NCBI RefSeq assembly: GCF_900112935.1
Contig: NZ_FONM01000018.1
Location: 1-59,234 of the forward strand
DNA from: Trichococcus pasteurii
GTDB taxonomy: Bacteria > Bacillota > Bacilli > Lactobacillales > Aerococcaceae
DNA length: 59,234 nucleotides
Reading direction: 5' to 3'
The first letter of the stretch is position 1; the number at the start of each line of letters is the position of its first letter. Under the pieces are notes generated by a model that saw only the letters and a list, made by a program, of their open reading frames with translations, had not been told where the DNA came from and did no database searches. Below are positions 1 through 59,234 of the stretch, piece by piece. Made by a program: the position numbers and the translations under genes.

Positions 1-91
1 TCGACCGAAGTCTAAGCTCCCTGCACATTTGGTTCGTTCATTCTTTGTTCAGTTTTCAAAGGTCAATCGCGCATCACGTATTACGTGATTG
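1..91 (-). other. rRNA operon leader (pre-16S 5' region), partial
   Basis: Read on the minus strand, this stretch resembles the transcribed spacer that precedes 16S rRNA in Lactobacillales, with a TTTGAAAACTGAACAAAG-type segment and then an AACCAAATGTGCAGGG-like segment. It lies directly downstream of tandem strong promoters. The 16S gene itself would start beyond the left edge. The identification rests on resemblance to known rrn leaders plus the promoters. Confidence 0.6.
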
Positions 92-98
92 CTTATTT

Positions 99-127
99 AT
101 AATACCACTTAACCAGCCCGGTGTCAA
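99..127 (-). promoter_or_regulatory. rrn promoter P2
   Basis: On the minus strand there is a perfect -35 TTGACA (122-127), a 17-bp spacer and a -10 TATTAT (99-104), just before the rRNA leader. It is the promoter nearest the rRNA. Confidence 0.75.
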
Positions 128-191
128 CGCCTTTTCGAAATATTTTTTCGAGATACTTCAGACGTTTTTGAACTGCAGTAGCAACTCTTAT

Positions 192-220
192 ATATTATCA
201 AATCCAGGACCATCTGTCAA
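192..220 (-). promoter_or_regulatory. rrn promoter P1
   Basis: The minus strand shows -35 TTGACA (215-220), a 17-bp spacer and -10 TAATAT (192-197). An AT-rich stretch lies upstream, compatible with an UP element. Tandem P1/P2 is the usual arrangement for rRNA operons. Confidence 0.75.
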
Positions 221-265
221 CAAATATTTTCCATCAGGACAAAGGATTAATTTGACAACTTAAAC

Positions 266-294
266 AGTCTACCACCTGACGAACACTCTGTCAA
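266..294 (-). promoter_or_regulatory. possible third upstream rrn promoter
   Basis: The minus strand shows -35 TTGACA (289-294), an exact 17-bp spacer and a weaker -10 TAGACT (266-271). The spacing matches the two promoters downstream, but the -10 is only moderately good. Confidence 0.4.
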
Positions 295-402
295 TACTAA
301 ATGGAATGTTTTTCAAAAAAATTTCCCCATCCTACGAACAAAAAGATTCAACAGACTAGTTGCGGATACTATAATCAGTTTGTTCGTAAAGGAGGAATTG
401 TT

Positions 403-1140
403 TTGATCATCATCGTTTACATATCCATCTTTTATTTCGGAGCCATTTTCGGATCCTTCTTCACTGTACTCGGAACGCGTATCCCGATCAAAGAAAACTT
501 CACCACCACACGCTCCCACTGCGTCCATTGCCAGCATACACTGCAGACAACAGATCTTTTTCCGATTGTTTCTTATGTATGTCACCGAGGCAAATGTGCT
601 TACTGTGCAACAAAAATAGATCCGATGTACTTCGCTTCGGAAATCATTTCCGGTTTTGTGACATGCCTTCTCTATTATTTCTACGCAACAGACTTGTTGC
701 AGTTACTCGCTCTCGCCTTTATGTTCTCGTTGCTGCTGGTCATATCGATTACCGATTATCTCTATCTGTTGATTCCTGATCGCTTTCAGCTCTTGTTGTT
801 TTTCGGTGTCGTATTTCATCAAATGACTCTTCCTACTACGGATTGGCCAGCAGCCTTCATTAGTTTTTTTGTGATCTTTTCATTGCTGTTCTTCACCGGA
901 CTCGCTCTTCCTGATGGAATCGGGGGCGGCGACGTCAAACTGCTTTCGATCTTGAGCCTCGCTTTCGGGCTGGAACCAACCTTGTTCATCATCCTGTTGG
1001 CCAGCCTCTTCGCAGGCTTTTGTTTTTTGCACACCTACCTGACAAACGGTAGCTCCTTGCAGCGCAGATTACCGTTCGGGCCCTTTCTCGCCGCGTCTGC
1101 CGTTGTGGTGCACTTTGCGCAAATGGTTTTGGTGCTTTGA
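403..1140 (+). CDS. comC: prepilin peptidase, A24 family (ComC/PilD)
   Basis: Membrane aspartic peptidase that cleaves, and in many cases N-methylates, type IV prepilin-like pseudopilins; in this group it usually serves DNA uptake competence. About 245 aa. The N-terminal cytoplasmic loop holds two CxxC pairs (HCVHC and CAYC) typical of the zinc-binding insert. The catalytic aspartates are visible in the D-x6-D stretch (ITDYLYLLIPD) and in the GGGD motif (IGGGDVKLL). Several hydrophobic segments follow. I chose the TTG start at 403 because an AAAGGAGG ribosome site ends 7 nt upstream; an ATG at 301 is in frame but has no such site. The gene converges on rpoC. The comC symbol is by family analogy, since no pilin genes are nearby. 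Confidence 0.85.
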   Translation: MIIIVYISIFYFGAIFGSFFTVLGTRIPIKENFTTTRSHCVHCQHTLQTTDLFPIVSYVCHRGKCAYCATKIDPMYFASEIISGFVTCLLYYFYATDLLQLLALAFMFSLLLVISITDYLYLLIPDRFQLLLFFGVVFHQMTLPTTDWPAAFISFFVIFSLLFFTGLALPDGIGGGDVKLLSILSLAFGLEPTLFIILLASLFAGFCFLHTYLTNGSSLQRRLPFGPFLAASAVVVHFAQMVLVL

Positions 1141-1192
1141 CGCCTCTCTAATTCTGTTCGAGGATTTTATTTATGCACAGAAATAACCTGTC

Positions 1193-1350
1193 AAAACCAT
1201 TTTGACGGGGAAAATCAGTTCAAATCACAGTCAGAAAAACCGCCGAAACCACCTTGGCGGGGAAAAATATCCGCGGACAGCATGATATTCCCCGCCAAAC
1301 CCATTTTCGCAGGGAATCACGCCAACAAACCCATTTTCAAATCCCAATCC
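1193..1350. repeat. degenerate short repeats with a long hairpin between comC and rpoC
   Basis: Four related units (about 1193-1218, 1245-1270, 1297-1320 and 1327-1350) follow a consensus near AAACCCATTTTGGCGGGG. Units 2 and 3 face a matching inverted arm, so 1254-1298 can fold into a strong stem: TTGGCGGGGAA with TAT pairs with ATATTCCCCGCCAA, leaving a 3-nt bulge. No gene is present here. The function is unknown; it may be a REP-like intergenic repeat. Confidence 0.45.
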
Positions 1351-1373
1351 TAGGAAAAAAAACATACAAACGA

Positions 1374-1410
1374 CAAAAAAACGCCCCGGAAAAGCAAATT
1401 GCTTTTCCGG
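1374..1410 (-). terminator. rpoC intrinsic terminator
   Basis: A 12-bp inverted repeat (CCGGAAAAGCAA / TTGCTTTTCCGG, 1386-1410) is followed on the minus strand by GGCG and a run of T (1375-1381). It lies 14 nt beyond the rpoC stop codon. Confidence 0.85.
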
Positions 1411-1424
1411 AACGTTTGTTGTTT

Positions 1425-4400
1425 TTATCCTCTGTAATCAGATAGGTCAGAACCCATTTCGGCTGTATCAGTGATGCTATAGACGCTCTCACTTTCGGCT
1501 TCGACGGCTTTTGGCTCCATCTTACGGTAGCGGGCCATACCTGTACCAGCAGGGATGATCTTACCGATGATAACATTCTCTTTAAGACCCAACAAGGAGT
1601 CTTTCTTGCCGCGGATTGCAGCATCCGTCAGGACACGAGTCGTTTCTTGGAAGGAAGCAGCAGACAAGAAGCTGTTTGTTTCCAATGACGCTTTTGTGAT
1701 TCCCAAAAGAACTGGACGGGCTGTTGCTGGAACTTCCCCAGCGTTGATGACAGCACGGTTGCGGTCTTCGAAATCTGAGATATCCATCAATGTACCTGGC
1801 AGGATATCTGTTGAACCCGGATCCATAACGCGAACTTTACGCAACATTTGACGAACCATAACTTCGATATGCTTGTCGCCGATTTCTACCCCTTGCATAC
1901 GGTATACTTTCTGAACTTCGCGCAGCAAGTACGTCTCAACAGACAATACATCGCGGACGCGCAACAAGCTCTTAGGCTCGATGGACCCTTCAGTCAACGG
2001 ATCCCCACGGTGAACGATGTCGCCTTCAGCCACTTTCGTACGTGCAGTGTAAGGAATGGTATACGTTCTTGTATCCGTGATCCCTTTGACTGTTACTTCT
2101 TTAGAACGATCGGACGCACTCTCATCAATGGAGACAACTTCCCCGGTAACTTCTGTGATGACAGCTTGCCCTTTCGGATTACGCGCTTCAAAGATTTCTT
2201 GGATACGCGGCAAACCTTGTGTGATATCGTCTCCGGCAACCCCACCCGTATGGAATGTACGCATGGTCAATTGAGTACCCGGTTCACCGATGGATTGGGC
2301 AGCGATCGTACCGACTGCTTCACCGACCTCAACATTTGAACCAGTAGCCAAGTTACGGCCGTAGCAACGTTTGCAGACGCCGTGTCTTGTGTTACATGTG
2401 AACACGGAACGGATCGTCACTTCTTCGATACCAGCATCAATGATTTCCTTGGCCATATCTTCTGTGATCAATTGGTTATGAACTGCAAGAACTTTGCCGT
2501 TTTCAGGATGAACCACTGTTTTTTGAGCATAACGGCCAATCAGACGCTCTTCCAAGGCCTCAATGACTTCATTGCCTTCTTGGATCGAACGGACGATCAG
2601 ACCACGATCGGTGCCGCAATCGTCTTCACGGATAATAACATCTTGCGCAACGTCAACCAAACGACGAGTCAGGTAACCTGAATCGGCTGTCTTCAAGGCT
2701 GTATCGGTCATCCCTTTACGAGCTCCATGGGTAGAGATAAACATTTCCAAAACGCTTAGTCCTTCACGGAAGTTCGAAGTGATCGGCAGTTCCATGATCT
2801 TACCATTTGGAGCGGCCATCAGACCACGCATACCGGCAAGTTGCGTAAAGTTGGAGATGTTACCACGGGCTCCGGAATCACTCATCATGAAGATCGGATT
2901 TTCTTGTCCCAATGTCTTCATCAGTTCGATCTGGATTTCATCTTTCGCCATGTTCCAAGTTGTGATGACGCTGTTGTATCTTTCATCATCGGTGATCAGA
3001 CCACGACGGAATTGTTTTGTGATGTTATCGACTTTTTTGTGCGCTCTTTCCAGAATCTCTGCTTTGGATTCCAATACCAAGATATCGGCGATCCCTACAG
3101 TGATACCTGCACGAGTCGAGATTTTGTAACCCAGGTCCTTCATTTTGTCCAACATCTTCGAAGTTTCCGTTACTTGGAACTTCTTGAAGACGGCAGCAAT
3201 GATATTTCCAAGGTATTTCTTCTTGAACGGTCCGACAATTTCTTGTTTCTTGATGAACGCCTGAACGTCTTCGCCGGCTTCAACAAAGTATTTATCCGGA
3301 GTCGCTACATCCAAGTTGAATTGCGTTGGTTCGTTCAAATACGGGAATTCATCCGGCATGATTTCGTTAAAGAAGATCTTACCGACTGTCGTCACCAACA
3401 GACGGCCTCTTTGCCATTCTGTCCATGGTTTCTTAGGCAACGAATTCGTGCTGATCGCTACTCTGGTATGCAGATGGACAAATCCACCTTCATAAGCCAG
3501 ACCCGCTTCTTCAGCGTTGGAGAAGATCATTCCTTCGCCGACTTTATTGATTTCTTCCAGCGTCAGGTAATAGTTACCCAAGACCATATCCTGGGATGGG
3601 GTTACGACTGGTTTACCATCTTTTGGATTCAAGATGTTCTGTGCAGCCAGCATCAATAGACGCGCTTCTGCTTGTGCTTCTTCGCCCAGCGGTACGTGGA
3701 CGGCCATTTGGTCACCATCGAAATCGGCGTTATAGGCTTCACATACCAACGGATGCAGACGGATTGCTTTACCTTCGACAAGTACCGGTTCAAATGCTTG
3801 GATACCCAAACGGTGAAGCGTCGGTGCGCGGTTCAGCAATACCGGATGTTCTCTGATGACATCTTCCAATACATCCCAGACATCATCGTCCATACGGTCG
3901 ATTTTGCGTTTTGCATTTTTGATGTTGCTTGCGATATCACGGGCAACCAATTCTTTCATCAAGAACGGTTTGAACAACTCGATCGCCATTTCTTTCGGCA
4001 AGCCACATTGGTACATTTTCAGGAAAGGTCCAACTACGATTACGGAACGTCCGGAGTAGTCAACACGTTTACCCAGCAAGTTTTGACGGAAACGCCCTTG
4101 TTTCCCTTTCAACATGTGCGAAAGTGATTTCAATGGACGGTTACCTGGTCCTGTTACAGGACGGCCGCGACGACCGTTATCGATCAAAGCATCGACAGCT
4201 TCCTGCAGCATGCGTTTTTCATTCTGAACGATGATGTTCGGTGCGTTCAGATCCAACAAGCGTTTCAGACGGTTGTTACGGTTGATGACACGACGGTAAA
4301 GGTCGTTCAAGTCACTTGTTGCGAAACGGCCGCCTTCCAATTGAACCATCGGACGCAAATCTGGAGGGATAACCGGGATTACATCCATGATCATCCAGCT

Positions 4401-5069
4401 AGGTTTGTTCCCTGAAGAACGGAAAGCATCCAAGATATCCAAACGACGGATTGCACGCGTACGTTTTTGTCCAGTCGCGGATTTCAAGTCTTCTTTTAAT
4501 TGTTCACATTCAGTATCGACATCGACGCGATCAAGCAATTGCTTGATTGCTTCCGCACCCATGGCCGCATGGAAACCATTTCCGAATTGCGCCCGTTTGT
4601 CACGGTATTCTCTTTCTGTCAGCAACTGTTTCGATTCCAAGACAGTATCACCTGGTTCGATGACAACGTAGGAAGCGAAGTAAATGATTTCTTCCAATGC
4701 ACGCGGGCTCATATCCAATACAAGTCCCATACGGCTAGGAATCCCTTTGAAGTACCATACATGGGTTACAGGAGCAGCCAATTCGATATGGCCCATTCTT
4801 TCACGACGGACCTTAGCGCGGGTTACTTCAACGCCACAGCGATCGCAAACGATGCCTTTGTAACGGATACCATTGTATTTACCACATGAACATTTCCAGT
4901 CCTTTTGCGGTCCAAAAATTCGCTCACAGAACAAACCTTCTTTTTCAGGTTTCAGTGTTCTGTAGTTGATTGTTTCTGGTTTTTTAACTTCCCCGTAAGA
5001 CCAGCTACGGATCTTATCAGGAGAAGCCAAAGAGATTTGCATACTTTCAAATTTATTAACGTCTATCAA
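1425..5069 (-). CDS. rpoC: DNA-directed RNA polymerase subunit beta'
   Basis: Large catalytic subunit of RNA polymerase, 1214 aa, normal length for Firmicutes. The N-terminal zinc ribbon (CSCGKYNG...CDRCG) is present. The invariant [12 protein letters not shown] motif carries the three aspartates that bind the active-site magnesium. The second zinc site ([13 protein letters not shown]) lies in the C-terminal half. Translation starts at TTG (5069), nine nt after a GGGAGG site. The gene follows rpoB by 119 nt; that gap holds a GC-rich inverted repeat (about 5155-5180) without a T run, so both genes are probably co-transcribed. Confidence 0.98.
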
Positions 5070-5188
5070 GGGGCCAACCTCCCTTTATTCTTTGAGCTGC
5101 CCAAAATGCTCTATCTGCGTTTCTCGTGAGGCAATGCGCTTTGATCAAACATGCGCCCGAACGCTTCAGCAGCGTCCGGGAACACGGA

Positions 5189-8100
5189 TTAGTCTCTCTT
5201 CATTGCTTCAGATTGTTTATTTAATCTTTCCATATTCACAACATCGTCTTCTTCATCCATGTCGCGCAATTCGATTTCTTCTTCTGCTTCATCAAGCACT
5301 TTCATATCCAATCCGAGTGCTTGCAATTCTTTCACCAATACGCGGAATGATTCAGGTACACCTGGACGAGGAATTGTTTCGCCTTTGACGATCGCTTCGT
5401 ATGTTTTCACACGACCGACAACATCATCTGATTTGTATGTCAAGATTTCTTGCAATGTATAGGCAGCACCATAAGCTTCCAGTGCCCAAACTTCCATCTC
5501 TCCGAAACGTTGTCCACCGAACTGAGCTTTACCACCCAATGGTTGTTGCGTAACTAAAGAGTATGGTCCAGTTGAACGAGCATGCAATTTATCATCAACC
5601 ATGTGGGAAAGTTTCAGATAGTACATGACGCCGACGGATACACGGTTATCGAACGGTTGACCTGTACGGCCATCATAAAGGATGGTTTTGGCATCGTTCG
5701 CCATACCGGCTTCAGCCACAGTACCCCAAACGTCATCTTCATCCGCACCATCGAATACTGGAGATGCGACGTAGATGCCTAATGAACGGGCAGCCATACC
5801 TAAGTGAAGTTCCAATACTTGTCCGATGTTCATACGCGATGGTACCCCTAGAGGGTTCAACATGATGTCAACAGGCGTGCCGTCTGGCATGTATGGCATA
5901 TCTTCTTCAGGCATGATACGGGATACAACCCCTTTGTTACCATGACGTCCAGCCATCTTATCCCCTTCGTTGATTTTACGTTTTTGAACGATGTAGACAC
6001 GCACCAACAAATTCACGCCAGGTGACAATTCATCCCCTGCTTCACGGGTAAAGATCTTCACATCGTGGACGATACCGCCGCCGCCGTGAGGAACACGTAG
6101 CGATGTATCGCGCACTTCGCGGGCTTTTTCACCGAAGATGGCATGCAATAGACGTTCTTCCGCGGACAGTTCCGTCATCCCTTTAGGAGTGACTTTACCG
6201 ACTAGGATATCCCCATCTTTGACTTCCGCACCGATGCGGATGATGCCGCGCTCGTCAAGATCTTTCAAAGCATCTTCGCCGACGTTAGGCAATTCGCGGG
6301 TGATTTCTTCAGGTCCAAGCTTCGTATCACGTGCTTCTGATTCGTATTCTTCGATATGGATAGAAGTGTACACATCATCACGGACAAGACGTTCGTTCAT
6401 GATAACAGCATCCTCGTAGTTGTAACCTTCCCAAGTCATGAAGGCAACCAAAACGTTCTGTCCAAGAGCCATTTCGCCTTTTTCCATAGATGGGCCATCC
6501 GCTAATGTCTCGCCGACATCGACACGGTCACCCAAAGCTACGATTGGACGTTGGTTATAGCAAGTTCCTGAGTTGGAACGTTGGAACTTGATGATTTCGT
6601 ATTTATCCAAAGCGCCATTGTCGCGACGGACACGGATTTCTTTGGCATCCACGTATTCAACCACACCATCATTTTGGCACAACAGGGCTGCGCCTGAGTC
6701 ATGGGCGGCTTTGTATTCCATCCCGGTACCGACGAACGGTGCTTGCGGGTTGATCAGCGGAACAGCTTGACGTTGCATGTTGGCACCCATCAAAGCACGG
6801 TTGGAGTCATCGTTTTCCAAGAACGGGATGCAGGCTGTCGCGACAGCAACTACTTGTTTTGGAGAAACGTCCATGTAATCGACGCGTTCGATCGGAACTT
6901 CCAAGTTGTCATGGATATAACGGGCCATGACGATATTGTTGGCGAAGCTTCCGTCTTCCAATAGGACCGAGTTGGCTTGCGCTACGGTGAAGTTATCTTC
7001 TTCGTCAGCAGTCAAGTAGTCGATGATATTGGTAACCTTATGCGTGTTCCAGTCAACACGGCGGTAAGGTGTTTCAATGAAGCCATATTTGTTGATTTTC
7101 GCATAACTGGACAAGCTGTTGATCAGTCCGATATTCGGGCCCTCAGGCGTTTCGATCGGACACATACGGCCATAGTGGGAATAGTGAACGTCTCGGACTT
7201 CATATCCGGCACGGTCCCGCGTCAAACCACCGGGTCCTAAGGCAGAAAGACGACGTTTGTGCGTCAATTCGCCCAACGGATTCGTTTGGTCCATGAACTG
7301 CGACAATTGGGATGAACCAAAGAATTCTTTGATTGCAGCCACTACCGGGCGGATGTTGATCAATTGTTGCGGTGTTACGGTAGAAACATCCTGGATGGAC
7401 ATTCTTTCGCGCACGACACGCTCCATCCGTGACAAACCGATACGGAATTGGTTCTGCAACAACTCTCCGACCGAACGGATACGTCTGTTACCCAAGTGGT
7501 CGATGTCATCCGTTGTTCCCAGTCCTTCAGAAAGATTGAAGAAGTAGTTCATGGAAGCAAAGATATCGGCAGTCGTCAGATGTTTGATATCGTCAGCAAT
7601 TTCGGAATTTCCGATGATGTTGATGACTTTCTCAGGGTCTTTCTTAGAGTAGACTTTCACTACCTGCATAACGACCGGATCAGTCACAACACCATCATCA
7701 GTAGGGTACAACGTCACTTGGTTCAAGCCGTTATCCAAATAAGGCGCTAAGCGTTCCATTACGCCGCGATCCAATTCGGTTCCTTTTTCCGCGATGATTT
7801 CACCTGTCTCAGGATCGACCAATGTTTCAGCCAATGTCTGGTTGTACAAGCGTGTTTTGACATTCAATTTTTTATTTACTTTATAGCGTCCAACCGGAGC
7901 CATATCATATCTTCTTGGGTCGAAGAAACGGGCATTCAGCAAGTTACGCGAGCTGTCGGCCGTTTTCGGTTCGCCTGGACGAAGTCTCTCGTAGACGTCT
8001 TTCAACGCTTCTTCTGTTCTGGAGTCTGATGCATTCTTATGTACATCTTTTTCCATAGTCAGGCGTAAGCTTTCGTTGTCGCCGAAGATCTCAAGAATCT

Positions 8101-8725
8101 GATCATCCGAACCGAAGCCCAATGCGCGGACCAAAACGGTCAACGGGATTTTTCTGGTGCGGTCGATACGGACGTAAGAGATATCTTTCGCATCCGTTTC
8201 ATACTCCAACCATGCGCCACGGTTAGGAATCAACGTGTTGCCGAAGCTTTCTTTCCCGTTTTTGTCCATCTTGTTATGGAAATAAACGCCTGGAGAACGA
8301 ACCAATTGTGAGACGATAACACGTTCCGCTCCGTTGATGATGAAGGTACCCATATCTGTCATTAATGGGAAATCACCAAAGAAAACTTCCTGGTCTTTGA
8401 TTTCGCCTGTTTCTTTATTGATCAAGCGTAGTTTTACATAAATCGGCGCCGAGTAGTTGGCATCATGTGCACGTGCTTCTGAAACAGTATATTTTGGAGC
8501 ATGGAATTCATAATCGACAAATTCCAATGCTAAGTTCCCTGTGTGATCTTCAATCGGCGTGATGTCCTTGAACATCTCTTTGATCCCGGTTTCCAGGAAC
8601 CATTTGTAAGAATCCGTTTGAATCTCAATCAGGTTAGGAAGCTCTAACACTTCACTGATACGCGAATAACTTCTGCGGGTACGTTGTTTCCCGAATTTTT
8701 CATTATGCCCTAACAACTTCTTCAC
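5189..8725 (-). CDS. rpoB: DNA-directed RNA polymerase subunit beta
   Basis: 1178 aa, full length. It contains the conserved fork and rifampicin-binding region ([20 protein letters not shown] then RLSALGPGG) with the residues usual in rifampicin-sensitive bacteria. It also has the NIGLINSL and [12 protein letters not shown] segments near the active centre. The C-terminus has an acidic tail, common in Lactobacillales. Transcription probably starts at the promoter near 8963-8991, giving an untranslated leader of more than 200 nt. Confidence 0.98.
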
Positions 8726-8962
8726 CCCTACTTAAATTTAGACCTTTAGCGACAACACACTCTTATGTTGCATTTTCGCAACAAGTGTTACGTTTTTGTT
8801 ACATATACAATCCGCAACGTTTTTTTGGCAAAAAAAAACCAAAAGAAGGTTGCAATTTCTGAGAAAATTACTCTTTCTTTTGTTTTCTGCCTTGAAAAGC
8901 GCGTCTGGACAATATTTCAGTCGCGTTTTCTGAATTATCTTATGCGTCTATATTACCTTACT
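8726..8962 (-). promoter_or_regulatory. long structured rpoB leader
   Basis: There is no gene between the rpoB start and its promoter. The minus-strand RNA can form at least two hairpins: one around 8757-8800 built on GTTGC-gaaaat-GCAAC with flanking ACACTT/AAGAGTGT arms, and one around 8813-8857 with TTTTGG and CCAAAA arms separated by a T run. Their role, if any, is unknown. Confidence 0.4.
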
Positions 8963-8991
8963 ATTCTACACACATGATTTTCATTTGTCAA
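8963..8991 (-). promoter_or_regulatory. rpoBC promoter
   Basis: The minus strand has a perfect -35 TTGACA (8986-8991), a 17-bp spacer and -10 TAGAAT (8963-8968), just past the end of the methyltransferase gene. Confidence 0.7.
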
Positions 8992-9025
8992 CAGTCTTTC
9001 GCTCGCATCCGATCCGGGACACGTG

Positions 9026-9634
9026 CTAGGCTTTGACCGATTGGATGATCCAATAGCCTTTGTCGCGGGCAATGACTGCGACATTCCCGAAGACATCCAA
9101 CATCTTTTGCTCAGCACTCGGCGCGCCTTGCTTCTTTTGGATGACTACAGTCAGCGTGCCGCCCGGCAAGAGATGCACGTGCGCTTCCGACAGGATGCGA
9201 TGAACGACCTGTTTACCGGCGCGGATCGGCGGATTACTGACGATAGCCGCGAATTGCCTTTCTTCTGGCACTTGGTCGTAGGTATTCGACTCGTAGACTT
9301 TCACATTGCGGATGTTGTTGGCTTCCGCATTTCTGCGCGCTAAAGACATAGCCCGCTCGTTTACGTCCACCATCTCCACCAATCTTGCAGGATAGGCATA
9401 GGCTAGCGCCAGCCCCATCGGACCGTAGCCGCAGCCGACATCCAAGATATCCCCGGCAACCTCCTCATTCAAGCGGAACGTTTCGATCAGCAAGCGCGAA
9501 CCGAAGTCGACCGTTTTTTTGGAGAAGACACCGCTGTCCGAGATGAAACGAAACTCACGGCCCCTCAAAGGGAAAGTCCAGGAAGCTTCCTTGCTTTCGG
9601 TCTCAGGATTCTTTGTGTAGTAATGATTTGACAT
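9026..9634 (-). CDS. class I SAM-dependent methyltransferase, RsmC-like
   Basis: Predicted to methylate guanine N2 of 16S rRNA (RsmC/G1207 family), 202 aa. The SAM-binding motif I is DVGCGYGPMG. The catalytic NPP motif appears as SNPPIRAGK, characteristic of the RsmC/RlmG group. Firmicute members have only this catalytic half of the E. coli protein. I chose the ATG at 9634 because AAGGAG lies 8 nt upstream. It sits between rplL and rpoB, a frequent location in Lactobacillales and Bacilli. The exact target base is inferred from the family. Confidence 0.85.
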   Translation of the reverse strand: MSNHYYTKNPETESKEASWTFPLRGREFRFISDSGVFSKKTVDFGSRLLIETFRLNEEVAGDILDVGCGYGPMGLALAYAYPARLVEMVDVNERAMSLARRNAEANNIRNVKVYESNTYDQVPEERQFAAIVSNPPIRAGKQVVHRILSEAHVHLLPGGTLTVVIQKKQGAPSAEQKMLDVFGNVAVIARDKGYWIIQSVKA

Positions 9635-9680
9635 ATTTCCAACTCCTTCTGACGGAAGTCCGACACTGCAGGGAAAATAC

Positions 9681-9711
9681 AAGAAAAGCCAGGATAATTG
9701 CTTATCCTGGC
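9681..9711 (-). terminator. rplJ-rplL terminator
   Basis: A perfect 10-bp stem (GCCAGGATAA / TTATCCTGGC, 9688-9711) with a 4-nt loop is followed by TTTTCTT on the minus strand. It separates rplL from the methyltransferase. Confidence 0.8.
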
Positions 9712-9769
9712 CAGTCTATTTACACAATCTAGAATTGTGTTTCTGTAGAAATAATCTTTTGAAAAAAGA

Positions 9770-10135
9770 TTATTTAACTGTTACAGAAGCGCCAACTTCT
9801 TCTAATTGAGCTTTCAATGCTTCAGCATCTTCTTTAGATACAGCTTCTTTGATAACGCCAGGAGCGCCGTCAACTAGAGCTTTAGCTTCTTTCAAGCCTA
9901 GGCCTGTAGCTTCACGTACAACTTTGATTACTTTGATTTTAGAATCTCCAGCTGAAGTTAATTCAACGTTGAATTCAGTTTGCTCTTCTTCTGCTGCTGC
10001 TACTGCGCCTGCTGCTGCTACTGGAGCTGCAGCTGTTACGCCGAATTCTTCTTCGATAGCTTTTACTAAGTCGTTTAATTCTAGAACTGTTGCTACTTTG
10101 ATGTCAGCAATGATTGCTTCGATGTTTAATGACAT
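9770..10135 (-). CDS. rplL: 50S ribosomal protein L7/L12
   Basis: 121 aa acidic stalk protein that recruits translation factors to the ribosome. It has the N-terminal dimerisation domain ([13 protein letters not shown]), an Ala-rich hinge ([18 protein letters not shown]) and the conserved C-terminal domain with [20 protein letters not shown]. The start ATG at 10135 follows GGAGG. It is co-transcribed with rplJ. Confidence 0.97.
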
Positions 10136-10220
10136 TTTGTGTTCCTCCGTTTTTGGTTTAAGTTTTTTTGTGCCTCCATTAAAGAGGCTTGTGTTTTGGT
10201 TCATCTAGCAGAACTGCAAA

Positions 10221-10721
10221 TTATGCAGCTTCGCCGTCTTTCTCGGATACAGCTTTAATAGCCAACGCAAAGTTGCGGACTGGAGCTTGTAGTACTGAAA
10301 GTAACATAGAAAGCATACCTTCGCGGTTTGGTAGTTTTGCCAAAGCTTCGATTTCTTCTTTAGAAGAAACGTTACCCTCAACGATACCACCTTTGATTTC
10401 TAGTTTATCAGCAGTTTTTGCAAATTCGGCCATGATTTTGGCTGGAGCTACAACATCTTCAGAACTGAATGCAACAGCAGTAGGTCCTTTGAAGATGCTT
10501 TCCATGCCTTCCAAACCTGCAGCGACAGCAGCACGTACCATTAGAGAGTTTTTGATAACTTTCATTTCTACGCCAGCTTCACGCAATTGTTTTCTTAATT
10601 CAGTCACCTGTTCAACAGTAAGACCTAAATAATCAACAACGACTACAGATGCGGATTCTTGGATTTTTGTTGTCAGTTCTTCAACCAACAGTTGTTTTTG
10701 TGCAATAGCAGCTTCACTCAT
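10221..10721 (-). CDS. rplJ: 50S ribosomal protein L10
   Basis: 166 aa base of the L7/L12 stalk, which binds 23S rRNA and carries the L12 dimers on its C-terminal helix. The family signature [19 protein letters not shown] is clear. An upstream GTG overlaps the AGGGGGTG ribosome site, so ATG at 10721 is the better start. Its synthesis should be autoregulated by the L10 leader immediately upstream. Confidence 0.96.
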
Positions 10722-10767
10722 CTTATATTTCACCCCCTGGATTTTATGATAGAATTTCTTGTAAAAA

Positions 10768-10880
10768 CAAAAAACTCTATGTCACCTAGACATAGAGGAT
10801 CCATAAATATCTCATTGGATTCTTCCTCGGCAGGTATATTAAGGCTCGCACCCCCTGCTGTCTTCGGTAAGCATATATTA
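10768..10880 (-). promoter_or_regulatory. L10 leader with attenuator
   Basis: The minus-strand RNA carries the L10-leader hallmark: GCAGGGGGTGCGAG, then CCTTAATATACC and TGCCGAGGA. It is followed by a terminator stem (CTCTATG / CATAGAG, 10775-10797) and a TTTTTTG run. In this family, excess L10(L12)4 binds the leader and favours termination. The assignment rests on recognisable sequence and structure. Confidence 0.85.
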
Positions 10881-10881
10881 A

Positions 10882-10918
10882 CCTCAACGACTATACCAAA
10901 GATAGTCGCTGAGGTCAA
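10882..10918 (-). promoter_or_regulatory. rplJL promoter lying inside an inverted repeat
   Basis: The minus strand has -35 TTGACC (10913-10918), a 17-bp spacer and -10 TATAGT (10890-10895). The same bases form a 13-bp inverted repeat (CCTCAGCGACTAT / ATAGTCGTTGAGG) with one G-T pair, 12 nt after the rplA stop. A T run follows the repeat only on the plus strand, so it is not a normal rplA terminator. Confidence 0.5.
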
Positions 10919-10925
10919 GGTTTTT

Positions 10926-11615
10926 TTATAAAGAGCTTGCGTCCACTTTAACGCCAGGTCCAAATGTAGTTGTTACACTTACATTTTTAACGTATTGGCC
11001 TTTAGCAGTTGCTGGTTTAGCTTTCAAGATTACATCGTGGATTGTACGGAAGTTTTCCATCAATTTAGCATCGTCGAATGATACTTTACCGATAGGAACG
11101 TGGATGTTACCAGCTTTGTCAGCACGGTATGTAACTTTACCAGCTTTGATTTCGTCAATAGCTTTTGTTACGTCCATTGTTACAGTACCTGTTTTAGGGT
11201 TTGGCATCAAGCCTTTAGGTCCCAATACACGACCCAAACGTCCAACTTCACCCATCATGTCAGGAGTTGCAACGACAACATCAAATTCAAACCATCCGCC
11301 TTGGATTTTTTGAACCATATCTGCGTCGCCTACGTAGTCTGCCCCAGCAGCTTCCGCTTCTTTAGCTTTTTCGCCTTTAGCGAACACTAAAACGCGTTGT
11401 GTTTTACCAGTTCCGTTTGGAAGCACGACTGCTCCACGGATTTGTTGGTCATTTTTACGAGTGTCGATTCCTAAACGGTAAGCGACCTCAACAGTTGCGT
11501 CGAATTTTGCAAAATCGACTTCTTTCGCTAATGCTACTGCTTCTTCTACTGAATATGCTTTAGTAGAATCTACTTTTTTCGCAGCATCTTGGAATTTTTT
11601 ACTTTTCTTAGCCAT
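10926..11615 (-). CDS. rplA: 50S ribosomal protein L1
   Basis: 229 aa, full length. The protein builds the mobile L1 stalk at the E site and in many bacteria represses its own operon. The L1 signature is visible around [21 protein letters not shown]. It lies 104 nt downstream of rplK, and that spacer holds a GTGGGAGG...AACCAC element also present before rplK. Confidence 0.97.
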
Positions 11616-11634
11616 TGAATTTTCCTCCTAGATT

Positions 11635-11660
11635 GTGGTTTTAACGGTTTTACCTCCCAC
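11635..11660 (-). promoter_or_regulatory. candidate L1-type regulatory element, copy 2
   Basis: In the rplK-rplA spacer the minus strand reads GTGGGAGG, an A-rich middle, then TTAAAACCAC; the outer GTGG and CCAC can pair. A closely similar element precedes rplK (12174-12206). Such duplicated leader motifs can be binding sites for an autoregulatory ribosomal protein, but this is inferred only from the repetition. Confidence 0.4.
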
Positions 11661-11719
11661 TTGTGGCCCAGAACGTCTTGCGAGCTTTCGGAAGACCACA
11701 TGAGAAGCTGCCTTTTGAA

Positions 11720-12145
11720 TTAGTCTTGAACTGTAATACCCATTGAACGGGCAGTACCTTCGACCATACGCATAGCAGCTTCTACGTCTGCTGCATTCAA
11801 GTCTACCATTTTTGTTTCAGCGATTTCTTTAACTTGGTCACGTGTTACGGTACCAACTTTTTTCTTGTTTGGTTCGCCTGAACCTGATTCGATACCTGCA
11901 GCTTTTTTCAGCAATACTGGAGCTGGAGGAGTTTTTGTAATGAAGGTGAATGAACGATCTTCATATACAGAAATGACGACGGGAATGATCATACCTGCTT
12001 GGTCAGCAGTACGTGCATTGAATTCTTTACAGAATCCCATGATGTTTACTTGCGCTTGACCCAAAGCTGGACCTACCGGTGGAGCAGGAGATGCTTTACC
12101 TGCAGGAATTTGTAACTTAACTAATTTAACAACTTTTTTAGCCAC
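11720..12145 (-). CDS. rplK: 50S ribosomal protein L11
   Basis: 141 aa, normal length. L11 binds the GTPase-associated centre of 23S rRNA and is needed for RelA activation. The proline-rich N-terminal stretch ([20 protein letters not shown]) and the C-terminal RNA-binding domain ending [14 protein letters not shown] are intact. It starts at ATG after AAGGAGGT. Confidence 0.97.
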
Positions 12146-12173
12146 GAGACATACCTCCTTGATTGTTCGTGAT

Positions 12174-12206
12174 GTGGTTTAATGGGGTTAAGATTTCCCC
12201 TCCCAC
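12174..12206 (-). promoter_or_regulatory. candidate L1-type regulatory element, copy 1
   Basis: The leader before rplK reads GTGGGAGGGGAAATC, TTAACCCC and ATTAAACCAC on the minus strand, matching the outline of the copy before rplA. The GGGG/CCCC and GTGG/CCAC segments could stack as one hairpin. Confidence 0.4.
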
Positions 12207-12235
12207 TCAATCCATACGCCTGAACGTACCGATAT

Positions 12236-12264
12236 ATTGTATCAGTACATCCAGATTAATGCAA
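12236..12264 (-). promoter_or_regulatory. rplK-rplA promoter
   Basis: The minus strand has -35 TTGCAT (12259-12264), a 17-bp spacer and -10 TACAAT (12236-12241), between nusG and rplK. Confidence 0.6.
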
Positions 12265-12282
12265 TAGTTTTTTTAGCTTTTC

Positions 12283-12831
12283 TTAGCCTTTGTCTACTTG
12301 GTCGTAATCGAGCTCGGCAATTGTTTCGCGGCCGAACATTTCGATCATGACTTTCAGCTTGCCTTTTTCGCTGTCCACTTCTTCAACGAACCCTGACAAG
12401 CCGTTGAATGCGCCATCGGTGATGGTGACAGGCTCGCCTTTTTCGAAGTTCACATCATGCGTACGCGTGCTCATGCCCATACGCTTCAGGATTACTTCGA
12501 TTTCTTCATTCAATAACGCGGACGGCTTGCTTCCCGCTCCGTGCGATCCGACGAAACCGGTAACGCCCGGTGTATTACGGACTACGAACCACGCTTCATC
12601 AGACATGATCATTTCAACCAACACATAACCAGGGAACGTTTTTTGAGTAGTCGCCTTCTCTTTGCCGTCCTTCACTTCCACTTGCTCTTCTTCAGGGATG
12701 ACAACGCGGAAGATATGGTCTTCCATATTCATGCTTTGCGCACGCGATTCGATATTCAGTTTTACTTTGTTCTCATAACCTGAATAAGTGTGCAACACAT
12801 ACCATTGTTTTTCGTTTTCGATCGTTTCCAT
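12283..12831 (-). CDS. nusG: transcription termination/antitermination protein NusG
   Basis: 182 aa. The N-terminal NGN domain (WYVLHTYSGYENKVK) contacts RNA polymerase and the C-terminal KOW domain (GEPVTITDGAFNGLSGFVEE) contacts partners such as the ribosome. The ribosome site upstream of ATG 12831 is weak (AAGAAAG). It follows secE with a terminator-like hairpin between them. Confidence 0.96.
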   Translation of the reverse strand: METIENEKQWYVLHTYSGYENKVKLNIESRAQSMNMEDHIFRVVIPEEEQVEVKDGKEKATTQKTFPGYVLVEMIMSDEAWFVVRNTPGVTGFVGSHGAGSKPSALLNEEIEVILKRMGMSTRTHDVNFEKGEPVTITDGAFNGLSGFVEEVDSEKGKLKVMIEMFGRETIAELDYDQVDKG

Positions 12832-12884
12832 TTCTGCATCTTCTTTCTTGGTGGATTTTTATTTGACTTCATTTCTTTGTAAAC

Positions 12885-12911
12885 AAAAAAACCTTCCTGT
12901 GTTGAAAGGTT
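12885..12911 (-). terminator. hairpin with T run between secE and nusG
   Basis: The minus strand has stem AACCTT / AAGGTT (12890-12911) followed by seven T. It lies about 55 nt upstream of nusG. A TATAAT hexamer further upstream (about 12932-12937) suggests nusG could have its own start point, in which case the hairpin would sit in its leader and act as an attenuator. Confidence 0.5.
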
Positions 12912-12971
12912 CCTTCTGTACGGCGTTAACATTATAGCATCACGAAGACCGTATGGCTACAAATCTTCTTT

Positions 12972-13142
12972 TTAATTTAAGATTAAATCCATTGCCTCTG
13001 TGATCCCAAAATCTACTACGGCAAAAAATAATGCGAATAGAATTGTGGTAACGACTACCGTATTTGTATATTTTGCTAATTCCTTACCAGTCGGCCAAGT
13101 CACTTGCTTCATTTCATCCGCTACGCTCTTCAGAAATTTCAT
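12972..13142 (-). CDS. secE: preprotein translocase subunit SecE
   Basis: 56 aa, the short Firmicute form with one membrane helix. The N-terminal amphipathic part contains the conserved EMKQVTWPTGKEL motif, and the helix is VVVTTILFALFFAVVDFGI. It anchors SecY in the membrane. An AGGAGGATAAGC site precedes the ATG at 13142. The rpmG-secE-nusG order is the usual one. Confidence 0.95.
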   Translation of the reverse strand: MKFLKSVADEMKQVTWPTGKELAKYTNTVVVTTILFALFFAVVDFGITEAMDLILN

Positions 13143-13177
13143 GCTTATCCTCCTACTATATGTTGCCAGTTTCGTCT

Positions 13178-13330
13178 TTATTTCGTTTCTTTATGCAAGG
13201 TATGCTTCCCGCAGTACCGGCAAAATTTCTTGACTTCCAAACGTTCTGTACGACCTTTTTCAGTAGGTGTGATGGTATAGTTCCTTGATCCACATACGGT
13301 ACAGGCTAATGCGGCTTTTCTGATAGCCAT
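13178..13330 (-). CDS. rpmG: 50S ribosomal protein L33
   Basis: 50 aa. It carries two CxxC pairs (CTVC and CRYC), so it is the zinc-binding form of L33. First gene of the rpmG-secE-nusG unit, 35 nt before secE. Confidence 0.94.
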
Positions 13331-13375
13331 GTCGCTCACCTATTTTCTCTCTATTTGTGTACACAATACAAGCTA

Positions 13376-13404
13376 ATATTAGAGCGCCTGTCCCAAATAG
13401 TCAA
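13376..13404 (-). promoter_or_regulatory. rpmG-secE-nusG promoter
   Basis: The minus strand has -35 TTGACT (13399-13404), a 17-bp spacer and -10 TAATAT (13376-13381). Confidence 0.65.
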
Positions 13405-13437
13405 CCCTTTTATTTTTGCAGATGCGCCCAAAAATAC

Positions 13438-13473
13438 AAAAAGGCTTCCGGATCTGAGACCGGAAACCTTTTT
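13438..13473. terminator. ptsG terminator
   Basis: The stem AAAAAGG-TTCCGG / CCGGAA-CCTTTTT has an 8-nt loop. It terminates ptsG transcription on the minus strand; the A and T runs make it symmetrical. Confidence 0.85.
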
Positions 13474-13522
13474 GTTGCGCTATTCATTTCTGCATTACCT
13501 TATCCGTGTTGAATCTTACTTC

Positions 13523-15697
13523 TTATTGAACTGTAACGATTGCATCGCCAAGATCTACAGTGCCTTCTGCAACAACTTCAATGTTTTTGTAATTGAAAGT
13601 GTTTGTGATTACCATAGGAGTAGTTGTCTTGTAACCGGAAGCTTTGATGAAGTCGATATCGAAATCAACCAATTTGTCTCCGATTTCAACAAAATCCCCA
13701 GCCTTAACGTAGGTAGTGAAACCTTCACCCTTCAGATTGACAGTATCCAATCCGATGTGGATCAAAATTTCAACACCTTCGTCTGATTCAAGACCGATAG
13801 CATGCTTCGTGTCGAAAACCATTACGACTTTACCGTTGATCGGCGAAACAACCTCACCGACTGCAGGTTCGATTGCGACCCCTTTACCCAACGCTTCACT
13901 AGCGAAGGCAGCATCATCCACTTGAGTCAGTGGAATGGCGATACCAGCGATCGGAGAACGCAAAGTAGTGGCAACTGTCGCTTTTTCTTCAACAGCAGGT
14001 GCTGCTGTCTTTTCTACAGCTTTTTCTTCTGTTTTCTCAACAGCCTTCAGACCATAGTAGTCTTCTTTAGAAGGCAATTTCGCGGCACTGCCGCTTTCGA
14101 TGAATTCTTCCAGGTTTGATTTGATGACAGAAACTTTCGGTCCGTAAACAACTTGAACGCCGTTTCCTTTATGGATGACGCCGGATGCTCCCGTGCCCTT
14201 CAATAATTCCGCATCAACCAAATCTCCGTTTGCAACGGTTGTACGCAGACGAGTCGCACAGCTGTCGACGTCCACGATGTTTGCCGCGCCACCCAGACCA
14301 TAAATGATGGAAGCTGACATTTCATCCGTTTCGTTTTTCACGACTGACGCAACGTCTGCAGCGCCTTCTTGGGCTTTCGCATTCATGTCAGCACGTGTAT
14401 ACAATTTCACTTCAGTCGAATCATCTTCACGACCTGGAGTCTTGTAGTTGAACTTCTTGATCAAGAACGAGAACAGGAAGTAGTAGACTACGAAGTAAGC
14501 AAGACCGACGAACACGATCCAGATCCAGTTTGTTTTGGCATTCCCTTGCAGGATACCGTACAAGAACATATCGATGAATCCGCCTGAGAAAGTCATACCG
14601 ACGCCTACGTTGAACATATGCATCAACATGTAAGCAGCACCGGCCAAAACAGAGTGGATGACATACAACGGTGTAGCAACAAACAAGAATGTGAATTCCA
14701 ATGGCTCAGTGATACCAGTAAGCATGGAAGTCAAGGCAGCAGACAACAATAGTCCGCCGGCTTCTTTTCTTTTTTCTGGTTTAGCTGTGCGGTACATCGC
14801 TAAAGCAGCACCAGGCAAACCGAAGATCATCAACGGGAATTTACCTGACATGAAGCGGGTAGCTGCAACGCTGAAGACAGTTGTGTCAGGATCAGCCAAT
14901 TGCGCGAAGAAGATGTTTTGTGCACCTTCGACCATTTTTCCGCCGACTTCCATCGTTCCGCCCACTGCTGTTTGCCAGAAAGGCAAGTAGAATACGTGGT
15001 GCAGACCGAAAGGAATCAACGCACGCTCCATGAAACCATAGAGCCATGTTCCAGCGTAACCGGAACCTTGTACCAAAGCACCGATTGCATTGATGCCTTC
15101 TTGCACTGGCGGCCAGATGTAAACCATCAGGATACCTACGAACAAGTAGACGATCGATGAGATGATCGGAACAAAACGAGTGCCTTCAAAGAATGAAAGA
15201 GCAGCTGGTAATTGAATTTTATAAAAGCGATTATGAAGTGCAGCAACACCCAAACCGACGATCATACCTCCAAAAACACCCATTTGCAATGACTCGATAC
15301 CCAATACGTTTGAGATTGAACCTTCGATGAACTGATCTGCGCCGCCACGGGCTACGATCATAGCGCCGATTGATGAATGCATGATCAGGAAAGCGATGAC
15401 AGCAGCCAAAGATGCAGTCGCTTTTTCAGCTTTCGCCATACCGATGGCACAGCCGACAGCGAAGATCAACGGCAAGTTGCCAAAGACAACAGATCCAGCC
15501 TGGTTCATTACGTTCAGAACATCATAAATGAATGTCCCTTGACCCATCAATTCTGTTAAACCATATGTTTCTAGTGTAGTAGCATTAGTAAATGACCCAC
15601 CGATACCCAAAAAGAGTCCGGCTACTGGCAAAATGGCGATTGGCAACATAAATGAACGTCCAACACGCTGCAAAATACCAAAAAGTTTGTCCTTCAT
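13523..15697 (-). CDS. ptsG: PTS glucose transporter subunit EIICBA
   Basis: 724 aa glucose-specific permease that imports and phosphorylates glucose. The N-terminal EIIC begins at KDKLFGILQRVGRSFMLPIA and has about ten membrane segments, including the GITEPLEF motif. EIIB carries the phospho-cysteine in DVDSCATRLRTTV. After a linker rich in Glu, Ala and Lys, EIIA carries the phospho-histidine in [14 protein letters not shown] chose ATG 15697 because GGAGG lies 7 nt upstream; the frame stays open about 60 codons further, but without protein similarity. The leader is about 180 nt. Confidence 0.93.
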   Translation of the reverse strand: MKDKLFGILQRVGRSFMLPIAILPVAGLFLGIGGSFTNATTLETYGLTELMGQGTFIYDVLNVMNQAGSVVFGNLPLIFAVGCAIGMAKAEKATASLAAVIAFLIMHSSIGAMIVARGGADQFIEGSISNVLGIESLQMGVFGGMIVGLGVAALHNRFYKIQLPAALSFFEGTRFVPIISSIVYLFVGILMVYIWPPVQEGINAIGALVQGSGYAGTWLYGFMERALIPFGLHHVFYLPFWQTAVGGTMEVGGKMVEGAQNIFFAQLADPDTTVFSVAATRFMSGKFPLMIFGLPGAALAMYRTAKPEKRKEAGGLLLSAALTSMLTGITEPLEFTFLFVATPLYVIHSVLAGAAYMLMHMFNVGVGMTFSGGFIDMFLYGILQGNAKTNWIWIVFVGLAYFVVYYFLFSFLIKKFNYKTPGREDDSTEVKLYTRADMNAKAQEGAADVASVVKNETDEMSASIIYGLGGAANIVDVDSCATRLRTTVANGDLVDAELLKGTGASGVIHKGNGVQVVYGPKVSVIKSNLEEFIESGSAAKLPSKEDYYGLKAVEKTEEKAVEKTAAPAVEEKATVATTLRSPIAGIAIPLTQVDDAAFASEALGKGVAIEPAVGEVVSPINGKVVMVFDTKHAIGLESDEGVEILIHIGLDTVNLKGEGFTTYVKAGDFVEIGDKLVDFDIDFIKASGYKTTTPMVITNTFNYKNIEVVAEGTVDLGDAIVTVQ

Positions 15698-15875
15698 TTT
15701 TAATCCTCCAAATAGGGACAAGGAAAGTTCTTTCGCGGAACAGGCGAACCCGTTTCGATTGCAACTGACCTCGTTCTCTTTATTTAAGCGGACGGAAAAT
15801 GCAGGGGATGAATATAGCGCTTTCTTGCTCAATAAATGAAGATTCCGAAAGATAAGACACTTCGAATCCATAGCC

Positions 15876-15881
15876 ATTATA
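15876..15881 (-). promoter_or_regulatory. probable ptsG -10 box
   Basis: The minus strand has a perfect TATAAT about 180 nt before the ptsG start, preceded by only a weak -35 (TTTTAA). A sequence resembling half of a CcpA site (TGAAAGCG) lies in the spacer. Confidence 0.4.
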
Positions 15882-15969
15882 ACGCAAACACGCTTTCATT
15901 AAAAGTAAGAAGTAACATTTTGGACACAATTTTAGAAACCATTCGGAATTCCGTTTTTATGAAAACGGT

Positions 15970-16464
15970 TTACCCTATCTTCATTTTTAACTCCAGCAAC
16001 ATCGTGCAAGAATTTCGCTGTTTTTTCACGATTCGGAAGCCGTAGCGCTCATAGAGGCGGCGCACCGGGTTGGGGCGGGCCACGCTCAAGGAGACAGCCT
16101 CCAAATCGGTCGCACGCAGATGACTCAGCATCCGATCCAGCAACGCAGTCCCGATGCCATGCCCACGCAAAGCCGGCAGCACCGCAAGCATGAGTTCCGG
16201 CACGTCTGCACGGACGAAGCCGTAGCCTTTCGGGGCAGCCGTCGCAAAACGGATCCACACCGCCCCGACTGCTTCGCCGTCGGAAAGCGCCACGAATGCT
16301 AAATCGCCTGCTCTGCCGAAGTCCGCATAGTAACGCCGGATTGCGGGTTCTTCCAAGATCTTCCGCGGCAAAAAGCCCCCGCCTTTGGGCGAATAGATCG
16401 CCTGATAAGTCATTTCCTTCAGGAAAAACTCATCCGCAGGGGCTCCATCTCTGATGGTGATCAT
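15970..16464 (-). CDS. GNAT family N-acetyltransferase
   Basis: 164 aa, single GNAT domain. The acetyl-CoA binding loop is visible as LAVLPALRGHGIGTALL (R-G-x-G-x-G), followed by the usual helix and ARPNPVRRLYERYGF near the C-terminus. The substrate is unknown. Its ATG overlaps the dmkA stop by 4 nt, so it is translationally coupled to the electron-transfer operon, but I know of no role for it there. Confidence 0.85.
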   Translation of the reverse strand: MITIRDGAPADEFFLKEMTYQAIYSPKGGGFLPRKILEEPAIRRYYADFGRAGDLAFVALSDGEAVGAVWIRFATAAPKGYGFVRADVPELMLAVLPALRGHGIGTALLDRMLSHLRATDLEAVSLSVARPNPVRRLYERYGFRIVKKQRNSCTMLLELKMKIG

Positions 16465-17402
16465 TTCAGGATAAGCGACACAATCAACAGGATGATCTCC
16501 AAGCCGTGATAAAGGATCAGATTTTTGATCGCCAGATTGAAGGTAGTCGCTTTGTCCTGTTTGGCTTTGAAGCGTTGGATGTTGCGTTGGATGATCGGGA
16601 AGATCGCCCAGATGAACAGCATCCAGACCGGATAGATCCCGAACAGCACCGATGCTGTCGTCGCAGCGAAAGCCCCGTAGTACAACCAGGCATACAGGCG
16701 CACGGCAACCGGCTTGCCGATATAGAAAGTCAGCGTGTAGCGGTGATTGGAGATGTCCGTTTCATGATCGCAGATGTTGTTCGCCAGCATGATGTTGGCG
16801 ATGCTGAACACAAGCGGAGCCGACTGGAGCAGGATGACCAACAGATTCGCGATGTTTCCCGACAATGTAAAGTTCGGCCATTGCAACAAGAGCGCCGCCA
16901 GCGTCCCGGCCGGCACATTCACGAACACGGCGATGAAGAAAATGCCGAAGCCCATCGTCAGCCCCGATGCCACTTCACCCAAAGGCATCCGCGAAATCGG
17001 AAACGGACCGAATGTATAGAGGATCCCGATCGCAAAGCAGAGCGCCCCGATCACCAACAGCAGCAGATTGGTCCGCGCCGTCAAAATCAACCCGAGCAGC
17101 GCCGCGAACGCAATCATCGAAACGATGATCTTCGCAGCCTGTTTGACGGAAATCCCCGCTTTCCCGAGGATGTTCTCCTCGTCGCGGTAAACCAGATTCT
17201 TCGCCTTCACAAAGTCCATCGTGTTGTTGATGGCCGTCGTCGCCATGTCAAAAACGACCATGGCGATGAAGAACAAAATCGTGTTCAACCCATTGATACT
17301 GCCGAAATGGTAGAGCGTAAATAAGGTCCCCAGCACAAACGGAAACAGACTGGCCAACTTCGTCTTGATTTCCACAAATTCCAAAAATACAGGTACATTC
17401 AT
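16461..17402 (-). CDS. dmkA: UbiA-family prenyltransferase, demethylmenaquinone synthesis
   Basis: Polytopic membrane enzyme, 313 aa, that attaches a polyprenyl chain to dihydroxynaphthoate. The two Asp-rich motifs that hold the diphosphate are present: NNTMDFVKAKN and ICDHETDISNHR. Eight to nine hydrophobic helices fit the fold. In Listeria the corresponding DmkA supplies the demethylmenaquinone used for extracellular electron transfer, and the neighbours here are the same. I chose ATG 17402 because AGGGG is 8 nt upstream and overlaps the fmnB stop codon; a GTG lies 9 nt earlier. It could alternatively serve general menaquinone synthesis (menA). Confidence 0.88.
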   Translation of the reverse strand: MNVPVFLEFVEIKTKLASLFPFVLGTLFTLYHFGSINGLNTILFFIAMVVFDMATTAINNTMDFVKAKNLVYRDEENILGKAGISVKQAAKIIVSMIAFAALLGLILTARTNLLLLVIGALCFAIGILYTFGPFPISRMPLGEVASGLTMGFGIFFIAVFVNVPAGTLAALLLQWPNFTLSGNIANLLVILLQSAPLVFSIANIMLANNICDHETDISNHRYTLTFYIGKPVAVRLYAWLYYGAFAATTASVLFGIYPVWMLFIWAIFPIIQRNIQRFKAKQDKATTFNLAIKNLILYHGLEIILLIVSLILK

Positions 17403-17413
17403 CTCATTCACCC

Positions 17414-18478
17414 CTATTCATTTTCCCAAACGTAATCGTCGTTCGTCAGTTCAAAATTATCCGTCAAACCGTCCGAAACGTAGACTTTCTTGTCCTTTGT
17501 GACAAAAACGGCTTCGATATCGTCGCGTTCGTTGACATAGGCCAGACCCGCTTCCATCCCGAGACCGAAGACGAGCGTCGATAAGGCATCCCCATCGATC
17601 GACTTATCGGACAGGATCGAAACGCCGGCGATGTCGTTATCGAATGGATAGCCCGTTTCCGGATCCATCAGATGGTGATAGCTGACGCCGTCCACTTCGA
17701 TGTAGCGTTCATAGATGCCCGAAGTCACGATCGAACGGTCTTTTTGTTTCGTCTTTCCGATCGTTTCCCCGCGTGCCGCCAACGGATCCTGGATGCCTAC
17801 ATTCCAGGACTCCCCTTCGCGCAAAGGCGAACCTCCCAGCACATAGACGTTGCCGCCAAGGTCGATGATGGCGGTCGTCACGCCTTCCTCCACCAAGAGT
17901 TCCTTCACTTCGTCGGTGATGTAGCCCTTGGCGATGGCGCCCAGGTCCAACCGCATACCCGCATCCGCCAACTGGACGGTCTGCGCTGCATCATCCAGCA
18001 CGACGCGCTCGTAATCGACCAAAGTCAGCGCTGCATCGATTTCGCTTTGTTCCGGCTTTCTGGCGTCCTCGAAACCGATATGCCACAACTCCGTGATCGG
18101 TCCGATCGACAGGTCAAAATCACCATTGGATGCCTCGCTGTAGTCCCAAGCGCTCCGTACCAGCGGATAGATATCCTCCGACAGTTCCACAGCCGTCCCT
18201 GCCGCGGCATTGACTGCATCGATTTCCGATCCGGGTTCATTCACCGTGATTTTATCGGCCAGTTCGGCCACACGGTCGAAAGCTTCTTCCAAAACAGCCT
18301 CTTTGCCTTCGTCATAGATGCGCACCGTCACATAGGTCCCCATCAGAAATTCCGTTTTCTCATAAGGTTCTTTCCGTATCGCCGCTTCTTCCTGCACGTC
18401 CCCGTTGGCGCAGCCTCCAAAAAGGAGCGCCAGCGACAATGCGCTTGCCAGACCGGCCTTATTGATATATTTTTTCAT
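17414..18478 (-). CDS. apbE: FAD:protein FMN transferase (ApbE/FmnB), lipoprotein
   Basis: 354 aa. It transfers FMN from FAD onto threonine of target proteins outside the membrane. A lipoprotein signal ends near FGGC. ApbE motifs are clear: LGAIAKGYITDEV, IDLGGNVYVLGG, the HHLMDPETGYP segment, and the metal-binding DGDALSTLVFGLG. It lies between the FMN acceptor protein (pplA-like) and dmkA, so the acceptor next door is its probable substrate. It corresponds to FmnB of the Listeria electron-transfer locus. Confidence 0.93.
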   Translation of the reverse strand: MKKYINKAGLASALSLALLFGGCANGDVQEEAAIRKEPYEKTEFLMGTYVTVRIYDEGKEAVLEEAFDRVAELADKITVNEPGSEIDAVNAAAGTAVELSEDIYPLVRSAWDYSEASNGDFDLSIGPITELWHIGFEDARKPEQSEIDAALTLVDYERVVLDDAAQTVQLADAGMRLDLGAIAKGYITDEVKELLVEEGVTTAIIDLGGNVYVLGGSPLREGESWNVGIQDPLAARGETIGKTKQKDRSIVTSGIYERYIEVDGVSYHHLMDPETGYPFDNDIAGVSILSDKSIDGDALSTLVFGLGMEAGLAYVNERDDIEAVFVTKDKKVYVSDGLTDNFELTNDDYVWENE

Positions 18479-18505
18479 CCGCTCACCCCGTATCTACATT
18501 TAAAA

Positions 18506-18542
18506 AGACAGGCAGGAACAAGAACGCTGTCCCTACCTGTCT
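18506..18542 (-). terminator. terminator between pplA-like gene and apbE
   Basis: The stem AGACAGG-AGG / CCT-CCTGTCT (18506-18542) is followed by TTTTTAAA on the minus strand. It should end most transcripts of the flavoprotein gene, letting that gene be expressed above the downstream enzymes. Confidence 0.7.
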
Positions 18543-18592
18543 ATGGTAATCTTTTTTATTGCCGAATCCACCTAAAAAGGCGGAAATCCGGC

Positions 18593-19147
18593 TTATTCTT
18601 CTTCGACTACGTTATCGATTTCGATTGTAGTTGTGTCGCCAGCTTCAGCTGCTTCAACCAACATTGGAGCGTACTTTTTAAAAGTATCACTAGAACCTGT
18701 TGCACCAGTAACGACTTCTACTGCTTCCGGATCTTGTTTTTCAACTAACTGGTTGTTCAATGCAGGGAAGTAATCAGCAGGACCCACGCCAGCTTTTTCT
18801 ACCATTCTAGCTTGGTAGTCTGCATCTTCGGATTTCTTCGCGCCGGCCTCGTTCACGTTCTCATATGCAGATTCAGTGATTTTTCCGTCCACTACAGTGA
18901 TCGAGAACTCAGTTTTCCAGCCACGCGTATCGAAGTTCTTTTCAACCAATGTGTAAGTGCCGTCTTTTAATTCAGCTGCCGCTTCTGAAGTAGCTTCTGA
19001 AGTAGCTTCTGAAGAAGACTCCACTACAACTTCGGATGAAGCCGCTTCTGAGGATTCAGTCTCTGTGTCGGCTCCGCCGCAAGCTGCTAATACGAAAGTT
19101 GATGCCAGCAAAAGAGTTGCCGTAGATAACGTTTTCTTTAATTCCAT
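18593..19147 (-). CDS. pplA: FMN-binding lipoprotein, PplA-like, single domain
   Basis: 184 aa surface lipoprotein with lipobox LAAC (Cys23). A low-complexity Ser/Glu/Ala/Thr linker (residues 28-58) is followed by one FMN-binding domain. The flavinylation motif is EVVTGATGSS, with Thr150 the expected FMN attachment site, by analogy with SGAT in NqrC/RnfG proteins. Listeria PplA carries two such domains; this one has one. In that system PplA passes electrons from membrane quinol to extracellular acceptors. The linker is coded by 12-bp tandem repeats. It has its own promoter and a terminator right behind. Confidence 0.88.
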   Translation of the reverse strand: MELKKTLSTATLLLASTFVLAACGGADTETESSEAASSEVVVESSSEATSEATSEAAAELKDGTYTLVEKNFDTRGWKTEFSITVVDGKITESAYENVNEAGAKKSEDADYQARMVEKAGVGPADYFPALNNQLVEKQDPEAVEVVTGATGSSDTFKKYAPMLVEAAEAGDTTTIEIDNVVEEE

Positions 19148-19232
19148 AATCTATCCCACCCTGTTCTTTTATTATGATAGCGGTCAGATATGTGATGCCA
19201 ATCACAAGCCCCCTATATCTATCCACTTACTT

Positions 19233-19261
19233 ATCATACCATTTGTTACATCTTTAGCCAA
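19233..19261 (-). promoter_or_regulatory. pplA-like gene promoter
   Basis: The minus strand has -35 TTGGCT (19256-19261), a 17-bp spacer and -10 TATGAT (19233-19238), about 85 nt upstream of the start codon. Confidence 0.5.
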
Positions 19262-19358
19262 ATAAAATCCTTATATTTCACTAAAAAACCATTATTTTCT
19301 GATGTTTTGTCTCAAAATAAAATGCTATCAATCCACATAACGCGCTACGAAAGCTTTG

Positions 19359-20339
19359 CTACATATTGCGATAAAGCAATTGCTCAGTTAATTTCGTTAG
19401 CGTTTCCTTTACGGGATGGTCCGGCAACTTTTTGATCAACTTCAGCGCTTTTGTCGTGTACTTCCTGGCCAACGCCTGTGCAGCGCGATTGCCGCCATAG
19501 CGTTCCACCAAAGCATGAATCTCCGCGAGCTCCGCAGCTGTCACATCCGCCCCTTTGGCGATATAAGCAGCGAACGCTTTGCGATCGGCTTGCATCGCGT
19601 AAAGCACAGGCGCCGTGTAGATGCCATTACGGAAGTCGCTCAGAGCCGGCTTGCCCAAGGTCTTTTCGTCCTGGGTGTAGTCCAAGACATCATCCATGAC
19701 CTGGAAGGCCATACCGATATTGTGGCCGATCCGATAGGCCAGCTGGGCCAGCTTGTCGTCCTCATCCGACCCGTAGGCCCCGGCATAGCAGCTCAACGCG
19801 AACAGCTGGGCCGTCTTGCCCTGGATCTGGCGCAAATAATCGCGCATGCGCATGTCCGGATTGTAGCGCATATCCATCTGATTGAGCTCGCCGATCAGGA
19901 TGCTCTCCATCCCGTTCGTGTCGATCTTCAGCACAGCCGCATCGCCGGCATAATCGGACAGCAGCCGGAAACAGACCGTGAACAGGTAATCCCCCGAATA
20001 GACGGCAATCTGGTTGCCGAATGCCCGGTTCATCGTCTCTTGGCCTCGGCGGGTGCCGGCCTCATCGATGACGTCATCATGCATCAGTGTCGCAGTATGC
20101 AGCAGTTCCACCGCGGCCGCGATCGCCTGCGCCCGTTCCGCATCCCGTTCCGGGGAATAGTAGGAAAACAGCAGGCAGTAGGCCGGCCGCAGCATTTTCC
20201 CGCCCGAGAGCAGCCGCGATAGGATCGCTTCCCTGACCGCCTGGTTTTTGAGCGTTATGTTTTTTTCCAACAGCTCATTGGTGGCGACCAATTCCGCCTG
20301 TAACAGCGGATACTGGTCCCACATCGAATGAATTTTCAT
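19359..20339 (-). CDS. dmkB: polyprenyl diphosphate synthase (DmkB-like)
   Basis: 326 aa trans-prenyltransferase that makes the quinone side chain. The first Asp-rich motif is MHDDVIDEAGTRRG and the second MDDVLDYT; GGKMLRPAYC is the isopentenyl diphosphate binding region. It resembles component II of heptaprenyl diphosphate synthases; no component I gene is near. With dmkA it would make demethylmenaquinone for the electron-transfer pathway. An AAGGAG site precedes the ATG. Confidence 0.9.
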   Translation of the reverse strand: MKIHSMWDQYPLLQAELVATNELLEKNITLKNQAVREAILSRLLSGGKMLRPAYCLLFSYYSPERDAERAQAIAAAVELLHTATLMHDDVIDEAGTRRGQETMNRAFGNQIAVYSGDYLFTVCFRLLSDYAGDAAVLKIDTNGMESILIGELNQMDMRYNPDMRMRDYLRQIQGKTAQLFALSCYAGAYGSDEDDKLAQLAYRIGHNIGMAFQVMDDVLDYTQDEKTLGKPALSDFRNGIYTAPVLYAMQADRKAFAAYIAKGADVTAAELAEIHALVERYGGNRAAQALARKYTTKALKLIKKLPDHPVKETLTKLTEQLLYRNM

Positions 20340-20374
20340 ACAGAAACTCCTTTTGTTCTGCCCTTAAGTATTTG

Positions 20375-20797
20375 TCAGGAGATGATGTCGAGGGCCTCTT
20401 CATCATCAGCGGTCGTCCCTTGGGCTCCGCGTATTTCAACCAGCACGCGGTTCGGCAGGCACATGATCGTCTCCCCGATGCCATCCTTCGCGCCCATGCG
20501 CACACACAATTGGTCGTCGCAATCGGCGGAAGTAATCCGGATTCGGGATCCTTCCCGCACGATCACGTTCTCATGCCCGTGGTCGTCCTGATAGACATAC
20601 GTCTCCGTTTCGCCGTCATCCTTCAGGACAAATTCCTTCACTATCTTGCCATCCACGCTGATGACGGCGATGTTATCCGCACTCTCCGCGTTGGCTTGAT
20701 GATAGGAGAAGACCCCCAACGGCAGGAAGGAGGCCGCCATCAAAAAAAGGATGATAAGCAGATCGCCCCTGCGGATCATTTTCAGGTATTTTCTCAT
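20375..20797 (-). CDS. eetA: NusG domain II-containing protein (EetA-like)
   Basis: 140 aa with one N-terminal membrane anchor (DLLIILFLMAASFLPLGVF) and an extracytoplasmic NusG_II domain. Conserved cysteines appear in DCDDQLCVRMG and TIMCLPNR. In Listeria the EetA protein is encoded in the electron-transfer locus and is needed for full activity, probably together with EetB; its chemistry is not established. It lies between dmkB and ndh2. Confidence 0.85.
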   Translation of the reverse strand: MRKYLKMIRRGDLLIILFLMAASFLPLGVFSYHQANAESADNIAVISVDGKIVKEFVLKDDGETETYVYQDDHGHENVIVREGSRIRITSADCDDQLCVRMGAKDGIGETIMCLPNRVLVEIRGAQGTTADDEEALDIIS

Positions 20798-20868
20798 TTC
20801 CCGTCCCTCTCTTTCGAAAAGAAAAGGGCTAAGGCAAGTCTCCCTACCTTAACCCTGTTAGATCGTTA

Positions 20869-22746
20869 TTATTGACCGATGCCCGGTCTATAGATTGATT
20901 TTGTCTTACCGTACCACCAGTTGTCAAGTTTCTTCTGGATCCACGGAATCACATAGTAGTCCAACCCGAAGGCTCTGCCTGATCCGTTCATCAAGGCGAT
21001 GGCCACCGGAATGAACCACATGTTCACCCAGTAGAACATACCGGATAAGGAGAACGAAATCACCAATGCGATCGTTGCGGCATTCGCCAAGAAAGTGAAC
21101 AAGCCCGCGATGATCGCCAAACCGATCAACAACTCGACGATCGTCATGAATTTCTGGAAGAACAAGGCCATTTCCGGATTCGGGATCATGACCTGCATGA
21201 TGCTGTTGAACCACTCAGGCGCTTCTTTGAAGATCATCATCGGCTCTTCCCCGTAGGCATAGCTCAAACCGAATACCGGATGGCTGACAGCAGCAGCCGT
21301 GTCGGTTACCGCTTCGGATGCCCCGGTTGTCGCTTCCTTCAGCCAAGCGAACGGCAGGACGATTTCATCGCCGAACCAAGAAGTCGTGCCGTACAAGCCG
21401 TAGATCTTCTTGACCGCTTCCCATGTCCACATGCTGCCGTAGAAGACGCGCAACGGCAGTGCCCAAAGCACATTGCCCAAGCGGGACAAGTGACCACGGA
21501 AGATGTTGCGTTTTTCTTTGATATGGAAGAATTCATGATAAATGTATTGCACGAAATAATAACCTGAACCGATCGTCATAAAGTAGAACAAGTTCACCAT
21601 ATGCTTCACGAGCATCGCTATGAAGCCGCTCAAATGGATTTTGTCCATTAAGTAGGCAACGCCATAACGGGAACCGATCGAAATCATGAAACCTTGGTAT
21701 GTGCCTTTGTGTTCGTGTTTCTCTGTTCCTTCGATAGAGGCGATGATGTTGGCGGCCGCTGTGTGTCCCGTTTGTTCGGCGGATTGCACGATTTGCGGTA
21801 CTGGTGCGTTGTTTTTATCAGGCTCTTCGTAATAAACCAAGTCACCTGCCAAGTAGACGCCTTCGGAATCTTTCGCTTCCATGTATTTATTGGCTACCAA
21901 ACGACCCGCTCTTGCTTGCTCAATACCATAAGCGGCTGCGTCCGTGTTGGCTTTTACGCCTGCTGTCCAGATCAGCGTGTGTGTCGGAATCACCGTTCCA
22001 TCAGACAACTCGACGCTATCCTTCTTGACGTTTGCGACCCCGTTGCCTTTGATGATCTGGATGCCTTGCTTGCGCATGTATTTTTCTGCTTTTTGTTGTT
22101 CTTTTTCGGTTACGACACCCAGAATCTGCGGTGCGGCTTCAATCAGATAAAGACTGAATTCAGCCGGATCCAATTTGTTGGCTCTAGCCAATTGGTCTTT
22201 CCATTCCATCAAGTCACCGACAAGTTCCACACCAGTAAAACCAGCTCCGCTGACTACTGCAGTCAACATTGCTTTGCGTTTTTCATCGTTGTGTTCATTT
22301 GAAGCTGCTTCGACTGTATCCTGGATATGACGGCGAATTTTGTTCGCATCTTCCCATGACCACATCGTGAAGCCATTCTCATCGACACCGGGGACGTTGA
22401 ACGTATTCGGCTCCCCGCCCATCGCCAGGATCAGGTAGTCGTAGTTGAAGCTGTGGCTGCTGGTCGTCACGACTTTCTTCTCACGGTCCACATGGGTCAC
22501 TTCGTCCGTGATGATGTCCACGTTCCGATTACGGCTGAACAGTCGTTGCAGATCGTATTGGATTGCATCGGGCTGCACACGCCCCGCTGCCACCTCATGC
22601 AACTCGGTCATGTATGTCTGGTAGGAATGTTTGTCGATCAAGGTGATCAGGACATCCGGATTTTTCTTGAAATGTCGGGACAATTTCTTCGCGGCGGCCA
22701 CACCGGCGAAACCTGCTCCCACAACCACAATATTCTTTTTACTCAT
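20869..22746 (-). CDS. ndh2: type II NADH dehydrogenase with C-terminal membrane extension (Ndh2)
   Basis: 625 aa. The first about 400 residues form a flavoprotein NADH:quinone oxidoreductase: FAD-binding GAGFAGVAAAKKL at the N-terminus, a second dinucleotide fold GAGFTGVELVGDLME, and the AGDL motif. Ordinary Ndh enzymes stop near residue 400-450. The extra about 200 residues contain several hydrophobic segments (LVISFSLSGMFYWVNMWF among them), the hallmark of the EET-specific Ndh2 that passes electrons to demethylmenaquinone. It probably has its own promoter at 22821-22849. Confidence 0.93.
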   Translation of the reverse strand: MSKKNIVVVGAGFAGVAAAKKLSRHFKKNPDVLITLIDKHSYQTYMTELHEVAAGRVQPDAIQYDLQRLFSRNRNVDIITDEVTHVDREKKVVTTSSHSFNYDYLILAMGGEPNTFNVPGVDENGFTMWSWEDANKIRRHIQDTVEAASNEHNDEKRKAMLTAVVSGAGFTGVELVGDLMEWKDQLARANKLDPAEFSLYLIEAAPQILGVVTEKEQQKAEKYMRKQGIQIIKGNGVANVKKDSVELSDGTVIPTHTLIWTAGVKANTDAAAYGIEQARAGRLVANKYMEAKDSEGVYLAGDLVYYEEPDKNNAPVPQIVQSAEQTGHTAAANIIASIEGTEKHEHKGTYQGFMISIGSRYGVAYLMDKIHLSGFIAMLVKHMVNLFYFMTIGSGYYFVQYIYHEFFHIKEKRNIFRGHLSRLGNVLWALPLRVFYGSMWTWEAVKKIYGLYGTTSWFGDEIVLPFAWLKEATTGASEAVTDTAAAVSHPVFGLSYAYGEEPMMIFKEAPEWFNSIMQVMIPNPEMALFFQKFMTIVELLIGLAIIAGLFTFLANAATIALVISFSLSGMFYWVNMWFIPVAIALMNGSGRAFGLDYYVIPWIQKKLDNWWYGKTKSIYRPGIGQ

Positions 22747-22820
22747 TAGGTAGTCTCCTTTTTATCTATGTTCAGCGCATCACTGTGCCTAATCACTTAT
22801 TTAAAATAACCACATTTATA

Positions 22821-22850
22821 AGTATAGTGTATTTGTGAATAATTGTCCAT
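22821..22850 (-). promoter_or_regulatory. ndh2 promoter with Rex-like operator
   Basis: The minus strand has -35 TGGACA (22844-22849), a 17-bp spacer and -10 TATACT (22821-22826). An 18-bp segment (22833-22850) reads TTGTGAATAATTGTCCAT on the plus strand: one half matches the Rex consensus TTGTGAA exactly and the other half is weak, about 13 of 18 positions overall. Control by the NADH/NAD sensor Rex is plausible but unproven. Confidence 0.45.
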
Positions 22851-22974
22851 GCAAAACCTGGAAGTAGTATGAAAAAGTTCTTCTACGAGCATTTTTTCAT
22901 CTTTTTCACTTTGTTTTCTTCCTCACGCGTCGGCTTAAAATCTTTCGCATTGGAGAGGTTCCCGCAATAAAACG

Positions 22975-23562
22975 CTAGTGTTTTTCTTCCCGATAGACCA
23001 GTGAAGCCTCATACCACGCTTTCGTCAATTTACTTTTAGCAGACTCCTCCAATTGGAATTGGCGGATCGTCGAGACATGCTCCAACAAGTAATTCGCCGC
23101 CACCCCGACCGCGATCCCCGAGAAGATGCCGGTCACGGAAAGGATCGGCAAGTAGAGCATCACACTGAACGATTGCGCAATCAGGCTCGCCATCGCCAAC
23201 TGGCCGACATTATGCAGAATCCCCCCGGCCGCGCTGATGCCGATCATGCTGACCCGCTTCGGACCCAAAAGCCGGACCAAAAGCATCCCGCCATAACTCA
23301 AAAAGGCCCCCGCAAAACTGTAAAGGAAGGTCGATAACGTCCCGCCCAACAACGTCGAGATCAACAGCCGCATCCACACGACCTTCAGACTGTCCTTATA
23401 AGGCAGCGTAAAGATCGCCAACAAGGTGATGATGTTCGCCAACCCCAGCTTCGCACCCGGCGCAAACGCGAACGGAAACGGAATCGCCCGCTCCAGCATC
23501 GTGATGACCACGCCCTGCGCAGCCAATAATGAAATATAGATCAAACGTTTATTTTTATTCAT
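22975..23562 (-). CDS. eetB: Gx transporter family membrane protein (EetB-like)
   Basis: 195 aa polytopic membrane protein, about five to six helices. It matches the Gx transporter/heptaprenyl diphosphate synthase component I-like family, for example PGAKLGLANIITLLAIF and a Gly-rich AAGGILHNVGQLAMA segment. In Listeria the EetB protein is in the EET locus and contributes to electron transfer, perhaps with EetA. It is the most upstream gene of the minus-strand cluster, 228 nt before ndh2. Confidence 0.85.
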   Translation of the reverse strand: MNKNKRLIYISLLAAQGVVITMLERAIPFPFAFAPGAKLGLANIITLLAIFTLPYKDSLKVVWMRLLISTLLGGTLSTFLYSFAGAFLSYGGMLLVRLLGPKRVSMIGISAAGGILHNVGQLAMASLIAQSFSVMLYLPILSVTGIFSGIAVGVAANYLLEHVSTIRQFQLEESAKSKLTKAWYEASLVYREEKH

Positions 23563-23764
23563 AGCGTTATCCTTGCTTTTTTGTATTCGTATTCAAATTG
23601 TAGCACAATTGAGCCAAAGAAATGTAGGTCCAAAATATAAAAAATAGGTTACTTGCAATAGTAAATTCCAGTTTGTAAGACTAAATTCCGCACCGGAACC
23701 GATGAAAAGAGAAATGGACAAAAAATGGCTAACTTAAACTCGAAATTTTGACAGATAATTATTC

Positions 23765-23793
23765 TTGAGAAGCATTTTCTGGTATTATATTCT
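23765..23793 (+). promoter_or_regulatory. fabV promoter
   Basis: -35 TTGAGA (23765-23770), a 17-bp spacer and -10 TATTCT (23788-23793), 30 nt before the fabV start. Confidence 0.5.
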
Positions 23794-23822
23794 TATGACA
23801 TTTTAATGGAGGAAAATCAAAC

Positions 23823-25019
23823 ATGTTGGAATTTAAACAAAATATACGGGGAAATGTGGCCCTTGGTGTAAACCCGCTTGGATGCAAGCAGGAAGTATTG
23901 AATGAAATCGACTATGTAAAAAACAAAGGAACTTTTGCAGGTCCGAAAAAAGTCTTGATCATTGGTGCTTCATCAAGCTACGGTTTAGCCACTCGGATCA
24001 GCCTGGCCTTCGGTGCGGGAGCAGATACAATCGGCGTTTCTTTTGAAAAAGGACCGAAAAATGAGCGGAATCTCGGCACAGCCGGTTGGTACAACAATAT
24101 CGCTTTCCGTGAGGCTGCCGAAAAAGAAGGCCTGATCGCCAAAAACTTTGTGCAGGACGCCTTCAGCCACGAAAGCAAGCAAGAAGTCATCGAGTATATC
24201 AAGAACGAGTTCGGGGGCAAAGTGGACCTGGTCGTTTATAGCTTGGCAAGCGGCAGAAGGACAGATCCCGATACCGGAGAGACGTACACTTCCGCAATCA
24301 AAGCCCTTGGGGAGCCAGTGGTTGGCCCTAATATCAACATGCAAAATCAGGATTTCTATACGGAAACGTTGGAACCTGCAACAGAGGAAGAAATCGCCGG
24401 TACGCTTAAAGTTATGGGTGGCGAAGACTGGCAGCTATGGATGGAAGCGTTGAAAGAAGCAGATGTATTGGCTGACGGGGTTCTGACGACCAATTACTCT
24501 TATTTGGGAACAGAGCTGAACCGTCCTTACTACGGTGGCGGCACCCTTGGTCTAGCTAAAGCAGACTGTGATGAAAAGGCGAAGACTATCAATGCGTTGT
24601 TGGCTGACATCAACGGAAAAGCCCAGATTGTGGTGGCTACTGCCGTGACTACTAAAGCAAGCTCCGTGATTCCGTTCTTCCCTGTTTATTGCATCGGTCT
24701 TTACAAAGTCATGACGGAAAAAGGCACCCACGAAACACCGATCATGCACATCGACCGCATCTATCGCGACATGGTTTATGGTACTAAGGCTGAGTATGAC
24801 GAAGCTGGCCGCCTGAGACCGGATAGCTGGGAACTTGACAGCGACACGCAAGCCGAAACGAAAGCCCTGATCGAAAAACTGAATGGAGAAAACTTCACTT
24901 CCGAAATCGCGGCTTATGACCTCCTTTACAAAGAGTTTTCAATTTTAAGTGGCTTCATGGTTGATAACTATGTAGAGCAAGAAGTTACGATCGAAGATTT
25001 GAAAGCATTGGAATATTAA
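23823..25019 (+). CDS. fabV: trans-2-enoyl-ACP/CoA reductase FabV
   Basis: 398 aa, typical for FabV/TER enzymes, which reduce the enoyl double bond in fatty acid synthesis with NADH. The cofactor site is near KVLIIGASSSYGLA and the YSLASGRR segment is diagnostic. The catalytic Tyr-x8-Lys pair is seen in YGGGTLGLAK. FabV is naturally insensitive to triclosan-type FabI inhibitors in the species tested. GGAGG lies 10 nt before the ATG. It is transcribed away from the EET cluster. Confidence 0.94.
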   Translation: MLEFKQNIRGNVALGVNPLGCKQEVLNEIDYVKNKGTFAGPKKVLIIGASSSYGLATRISLAFGAGADTIGVSFEKGPKNERNLGTAGWYNNIAFREAAEKEGLIAKNFVQDAFSHESKQEVIEYIKNEFGGKVDLVVYSLASGRRTDPDTGETYTSAIKALGEPVVGPNINMQNQDFYTETLEPATEEEIAGTLKVMGGEDWQLWMEALKEADVLADGVLTTNYSYLGTELNRPYYGGGTLGLAKADCDEKAKTINALLADINGKAQIVVATAVTTKASSVIPFFPVYCIGLYKVMTEKGTHETPIMHIDRIYRDMVYGTKAEYDEAGRLRPDSWELDSDTQAETKALIEKLNGENFTSEIAAYDLLYKEFSILSGFMVDNYVEQEVTIEDLKALEY

Positions 25020-25101
25020 TTTTTTACGAACCCAGCAATAATTTAGGTCATTCGTAAGCCCGAAATATAAAAAAATAGCGCACCCACTGGTGCGGATCAT
25101 G

Positions 25102-25152
25102 AATAGCCGAATACTATGCGATTTTTTCGCGAGTATCCAGCTATTTCTTTAT
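25102..25152 (+). terminator. fabV terminator
   Basis: A long imperfect stem, AATAGC...ATACT..GCGA pairing with TCGC.AGTAT...GCTATT, is followed by TCTTTATTTAT, about 80 nt after the fabV stop. Confidence 0.6.
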
Positions 25153-25523
25153 TTATGAATATTGCAAATGATTTGCAATATTCAAGTTGAGATTAGGGTT
25201 ATGACGGGGAAGTTATCTCGGTAACCCCACCTCATTTTTAGAAATCTTCTTTCGAACAAAAGAGTCAGCACACTCAAAAACACGACGACCATCACATTTT
25301 TTGCTATTTTTCTTTCCTATGAGGTTACTGAACAGAAAAAACTACGACTCCACAAAAAATTCAACATCAAAACCTAAATAGGCTTGTCCATGCTTACTTT
25401 TGGGTAGTATGAATACATCAGAAGTATACTTTACTATTAAATATCACCTCTATTTTACTTTATATTAAATCACCAACATTTTCGTGTAATTCAAGCCAAA
25501 AGCTAACCCGCCCTATAACAAAA
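25153..25523. other. gene-free AT-rich spacer at the left edge of the restriction island
   Basis: I see no coding region in this spacer between fabV and hsdR. It contains a perfect 27-bp palindrome at 25157-25183 (12-bp arms starting GAATATTGCAAA) and a GC-richer patch around 25199-25232 that may be part of an hsdR terminator. Confidence 0.4.
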
Positions 25524-28500
25524 TTAAATTATTCCACCTACTCCTTTAAACTTATCTACAAACGCAGAGATTTTCTGAAAAACGCTCTGTTTTTTCTTTA
25601 AATATTTAGGATTAATCGGGCTCATTTTAGGAAGAATTTCATTTAGTTCCGTTCCATTTTGACTGGCATATTCTCTTTTTAAAGAAGCAAGGATGTATCT
25701 CTTTGCAGCGTCTACATTAAGTTCTTCAGCATTAATCAATTCTTTTGCTTCTCTCATTTGCTCAGTCTGAGCAAATGAGAAGAAGGCCTCAATAATGCTT
25801 GCTTTATCTGGAATCTTGTCTAAATCTGTTTGGTTGATAAAATCAACTACCAAGCTTTCTTTTGCACGATTCCCCACACTAGATCGAATTAAACGACGTA
25901 CCTCTTTAACTAAAACTTCTTTATCTTTTACTTTTTTGTTTTTTTCGAAAATCAATTCAAGAATGTAATCCAAGTTTATCTCTTGTGATTTTAAAAGGTC
26001 TACTTCAAAGACAACATCATCCCAATCAATCGTGGAATATTCTTTTTCTTTACCCGCTTTTTCGCGTCGAAGCCAATCACGGATATCGTTATAAGTAGAT
26101 CGATAATCTTGTATAATTCTTTCTTCAGGTATTTTAATCTCTTGCATGGCAGCGATATCTTCATCACTTAGATAATGATTAGCTTTGAACTCCTCCAAAT
26201 CTTTTGGATTACTCATATCTACCAATTGCAATGCTTTTAAGCTAGAAAACTCATCGTAGTTTTGTAAGACGTTTTCGACACGAAGATATTCACCAAAGAG
26301 TTTGGCGAAGTCTTTTTTATCTTTTTCAGTGACAATGTCATCAACATTCGAGAAACAAGCTTCTAACTCCTTAACTACATCTACATATCCACGACGGGCT
26401 TCACCAGTAGCAATGTCAGTAAAACCTTCCATATATTCTTTATAACTTTTTTCAAGCACTACATTTTTGGTGTTATTGTCTCCGAAAAGAGTAATTGCAT
26501 CAATAGTCGCTTGTTCTAAATTTCTGAAAGTAACAACATTTCCAAATGTTTTCGTAGAATCATAAATGCGGTTAGTTCTTGAAAAAGCTTGCATCAAACC
26601 ATGGAAACGAAGGTTTTTATCGACAAATAGTGTATTCAGTGTTGGCGCGTCAAAACCTGTTAAAAACATCCCAACCACTATCAAGAGATCAATCTCTTGC
26701 TTTCTTACTCGATTTGCAAGGTCACGATAATAATTTTGAAACTCTTTACTATCTACCCCATAATTGGTTTTGAATATGGCATTATAATCTTTAATTGCCA
26801 AAGTTAAAAACTCTTTGGCACTGCTATCCATAGCAGAAGGTTCAAAGGTTTCATCAAGGATTTCACCTATAGCACTTTGCTCTTCATTGGCAGCAAAAGA
26901 AAAGATTGTCGCGATTTTCAAAGGTTTTTCGCTATCTTTTTGTAAGTCGCTTAATGATTCATAATAAAGTTTGGCTGCATCAACACTACTCACAGCAAAC
27001 ATAGCATTAAACCCTTTGCCATTAGCATGAGTACGATGCGTCTTTATTCTAAAATTGTTCAAGATATATTGTGATACCTCTTTAATTCGTTCAGGATGTA
27101 ATAAAGCTTCTTTTGTTTCTGCCGCTGATAGCTTTTTTTCATCTTGTTCCATTTCAATAGACTTGAACTTTGGACGCACATCGTTATAATCTACTTTGAA
27201 TTTTAAAACCTTTTCATCTCTAATTGCATCAGTAATAACATATGAATGTAATTCTCTGCCAAATACTGTAGCAGTCGTATCAGATCCTAAAGCGTTTTCA
27301 GGGAAAATAGGCGTGCCAGTAAATCCAAATTGATAATACTGTCTGAATTTTTCCGTAATATTCTTTTGAGCTTCACCAAACTGCGAACGGTGAGCCTCAT
27401 CAAAAATAAATACGACTTGCTTATTATATATAGGTAAATCTGTTTCATTTTTGATCAGTTTGTTCAGCTTTTGAATAGTTGTGACAATGATTTTATTATC
27501 ATCTTTGTCTATGTTACGCTTCAAACCAGCTGTATTTTCTGAACCATTAACACTATCAGGAGAAAAACGTTGATACTCTTTCATCGTCTGATAGTCTAGA
27601 TCTTTTCTATCTACCACAAAAAATACTTTGTCGATAAACTCCAGCTCAGTAGCCAAACGTGCTGCTTTAAAACTAGTCAATGTTTTACCTGAACCTGTTG
27701 TATGCCAAATATATCCACCACTTTCGATGGATCTCCATTTTTTAGCTTGGTATGAACTTCTGATTTTCCACAAAATTCTTTCTGTTGCCGCTATTTGATA
27801 TGGTCGCATGATAAGTAAAGTATTGCTCGAATCAAAAACAGAATAATGTAGTAACATATTCAATATTGTATTTTTCTGAAAAAATGTTGCTGTGAAATCC
27901 CTCAAGTCTTTGATCAGAGTATTGTCTGATTTTGCCCAATTCATAGTAAAATCAAAACTGTTTTTATCTCGTTTAGTCGTATTAGCAAAATAACGGCTAT
28001 CAGTCCCATTAGAAATCACGAAAATCTGTAAATACTTAAATAGAGAGTTCTCAGAATTAAAGCTCTCTTTACTATATCTATGTACTTGATTAAATGCTTC
28101 TCGAATGGCGATACCACGCTTCTTCAATTCTACTTGAACCAATGGTAACCCATTGACCAATATCGTCACATCATATCGGTTAGCCTGAGTTCCTTTTAGT
28201 TCAAATTGCGAAATAACTTGCACTTTATTTTTTGCAACATTATTTTTATTTACTAGATAAATATTTTGAATATGCCCATCATCAAAGACAAAGTCATAAA
28301 TATAATCATTATGAATTCTGCGCGTTTTATCTATGTGACTGTCGCTTGGTTTATCTAAAAACTGTTCACAAAATCTAATCCATTCAGCTTCTGTAAACTC
28401 CACATTGTTAAGGTCTTGAAGTTGCACACGAACATTAGCAAGCATTTTTTCAGGAGTATTTAAACTTGGTAGATGTTCATACCCTTGATTTACTAAATCT

Positions 28501-28622
28501 TGAATCAGTTCTCGTTCTAACTCGGCTTCTGTTTGATAACCAAATCCTTGTTGATCTATCTTGCTATATTTGTCTAAAACTATAAAATTATTTGATTCTG
28601 CAATGGGTTTGTAATCGCACAT
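25524..28622 (-). CDS. hsdR: type IC restriction endonuclease subunit R (PrrD/HsdR)
   Basis: 1032 aa motor and nuclease subunit. The nuclease domain holds Asp151, Glu165 and Lys167 ([10 protein letters not shown]...QVELKKRG), the same positions known in EcoR124I. The helicase Walker A is HTTGSGKT (Lys313) and the DEAH box is FIFDEAH (about 407-411). Overall sequence, as I recall it, follows EcoR124I closely, placing it in type IC. It cuts DNA after translocation when unmodified sites are met. It lies 31 nt downstream of prrC, as prrD does in E. coli. Confidence 0.96.
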
Positions 28623-28653
28623 TAATTTCCCTCCAAACTAAAATTTCTTCATC

Positions 28654-29814
28654 TTATTTAAACTGATAAGTTTCATTAATTTTTTTCAATAAATAACCTA
28701 ATACACGTTTATCATCATCTGATAATTCAGCGACTTCATCTCCTGAATGCTTTGAATGACTTGAGATATTAATAATTCTAGTTTCATAAGGTTTTGGACT
28801 ACCATCTGTAATTCTAAATAAAAGTTCTCCCCAATTGTCATACCCTAAAAATGTTGATGTTTTCTCCAAAATATTTCTAAAAAAATTAAAATGATACTTT
28901 TTTAGCTGTCCTGTTTCAATAGCATTTTCAATTTCACTTTTTAAGAAAAGGTGATAAGAAAACGGTGCATCATTAGATTGAGTATTTAATTCATATTCAC
29001 CAATTTCTATTTTTTTAAGAAAATATTTTTTGAATGTACCCTTCTTTAGCTCATTATGAAGCACATTATAGAATAAAGGGTTATGCGTAGTTACAATAAA
29101 CTTCAAATCCGAATTACTCGATTTAATCAATTGAGCTAAATCTACTGCTAACTCAATCAAGTGATTATCATCTAATGAGCTTACAGGGTCATCTATAAAT
29201 ACATACTCCAGCTGATCAAACTGATTTGTTTCTCGATCATTTGGTTCAGCGACATTTAAAACATCAATAACTTGTTCAAGTAGAGAATAGAAAACACACC
29301 ATATAAAGTTGCTTTCTTCTCCTTTTGAAATTTTAATGTTATTAGAACGCTCATCATTACCACGCTCGTACGAGAAAGATACTTCTGTAAAAGCTTCTAC
29401 TGTGATATTTTTCCCATTCTTATTCTCATTAGTATATTCTTCATTAAAATATGGTGTTAGTTTTTCATCAGTATAGTGTTGAAAATTTGAAATAATATTT
29501 CTGTCTTGTCCTTGCTCTTCAAAAATCCATTTTGTAAATGAGTTAGCATGAATTTTAAGCTTTGGTTCAGCATCAAACTCTAAATCATTGTCCCAATAGA
29601 ACAAATCTTCCGTAAAAGCATTGTAATAAAGGATTTTTTTACTAACTACTTCTGATTCCTCTAACTCCGTACCACTATCTATTGTAGGAGCTACTAACAA
29701 TCTGAATTCTCGTGAAAGCCTTGTTTTTCCAGTTCCATTAAAAGCATAAATCAATTGAACTATTTTATTATTATCTTTTAACTGTTGTGCAATATCAGTT
29801 AATGAAGCACTCAT
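28654..29814 (-). CDS. prrC: anticodon nuclease PrrC (tRNA-Lys specific)
   Basis: 386 aa; E. coli PrrC is 396. The N-terminal ABC-type ATPase has Walker A FNGTGKTR (Lys30), the PrrC-specific [19 protein letters not shown], a signature-like [10 protein letters not shown], Walker [13 protein letters not shown] and the H-loop TTHNP. The C-terminal nuclease part has Arg313, Glu317 (FFRNILEKT) and His353 (SSHS), matching the E. coli catalytic residues Arg320, Glu324 and His356. PrrC stays silent in complex with the restriction enzyme and cleaves tRNA-Lys when a phage inhibits restriction. It starts 2 nt after hsdS and precedes hsdR, exactly as in prrABCD. All key residues look intact. Confidence 0.93.
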
Positions 29815-29815
29815 A

Positions 29816-31084
29816 TTAATCCTCTACCTCCTCTTTCGGAAAGTTAAGAAGCATATTACGATAATATTCATATTGTTTTTTACGCAATTCGATTTCACAA
29901 GGTAAACACTCAGTGATTGAGGATACCAAGGCGGCGAATTTATCAAGAATTGATACGATACGCTCTTGTTCGGAGAGTGGCGGGATAGGGATTATTATTT
30001 TTGATATATCGGTAGCTGAAACATCAATAACCTTTGTCCCTTTTGCATATTTTCTTTTCTGACATGCAAACATCTCTGTTTGTGTAAAATAAGCAAAGTA
30101 CTTGCCTAAAATCTGATTTGATGGTTTGAAAATTGTTGCGTGTCCGCCAGTAACAGCTTGCACTTTACCAAGATAAACAACTGCTTTGCCAACATCTTCT
30201 AAATTTTCACTCGTATTTGTTATAACAACATCACCAGTATTTACTTTTTTTAATTTTTGAGCCGTTTCATATGAAACGAAAGATTTTGTTTCTGTCGTAA
30301 ATGTACCATAATATGTGTAAATCTGGCCGTAATGAATTGCCGGAACTCCAATTTCTGTGAAATCTGATTTTAGTAAACCATTACCACGAACTAACTCGCC
30401 AACCTCACACAACGGCTTCCACTCAACTTCACCCTCTTCAAAAGTCAACATTTTATCACGATAATAAGTGTGTTGTTTTTTGCGAGCTGTAAGCTCTGCT
30501 GTAAGCTCTGCTGTTAGCTCTGCTGTAAGCTCTGTGAAAGTGTCTAAAATTCGGACGATTTCTTCTTGTACTTTAAGGGGCGGGATGGGGATTTGGAGTT
30601 TTTTAAATCTTGCTTTAGACACATTAAAACGAGTAACTCCACTTGCAGTTTTTGCAATTTCATCACGTATTAAACGACTACGAAACAGGTATTTTGAGAA
30701 CTCGGGAATTATCTGAATATCCTCATTAAATCTAACCCCAAAAGAAAAGCTGTTCAAAAATACCGAACCATCAAACTTTGTAGTAACGGAAGAAGACATT
30801 CCTGCTTCGTCTGCTGTTTCTGATGATCCCGTAAATAATACATCGCCGTATTTTACTTTATGTTGATTTTCGGAAGTAGAAACTTTAACGGATTCAAGTT
30901 TTTCAAAATCAACATCAATGTTACTAAAAATGTTTTTATAAGAAATGTAATAAGCATTGCCATTTTCAAAGTCAATTTTGCTTTTACCTGTAAGTCCACC
31001 ATAGATTTCTGAAATTTCCCCCAAAAGCTTCCATTCTATCTCAACCCCATCAAGTAATTTCTCCATAAAATTCAGCTTTATCAT
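29816..31084 (-). CDS. hsdS: type IC specificity subunit HsdS (PrrB)
   Basis: 422 aa with two target recognition domains separated by a conserved spacer. The start resembles EcoR124-type proteins ([18 protein letters not shown]). The central spacer holds (ELTA)x4 at residues 185-200, before [13 protein letters not shown]; the second conserved region ends [17 protein letters not shown]. In EcoR124 the number of TAEL units sets the gap between the two halves of the recognition site. The start codon overlaps the hsdM stop (ATGA); a second ATG (31066) is possible. The recognition sequence cannot be read from the protein. Confidence 0.93.
30486..30533 (-). repeat. four 12-bp tandem repeats in hsdS linker
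   Basis: Four head-to-tail copies of GCTGTAAGCTCT (plus strand), the third with one base change. They encode (ELTA)x4. Gain or loss of a unit keeps the reading frame and changes linker length by four residues. Confidence 0.9.
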
Positions 31085-32628
31085 GATTCAATCACCTCAA
31101 TAATCTCATCAATTTCGGCTCGAAGCTTATCTATCTTTTCAACGGTCGTTTTTATTTCTACCTTCAGTTCATTGATGTCAACGACTTCTCTTGTGTCTTT
31201 GGCTTCTACATAAGAACTTACAGATAGAATATAATCATTTCGAACAATTTCATCATAATCAACTGATGTTGCAATATGATCAATATCTTCTTTACTGTCA
31301 AACATTATCATAATTTTTTCAATATGTTTATCGGTAAGTACGTTATTATTAGTTTCTTTTTTATAGAACTCTTCACCACTTGCATCGATAAACTGAGTTT
31401 TATTATCGGTTTTGTGCTTAGAAAGAATTAAAATATTAACAGCAATTGAAGTCCCGTAAAAAAGGTTAGGTGCTAATGATATAACAGTTTCAACAAAGTT
31501 ATTATCGATTAGGTACTTCCTAATTTTCTGTTCAGCACCACCGCGGTAAAAAATTCCAGGAAAACAAACAATAGCCGCACGACCTTTGCTTGAAAGATAA
31601 CTAAGGGCATGAAGTACAAAGGCAAAATCCGCTTTAGACTTTGGAGCTAATACTCCTGCAGAGGCAAACCTTTCATCATTAATAAGTGTTGGGTCTTCAC
31701 TTCCAATCCATTTCACTGAATAAGGTGGATTAGATACAATAGCATCAAAAGGTTTTTCATCACCAAAGTGAGGGTCTAAAAGAGTATTGCCCAATGCAAT
31801 ATTAAACTTATCATAGTTGATATTGTGTAAAAACATATTCATGCGAGCAAGGTTGTAAGTTGTATGGTTGATCTCTTGTCCATAAAAACCATCTTCGATA
31901 ATATGCGCATCAAACTGTTTTTGTGCTTGTAAAAGTAGTGAACCCGAACCAGCTGCTGGATCATAAATTTTATTAATTGTTGTTTGCTTGTGTATTGCCA
32001 ATTGTGCAATAAGTCTAGAGACAGACTGGGGTGTAAAAAACTCACCGCCAGATTTCCCCGCGTTAGCCGCATAATTAGAGATTAGAAACTCATAAGCATC
32101 ACCAAAAAGATCAATATGATTTTCTTCAAATTTACCAAAATCAAGCCCTTCAACACCTTTAATTACAGAAGCTAATCGACTATTTTTATCTTTTACAGTA
32201 TTCCCCAATCTATTGCTTGTAGTGTCAAAATCGCCGAATAATCCCTTAATATCTAGTTCAGATGGATAACCATTAGCCGAACTTTCAATTGTAGTAAATA
32301 TTGCAGCTAAATCCGTATTCAAACTTTCATTCGTATTGGCAGTTTTCGCAATATTAAAAAACAACTGACTAGGATATATAAAATAACCTTTTGTTTTTAT
32401 TGCATCCTCTTTAATTTCATTAGTTATAATATTATCGGAAAGTTGTGCATAATTGACACTGTCATCGCCACCTTCTATGTAATTAGAAAAGTTTTCACTA
32501 ATAAAACGGTAAAAAAGAGTTCCTAAAACATATTGTTTAAAATCCCATCCATCTACAGATCCACGGACATCATTGGCTATTTTCCAGATTTGAGATTGTA
32601 ATTTGGCTCGTTCTACTGCACTTGACAT
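31081..32628 (-). CDS. hsdM: type IC modification methyltransferase HsdM (PrrA)
   Basis: 515 aa N6-adenine methyltransferase subunit. The SAM motif is [13 protein letters not shown] and the catalytic motif is SNPPYS. The N-terminal segment [20 protein letters not shown] matches EcoR124I-type subunits as I recall them. With HsdS it forms the M2S methylase that protects the host. ATG 32628 follows GGAGG by 7 nt; an in-frame ATG further up lacks a ribosome site. First gene of the operon. Confidence 0.96.
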
Positions 32629-32724
32629 TTGTATTCCTCCAATTGTTATGTTGAGCACTCTCGGAACGTATCAAAGTCCGAGTTTTCTCTGCTTTTTGTT
32701 CTACTTTTTTCCATCCAAAAATTA

Positions 32725-33290
32725 TTATAGATATACTTGCCACTTGTATATAATATTCTGGCTTAGCTAATAAAAAATACTTTTTGCAGTATTTTTTCCC
32801 TGACCACAGTACGTCAAATCTTTTTTGGACATCCACACTCAAATGTTTTTTCAACTTATAATAATAGTGAACTCGATCCGACTATTGGATCATAGAGAGA
32901 CCTAACATCGGACATCTTGGCAGCAATTTGGGCCATTACTTCACTCACTTGATGTGGGGTACAGAATTCTCCATCCCTCTCCCCAGATTCCATCGCAAAC
33001 TGACCGATTAAATATTCTTAGGCATCACCAAGCACATCGCCTTTTTGTAAAGTGACCATGTTCAAATCAGTGAACAATAGAATGAGTGATTTAATATTTT
33101 TGCTGCGTTCTTTCAAATTGCTTCCAAGAGCCGTATCCGTCAAATCCAGAGTTAATCTTGAAAATAACCCTTTGAAGTCGCTCGAATCACCCGCATCGGC
33201 AATTGTACGTTCAAAATTATTCAAACTTATACTGGCCAACTGTATCTTTGATTCAGGACTTATTTTTAGCATAATCAATAAGTATCTCAT
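32725..33290 (-). pseudogene. decayed hsdM of another type I system
   Basis: The minus strand encodes pieces of an HsdM in several frames. One begins LFSRLTLDLTDTALGSN and ends GDVLGDA, followed by a TAA stop and then EYLIGQFAMESGERDGEF, CTPHQVSEVMAQIAAK and LYDPIVGSSS. A frameshift leads to LKKHLSVDVQK, and a further one to YCGQGKNTAKS. These correspond in order to the conserved centre of HsdM, but the SAM motif is degraded (IVGSSS for the usual GSGS) and both ends are missing. It differs from the intact hsdM next door, so it is a relic of a different type I system. Confidence 0.8.
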
Positions 33291-33544
33291 AATTTCTTAG
33301 ATAACGCCAGCCGCATTTTATCTCAATGTATTGACGGCTGATAGTAAAAACAAAATAGACATTACCTATTATATCACTATATTTCGAGATGTCCTTACTT
33401 TCCCAAGACGAGAAAGACTCCTATTACGGTTTAACAGCATTATTTAAAGTTGAAATATTTCTAATTATTGGGCCCTTGCAAATTGGGAGAGTTGTTACTG
33501 TATGTAAACACAACTATTAATCCCACACTATCCATATAAAAAAA

Positions 33545-33574
33545 AGAGGCCGTCCCAAATAATTGGACAGTCCT
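33545..33574 (-). terminator. tkt terminator
   Basis: The minus strand stem GAGG-CTGTCC / GGGACG-CCTC is followed by eight T (33535-33544), just after the tkt stop. Between 33291 and 33535 I see no gene. Confidence 0.8.
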
Positions 33575-33586
33575 CCTTTCGGATTA

Positions 33587-35581
33587 TTACAAGCTATCAT
33601 ATGTAACCACTATATTCTCAACCGTAAACCCAAACTCTTTCATAATCCTGTCTCCGGGAGCCGAGGCGCCGAAGTGATCGATGCCGATGACTTTTCCAGC
33701 AAAGCCGACATAGCGTTCCCAGCCGAATGGTGAGCCGGCTTCGATCGCTACGCGTTTTGTCACGGCTTTCGGCAAGACCGCTTCCTGATATTCGGCAGTC
33801 TGCTGTTCAAACAAGTCGAAGGATGGGAGCGAAACGACACGGACATCCTGGCCTTGTTCCTTAAGGGCTTTTTGGACCTGAATCGCTAGCGACACTTCAG
33901 ATCCGGTCGCAATCAGGATGCCTTCTGGAACGACTTTCTCCGAATCGGAAACGATGTAGCCGCCTTTGGAAACTTTTTCAAAGACGTCTGTCGTGGTCCC
34001 TTCCAGCACGGGCAGGTTTTGCCGGCTCAGCACAAGGATCGTCGGTCTGTCCGTTGTTTCCATCGCCAATTTCCAGGCGGCTGCCGTTTCGTTGCCGTCA
34101 GCCGGGCGGATCACTTGGACATTCGGGATGCAGCGCACGCTCGCTAGTTGCTCGATTGGTTCATGGGTCGAGCCGTCCTCACCGACAGCCACTGAATCGT
34201 GGGTCAGCACATAGGTCACTGGCGCTTTTTGGATAGCGGACAGACGAACAGCTGGACGTAGGTAATCCGTAAACACGAAGAATGTTCCGCCATAAACTTT
34301 GCTTCCGCCGTGCAGTTGGATTCCGTTCATGGCAGCCGCCATCGCAAATTCACGCACCCCGAACCAAATATTGCGGCCTTCACATTGGCCGGGTTCGAAG
34401 TCTTTCTCCGCAGTGACCATCGTGTTATTGGAAGACGAAAGGTCGGCTGAACCTCCCCAGAAAGCAGGGACGGTTTTGGAGATTGCCTGGATTATTTCTT
34501 TGCTGGAGACACGGCTTGCTTGGCTTGAGCCCACTGCATATTTCGGCAAGACTGTTTCCCAATTTTCCGGAATTCTGCCGGCAAAAGCATCTTCGAATTG
34601 CTTGGCCAACTCCGGATAAGCTTGTCTGTATGCGGCAAATTGCGCATGCCAGGCTGCTTCCGCTTGCGCACCCTTTTCCTGGATCGTTTCTTTGAAGCGG
34701 GCCGCAACATCCTCAGGAACGGTGAATTCCGGATAGTCCCAACCGTAGGCCTGTTTTGCGGCTTTGATTCCGTCTTCGCCTATTGGGGCGCCGTGCACGC
34801 TGGAAGTGCCGGCTTTCGGGGCGCCATAACCGATGACCGTCTTCACTTCGATGAGCGTCGGTTTTTCGGTTTCGGCTTTGGCTGCTTCGATTGCCGCACT
34901 GATGGCTTCCAGATCATTCCCGTCTTTTACGAGGATATGTTGCCAACCGTATGCTTCGAAGCGTTGTCCGACGTTCTCTGTGAAAGCTTTTGAAGTCGGG
35001 CCATCCAAGGATATGTCATTCGAATCATACAGAACGACTAGCTTGCCCAATTGCATGTGGCCGGCCATCGATGCTGCTTCTTGGGACACGCCTTCCATCA
35101 AGTCGCCATCACCACAGAGCGCGTAAGTGTAATGATCCATGATTTCAAAGTTCTCACGGTTGTAGACAGCGGCTAAATGCGCTTCTGCCATTGCCATCCC
35201 AACGGCCATCGCAATCCCTTGGCCCAGAGGACCTGTCGTCGCTTCCACCCCATCTGTATGGTGGACTTCCGGGTGGCCTGGCGTCAGGCTGCCCCATTGA
35301 CGGAATTGCTTCAAGTCATCAATCGTCACTCGATATCCCGCCAGATGCAACAGACTATAGAGCAGCGCTGATCCATGCCCAGCCGATAACACAAACCGAT
35401 CCCGGTCGACCCAGTTGCGGGATGTCGCCGGATTGATTTTCAAGTATTTTGTCCAAAGTGCATATGCCATCGGAGCGGCCCCCATCGGTAAGCCAGGATG
35501 CCCTGAGTTCGCATTTTGGACAGCCTCGATGCTTAGTGTGCGGATTGTATTTACTCCCAATTGGTCAATTTTATCAAACAT
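33587..35581 (-). CDS. tkt: transketolase
   Basis: 664 aa, full length. It moves two-carbon units between sugar phosphates using thiamine diphosphate. The cofactor motif is [14 protein letters not shown] with VVLYDSN about 30 residues on; the substrate-binding [20 protein letters not shown] segment is intact. Last gene of the sugar operon. A hairpin with a T run (35597-35627) separates it from the epimerase, so it may be expressed partly on its own. Confidence 0.95.
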
Positions 35582-35596
35582 TTTTTATCCTCCATT

Positions 35597-35627
35597 TAAA
35601 AACGGGGAAACAATTGTCTCCCCGTTT
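35597..35627. terminator. hairpin between epimerase and tkt
   Basis: AACGGGGA-ACAATTGT-TCCCCGTT is a nearly perfect inverted repeat, followed by TTTTT on the minus strand. It is a likely terminator or attenuator inside the operon. Confidence 0.65.
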
Positions 35628-35632
35628 GTTTA

Positions 35633-36322
35633 TTAAGCTAAGACTTTACCTGTCGTTTCTTCGTAGTCACTCACCATGGTGTTCCATGCTTTTTCGATAT
35701 CCTCATCCAAACCGAACAGACCGCTTCTTCCGATAATGTAGATATCAGGATTTGCTTCGTCAATCCGTTTGAATGACTTTCTATTCGAAGATCCGTCCAT
35801 CTCAACAATGTATTGATAGCCGTTTTGTTCGCGCAATTCCCTTAAAGCTACAATCTTATCCAAAGCACCTTCGATGAATCTTTGTCCGGCAAAACCAGGA
35901 TCGACGGTCATGATTGTAACTTTATCGACTAAATCGATATATGGAAAAATAACATCGATTGGTGTCTCTGGATTGAGCACAACGCCAGCTTTCAATCCGG
36001 CATCATGGATTTGATCGATGAGTCGGAAAGCCAATCCATCCAAAACTTCCACATGCATACAGATCCATTCACATTGGATATCGATCAACTGCTGCACCCA
36101 GAAGGCCGGATTTGTGACCATCAGGTGTGCTGAAATCGGCAGTGCGCTGATTTTTCTGATTTCTTGGATGAACCAAGGGGAAAGTGTGATATTTGGAACA
36201 TAATGGCCGTCCATGATATCAACATGATAGGAATCCGCATGCTCATTCAAAAAGGAAATTTGTTCTTTAAATTTGTCCAAATCCATCGTCATCAAAGATG
36301 GAGAAAATTCTACTTTTTTCAT
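35633..36322 (-). CDS. alsE: ribulose-phosphate 3-epimerase family, probable D-allulose-6-phosphate 3-epimerase
   Basis: 229 aa TIM-barrel epimerase. Metal-binding and catalytic elements are present: SPSLM, HVDIMDGHYVPN, HLMVTNP, MTVDPGFAGQRF and EMDGS. Compared with ribulose-5-phosphate epimerases it is closer, as I recall, to E. coli AlsE (SPSLM-MDL-KFKEQI, FRLIDQI, GRSGLFGLDEDIEKAW), which interconverts allulose-6-phosphate and fructose-6-phosphate. Sitting between a fructose-type PTS and transketolase, it would feed an imported ketose phosphate into glycolysis. A plain Rpe role remains possible. Confidence 0.75.
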   Translation of the reverse strand: MKKVEFSPSLMTMDLDKFKEQISFLNEHADSYHVDIMDGHYVPNITLSPWFIQEIRKISALPISAHLMVTNPAFWVQQLIDIQCEWICMHVEVLDGLAFRLIDQIHDAGLKAGVVLNPETPIDVIFPYIDLVDKVTIMTVDPGFAGQRFIEGALDKIVALRELREQNGYQYIVEMDGSSNRKSFKRIDEANPDIYIIGRSGLFGLDEDIEKAWNTMVSDYEETTGKVLA

Positions 36323-36424
36323 AACTACGACTTCCTTTTACTATTCGATTTTTAAAAGTGTTCCAACCACTCATATATTGAATTCCATCCAAGATAATCT
36401 CAACATGAGTGGCACTTATTTCCA

Positions 36425-37525
36425 TTAGAAGACTTGGATATCTGCTAAATTAATTTCATCTTCTTCGACTTCTCTTTGCATATCCATCTCTTCTTGCGGA
36501 ATATTTTTCTTGATTACAGCCAAGACCACTGCTGTCACAAGGATATTTGCTAGCAATGCGAGCGCGCCTGCCCATGGTCTGGACATTGTCGGTAACATCA
36601 ATACACCACCAAACGGTACCGTTGCATCCGCTCCTAGTGCCATCGATATCGCGCCACCTACTGCACCGCCGATTGCGGTCGCAGTCACACCACGAACCAG
36701 GTCATTCATAACCAGCGGAATGACACCTTCAACAATATTTATGAAGCCCATCGGAACTGCCGATTTCAAGGTTTCGACTTCTATAGATGAATAAATATTT
36801 TTTCTGAACAGTTTTGCAACAAAGTAAGCCAAGCCAAAGCCGATTGGTGTTGCTGTATTTACCAATTGCAACGCTGTAATCGGACCATTCAGGCCTTCTG
36901 CCTGCATAGTCAAGACGAAAGCAAATACGGTCTTGTTGATTGGACCACCATAGTCAACACCGCTTAATACACCCACAACCGCCCCGAACACTAGCAATGA
37001 AGAAGAGCCCAAACCATTTAACAAATTCGTCAATAATGCTGTAAAAGCTGTAATCGGTACACCAATGATATATACCATGATCAAACCACCGATGATTGAT
37101 GTAAAAAAAGGAATAATCAACGTCGGCATCAAGCCTTTAGCCCAGTTGGGGACTTTAATATGTTTTAAAGTAGCAGTCACAAGATAACCTGCTAAGTACC
37201 CACCTAATAGCCCACCAATGAATCCGGCACCGATTGCATTTGCGGTTAATCCAAGAATGAAACCGGGAGCAATCCCTGGTTTACCTGCGATCGAATAAGC
37301 AATCCCGGTTGAGATAACTACAGGCAGTAGACCTAAACCTGCTCCACCCATTGTTGCTAAAGCATCCCAGATGGAAAACTCACCTTGTACCAATGCAGCT
37401 TGATAAGACCCGCCGAACGCCATACCGATGGCGATCAAAAAGCCTGCACCACATACAATCGGTATCAAATATGAAATTGCTGTCAACAAATGGCCTTTAA
37501 GGTTTAATTTTTTAATTGCATCCAT
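36425..37525 (-). CDS. PTS fructose-family EIIC
   Basis: 366 aa membrane channel with about nine to ten helices; the motif GGPINKTVFAF and Gly-rich GGLLGGYLAGYL are typical of fructose-family permeases. It imports a sugar that is phosphorylated by the separate EIIB upstream. The substrate is not readable from the sequence; the neighbouring epimerase suggests a ketohexose such as allulose. It ends with an acidic tail (EEDEINLADIQVF). Confidence 0.88.
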   Translation of the reverse strand: MDAIKKLNLKGHLLTAISYLIPIVCGAGFLIAIGMAFGGSYQAALVQGEFSIWDALATMGGAGLGLLPVVISTGIAYSIAGKPGIAPGFILGLTANAIGAGFIGGLLGGYLAGYLVTATLKHIKVPNWAKGLMPTLIIPFFTSIIGGLIMVYIIGVPITAFTALLTNLLNGLGSSSLLVFGAVVGVLSGVDYGGPINKTVFAFVLTMQAEGLNGPITALQLVNTATPIGFGLAYFVAKLFRKNIYSSIEVETLKSAVPMGFINIVEGVIPLVMNDLVRGVTATAIGGAVGGAISMALGADATVPFGGVLMLPTMSRPWAGALALLANILVTAVVLAVIKKNIPQEEMDMQREVEEDEINLADIQVF

Positions 37526-37550
37526 TTTACTTCCTCCTAATTTATATTTT

Positions 37551-37859
37551 TTAAGCTACGAATTCTTCGGCTTTTTCAATCAATTTAGTTGGCGATTTTA
37601 CAGCTACTTGTGTGGGAACCTGGATGACACGTTTGCCTTCAAAACGTTCGCGTCCAGAAATTTTTACATCGATCGCCAAAATTACGATATCCGCATTTTT
37701 GATTTGTTCTTCGGTCAACGCATTTTCAATCCCAATTGTTCCTTGTGTTTCTACATGAATTTCATGACCAGCTTTCTTTGCAGCATTTTCCAACTTTTCC
37801 TGAGCAATATAAGTGTGTGCAATCCCTACTGTACAAGCGCAAACTCCAACGATTTTCAT
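37551..37859 (-). CDS. PTS fructose-family EIIB
   Basis: 102 aa phosphocarrier. The phospho-cysteine is Cys9 in CACTVGIAHTYIAQEKL, the family signature. It accepts phosphate from EIIA and passes it to the sugar at EIIC. It lies 25 nt before EIIC. Confidence 0.9.
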   Translation of the reverse strand: MKIVGVCACTVGIAHTYIAQEKLENAAKKAGHEIHVETQGTIGIENALTEEQIKNADIVILAIDVKISGRERFEGKRVIQVPTQVAVKSPTKLIEKAEEFVA

Positions 37860-37883
37860 AATTTTTTCCCCCTGGATAATTTT

Positions 37884-38336
37884 TTATAGTTCAAATGCTT
37901 TCATTACTTCGTCAGCATTTTTTGACAACAATAAATTCTTTATGACTTCATCATTCCCTAATTTGCGAGCAAACAATGACAATAATTTCAAATGCTCTTT
38001 TGCTCCTGCTGTGTCATTCCCTACTGCAAAAAGAATAATGCCTTTCACACCTTTCCCATCCAAAGTTTCCCATGGAATTTCATTTTCCAGGACACCGATT
38101 GCCACTCCAACTTCCTTAACAAAGGCACTTTTCCCGTGCGGAATCGCGATATAATTTCCAATTCCGGTCATCCCTTCTTCTTCACGGGTGTAAATATCTC
38201 GAATGAAGCCCTCGATGTCTGTAATATAACCGGCATCAAGTAAAAGTGTTGTTAGCTGGTTCAGCACATCTCCTTTACTTTCGGCCGCCATATTTGTTTT
38301 TACGATCCTGGGATCTATAATAGTGGTGATTTCCAT
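37884..38336 (-). CDS. PTS EIIA, fructose/mannitol type
   Basis: 150 aa; the phospho-histidine is His67 in NYIAIPHGKSAF. It passes phosphate from HPr to the neighbouring EIIB (24 nt away). This is the better canonical EIIA of the two in the operon. Confidence 0.9.
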   Translation of the reverse strand: MEITTIIDPRIVKTNMAAESKGDVLNQLTTLLLDAGYITDIEGFIRDIYTREEEGMTGIGNYIAIPHGKSAFVKEVGVAIGVLENEIPWETLDGKGVKGIILFAVGNDTAGAKEHLKLLSLFARKLGNDEVIKNLLLSKNADEVMKAFEL

Positions 38337-38361
38337 AATTTCTTCCTCCTTGGTGTTCCTT

Positions 38362-38799
38362 TTAGAGACTCTCTAAAACGATGTCAATTTTCCGTTTTTC
38401 AGCTTGTTTCAATAATTCTATAGTCTCTTCATATGCTAAAGACTTAATGATTCTCTTTACATCCTGTAAGATTTCTGGCTCTTCCTCTTTTTTGATCAAC
38501 ATGAAGAGGATGGTGTTGGCAGAATAATCATCTTTCCAATTCAAAACCGGATATTTCAATCTAGTCAATATCATACTCGTCTCGTTCACATTACTGCTCT
38601 CAATATGCGGAACCGCAAAGTCTTCTTCAATTAACGTATTGCCCATCGATTCCCGCCATCGAAGTTCTTCTTGCAATACTTCAGCGGAGTCGATCTTCCC
38701 AGCTTTCAAAAGGTAACCGGATACATAATCAAACAACTCACTTTTTCCGTGCACTTCGTCCAGTTCCAACAAATCGATTTTGATATGCTTATTTCCCAT
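38362..38799 (-). CDS. second PTS EIIA-like protein, possibly regulatory
   Basis: 145 aa with an EIIA fold and His65 in DFAVPHIES. It overlaps the end of the PRD regulator gene by 11 nt. Regulators of the ManR/LicR/MtlR type usually carry a C-terminal EIIA; the regulator here ends after its EIIB domain, so this protein may be that domain encoded separately. Inference from gene order and domain content. Confidence 0.75.
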   Translation of the reverse strand: MGNKHIKIDLLELDEVHGKSELFDYVSGYLLKAGKIDSAEVLQEELRWRESMGNTLIEEDFAVPHIESSNVNETSMILTRLKYPVLNWKDDYSANTILFMLIKKEEEPEILQDVKRIIKSLAYEETIELLKQAEKRKIDIVLESL

Positions 38800-40273
38800 C
38801 CTGCAACTCCCCCACCCGCGTCAATAATCTTTCTTGATCATCGATGGTCAACATCGCACTGATTACGATTGAAGGTACTTCGATTGAAGCATCCAGCTTT
38901 ACAGTCGAAATGATCAGGTCGACATTCGGGAACTTTTCTAGAACGGAATGGATGTTCCGCGTAGAAATGACATCCAAAATCTCGATATCAGGAATTTTTT
39001 TACCTATTTTAACCTTGAGTAATTCTGAGGTGCCTATGCCTGTTGTGCACATGATCAATGATTTTACTTTGTTCGGGTTTTCTTCCAGAATTTGGGCAAA
39101 ATAAAGGGTAATGAAGCCGACCTCATCTTCGTTAATTTTTGACAGATGGAATTTCTCGGAAACTGCATCGGCAACTTCCTCCACATCCAAAAAAATTCGG
39201 GCATACTCGAGCTTGATCTGTTCCAGCAAATTATTTTTTACGTGAATACCATGTTCCAGTCTATTGAGCAAAGGTTTGATATGGCGTGCCAAATTGGTGA
39301 ATAATTTCTTGCTGGACAAACGGATGGCTGATTTTTCTTCTATTTGTTTGATGAAAAATTGTGTGATTTCCTGAACTGTATCCGCAAAAATTTCTTTTTC
39401 CTCTTCCTTCCCTTGCATTCTTGATGAAATCAAATACTGAAAGAGGAAGTACACCTCATGATCAGGAAGGGTTGTGTTCAAGTATCTCTCGATATTCTTC
39501 ACGATTTTTACAGAGATTTCCTTTAAATTAAGGTCCGTATCCATCTTATTCAACTCAGCTTTTGAAATATTCACTCCATAATTGAAAGAACGCAGACCGG
39601 CTTTTCTGAACCTGCTGATCAAAATATAGATGTGCGAAAAAATGTTGATATTGTATGGGTGCGGTAACACGATATGAAGATTTTGTTCGATATCTCTGAT
39701 TTGATTCAAAACAAACTCAGCATCATATTTATTGAACTTTTGATCTTGTTGGATTTCCAGTTGTCCTAAATCGATCATTTCAGTCGATTGGATCAAATCC
39801 TTGATTGCCCTTCTGATGTTTGATTCGTTTCCGGTCACTCGCAACGTTCTGTTCTTCCTGATCAGCTTGATAGCATACTTTTGCAAAATGTCTGCAATGA
39901 TCCTTTCATCTGATGCCATCACATTCTCACTGATGTAGAACGGCTCATAAATTTCGCAGACGCCTTTTTCGCGCGGGGCGGAAAAGAGCAGCTCCTCCAT
40001 TATTTTGTTCCTGCGTTCAATCGGTGTTATGCTGACAGGTTTGGAATCGGAAACCGGCATGTGACTTTGCCTATATTCTAATTTGAACCCTCTCCCCTTC
40101 TCGGATGAAATCAGAACACCATCTCTAGATTCTTCATTGATTTGTTTGATGAGTCTGTAAACACTTTTCGTAGAAATATCTAAAACTCCGGATAGCTCAT
40201 CAGCTGTAACAAAATCTCTATGGTTTGAAAGAGTGTATAACAGTGCTTGTTTCCTTCTCTCCACTGGGCTCAT
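38789..40273 (-). CDS. PRD-containing transcriptional regulator (ManR/MtlR type)
   Basis: 494 aa. N-terminal HTH (FVTADELSGVLDISTKSVYRL), then an Mga-like segment, two PRD domains with conserved His (for example LHIVLPHPYNI and HIKPLLNRLEHG) and an EIIB-like domain with MCTTGIGTSELL. Phosphorylation by HPr and PTS proteins should tune its activation of the downstream operon. It is the first gene, with an AAGGAGGGAGC site. The usual C-terminal EIIA is missing but encoded next. Confidence 0.87.
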   Translation of the reverse strand: MSPVERRKQALLYTLSNHRDFVTADELSGVLDISTKSVYRLIKQINEESRDGVLISSEKGRGFKLEYRQSHMPVSDSKPVSITPIERRNKIMEELLFSAPREKGVCEIYEPFYISENVMASDERIIADILQKYAIKLIRKNRTLRVTGNESNIRRAIKDLIQSTEMIDLGQLEIQQDQKFNKYDAEFVLNQIRDIEQNLHIVLPHPYNINIFSHIYILISRFRKAGLRSFNYGVNISKAELNKMDTDLNLKEISVKIVKNIERYLNTTLPDHEVYFLFQYLISSRMQGKEEEKEIFADTVQEITQFFIKQIEEKSAIRLSSKKLFTNLARHIKPLLNRLEHGIHVKNNLLEQIKLEYARIFLDVEEVADAVSEKFHLSKINEDEVGFITLYFAQILEENPNKVKSLIMCTTGIGTSELLKVKIGKKIPDIEILDVISTRNIHSVLEKFPNVDLIISTVKLDASIEVPSIVISAMLTIDDQERLLTRVGELQDGK

Positions 40274-40330
40274 AAGCTCCCTCCTTTCTACATTTTTATC
40301 TTACCACGCCAAAAAGAAAGCGTTTCACCG

Positions 40331-40358
40331 AAAAATGTCCGTTGCATTGGACATTTTT
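40331..40358. promoter_or_regulatory. perfect inverted repeat upstream of the PRD regulator
   Basis: AAAAATGTCC (40331-40340) and GGACATTTTT (40349-40358) form a 10-bp perfect inverted repeat with an 8-nt loop, 58 nt before the regulator start. It could be an operator or a leader hairpin. A near-palindrome GAAAGCGTTTC (40316-40326) beside it resembles a CcpA site but lacks one base of the usual spacing. Confidence 0.5.
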
Positions 40359-40475
40359 ACATGACCAAGTATAGTGTGTTCACATTATATCTCATTGAGC
40401 AGACTGGATGGCTATTGATTTTATAATCAAAGTAACTAGTGAAAGAAAAAGAACTCCTGACTGTTTTGTCTGCAC

Positions 40476-40526
40476 AAAAAAAAATGCCCTAAACCCAGAA
40501 ATGAATCACACACTGGGTTTGAGGCA
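40476..40526 (-). terminator. terminator of the HTH gene
   Basis: The stem TGCC-C-AAACCCAG / CTGGGTTT-GGGCA is followed by nine T on the minus strand. Confidence 0.75.
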
Positions 40527-40548
40527 GTTTTTATTTATATTTTCTGTT

Positions 40549-40881
40549 CTAAGTCATCCGATTGATGGCAACCCGTTCCTGAATCACATACACATTCGTG
40601 CTGTACCTTCCGTTTGCCGCTGGATTCTTTCGGATTGTCAGATATCCTCTTTCAATCAAGTTTTTCTGATGCTTCCGGAATCGTTCCTCGCTCATGTTCA
40701 GATCCTTGCTGATTTCGCCGACCGTGGGGAAGCTTGTGTCCCCGGCCCCGATGCATGCGGCAAAGTACGCATAGATTGCCTTCGCCTCGACCGTCAGCTT
40801 CCGGTCACTCATCACACTTCTCGGAACAGTTCCATACCCCATCGAAAGTACATCAACTACCTGTGTTGTCTTGTCCATCAT
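40549..40881 (-). CDS. helix-turn-helix protein, mobile-element type
   Basis: 110 aa with a winged HTH: DRKLTVEAKAIYAYFAACIG, FPTVGEISKDLNMSEERFRKH, LIERGYLTIRKN and a wing ending YSTNVYVI. Such domains are found in plasmid, ICE and prophage proteins and at the start of some replication initiators. Here it stands alone between two metabolic clusters, so it may be a leftover of a mobile element. No recombinase or replication gene is adjacent. Confidence 0.7.
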   Translation of the reverse strand: MMDKTTQVVDVLSMGYGTVPRSVMSDRKLTVEAKAIYAYFAACIGAGDTSFPTVGEISKDLNMSEERFRKHQKNLIERGYLTIRKNPAANGRYSTNVYVIQERVAINRMT

Positions 40882-41035
40882 TCTCCCTGCTTTCCGTTTA
40901 TTTGTTTCGACCGTACCGCTGACACCATGAAGGTGAATCGCTGTCTTGGTCTCTACTTACAAAGACGGTGAAGAGGTTGAATGTGTAACCCCTAAAAAAT
41001 AATATCCATCAAAAGGGGCAGCTTTGGGTTTCATG

Positions 41036-41674
41036 TTAATAAAAGCTTGGTTTTGCGTAATCCGTACCTGGTTCGCCTAAGCCTAAACTCTCGCGATGGT
41101 AGTCAGCTTTGCCCGTCAGTAAATCCGTCACAAATTGGGATACCGCTTGTCGCGTTACTTGTGCTTCGGTGAATGGTTCCCCTTTGCGTGTAACATGAAC
41201 AGCAGTATTCCCCGCTTGGTTGTACAGCCAGGTGATACGCAAAATCACATAGTCCAGGTCGCTGGCTTCAACGAGGTCAGCGGCTGTGCGTAATTTGGAC
41301 TGCCAAATTTTGCCCATACCGGCACGATACCATTTCTGAAAATTACCAGTCACTTCTTCGTACAAATCAGGAACACTGGCGAGGATGAACCGCTTGACTC
41401 CGGCTTCCTCCATTATTTTAAGTAGCGACTTAATAATAGGATCCTCAGCAACAAAGTTGAGATAAACGGCATCGACATCGCTTAAGTTAGCTTTAATCGT
41501 CGCCGTATCCTCAAAAGTTCCATCGACTAATTTCACACGTGAATTGGCACTGGAAGCTAGCCGGGATGTCACATTGCGCCCATACAAAGTTAAATCAAAA
41601 TCAGTTTGCTCCAATAAATTTGCCGTCACCATTCTGCCGATTTCGCCGGCAGCACCTAAAATCATGATACGCAT
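41036..41674 (-). CDS. NAD(P)-binding NmrA-like oxidoreductase (copy 1)
   Basis: 212 aa atypical short-chain dehydrogenase fold. The dinucleotide motif is ILGAAGEIGRMV (GxxGxxG). It lacks an obvious Tyr-x3-Lys catalytic pair, like NmrA/SDR_a5 sensors and quinone reductases. It is a clear paralogue of the protein at 54975-55616; both end with ESLG-x-EPGT...KP-FY. Start ATG 41674 follows GAGGAGG. It lies downstream of flavodoxin 1 on the same strand, 198 nt away. Confidence 0.85.
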   Translation of the reverse strand: MRIMILGAAGEIGRMVTANLLEQTDFDLTLYGRNVTSRLASSANSRVKLVDGTFEDTATIKANLSDVDAVYLNFVAEDPIIKSLLKIMEEAGVKRFILASVPDLYEEVTGNFQKWYRAGMGKIWQSKLRTAADLVEASDLDYVILRITWLYNQAGNTAVHVTRKGEPFTEAQVTRQAVSQFVTDLLTGKADYHRESLGLGEPGTDYAKPSFY

Positions 41675-41872
41675 TATTTTGTTCCTCCTCATATAATTAC
41701 AGGTTGCTGTTCATTTAAACCTCACCTCGTCTTACTGTCGTTCTCAAATATGCAAATGAACGCTATTGACTTGCGTTCTCTCATTCTTTTACAGATTCTG
41801 GTCAAACAGCCAGCCCATTATTGCTTCATCTTCGGTGATCCTTTCAGGATCGGAACGACCAAGGCTGATCAG

Positions 41873-42565
41873 TCATTCATTTATTTCTGCCAACCAATCC
41901 AAAATTTCTTGTTGGCTGCTTTCGATGTTGTTTCGGGAAACCGATAAAGCATCCGTCACCACAGTCGCCTCAGGAATCTCGTCTTGGATGGTTCTTACCG
42001 TGTTAGCTAGGCCGCTTCCGCCATGAACGGTATAAGGAATGACGGTTTTGCCGGTAAAATCATGACTTTCCAGAAATTGCTGGACCATCGGCGGAAGTGT
42101 TCCCATCCAGATCGGATAGCCCAAATAGATCGTGTCGTAATTGTCAAAGTTTTCTACTAATTGAGCCAGTTCACGATCAGGGGCATCATCAGAGCTGACT
42201 TCATCGATGATTTGCCCTACATCATCGGGATATGCTTCCGCCGGCTCAATCAAAAAGGAATCTGCTTCGAGTTCTTCACTGATCCAGATCGATGCCTGCT
42301 CCACTAATCCAAGATATTCGCCATCATTTTGCAAAACGCTGGCACCAGTTACCACGTCCAAATCTGTCCCTACCGGATAAGAAAAGTACGCAACCAGTGT
42401 CCTTCCCGAGCCGCCATTTAAGGATGCTGTTGAATCACTGGCATTTCCGATTTCGCTTGTGGCATCCGCTTCATTTGTTGCTTGATTCGATCCATTGTCA
42501 CTGTTGCAGGCTGCTAAAGCAAAGAGTGATGCTGTACCGATCAATAATCTAACGAATTTTTTCAT
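41873..42565 (-). CDS. flavodoxin-domain lipoprotein (1)
   Basis: 230 aa. Lipobox LAAC (Cys20) and a Ser/Asn/Ala-rich linker precede a flavodoxin-like domain (TLVAYFSYPVGTDLD... YDTIYLGYPIWMGTLPP... HGGSGLANT). It should bind FMN outside the membrane and act as a one- or two-electron carrier or reductase. Two more such lipoproteins lie at 53088 and 55648. It is transcribed from a MerR-type promoter, divergent from the NTF2-like gene. Confidence 0.87.
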   Translation of the reverse strand: MKKFVRLLIGTASLFALAACNSDNGSNQATNEADATSEIGNASDSTASLNGGSGRTLVAYFSYPVGTDLDVVTGASVLQNDGEYLGLVEQASIWISEELEADSFLIEPAEAYPDDVGQIIDEVSSDDAPDRELAQLVENFDNYDTIYLGYPIWMGTLPPMVQQFLESHDFTGKTVIPYTVHGGSGLANTVRTIQDEIPEATVVTDALSVSRNNIESSQQEILDWLAEINE

Positions 42566-42625
42566 CCTCTCACCTCTTCATGATTTCATTCCTATCCTTA
42601 CATCCAAACATCTAGGATTCCTTTC

Positions 42626-42656
42626 ACTGTACAGTATTGTGTGCACTCCATAGCAA
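42626..42656 (-). promoter_or_regulatory. MerR-type promoter of flavodoxin 1
   Basis: The minus strand has -35 TTGCTA (42651-42656), a 19-bp spacer beginning TGGAGTGCAC, and -10 TACAGT (42626-42631). The over-long spacer and the GGAGT motif match the three related promoters in this window. Confidence 0.65.
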
Positions 42657-42683
42657 GAAATATATATAAAATAAGGAAAAAAC

Positions 42684-42714
42684 TTGCTATGGTCTTAACT
42701 CCACGGTTTACAAT
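42684..42714 (+). promoter_or_regulatory. MerR-type promoter of the NTF2-esterase-AKR operon
   Basis: -35 TTGCTA (42684-42689), a 19-bp spacer TGGTCTTAACTCCACGGTT and -10 TACAAT (42709-42714). A 19-bp spacer with ACTCCA in its right half is typical of activators of the MerR family. Confidence 0.7.
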
Positions 42715-42791
42715 AGGTTTATCAATACAATCAAGAATGCATGCAAATCTTGATTCCTGATTACACTTATTAATGATAGGGGAGAATGATT

Positions 42792-43178
42792 ATGACAACA
42801 CACGCTATTCAAGGCATTTCCGCACAAATTTGGGCAGCCAAGCAAGCAAATGATATGACCGCAGTTGCAGGGTTCATCGCTGATAACGCACGCTTTGTTC
42901 ATATGGGCATCACTTTCGACAAGGCTGGGGAACTGGAAGTGTTTAACGAGAAAATCTTCCTCTTCAAAGCGGTGGATGTTGCAGAAGAATACGTGGAGGA
43001 CTACGGCAGCACCGCCATCATTTTCAAAAAAATGATCCTGACAGCTGTGATCGGGGGAAATGAAGTCCAGAATCCGTTTGTCCTCTCGGAAGTCTTCACA
43101 AAGACTGAAGCGGGCTGGAAATTGGCTGCCGAAACCTATACCCGAATAGCAAGTGATTTCGAAGCTTACAAAATGTGA
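42792..43178 (+). CDS. NTF2-like fold protein (SnoaL/DUF4440 type)
   Basis: 128 aa cone-shaped alpha+beta fold, as suggested by an N-terminal helix pair (IWAAKQANDMTAVAGFIAD), RFVHMG, ...EYVEDYGSTAIIFKKMILTAVIGG and a final WKLAAETYTRI strand. These domains serve as small isomerases or ligand binders; the substrate is unknown. ATG 42792 has AGGGGAG 8 nt upstream. First gene of a three-gene plus-strand operon. Confidence 0.75.
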   Translation: MTTHAIQGISAQIWAAKQANDMTAVAGFIADNARFVHMGITFDKAGELEVFNEKIFLFKAVDVAEEYVEDYGSTAIIFKKMILTAVIGGNEVQNPFVLSEVFTKTEAGWKLAAETYTRIASDFEAYKM

Positions 43179-43225
43179 CGAGCTCGGATCGACAAGCGGT
43201 ATTATGACTAATGGAGGCGATGATG

Positions 43226-44215
43226 ATGAAGAGCGTGACGAAAATGAGTGTCGGTTTTCTGGCTGTGGTTCTATTGTTGGGCATGCTTTATTTCTGGCTG
43301 AGCGACCCGGGCCAAGAGAACCCCGCAAACAGTGAGGGTCAAGCGAGCAGGATCCAGTCAACGGACGTTCCGAGCGCTTACTTCGAAAGGCCGAGTGAAA
43401 CCGGTCGAGTCGTTGAGGTTCAGTATGCCAGCCTGGATTACACACAGGATAACCCTCCCGAAATCACCAAGACTGCTTATGTTTATCTGCCGGCTGGCTA
43501 TGATGAGGCCGATGCTGAAAAGCGGTACAATATCCTCTACCTCATGCATGGTTGGCGCATGACTGCGGGTGATTTCTTCAACTATTCCGATTTGGTCACC
43601 ATCTTGGATAACATGCATGCAAATGGCGATATCGAGCCAACGATTGTGGTTACGCCAACCTTTGATGCTGAAAACCGGTCACAGGATTTCAGTCGTTCGG
43701 AAGATGAAATCCGTCATTTCCACCAGGATTTCAGGAACAATCTCGTTCCCTATATCGAGAGCAACTATCCTACCTATGCAGAGGGAATATCCGAAGAGGC
43801 TTTCCGGAATTCACGTGCGCACCGTGCTTTTGCGGGCTTTTCCGGCGGCTCGGTGACGACGTGGTCCCAGTTCATCCATAACCTTGATTACATCAGATAC
43901 TTTGGTCCGATGAGTGGCGACAGCTGGGAAATCGAAGTATACGGCGGCCGCGATAATTCAGTCAGGACGGTGGATGTACTGGAAAACGCCGTTCGGGAAA
44001 GCAATCTCGAATCCGATGATTATTACATTTATGCAGCCACCGGTACCGAAGACTTCGCGAACGATCTGATTACGACGCAGGTTGAGGAGATGCGCACACG
44101 GCCAAGCTTTACTCCTGATAACTTGACCATGGCCATCAATGACGGCGGCGTTCATGACCTCGTGTCCGTTCAGGAATACCTTTACAATATGCTCCCACTT
44201 TTCTTTGGAAAATAG
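43226..44215 (+). CDS. alpha/beta hydrolase, feruloyl/acetyl-xylan esterase-like, membrane-anchored
   Basis: 329 aa. An N-terminal hydrophobic anchor (VGFLAVVLLLGMLYFWL) is followed by an esterase domain similar to XynZ/esterase D proteins: VYLPAGYD, ILYLMHGW, FAGFSGGSVTTW with the nucleophile Ser in GFSGG, and a late His in GGVHDLVS. It probably acts on ester substrates outside the cell. Several ATGs overlap; 43226 has the best distance (8 nt) from GGAGG. It lies between the NTF2-like gene and AKR1. Confidence 0.85.
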   Translation: MKSVTKMSVGFLAVVLLLGMLYFWLSDPGQENPANSEGQASRIQSTDVPSAYFERPSETGRVVEVQYASLDYTQDNPPEITKTAYVYLPAGYDEADAEKRYNILYLMHGWRMTAGDFFNYSDLVTILDNMHANGDIEPTIVVTPTFDAENRSQDFSRSEDEIRHFHQDFRNNLVPYIESNYPTYAEGISEEAFRNSRAHRAFAGFSGGSVTTWSQFIHNLDYIRYFGPMSGDSWEIEVYGGRDNSVRTVDVLENAVRESNLESDDYYIYAATGTEDFANDLITTQVEEMRTRPSFTPDNLTMAINDGGVHDLVSVQEYLYNMLPLFFGK

Positions 44216-44244
44216 CAGCGTGTTTACTGGATAAGGAGGAAACC

Positions 44245-45099
44245 ATGCGATATACAACTTTAAATAATAATGAGATTATCCCTAACCTTGGGACAGGGAC
44301 TTATCGGATCAGTCCAACCGATGCCGAACGTTCCGTGGAACATGCCTTGAAAAGCGGGTATCAACTGGTTGATACGGCAAATGTTTACCTGAATGAAAAA
44401 GCTGTTGGTCGTGCTATCAAAAACTCAGGTGTCAATCGAAGTGAGATTTTCCTGACCTCCAAAATCTGGCCAACAGATTATAAATATGAAAAAGCCAAGC
44501 AAGCAATTGAGGATACCCTAAACCGTTTAGGCGTCGATTACCTTGACCTTATGCTTTTACACCAACCAGTTGGCGATTATCTAGGCGCTTGGAAAGCTAT
44601 GGAAGAGGCTGTAAGCACTGGGAAAATTAAGGTCATTGGTCTTTCTAACTTTACAGGACCTGAATTGGATAAGGTTATCACTGAAGGAACCATCAAACCT
44701 GCTGTTGTGCAGGTGGAATGCCATCCTTATTTCCAACAAAAAGAGTTAAAAGCAAAACTCGCTAAGGACAATATTGCGCTTGAAGCTTGGTATCCACTTG
44801 GTTCAGCTGACAAAGACTTGCTTGCCGAACCAATCTTTACAGAATTAGCAAGTAAATACAATAAATCCGTTGTTCAAATCATCTTGCATTGGCATGTCCA
44901 AACAGGAAATATTGTCATTCCAGGTTCGAAAAATCCGGCTCACATAGACAGTAATCTGGATATTTTTGATTTTGAACTGACAGCCGCTGAATTGGCGCAA
45001 ATCTCCCAACTCGATAAAGGCAAACGCTTCTTCAATTTGCCAAAATGGATGCACCGTCTGTTTTTGTTGGCACGCGTGAATTACGATAAGCAAGCCTAA
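44245..45099 (+). CDS. aldo/keto reductase (copy 1)
   Basis: 284 aa TIM-barrel NADPH reductase of the 2,5-diketo-gluconate reductase (AKR5) type. The catalytic tetrad is visible: Asp and Tyr in DTANVYLNE, Lys in TSKIW, His in LLHQPVGDY. The cofactor-binding C-terminal IPGSKNPAHIDSN is intact. AAGGAGG precedes the ATG. It lies in the operon with the esterase. It may detoxify aldehydes or reduce ketones. Confidence 0.92.
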   Translation: MRYTTLNNNEIIPNLGTGTYRISPTDAERSVEHALKSGYQLVDTANVYLNEKAVGRAIKNSGVNRSEIFLTSKIWPTDYKYEKAKQAIEDTLNRLGVDYLDLMLLHQPVGDYLGAWKAMEEAVSTGKIKVIGLSNFTGPELDKVITEGTIKPAVVQVECHPYFQQKELKAKLAKDNIALEAWYPLGSADKDLLAEPIFTELASKYNKSVVQIILHWHVQTGNIVIPGSKNPAHIDSNLDIFDFELTAAELAQISQLDKGKRFFNLPKWMHRLFLLARVNYDKQA

Positions 45100-45127
45100 G
45101 AAGTTTCCGAAAAATAAATCTTTTCTC

Positions 45128-45158
45128 TTGCTATGGATTCAACTCCACACTTTATAAT
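45128..45158 (+). promoter_or_regulatory. MerR-type promoter of AKR copy 2
   Basis: -35 TTGCTA (45128-45133), a 19-bp spacer TGGATTCAACTCCACACTT and a perfect -10 TATAAT (45153-45158). The TGGAttcaACTCCA dyad sits in the spacer. Confidence 0.75.
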
Positions 45159-45189
45159 AAAAGTATAAAACAAAGAAAGAGGGATACAC

Positions 45190-46044
45190 ATGGAATATAC
45201 AACACTTAATAATGGAATCAAAATGCCTATGGTTGGTTTTGGCGTTTTCCAAATTCCAGACCCAGCAGTTTGTCAGGAAGTCGTCGAAGCAGCCATCAAG
45301 ACAGGGTATCGCCTTATCGATACAGCGCAAGCCTACGGCAACGAAGAAGCAGTAGGCAAAGCCATCAAGGCGGCTGGCGTTCCCCGCGAGGAACTCTTCA
45401 TCACAACAAAACTTTGGATCTCAGACATGAGTTACGAAGGCGCCAAAAAAGCTTTTGCTGAATCCCTTGCAAAACTTGATTTGGACTATGTTGACCTTTA
45501 CCTCCTTCACCAACCTGTCGGGGATACTTTTGGCGCATGGCGTGCACTGGAAGAACTTTATGCGGAAGGCAAAATCAAAGCTATCGGTGTGTCCAATTTC
45601 AAGAACGACCAATTGGCTAACTTGTCCCTTTTCAACAAAGTAACGCCAGCTGTGAACCAAGTTGAGTTGCATGTTTTCCACCAAAAGCAGGCTGACCAAG
45701 ACTACATGGCGTCTAAAGGTATCCAAATCGAGAGTTGGGGTGCTTTTGCTGAAGGCAAATTCGACGTCTTCACCAACCCGGTTTTGAAAGAGATCGCTGA
45801 CAAATACGCCAAATCAACTGCGCAAGTCATGCTTAGATGGCAATTACAGCGTGGTGTCGTTTCGCTTTCCAAATCAGCAAATCCGGAACGCGTGCGCCAA
45901 AACTTCGACATCTTTGATTTCGAACTGACCGCTGATGATATGGCAAAAATTGCTGCAATCAACACAGATACAACCGTTTATGCTGACCACCACGATGCGC
46001 AAACAATTGAAAACTTAGCTGGTTATATCGGAAAATCATATTAA
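45190..46044 (+). CDS. aldo/keto reductase (copy 2)
   Basis: 284 aa, same family and length as the neighbour upstream but well diverged. Tetrad: Asp and Tyr in DTAQAYGNE, Lys in TTKLW, His in LLHQPVGDT; cofactor region SKSANPERVRQN. It has its own MerR-type promoter, so the pair is separately switched but probably by the same regulator. Confidence 0.92.
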   Translation: MEYTTLNNGIKMPMVGFGVFQIPDPAVCQEVVEAAIKTGYRLIDTAQAYGNEEAVGKAIKAAGVPREELFITTKLWISDMSYEGAKKAFAESLAKLDLDYVDLYLLHQPVGDTFGAWRALEELYAEGKIKAIGVSNFKNDQLANLSLFNKVTPAVNQVELHVFHQKQADQDYMASKGIQIESWGAFAEGKFDVFTNPVLKEIADKYAKSTAQVMLRWQLQRGVVSLSKSANPERVRQNFDIFDFELTADDMAKIAAINTDTTVYADHHDAQTIENLAGYIGKSY

Positions 46045-46072
46045 TTTGGAATAAAGTCATCAACTTAGTGAA

Positions 46073-46098
46073 AAGGGGCGGGAGATCTCGCCTCTTTT
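46073..46098 (+). terminator. AKR2 terminator
   Basis: The stem GGGGCGGGAG / CTCGCCTC is followed by a long T run, 30 nt after the AKR2 stop. Confidence 0.7.
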
Positions 46099-46187
46099 TT
46101 TATTGCCTATCCCCTCGGCAACTCGTTCACAGTGCATCTGCCCGACAAGGCGGGAGCCTGAGCGTAAAAATATAAGGACAATTAACG

Positions 46188-46239
46188 AAAGAAGCCCGAA
46201 AGGGAAGCTGTGGCTGCAGCTGTCCTTTCGGGCTTCTTT
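46188..46239. terminator. lysR terminator (bidirectional)
   Basis: Perfect 16-bp arms AAAGAAGCCCGAAAGG / CCTTTCGGGCTTCTTT enclose an inner loop with AGCTG repeats. T-rich on both sides. It lies just beyond the lysR stop. Confidence 0.75.
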
Positions 46240-46249
46240 ATGTTCCTTA

Positions 46250-47158
46250 TCATCTCGTCGAGATTTCCGACAGAGGTGATCTGTTGATGGCGGACAACAG
46301 TTTTTGCACTTTTACTGTTGGCTTTGGGGAGTGCAGCAGTCCAAAAGGAATTGTGTGGTTCCATGAAACAGGTATGACTTTTACCAATGGGTGAATATTG
46401 TCCCATTTTCCGATTGCTATCAGCAGATTATCTGAGGACGCGCATCGATTGAATATTTCTATGTCATAAAAGGAGAAGTCTTTTATCGTGATGCGCGGAT
46501 GATGGCTCCACAGATCATCCCTAAGTTTGTCGACATAAATATTCCATCCTTTTCGGATAATCATCAGGTTTTCTCCATATAGATCGCTGATTTCAAGGCT
46601 ATCCTTCTTGGCTAAAGGATGATAGATCGATAATGCGACACAAATGGGTTCTCTTGAGAGTTCCACTGTTGAGCATTTTCGACTTTGCAAAAAATTTTCA
46701 TCAAACACACCAGCAACAATATCAATGTTTTCTCCCAAATTTCGTAAAATTTCACGAGCATTCTCCGGCGTGTTTTCAAAAGATACCAACTGAAATTTGA
46801 AGTTCGGCTCAGAAAGCCTGAGCATTGACCATATCTCCGCAATGGACTGGGAGGAGGTCATAACCGACGTTCCTATCCGTATGGTGCAGTCATTCCCGTC
46901 CTCAGCATTTTCGGCCCTGGATATGGAATCTTTGGCGTATTGAATAAGATAAAGGGAGTCTCTGTACATCGATTCCCCGGCAGCAGTCAATGTCATGCCT
47001 CTGGGCGTTCGGTTGAACAAGGTTAGTCCGATTTTGCTTTCCAGATGATTGATCTGTTTGCTTACTGCCGTTGGGGAAATGAACAATTTTTCGGATGCTT
47101 TTGAAAAGCTGCCTGTTTCCGCAACGACAAGAAAAGTATCAAGTTGTGGATTATACAT
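46250..47158 (-). CDS. LysR family transcriptional regulator
   Basis: 302 aa. N-terminal winged HTH (GSFSKASEKLFISPTAVSKQ, then INHLESKIGLTLFNR) and a C-terminal ligand-binding domain. Instead of facing a divergent target it is transcribed in the same direction as the PTS gene upstream, so its target is unclear; AKR2 converges on it. Confidence 0.87.
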   Translation of the reverse strand: MYNPQLDTFLVVAETGSFSKASEKLFISPTAVSKQINHLESKIGLTLFNRTPRGMTLTAAGESMYRDSLYLIQYAKDSISRAENAEDGNDCTIRIGTSVMTSSQSIAEIWSMLRLSEPNFKFQLVSFENTPENAREILRNLGENIDIVAGVFDENFLQSRKCSTVELSREPICVALSIYHPLAKKDSLEISDLYGENLMIIRKGWNIYVDKLRDDLWSHHPRITIKDFSFYDIEIFNRCASSDNLLIAIGKWDNIHPLVKVIPVSWNHTIPFGLLHSPKPTVKVQKLLSAINRSPLSEISTR

Positions 47159-47250
47159 ACTAGTCCTTGCCTCCCTGCATTCAAATCTGTCCCTATTATG
47201 GTCAGGCTATATAGCCTTGATTATACCAATTTTGCTTATCGAAATACCAG

Positions 47251-47297
47251 AAAAGATAAAGACATGTGCACATTTATTGGATAAACGTGCGCATGTC
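47251..47297 (-). terminator. beta-glucoside PTS terminator
   Basis: The inverted repeat GACATGTGCACATTTAT / ATAAACGTGCGCATGTC (17 bp with two G-T pairs) has a 3-nt loop and is followed on the minus strand by TTTATCTTTT. Confidence 0.7.
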
Positions 47298-47321
47298 CGT
47301 TGAAGACCTTCTGTCTGACCG

Positions 47322-50989
<3,668 letters not shown>

Positions 50990-51031
50990 CTCCATTACCT
51001 CCATTTTTCATACTTACGAGCCTGAAATCTA

Positions 51032-51061
51032 AAGGTTTGGCCAACTCAATGTCACCATCCA
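51032..51061 (-). promoter_or_regulatory. RNA antiterminator (RAT) site before the carboxylesterase
   Basis: It is identical over 30 bp to the site at 49266-49295 and lies between licT and the esterase gene. The copies are not part of a larger repeat: flanks diverge apart from a nearby AGCTATTGTT-like patch. Confidence 0.7.
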
Positions 51062-51138
51062 GTTGAAGCTATTGTCACCAGTTTAGGAACCTCCTTTTTG
51101 ATCGATTAAAATATCTTCTATATATAAGCTTGATATTT

Positions 51139-51984
51139 TTAATATTTAGACATTTTGTTGATAACCCTTTCAATATGGATCGTCAAATATAACTCTTCCT
51201 CATTTGAAAGGATGTACGCATATTTCTCAAATATGAACTTGGATATAGCCTTGACGCAACTGTACGCATTCTCATATCTTTTTTTTACAACATTCAAAAG
51301 ATCATCATCTTTCTCATCTTCATAGCTTGTCCCACTCAACAAACGCTGGGCGAAAAATTTGAGATGCGTGATGAAGCGATAGTAGTACACATTGTCTTCG
51401 TCAAATTCTATATGGAATTTATATTTGACGATGCTGGTAACTTCTTGCATAACTTTGGTGATCTGGTACATATTTTTAACACTGTTTTCATCTATTTCTG
51501 CATTCACCAAATGTAGCGCGATAAAGCCGGCTTCATCATCGGGCAGATGTAACCCAAAACGTTCCTCAATCATATCCAAAGCTGTCAAGCCAATGGCAAA
51601 TTCATCGGGATAGAATCTTCTGATGTCCCAGAGTAGGGTGTTGCTGATAACAATCCCATTGAGAAAGCGTTCGATGGCTGTATAAATGTGATCAACCAGA
51701 GAGATGTACAATGTCTCGTTCAGCTTTTTCCCCAGTTGTGTTTTTGCATAAGAAATTATTTGTTCTGCGATTTCAACGTGATCGATCGGAATATCGACGA
51801 TCAGTTCTTGGAACTTATTAGCTGTGTCTTTATTGGACAGAGTGAATACTTTATCAATTATAGCTTCATCCACTTCTTCTCCATTTTTCTTATTGAAGGC
51901 CAGGCCTCTGCCCATGACAATTTTTTCGATGGCACCATCTTTTACAACAACGACATTATTATTTAGCTTCTTCTGTATTCTCAT
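51139..51984 (-). CDS. licT: BglG/LicT family transcription antiterminator
   Basis: 281 aa. The N-terminal RNA-binding CAT domain (MRIQKKLNNNVVVV...GRGLAFNKKNGE) is followed by two PRD domains with the regulatory histidines (PIDHVEIAEQI, SLVDHIYTAIER, ALHLVNAE, FITHLKFFAQR, LTIHIERV). It binds RAT RNA to prevent early termination and is controlled by PTS phosphorylation. ATG 51984 follows AAAGGGGGA. Likely targets are the three RAT sites in this region, including its own leader. Confidence 0.92.
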   Translation of the reverse strand: MRIQKKLNNNVVVVKDGAIEKIVMGRGLAFNKKNGEEVDEAIIDKVFTLSNKDTANKFQELIVDIPIDHVEIAEQIISYAKTQLGKKLNETLYISLVDHIYTAIERFLNGIVISNTLLWDIRRFYPDEFAIGLTALDMIEERFGLHLPDDEAGFIALHLVNAEIDENSVKNMYQITKVMQEVTSIVKYKFHIEFDEDNVYYYRFITHLKFFAQRLLSGTSYEDEKDDDLLNVVKKRYENAYSCVKAISKFIFEKYAYILSNEEELYLTIHIERVINKMSKY

Positions 51985-52307
51985 GATATCCCCCTTTCTA
52001 CAGCAAAAAATTAAAACCCACATATCAAAACCGATTTCAAATGAAATCCGCTTTAATACGCAGGTTTAGCTTGCTGGATGCAATCACTATCCTCCAAATG
52101 ATCCAAGGCTGTAAGCACTTGTAAATCACAACGATATCTATTTAATTGGCTTGCATACGCATTCATTGCAACGCTTTATTTGACTAGTCACAGTATATAA
52201 GCAAAGCAAAGAGAAGAGAAGAGAAGTCACTTTTTTTCAGCTAGTACACACCTGAAGGTTCATACTCTATAATCACTGACTGAGTATCCAAAAGAAAGGA
52301 GCACTTC
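51985..52307 (-). other. licT upstream region
   Basis: There is no gene here. The proximal part holds the licT leader with a RAT site (52063-52092) and a small hairpin GATTTC-ATTT-GAAATC (about 52032-52047) followed by GGTTTT, a possible terminator. The distal part has short purine repeats (GAGAA units near 52208-52226) and a CACCTGAAGG motif. Confidence 0.45.
52063..52092 (-). promoter_or_regulatory. RNA antiterminator (RAT) site in the licT leader
   Basis: The minus strand reads GGATAGTGATTGCATC then CAGCAAGCTAAACC, close to the classical RAT (GGAT-GT-A-TGCA ... GCA-GC-AAACC). It suggests licT autoregulation. Confidence 0.7.
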
Positions 52308-52989
52308 TCAGCTTCTTGCCTTCCTTTTTCTGCCTCTCAACAACACCTCTGCATAATGCCCGATGCAGATGAACAACCCCATGATCGCAACATAGTCCAG
52401 AAAAAACAGCATCAGCGGCTCTTCAAAGTCAAAGTATACGAATTGGCTCTGCAATAGCATATAGGTCCCGATTTCCCGGAAAATAAAGGCGTAGACACCG
52501 TATGCAACGAATACTGCCGTCAGACTGCGAAGAAGCTTTGCAGAAACCGAAGATTCTTTCTTCTTGCGTCTGCGCATCATCCCGATCATTCTGTTCCAGT
52601 GAAAGCCGAGATGCACACTCATAAGAACAAACCCCCAAATAGGAGCACAACAGATGGATGGTTCTCGCCAGCTGTCTTCCGCCGTTGATGGGCAGAAAGG
52701 AAAAAACATGTCGGGAAAGCACAATGCCGCTGACCATGAGCCCGACCGTGCACAGAAGTATCGCTGAAACAATCGCTGTCTGTGCGAGCCTGTATGCATT
52801 GTACCTTCCCCGGAACAAACTTTTACTCCAATTGCTATTGAGGATATGGTGCCAAATGAACAAAATGAACATCCCTACCCCGATCCATTCATGAATAACT
52901 TGACCCACCAGCCCATAGCCCATCAAGAGCAGCAAGCCGATCGTCATAGCGCTATCGATTGTCATTTTTTTGATATTAATCGGCTTCAT
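52308..52989 (-). pseudogene. DUF4405 (flavinylation-associated cytochrome-like) membrane protein, frameshifted
   Basis: The first part (MKPINIKKMTIDSAMTIGLL ... HEWIGVGMFILFIWHHILN ... ARTIHLLCSYLG) and second part (GFVLMSVHLGFHWNRMI ... LLLRGRKRKARS-type end) are in different frames. Removing one base from a G5 run (C5 on the plus strand, 52632-52636) joins them into about 226 aa with four to five membrane helices and paired histidines (HEW, WHH, TIHLL, VHLGFHW) that could bind haem. DUF4405 proteins are found with extracytoplasmic flavoproteins. The shift could be real decay, slippage variation or a sequencing error. The gene is adjacent to flavodoxin 2. Confidence 0.8.
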
Positions 52990-53044
52990 TGGACCGCCTC
53001 CTTCATTACACTTATTCTTTGGCGATCTGCGGAAAATGATAAAT

Positions 53045-53062
53045 GTTGGCTATAGCCAACAA
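53045..53062. repeat. perfect 18-bp palindrome
   Basis: TGTTGGCTATAGCCAACA is a perfect palindrome in the gap between flavodoxin 2 and the DUF4405 gene. No T run follows, so an operator is likelier than a terminator. Confidence 0.6.
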
Positions 53063-53087
53063 TCAGTCTCTGCGGTTTGCGGATAGG

Positions 53088-53777
53088 CTAATATGCTAAG
53101 CCTTCAGCCCAGGAAATCACTTCCTCCTCGCTGTCTACCACATCATTTCGGGAAAGTACCAGGGCATCATCCCATATCAGAGCACCGGGCTGTATTTCGG
53201 AAATCGTTTCGATCGTATCGGATGAACCGCTGCCGCCATGGGTAATGAACGGAACGATCGTCTTTGAACCGAAGTCATACTCCTCCAAAAAGCTGTATAC
53301 AGGCATCGGTAGATCTCCCCACCAATTCGGGAACCCCAACAGAATCACTTCATACTGATCGAAGTTTTCCAGATGGGAGGCAAGTTCCGGACGGGCATCA
53401 TCATCCTGTTCGTCCGCCGCCTGATCCACCAGAGGATCATGATCGAGCGGATAGCTGGCGGTGGTTTCGATGCGGAAGAGCTCTCCGCCGATGGTCTGCT
53501 GGATCAAATCGGCAACATATTCCGTATTCCCCATCTTCTCGCCGTCATTCAGCACAACGCTGGCTCCCGCCACCGCATCCACACCTTGCGTATCTACATC
53601 TTCCGGTACGGAGAAATAAGCGATCAGTATGTCAGCTGAGCTGTCGATGGATGAAAGGCTTTCCCCGGAAGAATTGTCCGCGGAAGTGTTGGCTGTTGTA
53701 TCTGTGTCTTCTCTACCGCAAGCGCTGAGATGGACGGCCAACAAAAGGGCCGCTGTGATTGCAAATAGTTTTTTCAT
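53088..53777 (-). CDS. flavodoxin-domain lipoprotein (2)
   Basis: 229 aa. Lipobox LSAC (about Cys20), an Asp/Ser-rich linker, then a flavodoxin domain: ILIAYFSVPEDVDTQG, YEVILLGFPNWWGDLPMPV, HGGSGSSDT. Similar to flavodoxin 1. ATG 53777 follows GGAGG; the hydrolase stop codon lies within this ribosome site, so the two genes are coupled. Confidence 0.87.
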   Translation of the reverse strand: MKKLFAITAALLLAVHLSACGREDTDTTANTSADNSSGESLSSIDSSADILIAYFSVPEDVDTQGVDAVAGASVVLNDGEKMGNTEYVADLIQQTIGGELFRIETTASYPLDHDPLVDQAADEQDDDARPELASHLENFDQYEVILLGFPNWWGDLPMPVYSFLEEYDFGSKTIVPFITHGGSGSSDTIETISEIQPGALIWDDALVLSRNDVVDSEEEVISWAEGLAY

Positions 53778-53782
53778 TGATG

Positions 53783-54820
53783 TCACTCCTCCATGTGTTT
53801 TTCCCAAAAAGTTACAGCATCGTCGATCCATCCTTCTGCCGAAGTCCCGATCCCCAGTCCGAAACCATGCCCGAGATCAGGATACTTTTGGAATGCTGTA
53901 TCGATGCCGAGTGCGCTTAAGTTGTCGATGCGCTGCTCCATAGTGCGCCAGCTGGCTATACCGTCGCTTTCCCCCACGCAGGCATAGGTGGGTGGGTCGT
54001 TCTGCGTATAATCCGTGTGGCCTGTATACTGCATCACAACGGTTCCGGGTCGGGGCAGATCGTCACCTCCGAAGGCTGCAGGACCATACGATCCCAGATA
54101 GGCTGCCATCCGCGCCCCTGCCGATCCTCCCCAAAGGGAGTAGCCGTCAGTGCTCACTCCCAATTCAGTTGCGTGGGTGAAGATGAAGGAAATCGCCCTC
54201 GCCAAATCCTCGCAGGCAACATCTGCTCCACCGGTGCGGTACTGCAAGGCAAATGCATTATAGCCTCTGCGGCTCAGTTCCAGTGCGTGCGGAAAACTCT
54301 CATGGATGGAGCCGACATAGGAAAAGCCTCCCCCTGCGCTGATGACCGCAAAAGGTGCATCCGCTTCTCCCCGGAAGAAAAACAGCCCCGTATTTTCTTT
54401 TGTCGGGTCAGCCGCCTTTTCTTCATCACTGTAAATCTCATAGAAGATGGTATCTCCGTCCCTTACCATCCTCAGCATCGAATGGATGACACCCAAAGTC
54501 GTATCCGTGTCGATATGGTTATGATAAGGCAACAAGGAGCCGATGGCGCTTAGCTGCATGCTGCTGTCCGGCATTCCGCGCTCTGTCGGAAAAAGAAAGC
54601 GGCCAAACTCGTCAAACTCGGGTAAGTTGATGATATCGACGACACGGGACTGTGCAGCTACAGTTGGTAGTTCGTCTTCTGCCTCAGCGGAACGCGTCGT
54701 GGTGCCAAAGCGCCCACTCCCCTGCGATGGGGTATCCTCCTGAGGATCCATGTTTGCAGAACAGCCCGAAAAGAAAATGATCATAAGTGAAAGAAGCATC
54801 AAAAGGTTATTTCTTCGCAT
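53783..54820 (-). CDS. alpha/beta hydrolase lipoprotein
   Basis: 345 aa. Lipobox FSGC (about Cys20) and an unconserved linker, then a hydrolase domain with AVISAGGGFSYVG (oxyanion region), SLWGGSAGARMAAYLGS (nucleophile Ser in GGSAG), Asp in GESDG and His in DLGHGFG. It resembles acetyl-xylan esterase/BD-FAE-like proteins. First gene of hydrolase-flavodoxin-DUF4405 on the minus strand. Confidence 0.83.
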   Translation of the reverse strand: MRRNNLLMLLSLMIIFFSGCSANMDPQEDTPSQGSGRFGTTTRSAEAEDELPTVAAQSRVVDIINLPEFDEFGRFLFPTERGMPDSSMQLSAIGSLLPYHNHIDTDTTLGVIHSMLRMVRDGDTIFYEIYSDEEKAADPTKENTGLFFFRGEADAPFAVISAGGGFSYVGSIHESFPHALELSRRGYNAFALQYRTGGADVACEDLARAISFIFTHATELGVSTDGYSLWGGSAGARMAAYLGSYGPAAFGGDDLPRPGTVVMQYTGHTDYTQNDPPTYACVGESDGIASWRTMEQRIDNLSALGIDTAFQKYPDLGHGFGLGIGTSAEGWIDDAVTFWEKHMEE

Positions 54821-54974
54821 GACCTGACCCCCGGTGATTTTTAATAACTTTCATTATAAAAAAATCAAGGCTTCAGAAGAAGTCTCGATTCGTTATGCAG
54901 CATGAACCCAAAGGTTACTGCTTGTTATCCTGTTCAAATGGCAGCGGCACTCAAGTTAGTTTTTAAGATTTCTC

Positions 54975-55616
54975 TCAATAAAAGGTGGGTTTAGGGAAGA
55001 GCTCTGTTCCGGGTTCATAGACCCCAAGGCTTTCCTTGTCATAAGATATTTTTCCGGTTAACAGATCTGCAATCAGCCTAGCCACGGCTTCACGGGTCAC
55101 CTGAGCTCCTTTAAATGGAATGCCTTTCAAGCTCAACGCGTAGGCTTCATTCTTCGGTTGATTGTACAACCAAGTTAATCTCAGCAAAATGTAATCAAGA
55201 TTGGATTCTTCAACAACTTTCGCTGAGTCTTTTTGTGCTTGCATGCGAGGACTAGTGCCGATCATTGCATGATTCCACTCGCCGAACTTGCCCACTACTT
55301 CATCATAAATCCCTAAAATGGATGCTCCTATGAAACGTTTGATTCCTACTTCTTGCATAGCTTCCACAATGATTTTTACAGCTTCTGTATTTCCCATATC
55401 ATTCAGATAAACTGCATCGATATCTTTCATGGCAAGGATCAATTTTTCTTTTTCGAGAAAATCACCAGAAATAACATTCACACGATGGTCTTGTCTTGTA
55501 ATGCGCTGTTCGCCATGGCGTGCATAAAGAACTAGATTTATATCTGTCTCTTCTAAAAGTAAATCGGTTAATTTTACAGCGATTTGACCTGCTGCTCCTA
55601 AAATTAGAATTTTCAT
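54975..55616 (-). CDS. NAD(P)-binding NmrA-like oxidoreductase (copy 2)
   Basis: 213 aa, same fold as the protein at 41036 with ILGAAGQIAVKLTDLLLEE, YLND, RFIGAS, LTWLYNQ and the shared ESLG-x-YEPGT...KPTFY end. It is the last gene of an SDR-flavodoxin-NmrA operon, 31 nt after flavodoxin 3. Confidence 0.86.
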   Translation of the reverse strand: MKILILGAAGQIAVKLTDLLLEETDINLVLYARHGEQRITRQDHRVNVISGDFLEKEKLILAMKDIDAVYLNDMGNTEAVKIIVEAMQEVGIKRFIGASILGIYDEVVGKFGEWNHAMIGTSPRMQAQKDSAKVVEESNLDYILLRLTWLYNQPKNEAYALSLKGIPFKGAQVTREAVARLIADLLTGKISYDKESLGVYEPGTELFPKPTFY

Positions 55617-55647
55617 AAAGAGTTTCCTTCTTTCTTTGGATTTTGCA

Positions 55648-56364
55648 CTACTGATCCGCTACCCACTCAGCTAATTCATTCTGGGAGGAAACAACAGCTT
55701 CATCTTCCACGGTAAAGCTCTCTTCAATCATGCTGTTTGGCAATATTTCTTGCATCCGCTGAAGGGAATTCCCTTCTCCGTATCCCGCATTAGATGAAAA
55801 TGGGTAAATGGTTTTCCCGTCGATCAACTCCCCGTTGGTTCCCAAAAAACTAATGATGGGGTTCGATAGCGTCATTGCCCATGTTTGATACCCCAGAAAA
55901 ATCCTATCATATTGACTCAAATCAGGTATTTCCGTATTGATTTCGGGGAAGTTGCCGCTATCCCTTTCTGCATTTGCCCGTTCGACAGTTTCTTCATAAT
56001 CTTCCGGATACGGTTCGGAAAGCGTCAGTTCCAAAACATCGGCATTCGTCTCGTTATAGATCATTTTGACCAAATTCTCCGTGTTTCCGCTTCTTGAGAA
56101 ATAAATGATGATCGCATCAGCATCTTCCGTCAGTATGCGCATGGGTTCTTCCGTGCTGTTTGTATCCTGACCGTCTGACTGCGCGCCTCTCCCGTATTGT
56201 CCGGTGCCGATTATTTCAACCGCTGAGGATGAAGTAGACGGTTCTGTTGCGCTTTGAATTTCTTCAGAATTGTTCGCTTGATTCACGCTGTTTTCCTCCC
56301 CATTTCCAGTACATCCCGCCAGTAAAAATCCACTAGCCAAAGCAACGTAAAGTATTTTTTTCAA
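55648..56364 (-). CDS. flavodoxin-domain lipoprotein (3)
   Basis: 238 aa. Lipobox LAGC, a long Ser/Asn/Thr-rich linker, then a classical flavodoxin_4 domain with the FMN phosphate loop FSRSGNTENLV and YDRIFLGYQTWAMTLSNPI. Unlike the other two it has the full SGNT loop. Start taken as TTG 56364, about 5 nt after AAGGAG; a GTG at 56370 abuts that site and is less likely. Confidence 0.87.
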   Translation of the reverse strand: MKKILYVALASGFLLAGCTGNGEENSVNQANNSEEIQSATEPSTSSSAVEIIGTGQYGRGAQSDGQDTNSTEEPMRILTEDADAIIIYFSRSGNTENLVKMIYNETNADVLELTLSEPYPEDYEETVERANAERDSGNFPEINTEIPDLSQYDRIFLGYQTWAMTLSNPIISFLGTNGELIDGKTIYPFSSNAGYGEGNSLQRMQEILPNSMIEESFTVEDEAVVSSQNELAEWVADQ

Positions 56365-56381
56365 TGCCACTCCTTCTTTCC

Positions 56382-57125
56382 TTATTGAACTTGCTTCGTT
56401 GGACGAATAATAATTTCATTCCAAGCGGCGTCAGCTGGTACATCAATCACTTGTTGAATCACTGAAGCCACACGCTCAACCGGAATCCCGAAATTTTCGT
56501 AAAATTCTTCATAATTTTTTCTCAAGTTGGCATCTGTCATTGAAGACAATAACTCCGTATTTATTGCACCGGGAGAAATAACCGAGACACGGATATTTGA
56601 TCCGTCTTTAGCGACCTCTTCCCTCAAAGATTCACTGATTGCGCGAACTGCCCATTTGGTTGCTGAATATACTGCTCCTCCTGCATGCGCATAATGTCCA
56701 GCAACGGATGAAATGTTGATGATATGACCGGATTTTTTGGCATTCATGTACGGGAGGACTGCTCCAATCCCATAAAGCGTTCCTTTGAGATTAATATCTA
56801 TCATGTTGTCCCAATCCGAAATACGTTTATTTTTTAATGGTGAATGGGCCATAATCCCTGCACTGTTGATCAAAATATCAACTTTCCCAAAATTCTCGAT
56901 GGCTACTTTGATTAATTCTTCTACATCTGAATGGTTGCTGACATCTGTCACTCGATACAAGGCTTCGCCACCATTTGATTTGATTTCTTCCGCCAACTCT
57001 TTCAGACGTTCTTCTCGTCTGGCCGCTAAAACAACGATGAGACCATTTTCCGCTAATAATTTTGCTGTTGCTTCACCAATCCCGCTCGAAGCTCCTGTAA
57101 TAACGGCTACTTTTTTTTCAGTCAT
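56382..57125 (-). CDS. short-chain dehydrogenase/reductase
   Basis: 247 aa classical SDR. Cofactor motif TGASSGIGEA, NSAG motif, catalytic Ser (ISSVAGH) and Tyr-x3-Lys (YSATKWA) are all present. It resembles YdfG/serine-type dehydrogenases and uses NAD(P)H; the substrate is unknown. AGGAGGAAGAGG precedes ATG 57125. First gene of the SDR-flavodoxin-NmrA operon, under a MerR-type promoter. Confidence 0.93.
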   Translation of the reverse strand: MTEKKVAVITGASSGIGEATAKLLAENGLIVVLAARREERLKELAEEIKSNGGEALYRVTDVSNHSDVEELIKVAIENFGKVDILINSAGIMAHSPLKNKRISDWDNMIDINLKGTLYGIGAVLPYMNAKKSGHIINISSVAGHYAHAGGAVYSATKWAVRAISESLREEVAKDGSNIRVSVISPGAINTELLSSMTDANLRKNYEEFYENFGIPVERVASVIQQVIDVPADAAWNEIIIRPTKQVQ

Positions 57126-57154
57126 AACCTCTTCCTCCTTTTCAATACGATTAT

Positions 57155-57185
57155 AGTTTACACCTTGAAGTCGACTCCACAGCAA
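57155..57185 (-). promoter_or_regulatory. MerR-type promoter of the SDR operon
   Basis: The minus strand has -35 TTGCTG (57180-57185), a 19-bp spacer TGGAGTCGACTTCAAGGTG and -10 TAAACT (57155-57160). The GGAGTcgACTTC dyad matches the other three. Confidence 0.65.
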
Positions 57186-57211
57186 GCCAAAAATAAATTT
57201 AACAAAAACGC

Positions 57212-57261
57212 TTGACATGAGAACGTTCCCACAAAGTAGTATGCATGTAAGCGTTAACGCA
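57212..57261 (+). promoter_or_regulatory. PTS EIIC promoter region with two LacI/CcpA-type operators
   Basis: A perfect -35 TTGACA (57212-57217) is followed directly by TGAGAACGTTCCCA (57218-57231), a 14-bp palindrome with one mismatch. A second site TGTAAGCGTTAACGCA (57246-57261) fits the CcpA consensus in 13 of 14 core positions. The -10 is weak (TAGTAT at 57237 with a long spacer). Confidence 0.55.
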
Positions 57262-57292
57262 TGCTATTTTGCGAGAAAAGAGGGAATTAGAA

Positions 57293-58636
57293 ATGGAAAA
57301 ATTTATGTCATTTTTGGAAGAAAAAATGGTTCCGATTGCGGGTAAATTGGATCAAAACCGTTATCTGACGGCGATCAAGAATACTTTTATTGGAGCCATG
57401 CCTTTATTTATCATCGGTTCATTCTTTGTCCTGATTGCATATTTACCGATTCCAGGATTTGCTGATTTCATGTTGAACACCTTTGGAGAATCTTGGCAGC
57501 GTACAATTTCTCTGCCGAATGAAGTCACAATGAGTATGATGACAATTTATGTGGTCATAGGATTGTCCAGCAATTTATCAAAGAGTTATCATCTTGATAG
57601 TATGGGAGCTATTTTTGCAGCATTAGCCGCATTTTTAATGGCAACACCGGTAAACCTTTTTGCAGTAGAAGGTACGGGAAATGGGATACCAGTCAGTGCG
57701 TTAGGTTCATCCGGGTTATTTGTAGGGATGTTATGTGCTGTACTATCTGTGGAGTTATTGCATTTTGCTGATAAGAGAGGTTGGAAAATTAAAATGCCGG
57801 ACTCAGTCCCAGCAAATGTTTCAACCTCGTTCTCAACTTTGATCCCGATATTATTTGTTACTCTTGTTTTCTTTGCTATCCGACTTGGATTTTCTGCGAC
57901 AAGTTATGGTACCTTACAAAGTTTTATTTTTTCTAATTTACAAAAACCGTTAACTTCACTGGGCGCTACCTTACCAGCACTGATTATTGTAATGCTGGTT
58001 GGAGGAGTGTTATGGACGTTCGGTATTCATGGAGGGAATATCGTCGGTGGGATTATGCAACCTGTTTGGTTGGCATTGACTGCAGAAAATGCCGAGGCGA
58101 TTGCAAATGGGTTACCAGCTCCTAATATTATCAATTTTCAATTTTATAATAATTTCACTAAAATTGGCGGTTGGGGTGCAACTTTTGGTTTATGCATATT
58201 TTTATTGTTTTTTGCAAAATCACAGCAATTTAAAGCGATTGGGAAATTATCAATTTTACCAACCATTTTCACAATCAATGAACCTATAACTTTTGGATTG
58301 CCAATAGTAATGAACCCTATTTTGATGCTTCCCTATATTATTTGTCCCGTTGTAATGGCGATTGTTGCTTACGTCAGTATGGATCTAGGTCTGGTTCCGT
58401 ATCCAAATGGTGTTAATATTCCATGGACCACACCACCGATTATTGCTGGGTTTTTGGTTTCAGGTTGGCAAGGCGCGGTGCTGAATGTGGTGCAAATTAT
58501 ACTTTCTCTCTTGATTTATTTTCCATTTGCTAAAGCAGCAGACATGGTTGCATTAAAGGCAGAAAGAATTGCTGCAGAAGAATTGGAAAGCGCTGAAACT
58601 GAATTAGAGGCCAATAGAAGTTTAGCCGTTAAATAA
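57293..58636 (+). CDS. celB: PTS lactose/cellobiose-family EIIC
   Basis: 447 aa membrane permease with about ten helices. Family features include PLFIIGSFFVLIAYLPIPG, LWTFGIHGGNIVGGIM and FTINEPITFGLPIVMNPILM. It imports cellobiose-like disaccharides with separate EIIA and EIIB, which are not in this window. ATG 57293 has AAGAGGG upstream. It precedes the interrupted phospho-beta-glucosidase. Confidence 0.9.
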   Translation: MEKFMSFLEEKMVPIAGKLDQNRYLTAIKNTFIGAMPLFIIGSFFVLIAYLPIPGFADFMLNTFGESWQRTISLPNEVTMSMMTIYVVIGLSSNLSKSYHLDSMGAIFAALAAFLMATPVNLFAVEGTGNGIPVSALGSSGLFVGMLCAVLSVELLHFADKRGWKIKMPDSVPANVSTSFSTLIPILFVTLVFFAIRLGFSATSYGTLQSFIFSNLQKPLTSLGATLPALIIVMLVGGVLWTFGIHGGNIVGGIMQPVWLALTAENAEAIANGLPAPNIINFQFYNNFTKIGGWGATFGLCIFLLFFAKSQQFKAIGKLSILPTIFTINEPITFGLPIVMNPILMLPYIICPVVMAIVAYVSMDLGLVPYPNGVNIPWTTPPIIAGFLVSGWQGAVLNVVQIILSLLIYFPFAKAADMVALKAERIAAEELESAETELEANRSLAVK

Positions 58637-58646
58637 AACAGTATAA

Positions 58647-59234
<588 letters not shown>

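What the first reader, a model, noticed from the sequence alone, without database searches (positions are those of the whole stretch)
25524..32628. Complete prrABCD-type locus: type IC restriction enzyme guarding an anticodon nuclease
The order hsdM-hsdS-prrC-hsdR is that of the E. coli prr locus. PrrC keeps all ATPase motifs and the three nuclease residues (Arg313, Glu317, His353), and HsdR keeps Asp151/Glu165/Lys167. This would be a two-layer phage defence: restriction first, then tRNA-Lys cleavage if a phage blocks the enzyme. The close resemblance to Enterobacteria-type proteins, in an AT-rich island between core genes of a Gram-positive, suggests horizontal transfer.
Basis: partly seen in the sequence, partly recalled or inferred. 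Interest (0 to 1): 0.85.

Follow-up and report, generated by a model that had tools for sequence, protein, structure and literature searches.

The report
Restriction enzyme guarded by tRNA-cutting toxin
This is an ordinary, apparently intact copy of a known phage defence in which a DNA-cutting enzyme carries a dormant tRNA-cutting partner that is thought to be released if a phage disables the enzyme; it belongs to a Gram-positive lineage of the system rather than being a recent import from E. coli-type bacteria.

Summary
Window 32628-25524 (- strand) is a four-gene operon hsdM-hsdS-prrC-hsdR, all open. HsdM, HsdS and HsdR are EcoR124-type (type IC). The 386-aa protein matches the PADLOC PrrC model at E = 1.6e-145. 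Its Arg313/Glu317/His353 align with EcoPrrC Arg320/Glu324/His356 and are invariant in 105 of 105 sequences; Asp282 aligns with the wobble-contacting Asp287. PrrC loci are widespread: 545 matching stretches in 84,980 species genomes, and a type IC hsdR follows prrC in 104 of 104 relative loci.

The operon does look foreign to this strain: AT-rich, not found in 12 other genomes of the genus (two of them half-complete), and beside a decayed HsdM remnant.

Verdict: new member of a known kind. tRNA-Lys cleavage and activation are inferred, not shown.

The parts
31081..32628 (-). hsdM (prrA-like), type IC DNA methyltransferase, 515 aa; motif I DPAAGSG at 223, motif IV NPPY at 300
   Evidence: NCBIfam TIGR00497 hsdM E=1.7e-193; EcoR124 M subunit 7bst_D, 917 bits; motifs
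29816..31084 (-). hsdS (prrB-like), type IC specificity subunit, 422 aa, two target domains
   Evidence: Pfam Methylase_S, two stretches; EcoR124 S subunit 7bst_A E=9.7e-48
30491..30526 (-). (TAEL)3 repeat in hsdS (protein residues 187-198); the number of repeats sets the recognition-site gap in type IC enzymes, three repeats corresponding to 7 bp in EcoR124II
   Evidence: three TAEL copies from residue 187, coordinates counted from the hsdS start; rule from PMC3874165 passages
28654..29814 (-). prrC, 386 aa: ABC/Rad50-type ATPase head plus C-terminal anticodon-nuclease domain; triad R313/E317/H353; recognition-loop Asp D282
   Evidence: PADLOC PrrC E=1.6e-145; triad invariant in 105 of 105; alignment to the 396-aa E. 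coli protein; model and fold search
25524..28622 (-). hsdR (prrD-like), type IC restriction/translocase subunit, 1032 aa; nuclease D151/E165/K167; Walker A GSGKT 310, DEAH 408
   Evidence: TIGR00348 hsdR; Pfam HSDR_N and EcoR124_C; EcoR124 HsdR 2w00_A, 1748.5 bits; motifs
32835..33179 (-). decayed remnant of another hsdM (37% identical to the intact HsdM over 118 columns, in-frame stops), just upstream of the operon
   Evidence: tblastn E=2.3e-19 against this segment alone, residues 126-241 of HsdM

Best explanation
The region is a complete PrrC guard locus of the E. coli prrABCD kind. HsdM and HsdS methylate host DNA at a bipartite site (gap predicted to be 7 bp from three TAEL repeats); with HsdR the complex translocates on and cuts unmodified incoming DNA. 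PrrC is made from the same operon, docks on the Hsd complex and is held silent. If a phage product blocks the restriction enzyme, PrrC is released by a nucleotide-driven change in its ABC head and its C-terminal nuclease cuts tRNA-Lys 5' of the wobble base, stopping translation and the phage. Shown here: gene content, order, coupling, intact reading frames and motifs, conservation and phylogeny. Inferred from the characterised homologues: complex formation, silencing, trigger, tRNA-Lys as substrate, expression. The operon belongs to a Bacillota lineage and sits in a variable spot of this strain's chromosome, next to the wreck of another type I system.
For: Gene order M-S-PrrC-R with stop-start coupling. 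PADLOC PrrC 1.6e-145. Type IC assignment of R, M and S by EcoR124 structures and Pfam EcoR124_C. The 396-aa E. coli protein L003 has D287, R320, E324 and H356 at exactly the published EcoPrrC positions; these align to window D282, R313, E317, H353 (published numbers). The triad is invariant in 105 of 105, D282 kept in 103 of 105, and a 15-residue block Y63-D77 almost invariant. 104 of 104 relative loci have hsdR after prrC. Published: S. mutans and H. influenzae PrrC have nuclease activity; a PrrC 35% identical to EcoPrrC still targets tRNA-Lys and protects against T1 and T7. Single-contig genomes of the same genus (G001, G006) have tRNA-Lys(UUU) genes with the anticodon-arm stretch GACTTTTAATC.
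Against: No activity is shown. The recognition loop ([10 protein letters not shown]) is two residues shorter than that of EcoPrrC (KYGDSNKSFSYH), and a review says substrates may vary because this region varies. Promoter-like sites in the region are no more than chance (37 found, 35.4 expected). The draft genome shows a tRNA-Lys(CUU) gene but I found no tRNA-Lys(UUU) gene: of 37 tRNA matches, 30 became loci and ARAGORN was run on 21 of these, which cover the others on the same stretches; four matches of 84-90 bases were not looked at. The one UUU-arm match in this genome is not called a tRNA. I take this as an assembly gap, not as absence. The 105-sequence sample was chosen by similarity, so conservation is overstated for distant members.
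Confidence: 0.92

Rival explanations
1. The locus is a guarded type IC enzyme, but this PrrC subgroup cuts a different or wider set of tRNAs than tRNA-Lys(UUU), because its recognition loop differs from that of EcoPrrC.
For: Loop two residues shorter and of another consensus; a review states that substrates may vary. By a pattern count, 14 of 114 sequences have the EcoPrrC-type loop, 96 the window type and 4 neither (two members of the EcoPrrC-type clade, L097 and L104, were counted as window type, so the count is approximate).
Against: The Asp that contacts the wobble base is kept (103 of 105); a PrrC 35% identical to EcoPrrC still targets tRNA-Lys.
Confidence: 0.2
2. The operon restricts DNA but PrrC is silent or inactive in this host (for example poorly expressed or inactivated by mutations not visible in motifs).
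For: No expression data; promoter scan not above chance.
Against: All frames open and all motifs checked are kept; ribosome-binding sites and stop-start coupling intact. An unused gene tends to decay (general expectation), as the adjacent HsdM remnant did.
Confidence: 0.1
3. The 386-aa protein is not PrrC but another ABC ATPase inserted in an R-M operon (RloC, PtuA or AriA-like).
For: The predicted ATPase head resembles Rad50, SMC and PtuA heads; weak PADLOC matches to PDC-S06 and AriA.
Against: PrrC model 482.9 bits against 45.9 for the next; at 386 aa no room for the RloC coiled-coil/zinc-hook insert; full-length 53% identity to the E. coli protein that carries the published EcoPrrC positions.
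Confidence: 0.01
4. Recent horizontal transfer of the whole operon from Enterobacteriaceae.
For: Low GC, patchy distribution.
Against: PrrC and HsdR both nest among Bacillota with strong support; the Enterobacteriaceae copies are in other parts of both trees.
Confidence: 0.03

Closest known systems
E. coli prrABCD (EcoprrI + PrrC)
   Same: Same gene order, same type IC enzyme class, same nuclease triad and wobble-contact Asp, three TAEL repeats as reported for EcoPrrI.
   Different: 53% identity in PrrC (against L003, which I take to be EcoPrrC or nearly so from its length and residue positions); shorter recognition loop; other host group, where the T4 peptide Stp would not be the expected trigger (inference).
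Streptococcus mutans PrrC (reported in reviews and as unpublished results)
   Same: PrrC of a lactic-acid bacterium with reported anticodon-nuclease activity (PMC2610378 introduction and passages; PMC3014915 section 33).
   Different: Its sequence was not compared here; no named S. mutans locus was fetched.
Enterococcus casseliflavus pFYY063-optrA-70K and Vagococcus bubulae prr loci (L002, L012)
   Same: Nearest named operons by HsdR (90%) and HsdM (91-92%), same order.
   Different: PrrC 75% and HsdS 37% identical; the first is on a plasmid typed as conjugative.
PrrC170 of Klebsiella quasipneumoniae
   Same: PrrC plus type I enzyme, shown to defend against T1 and T7 and to target tRNA-Lys (PMC11555353 passages).
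   Different: Reported 35% identical to EcoPrrC; not compared with the window by sequence here.
RloC
   Same: ABC ATPase with an Arg-X3-Glu ... His nuclease.
   Different: Longer (658-897 aa), with zinc-hook coiled coil, rarely linked to R-M, excises the wobble base (PMC2610378).

Membership tests
PrrC anticodon nuclease | Catalytic triad Arg-X3-Glu ... His in the C-terminal third | tested here: met
   R313, E317, H353 align to E. coli R320, E324, H356; invariant in 105 of 105
PrrC anticodon nuclease | ABC ATPase motifs in the N-terminal two thirds | tested here: met
   Walker A, signature-like region, Walker B/D-loop, His244; Rad50/SMC/PtuA folds top the PDB search, with low TM-scores
PrrC anticodon nuclease | PrrC box, a 15-residue block in the N-terminal domain | tested here: inconclusive
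   A near-invariant 15-residue block [15 protein letters not shown] is at 63-77, but the passages seen do not print the box, so the equation is mine
PrrC anticodon nuclease | tRNA-Lys recognition region with the wobble-contacting Asp | tested here: met
   D282 aligns to D287; loop two residues shorter than in EcoPrrC
PrrC anticodon nuclease | No zinc-hook coiled-coil insert (separates it from RloC) | tested here: met
   386 aa, aligns full length to the E. coli protein
PrrC anticodon nuclease | Linkage to a type IC R-M operon, between hsdS and hsdR | tested here: met
PrrC anticodon nuclease | Cleavage of tRNA-Lys 5' of the wobble base when the R-M enzyme is inhibited | not testable with these tools
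   needs an assay
Type IC restriction-modification | HsdR/HsdM of the EcoR124 family with intact nuclease and methylase motifs | tested here: met
   TIGR00348, TIGR00497, EcoR124_C; EcoR124 chains are the best PDB matches; D151/E165/K167, GSGKT, DEAH, DPAAGSG, NPPY
Type IC restriction-modification | HsdS with two target domains and TAEL spacer repeats | tested here: met
   two Methylase_S stretches, three TAEL repeats
Type IC restriction-modification | Actual DNA specificity and cleavage | not testable with these tools
   needs methylome or digestion data

The most novel reading that the evidence does not exclude
prrC is an exchangeable guard cassette: on one conserved type IC backbone, lineages swap PrrC versions with different tRNA-recognition loops (or drop PrrC), so that what the guard cuts or responds to is selected independently of the DNA specificity it guards. 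The swapping itself is well supported by the conflict of trees; that the two loop types differ in substrate or trigger is the speculative step.
Probability: 0.3. Interest if true: 0.5.

Novelty: new member of a known kind. Interest (0 to 1): 0.3.

Why it matters
It is a clean Gram-positive example of a defence known mainly from E. coli. Its recognition loop is the commoner type in the sample (which was gathered by similarity and so leans its way), whereas the loop of the studied EcoPrrC is the rarer one, so it is a fair test case for whether the whole family cuts tRNA-Lys. The trigger in hosts whose phages are not expected to carry T4 Stp is an open question. Closely related restriction backbones with this PrrC, an E. 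coli-like PrrC, or none offer natural controls for what PrrC adds.

Tried and rejected
Transfer from Enterobacteria: not supported by PrrC and HsdR trees.

Other ABC ATPase families (RloC, PtuA, AriA): rejected; the fold search alone would not separate them.

PrrC in sequenced phages: no match in 50,697 phage records; 15 IMG/VR contigs do encode relatives, but I did not check whether these are real prophages.

prrC DNA in E. coli: 21 of 5,426 genomes have a DNA match, none over 80% of the query; a lower bound, as DNA search misses diverged copies.

A solved structure of PrrC by sequence: none at E <= 1. The model is only moderately confident (mean pLDDT 78.1, pTM 0.68); TM-scores of the 50 listed PDB matches are low (0.22-0.33 by query length), so it supports an ATPase head of Rad50/SMC kind and no more. 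The nuclease domain was not assigned by structure; its placement in the HEPN superfamily is from PMC3710099 (passages).

Promoter and terminator scan: not above chance. Rfam: nothing in the operon; an L10 leader at 10759-10885.

Pfam on the two small ORFs upstream of hsdM: no match, although tblastn shows the HsdM remnant.

A paper search for PrrC together with one genus name that I suspected from recall gave none. I did not establish the genus; the order is taken as Lactobacillales because two unnamed same-order genomes carry PrrC and HsdR identical to those of Vagococcus bubulae and Enterococcus rivorum. I saw no paper on prrC exchange in my listings, but of nine papers opened I read only outlines, passages or named sections, so this is no claim that it is unpublished.
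Full report
What is there. On the - strand, 32628 to 25524, lie four open genes in one direction: hsdM (515 aa), hsdS (422 aa), prrC (386 aa) and hsdR (1032 aa). hsdM and hsdS overlap by four bases, one base separates the hsdS stop from the prrC start, and 31 bases separate prrC from hsdR. The region is 31-35% GC, against 46-51% in the 2-kb windows on either side.

What the proteins are. HsdR matches EcoR124 HsdR from the PDB over residues 6-1031 (1748.5 bits), HsdM the EcoR124 M subunit (917 bits) and HsdS the EcoR124 S subunit (E = 9.7e-48); HsdR carries the EcoR124_C domain. This is a type IC enzyme. HsdS has three TAEL repeats; three give a 7-bp gap in EcoR124II, and EcoPrrI also has three (PMC3874165, passages). 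The 386-aa protein scores 482.9 bits with the PADLOC PrrC model against 45.9 for the next family.

Residue test. The E. coli protein L003 (396 aa, annotated 'anticodon nuclease') has Asp, Arg, Glu and His at 287, 320, 324 and 356, the positions published for EcoPrrC (PMC2610378; PMC3014915 sections 33 and 34). In the pairwise alignment they fall on window D282, R313, E317 and H353. Across the window plus 104 relatives (80 from genome contigs, 15 viral, 9 from annotated records; none dropped), R313, E317 and H353 are invariant in 105 of 105 and D282 is Asp in 103 of 105. A 15-residue block Y63-D77 is nearly invariant and is probably the published 'PrrC box', whose letters I did not see. The sample holds the best 80 of 545 matching stretches found with two conserved peptide patterns, so it leans towards conservation.

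Distribution and linkage. One scan of 84,980 species genomes gave 571 pattern matches, of which 545 encode a relative (not checked for being distinct loci, and limited by its two patterns). In 104 of 104 loci hsdR follows prrC, in 7 of them after an insert of 0.5-1.3 kb; 93 show the full M-S-PrrC-R order. The other 11 lack a full hsdM, or hsdM and hsdS; 10 of these begin within about 650 bases of a contig end, and one (L028) does not but gave no HsdM match. In 395 genomes of the window's order, 9 have PrrC at E <= 1e-30 and 19 have HsdR at E <= 1e-200; PrrC is directly beside HsdR in 8 of those 19, the window included, and the other 11 have no PrrC at that threshold. None of 12 other genomes of the genus has PrrC, two of them only 51% and 63% complete. 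Published work already lists 19 PrrC orthologues, all linked to type IC systems, with nuclease activity reported for S. mutans and H. influenzae, and PrrC calls in S. suis and S. thermophilus (passages).

Origin. The PrrC tree of 105 rows puts the window in a 19-row set of 15 Bacillota, 1 Fusobacteriota and 3 rows without a group (the window itself, an Enterococcus plasmid and a viral contig), SH-aLRT 99. The sixteenth Bacillota row, L062, is elsewhere (see below). The HsdR tree puts the window in a set of 6 (97/96) inside a clade of 22, all the Bacillota HsdR given to that tree (100/99.9). In the wider HsdR tree a Fusobacteriota row nests among them, and four Lactobacillales HsdR of about 67% identity (L178-L181) stand apart. 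PrrC identity is 53% to the E. coli protein, 69-76% to the Bacillota of its set, and 84% to viral contig L091 of unknown host. Origin from Enterobacteria is therefore not supported. The operon is still foreign to the neighbourhood: in genome G008 the conserved flanks (window 21515-23511 and 33584 onward) are separated by 1.25 kb, which by eye holds an ORF also seen in G003 that looks to me like a sigma factor (not searched). The window lacks that ORF there and has an extra fabV, the prr operon and a decayed HsdM remnant (37% identity over 118 columns, stops in frame). The remnant suggests that an earlier type I system stood here; that is inference.

A cassette that moves. Two recognition-loop types occur: KxGDSNKSFSYH (EcoPrrC type) and QxxDSPFSYH (window type). 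A pattern count gives 14 and 96 of 114, with 4 others (approximate, since two rows of the EcoPrrC-type clade, L097 and L104, were counted in the second class). Some E. coli strains carry the window type (L004, L009). Within the window's 6-row HsdR set, four operons have the window type (two of them, L012 and L173, with identical HsdR), one (G283, same family) the EcoPrrC type, and one (G110) none: there hsdS runs directly into hsdR. Oceanobacillus L062 has HsdR 94% identical to that of Lysinibacillus L013, yet an EcoPrrC-type PrrC. Holding the 21 Bacillota PrrC of both types as one clade is rejected (p-AU 1.3e-51), whereas the HsdR of the same 21 operons plus G110 are already one clade, and holding the HsdR of EcoPrrC-type operons together is rejected (p-AU 6e-8). 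L034, L040, L091 and the more distant order members L168-L172 and L178-L181 were left out of these two tests. The groups follow loop type but were set after a first tree had been seen, so the p-values are somewhat optimistic; the effect is large.

How it most likely works. By homology with EcoprrI/PrrC (PMC3014915 passages and sections): the Hsd complex restricts unmodified phage DNA; PrrC rides on it in silence; inhibition of the enzyme, with nucleotide signals, frees PrrC, which cuts tRNA-Lys. A PrrC 35% identical to EcoPrrC targets tRNA-Lys and protects against T1 and T7 (PMC11555353 passages), which supports the same target here and suggests triggers other than Stp. Same-genus single-contig genomes G001 and G006 each have four tRNA-Lys(UUU) and one tRNA-Lys(CUU) among the pattern matches. 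In the window's draft genome I found only the CUU gene, probably an assembly gap. None of the mechanism was tested here.

Structure. The AlphaFold model (58 sequences, mean pLDDT 78.1) has an ATPase head whose best PDB matches are Rad50, SMC/cohesin and PtuA, as expected; TM-scores are low and the nuclease domain is not identified by it.

Verdict. It is a new member of a known kind, with one evolutionary point (prrC exchange on a conserved backbone) worth following.

Noticed in passing
32835-33179 (-): Decayed HsdM fragment of a different type I system immediately upstream of the operon, with in-frame stops.
   Followed up: partly
23726-25019 (+): A second copy of fabV with about 97 bases of upstream sequence; the copy on contig C46 is in the genus-typical neighbourhood. 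The window copy is closest to that of G003 (96% DNA identity).
   Followed up: partly
23639-23727: About 89 bases matching repeats that lie within about 350 bases of contig ends in G002, G009 and G012 (about 90% identity), just upstream of the extra fabV; possibly the end of a mobile element.
   Followed up: no
A possible exception to exclusive linkage with type IC, not settled: its HsdR was not seen, and the L171 HsdM passes the same NCBIfam hsdM model as the window's.
   Followed up: partly
   Followed up: partly
L026, L060, L067, L069, L072, L087, L089: Insert of 0.5-1.3 kb between prrC and hsdR in 7 of 104 loci; content not examined.
   Followed up: no
10759-10885 (-): Ribosomal protein L10 leader (RF00557), the only Rfam match in the window at gathering score.
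   Followed up: no
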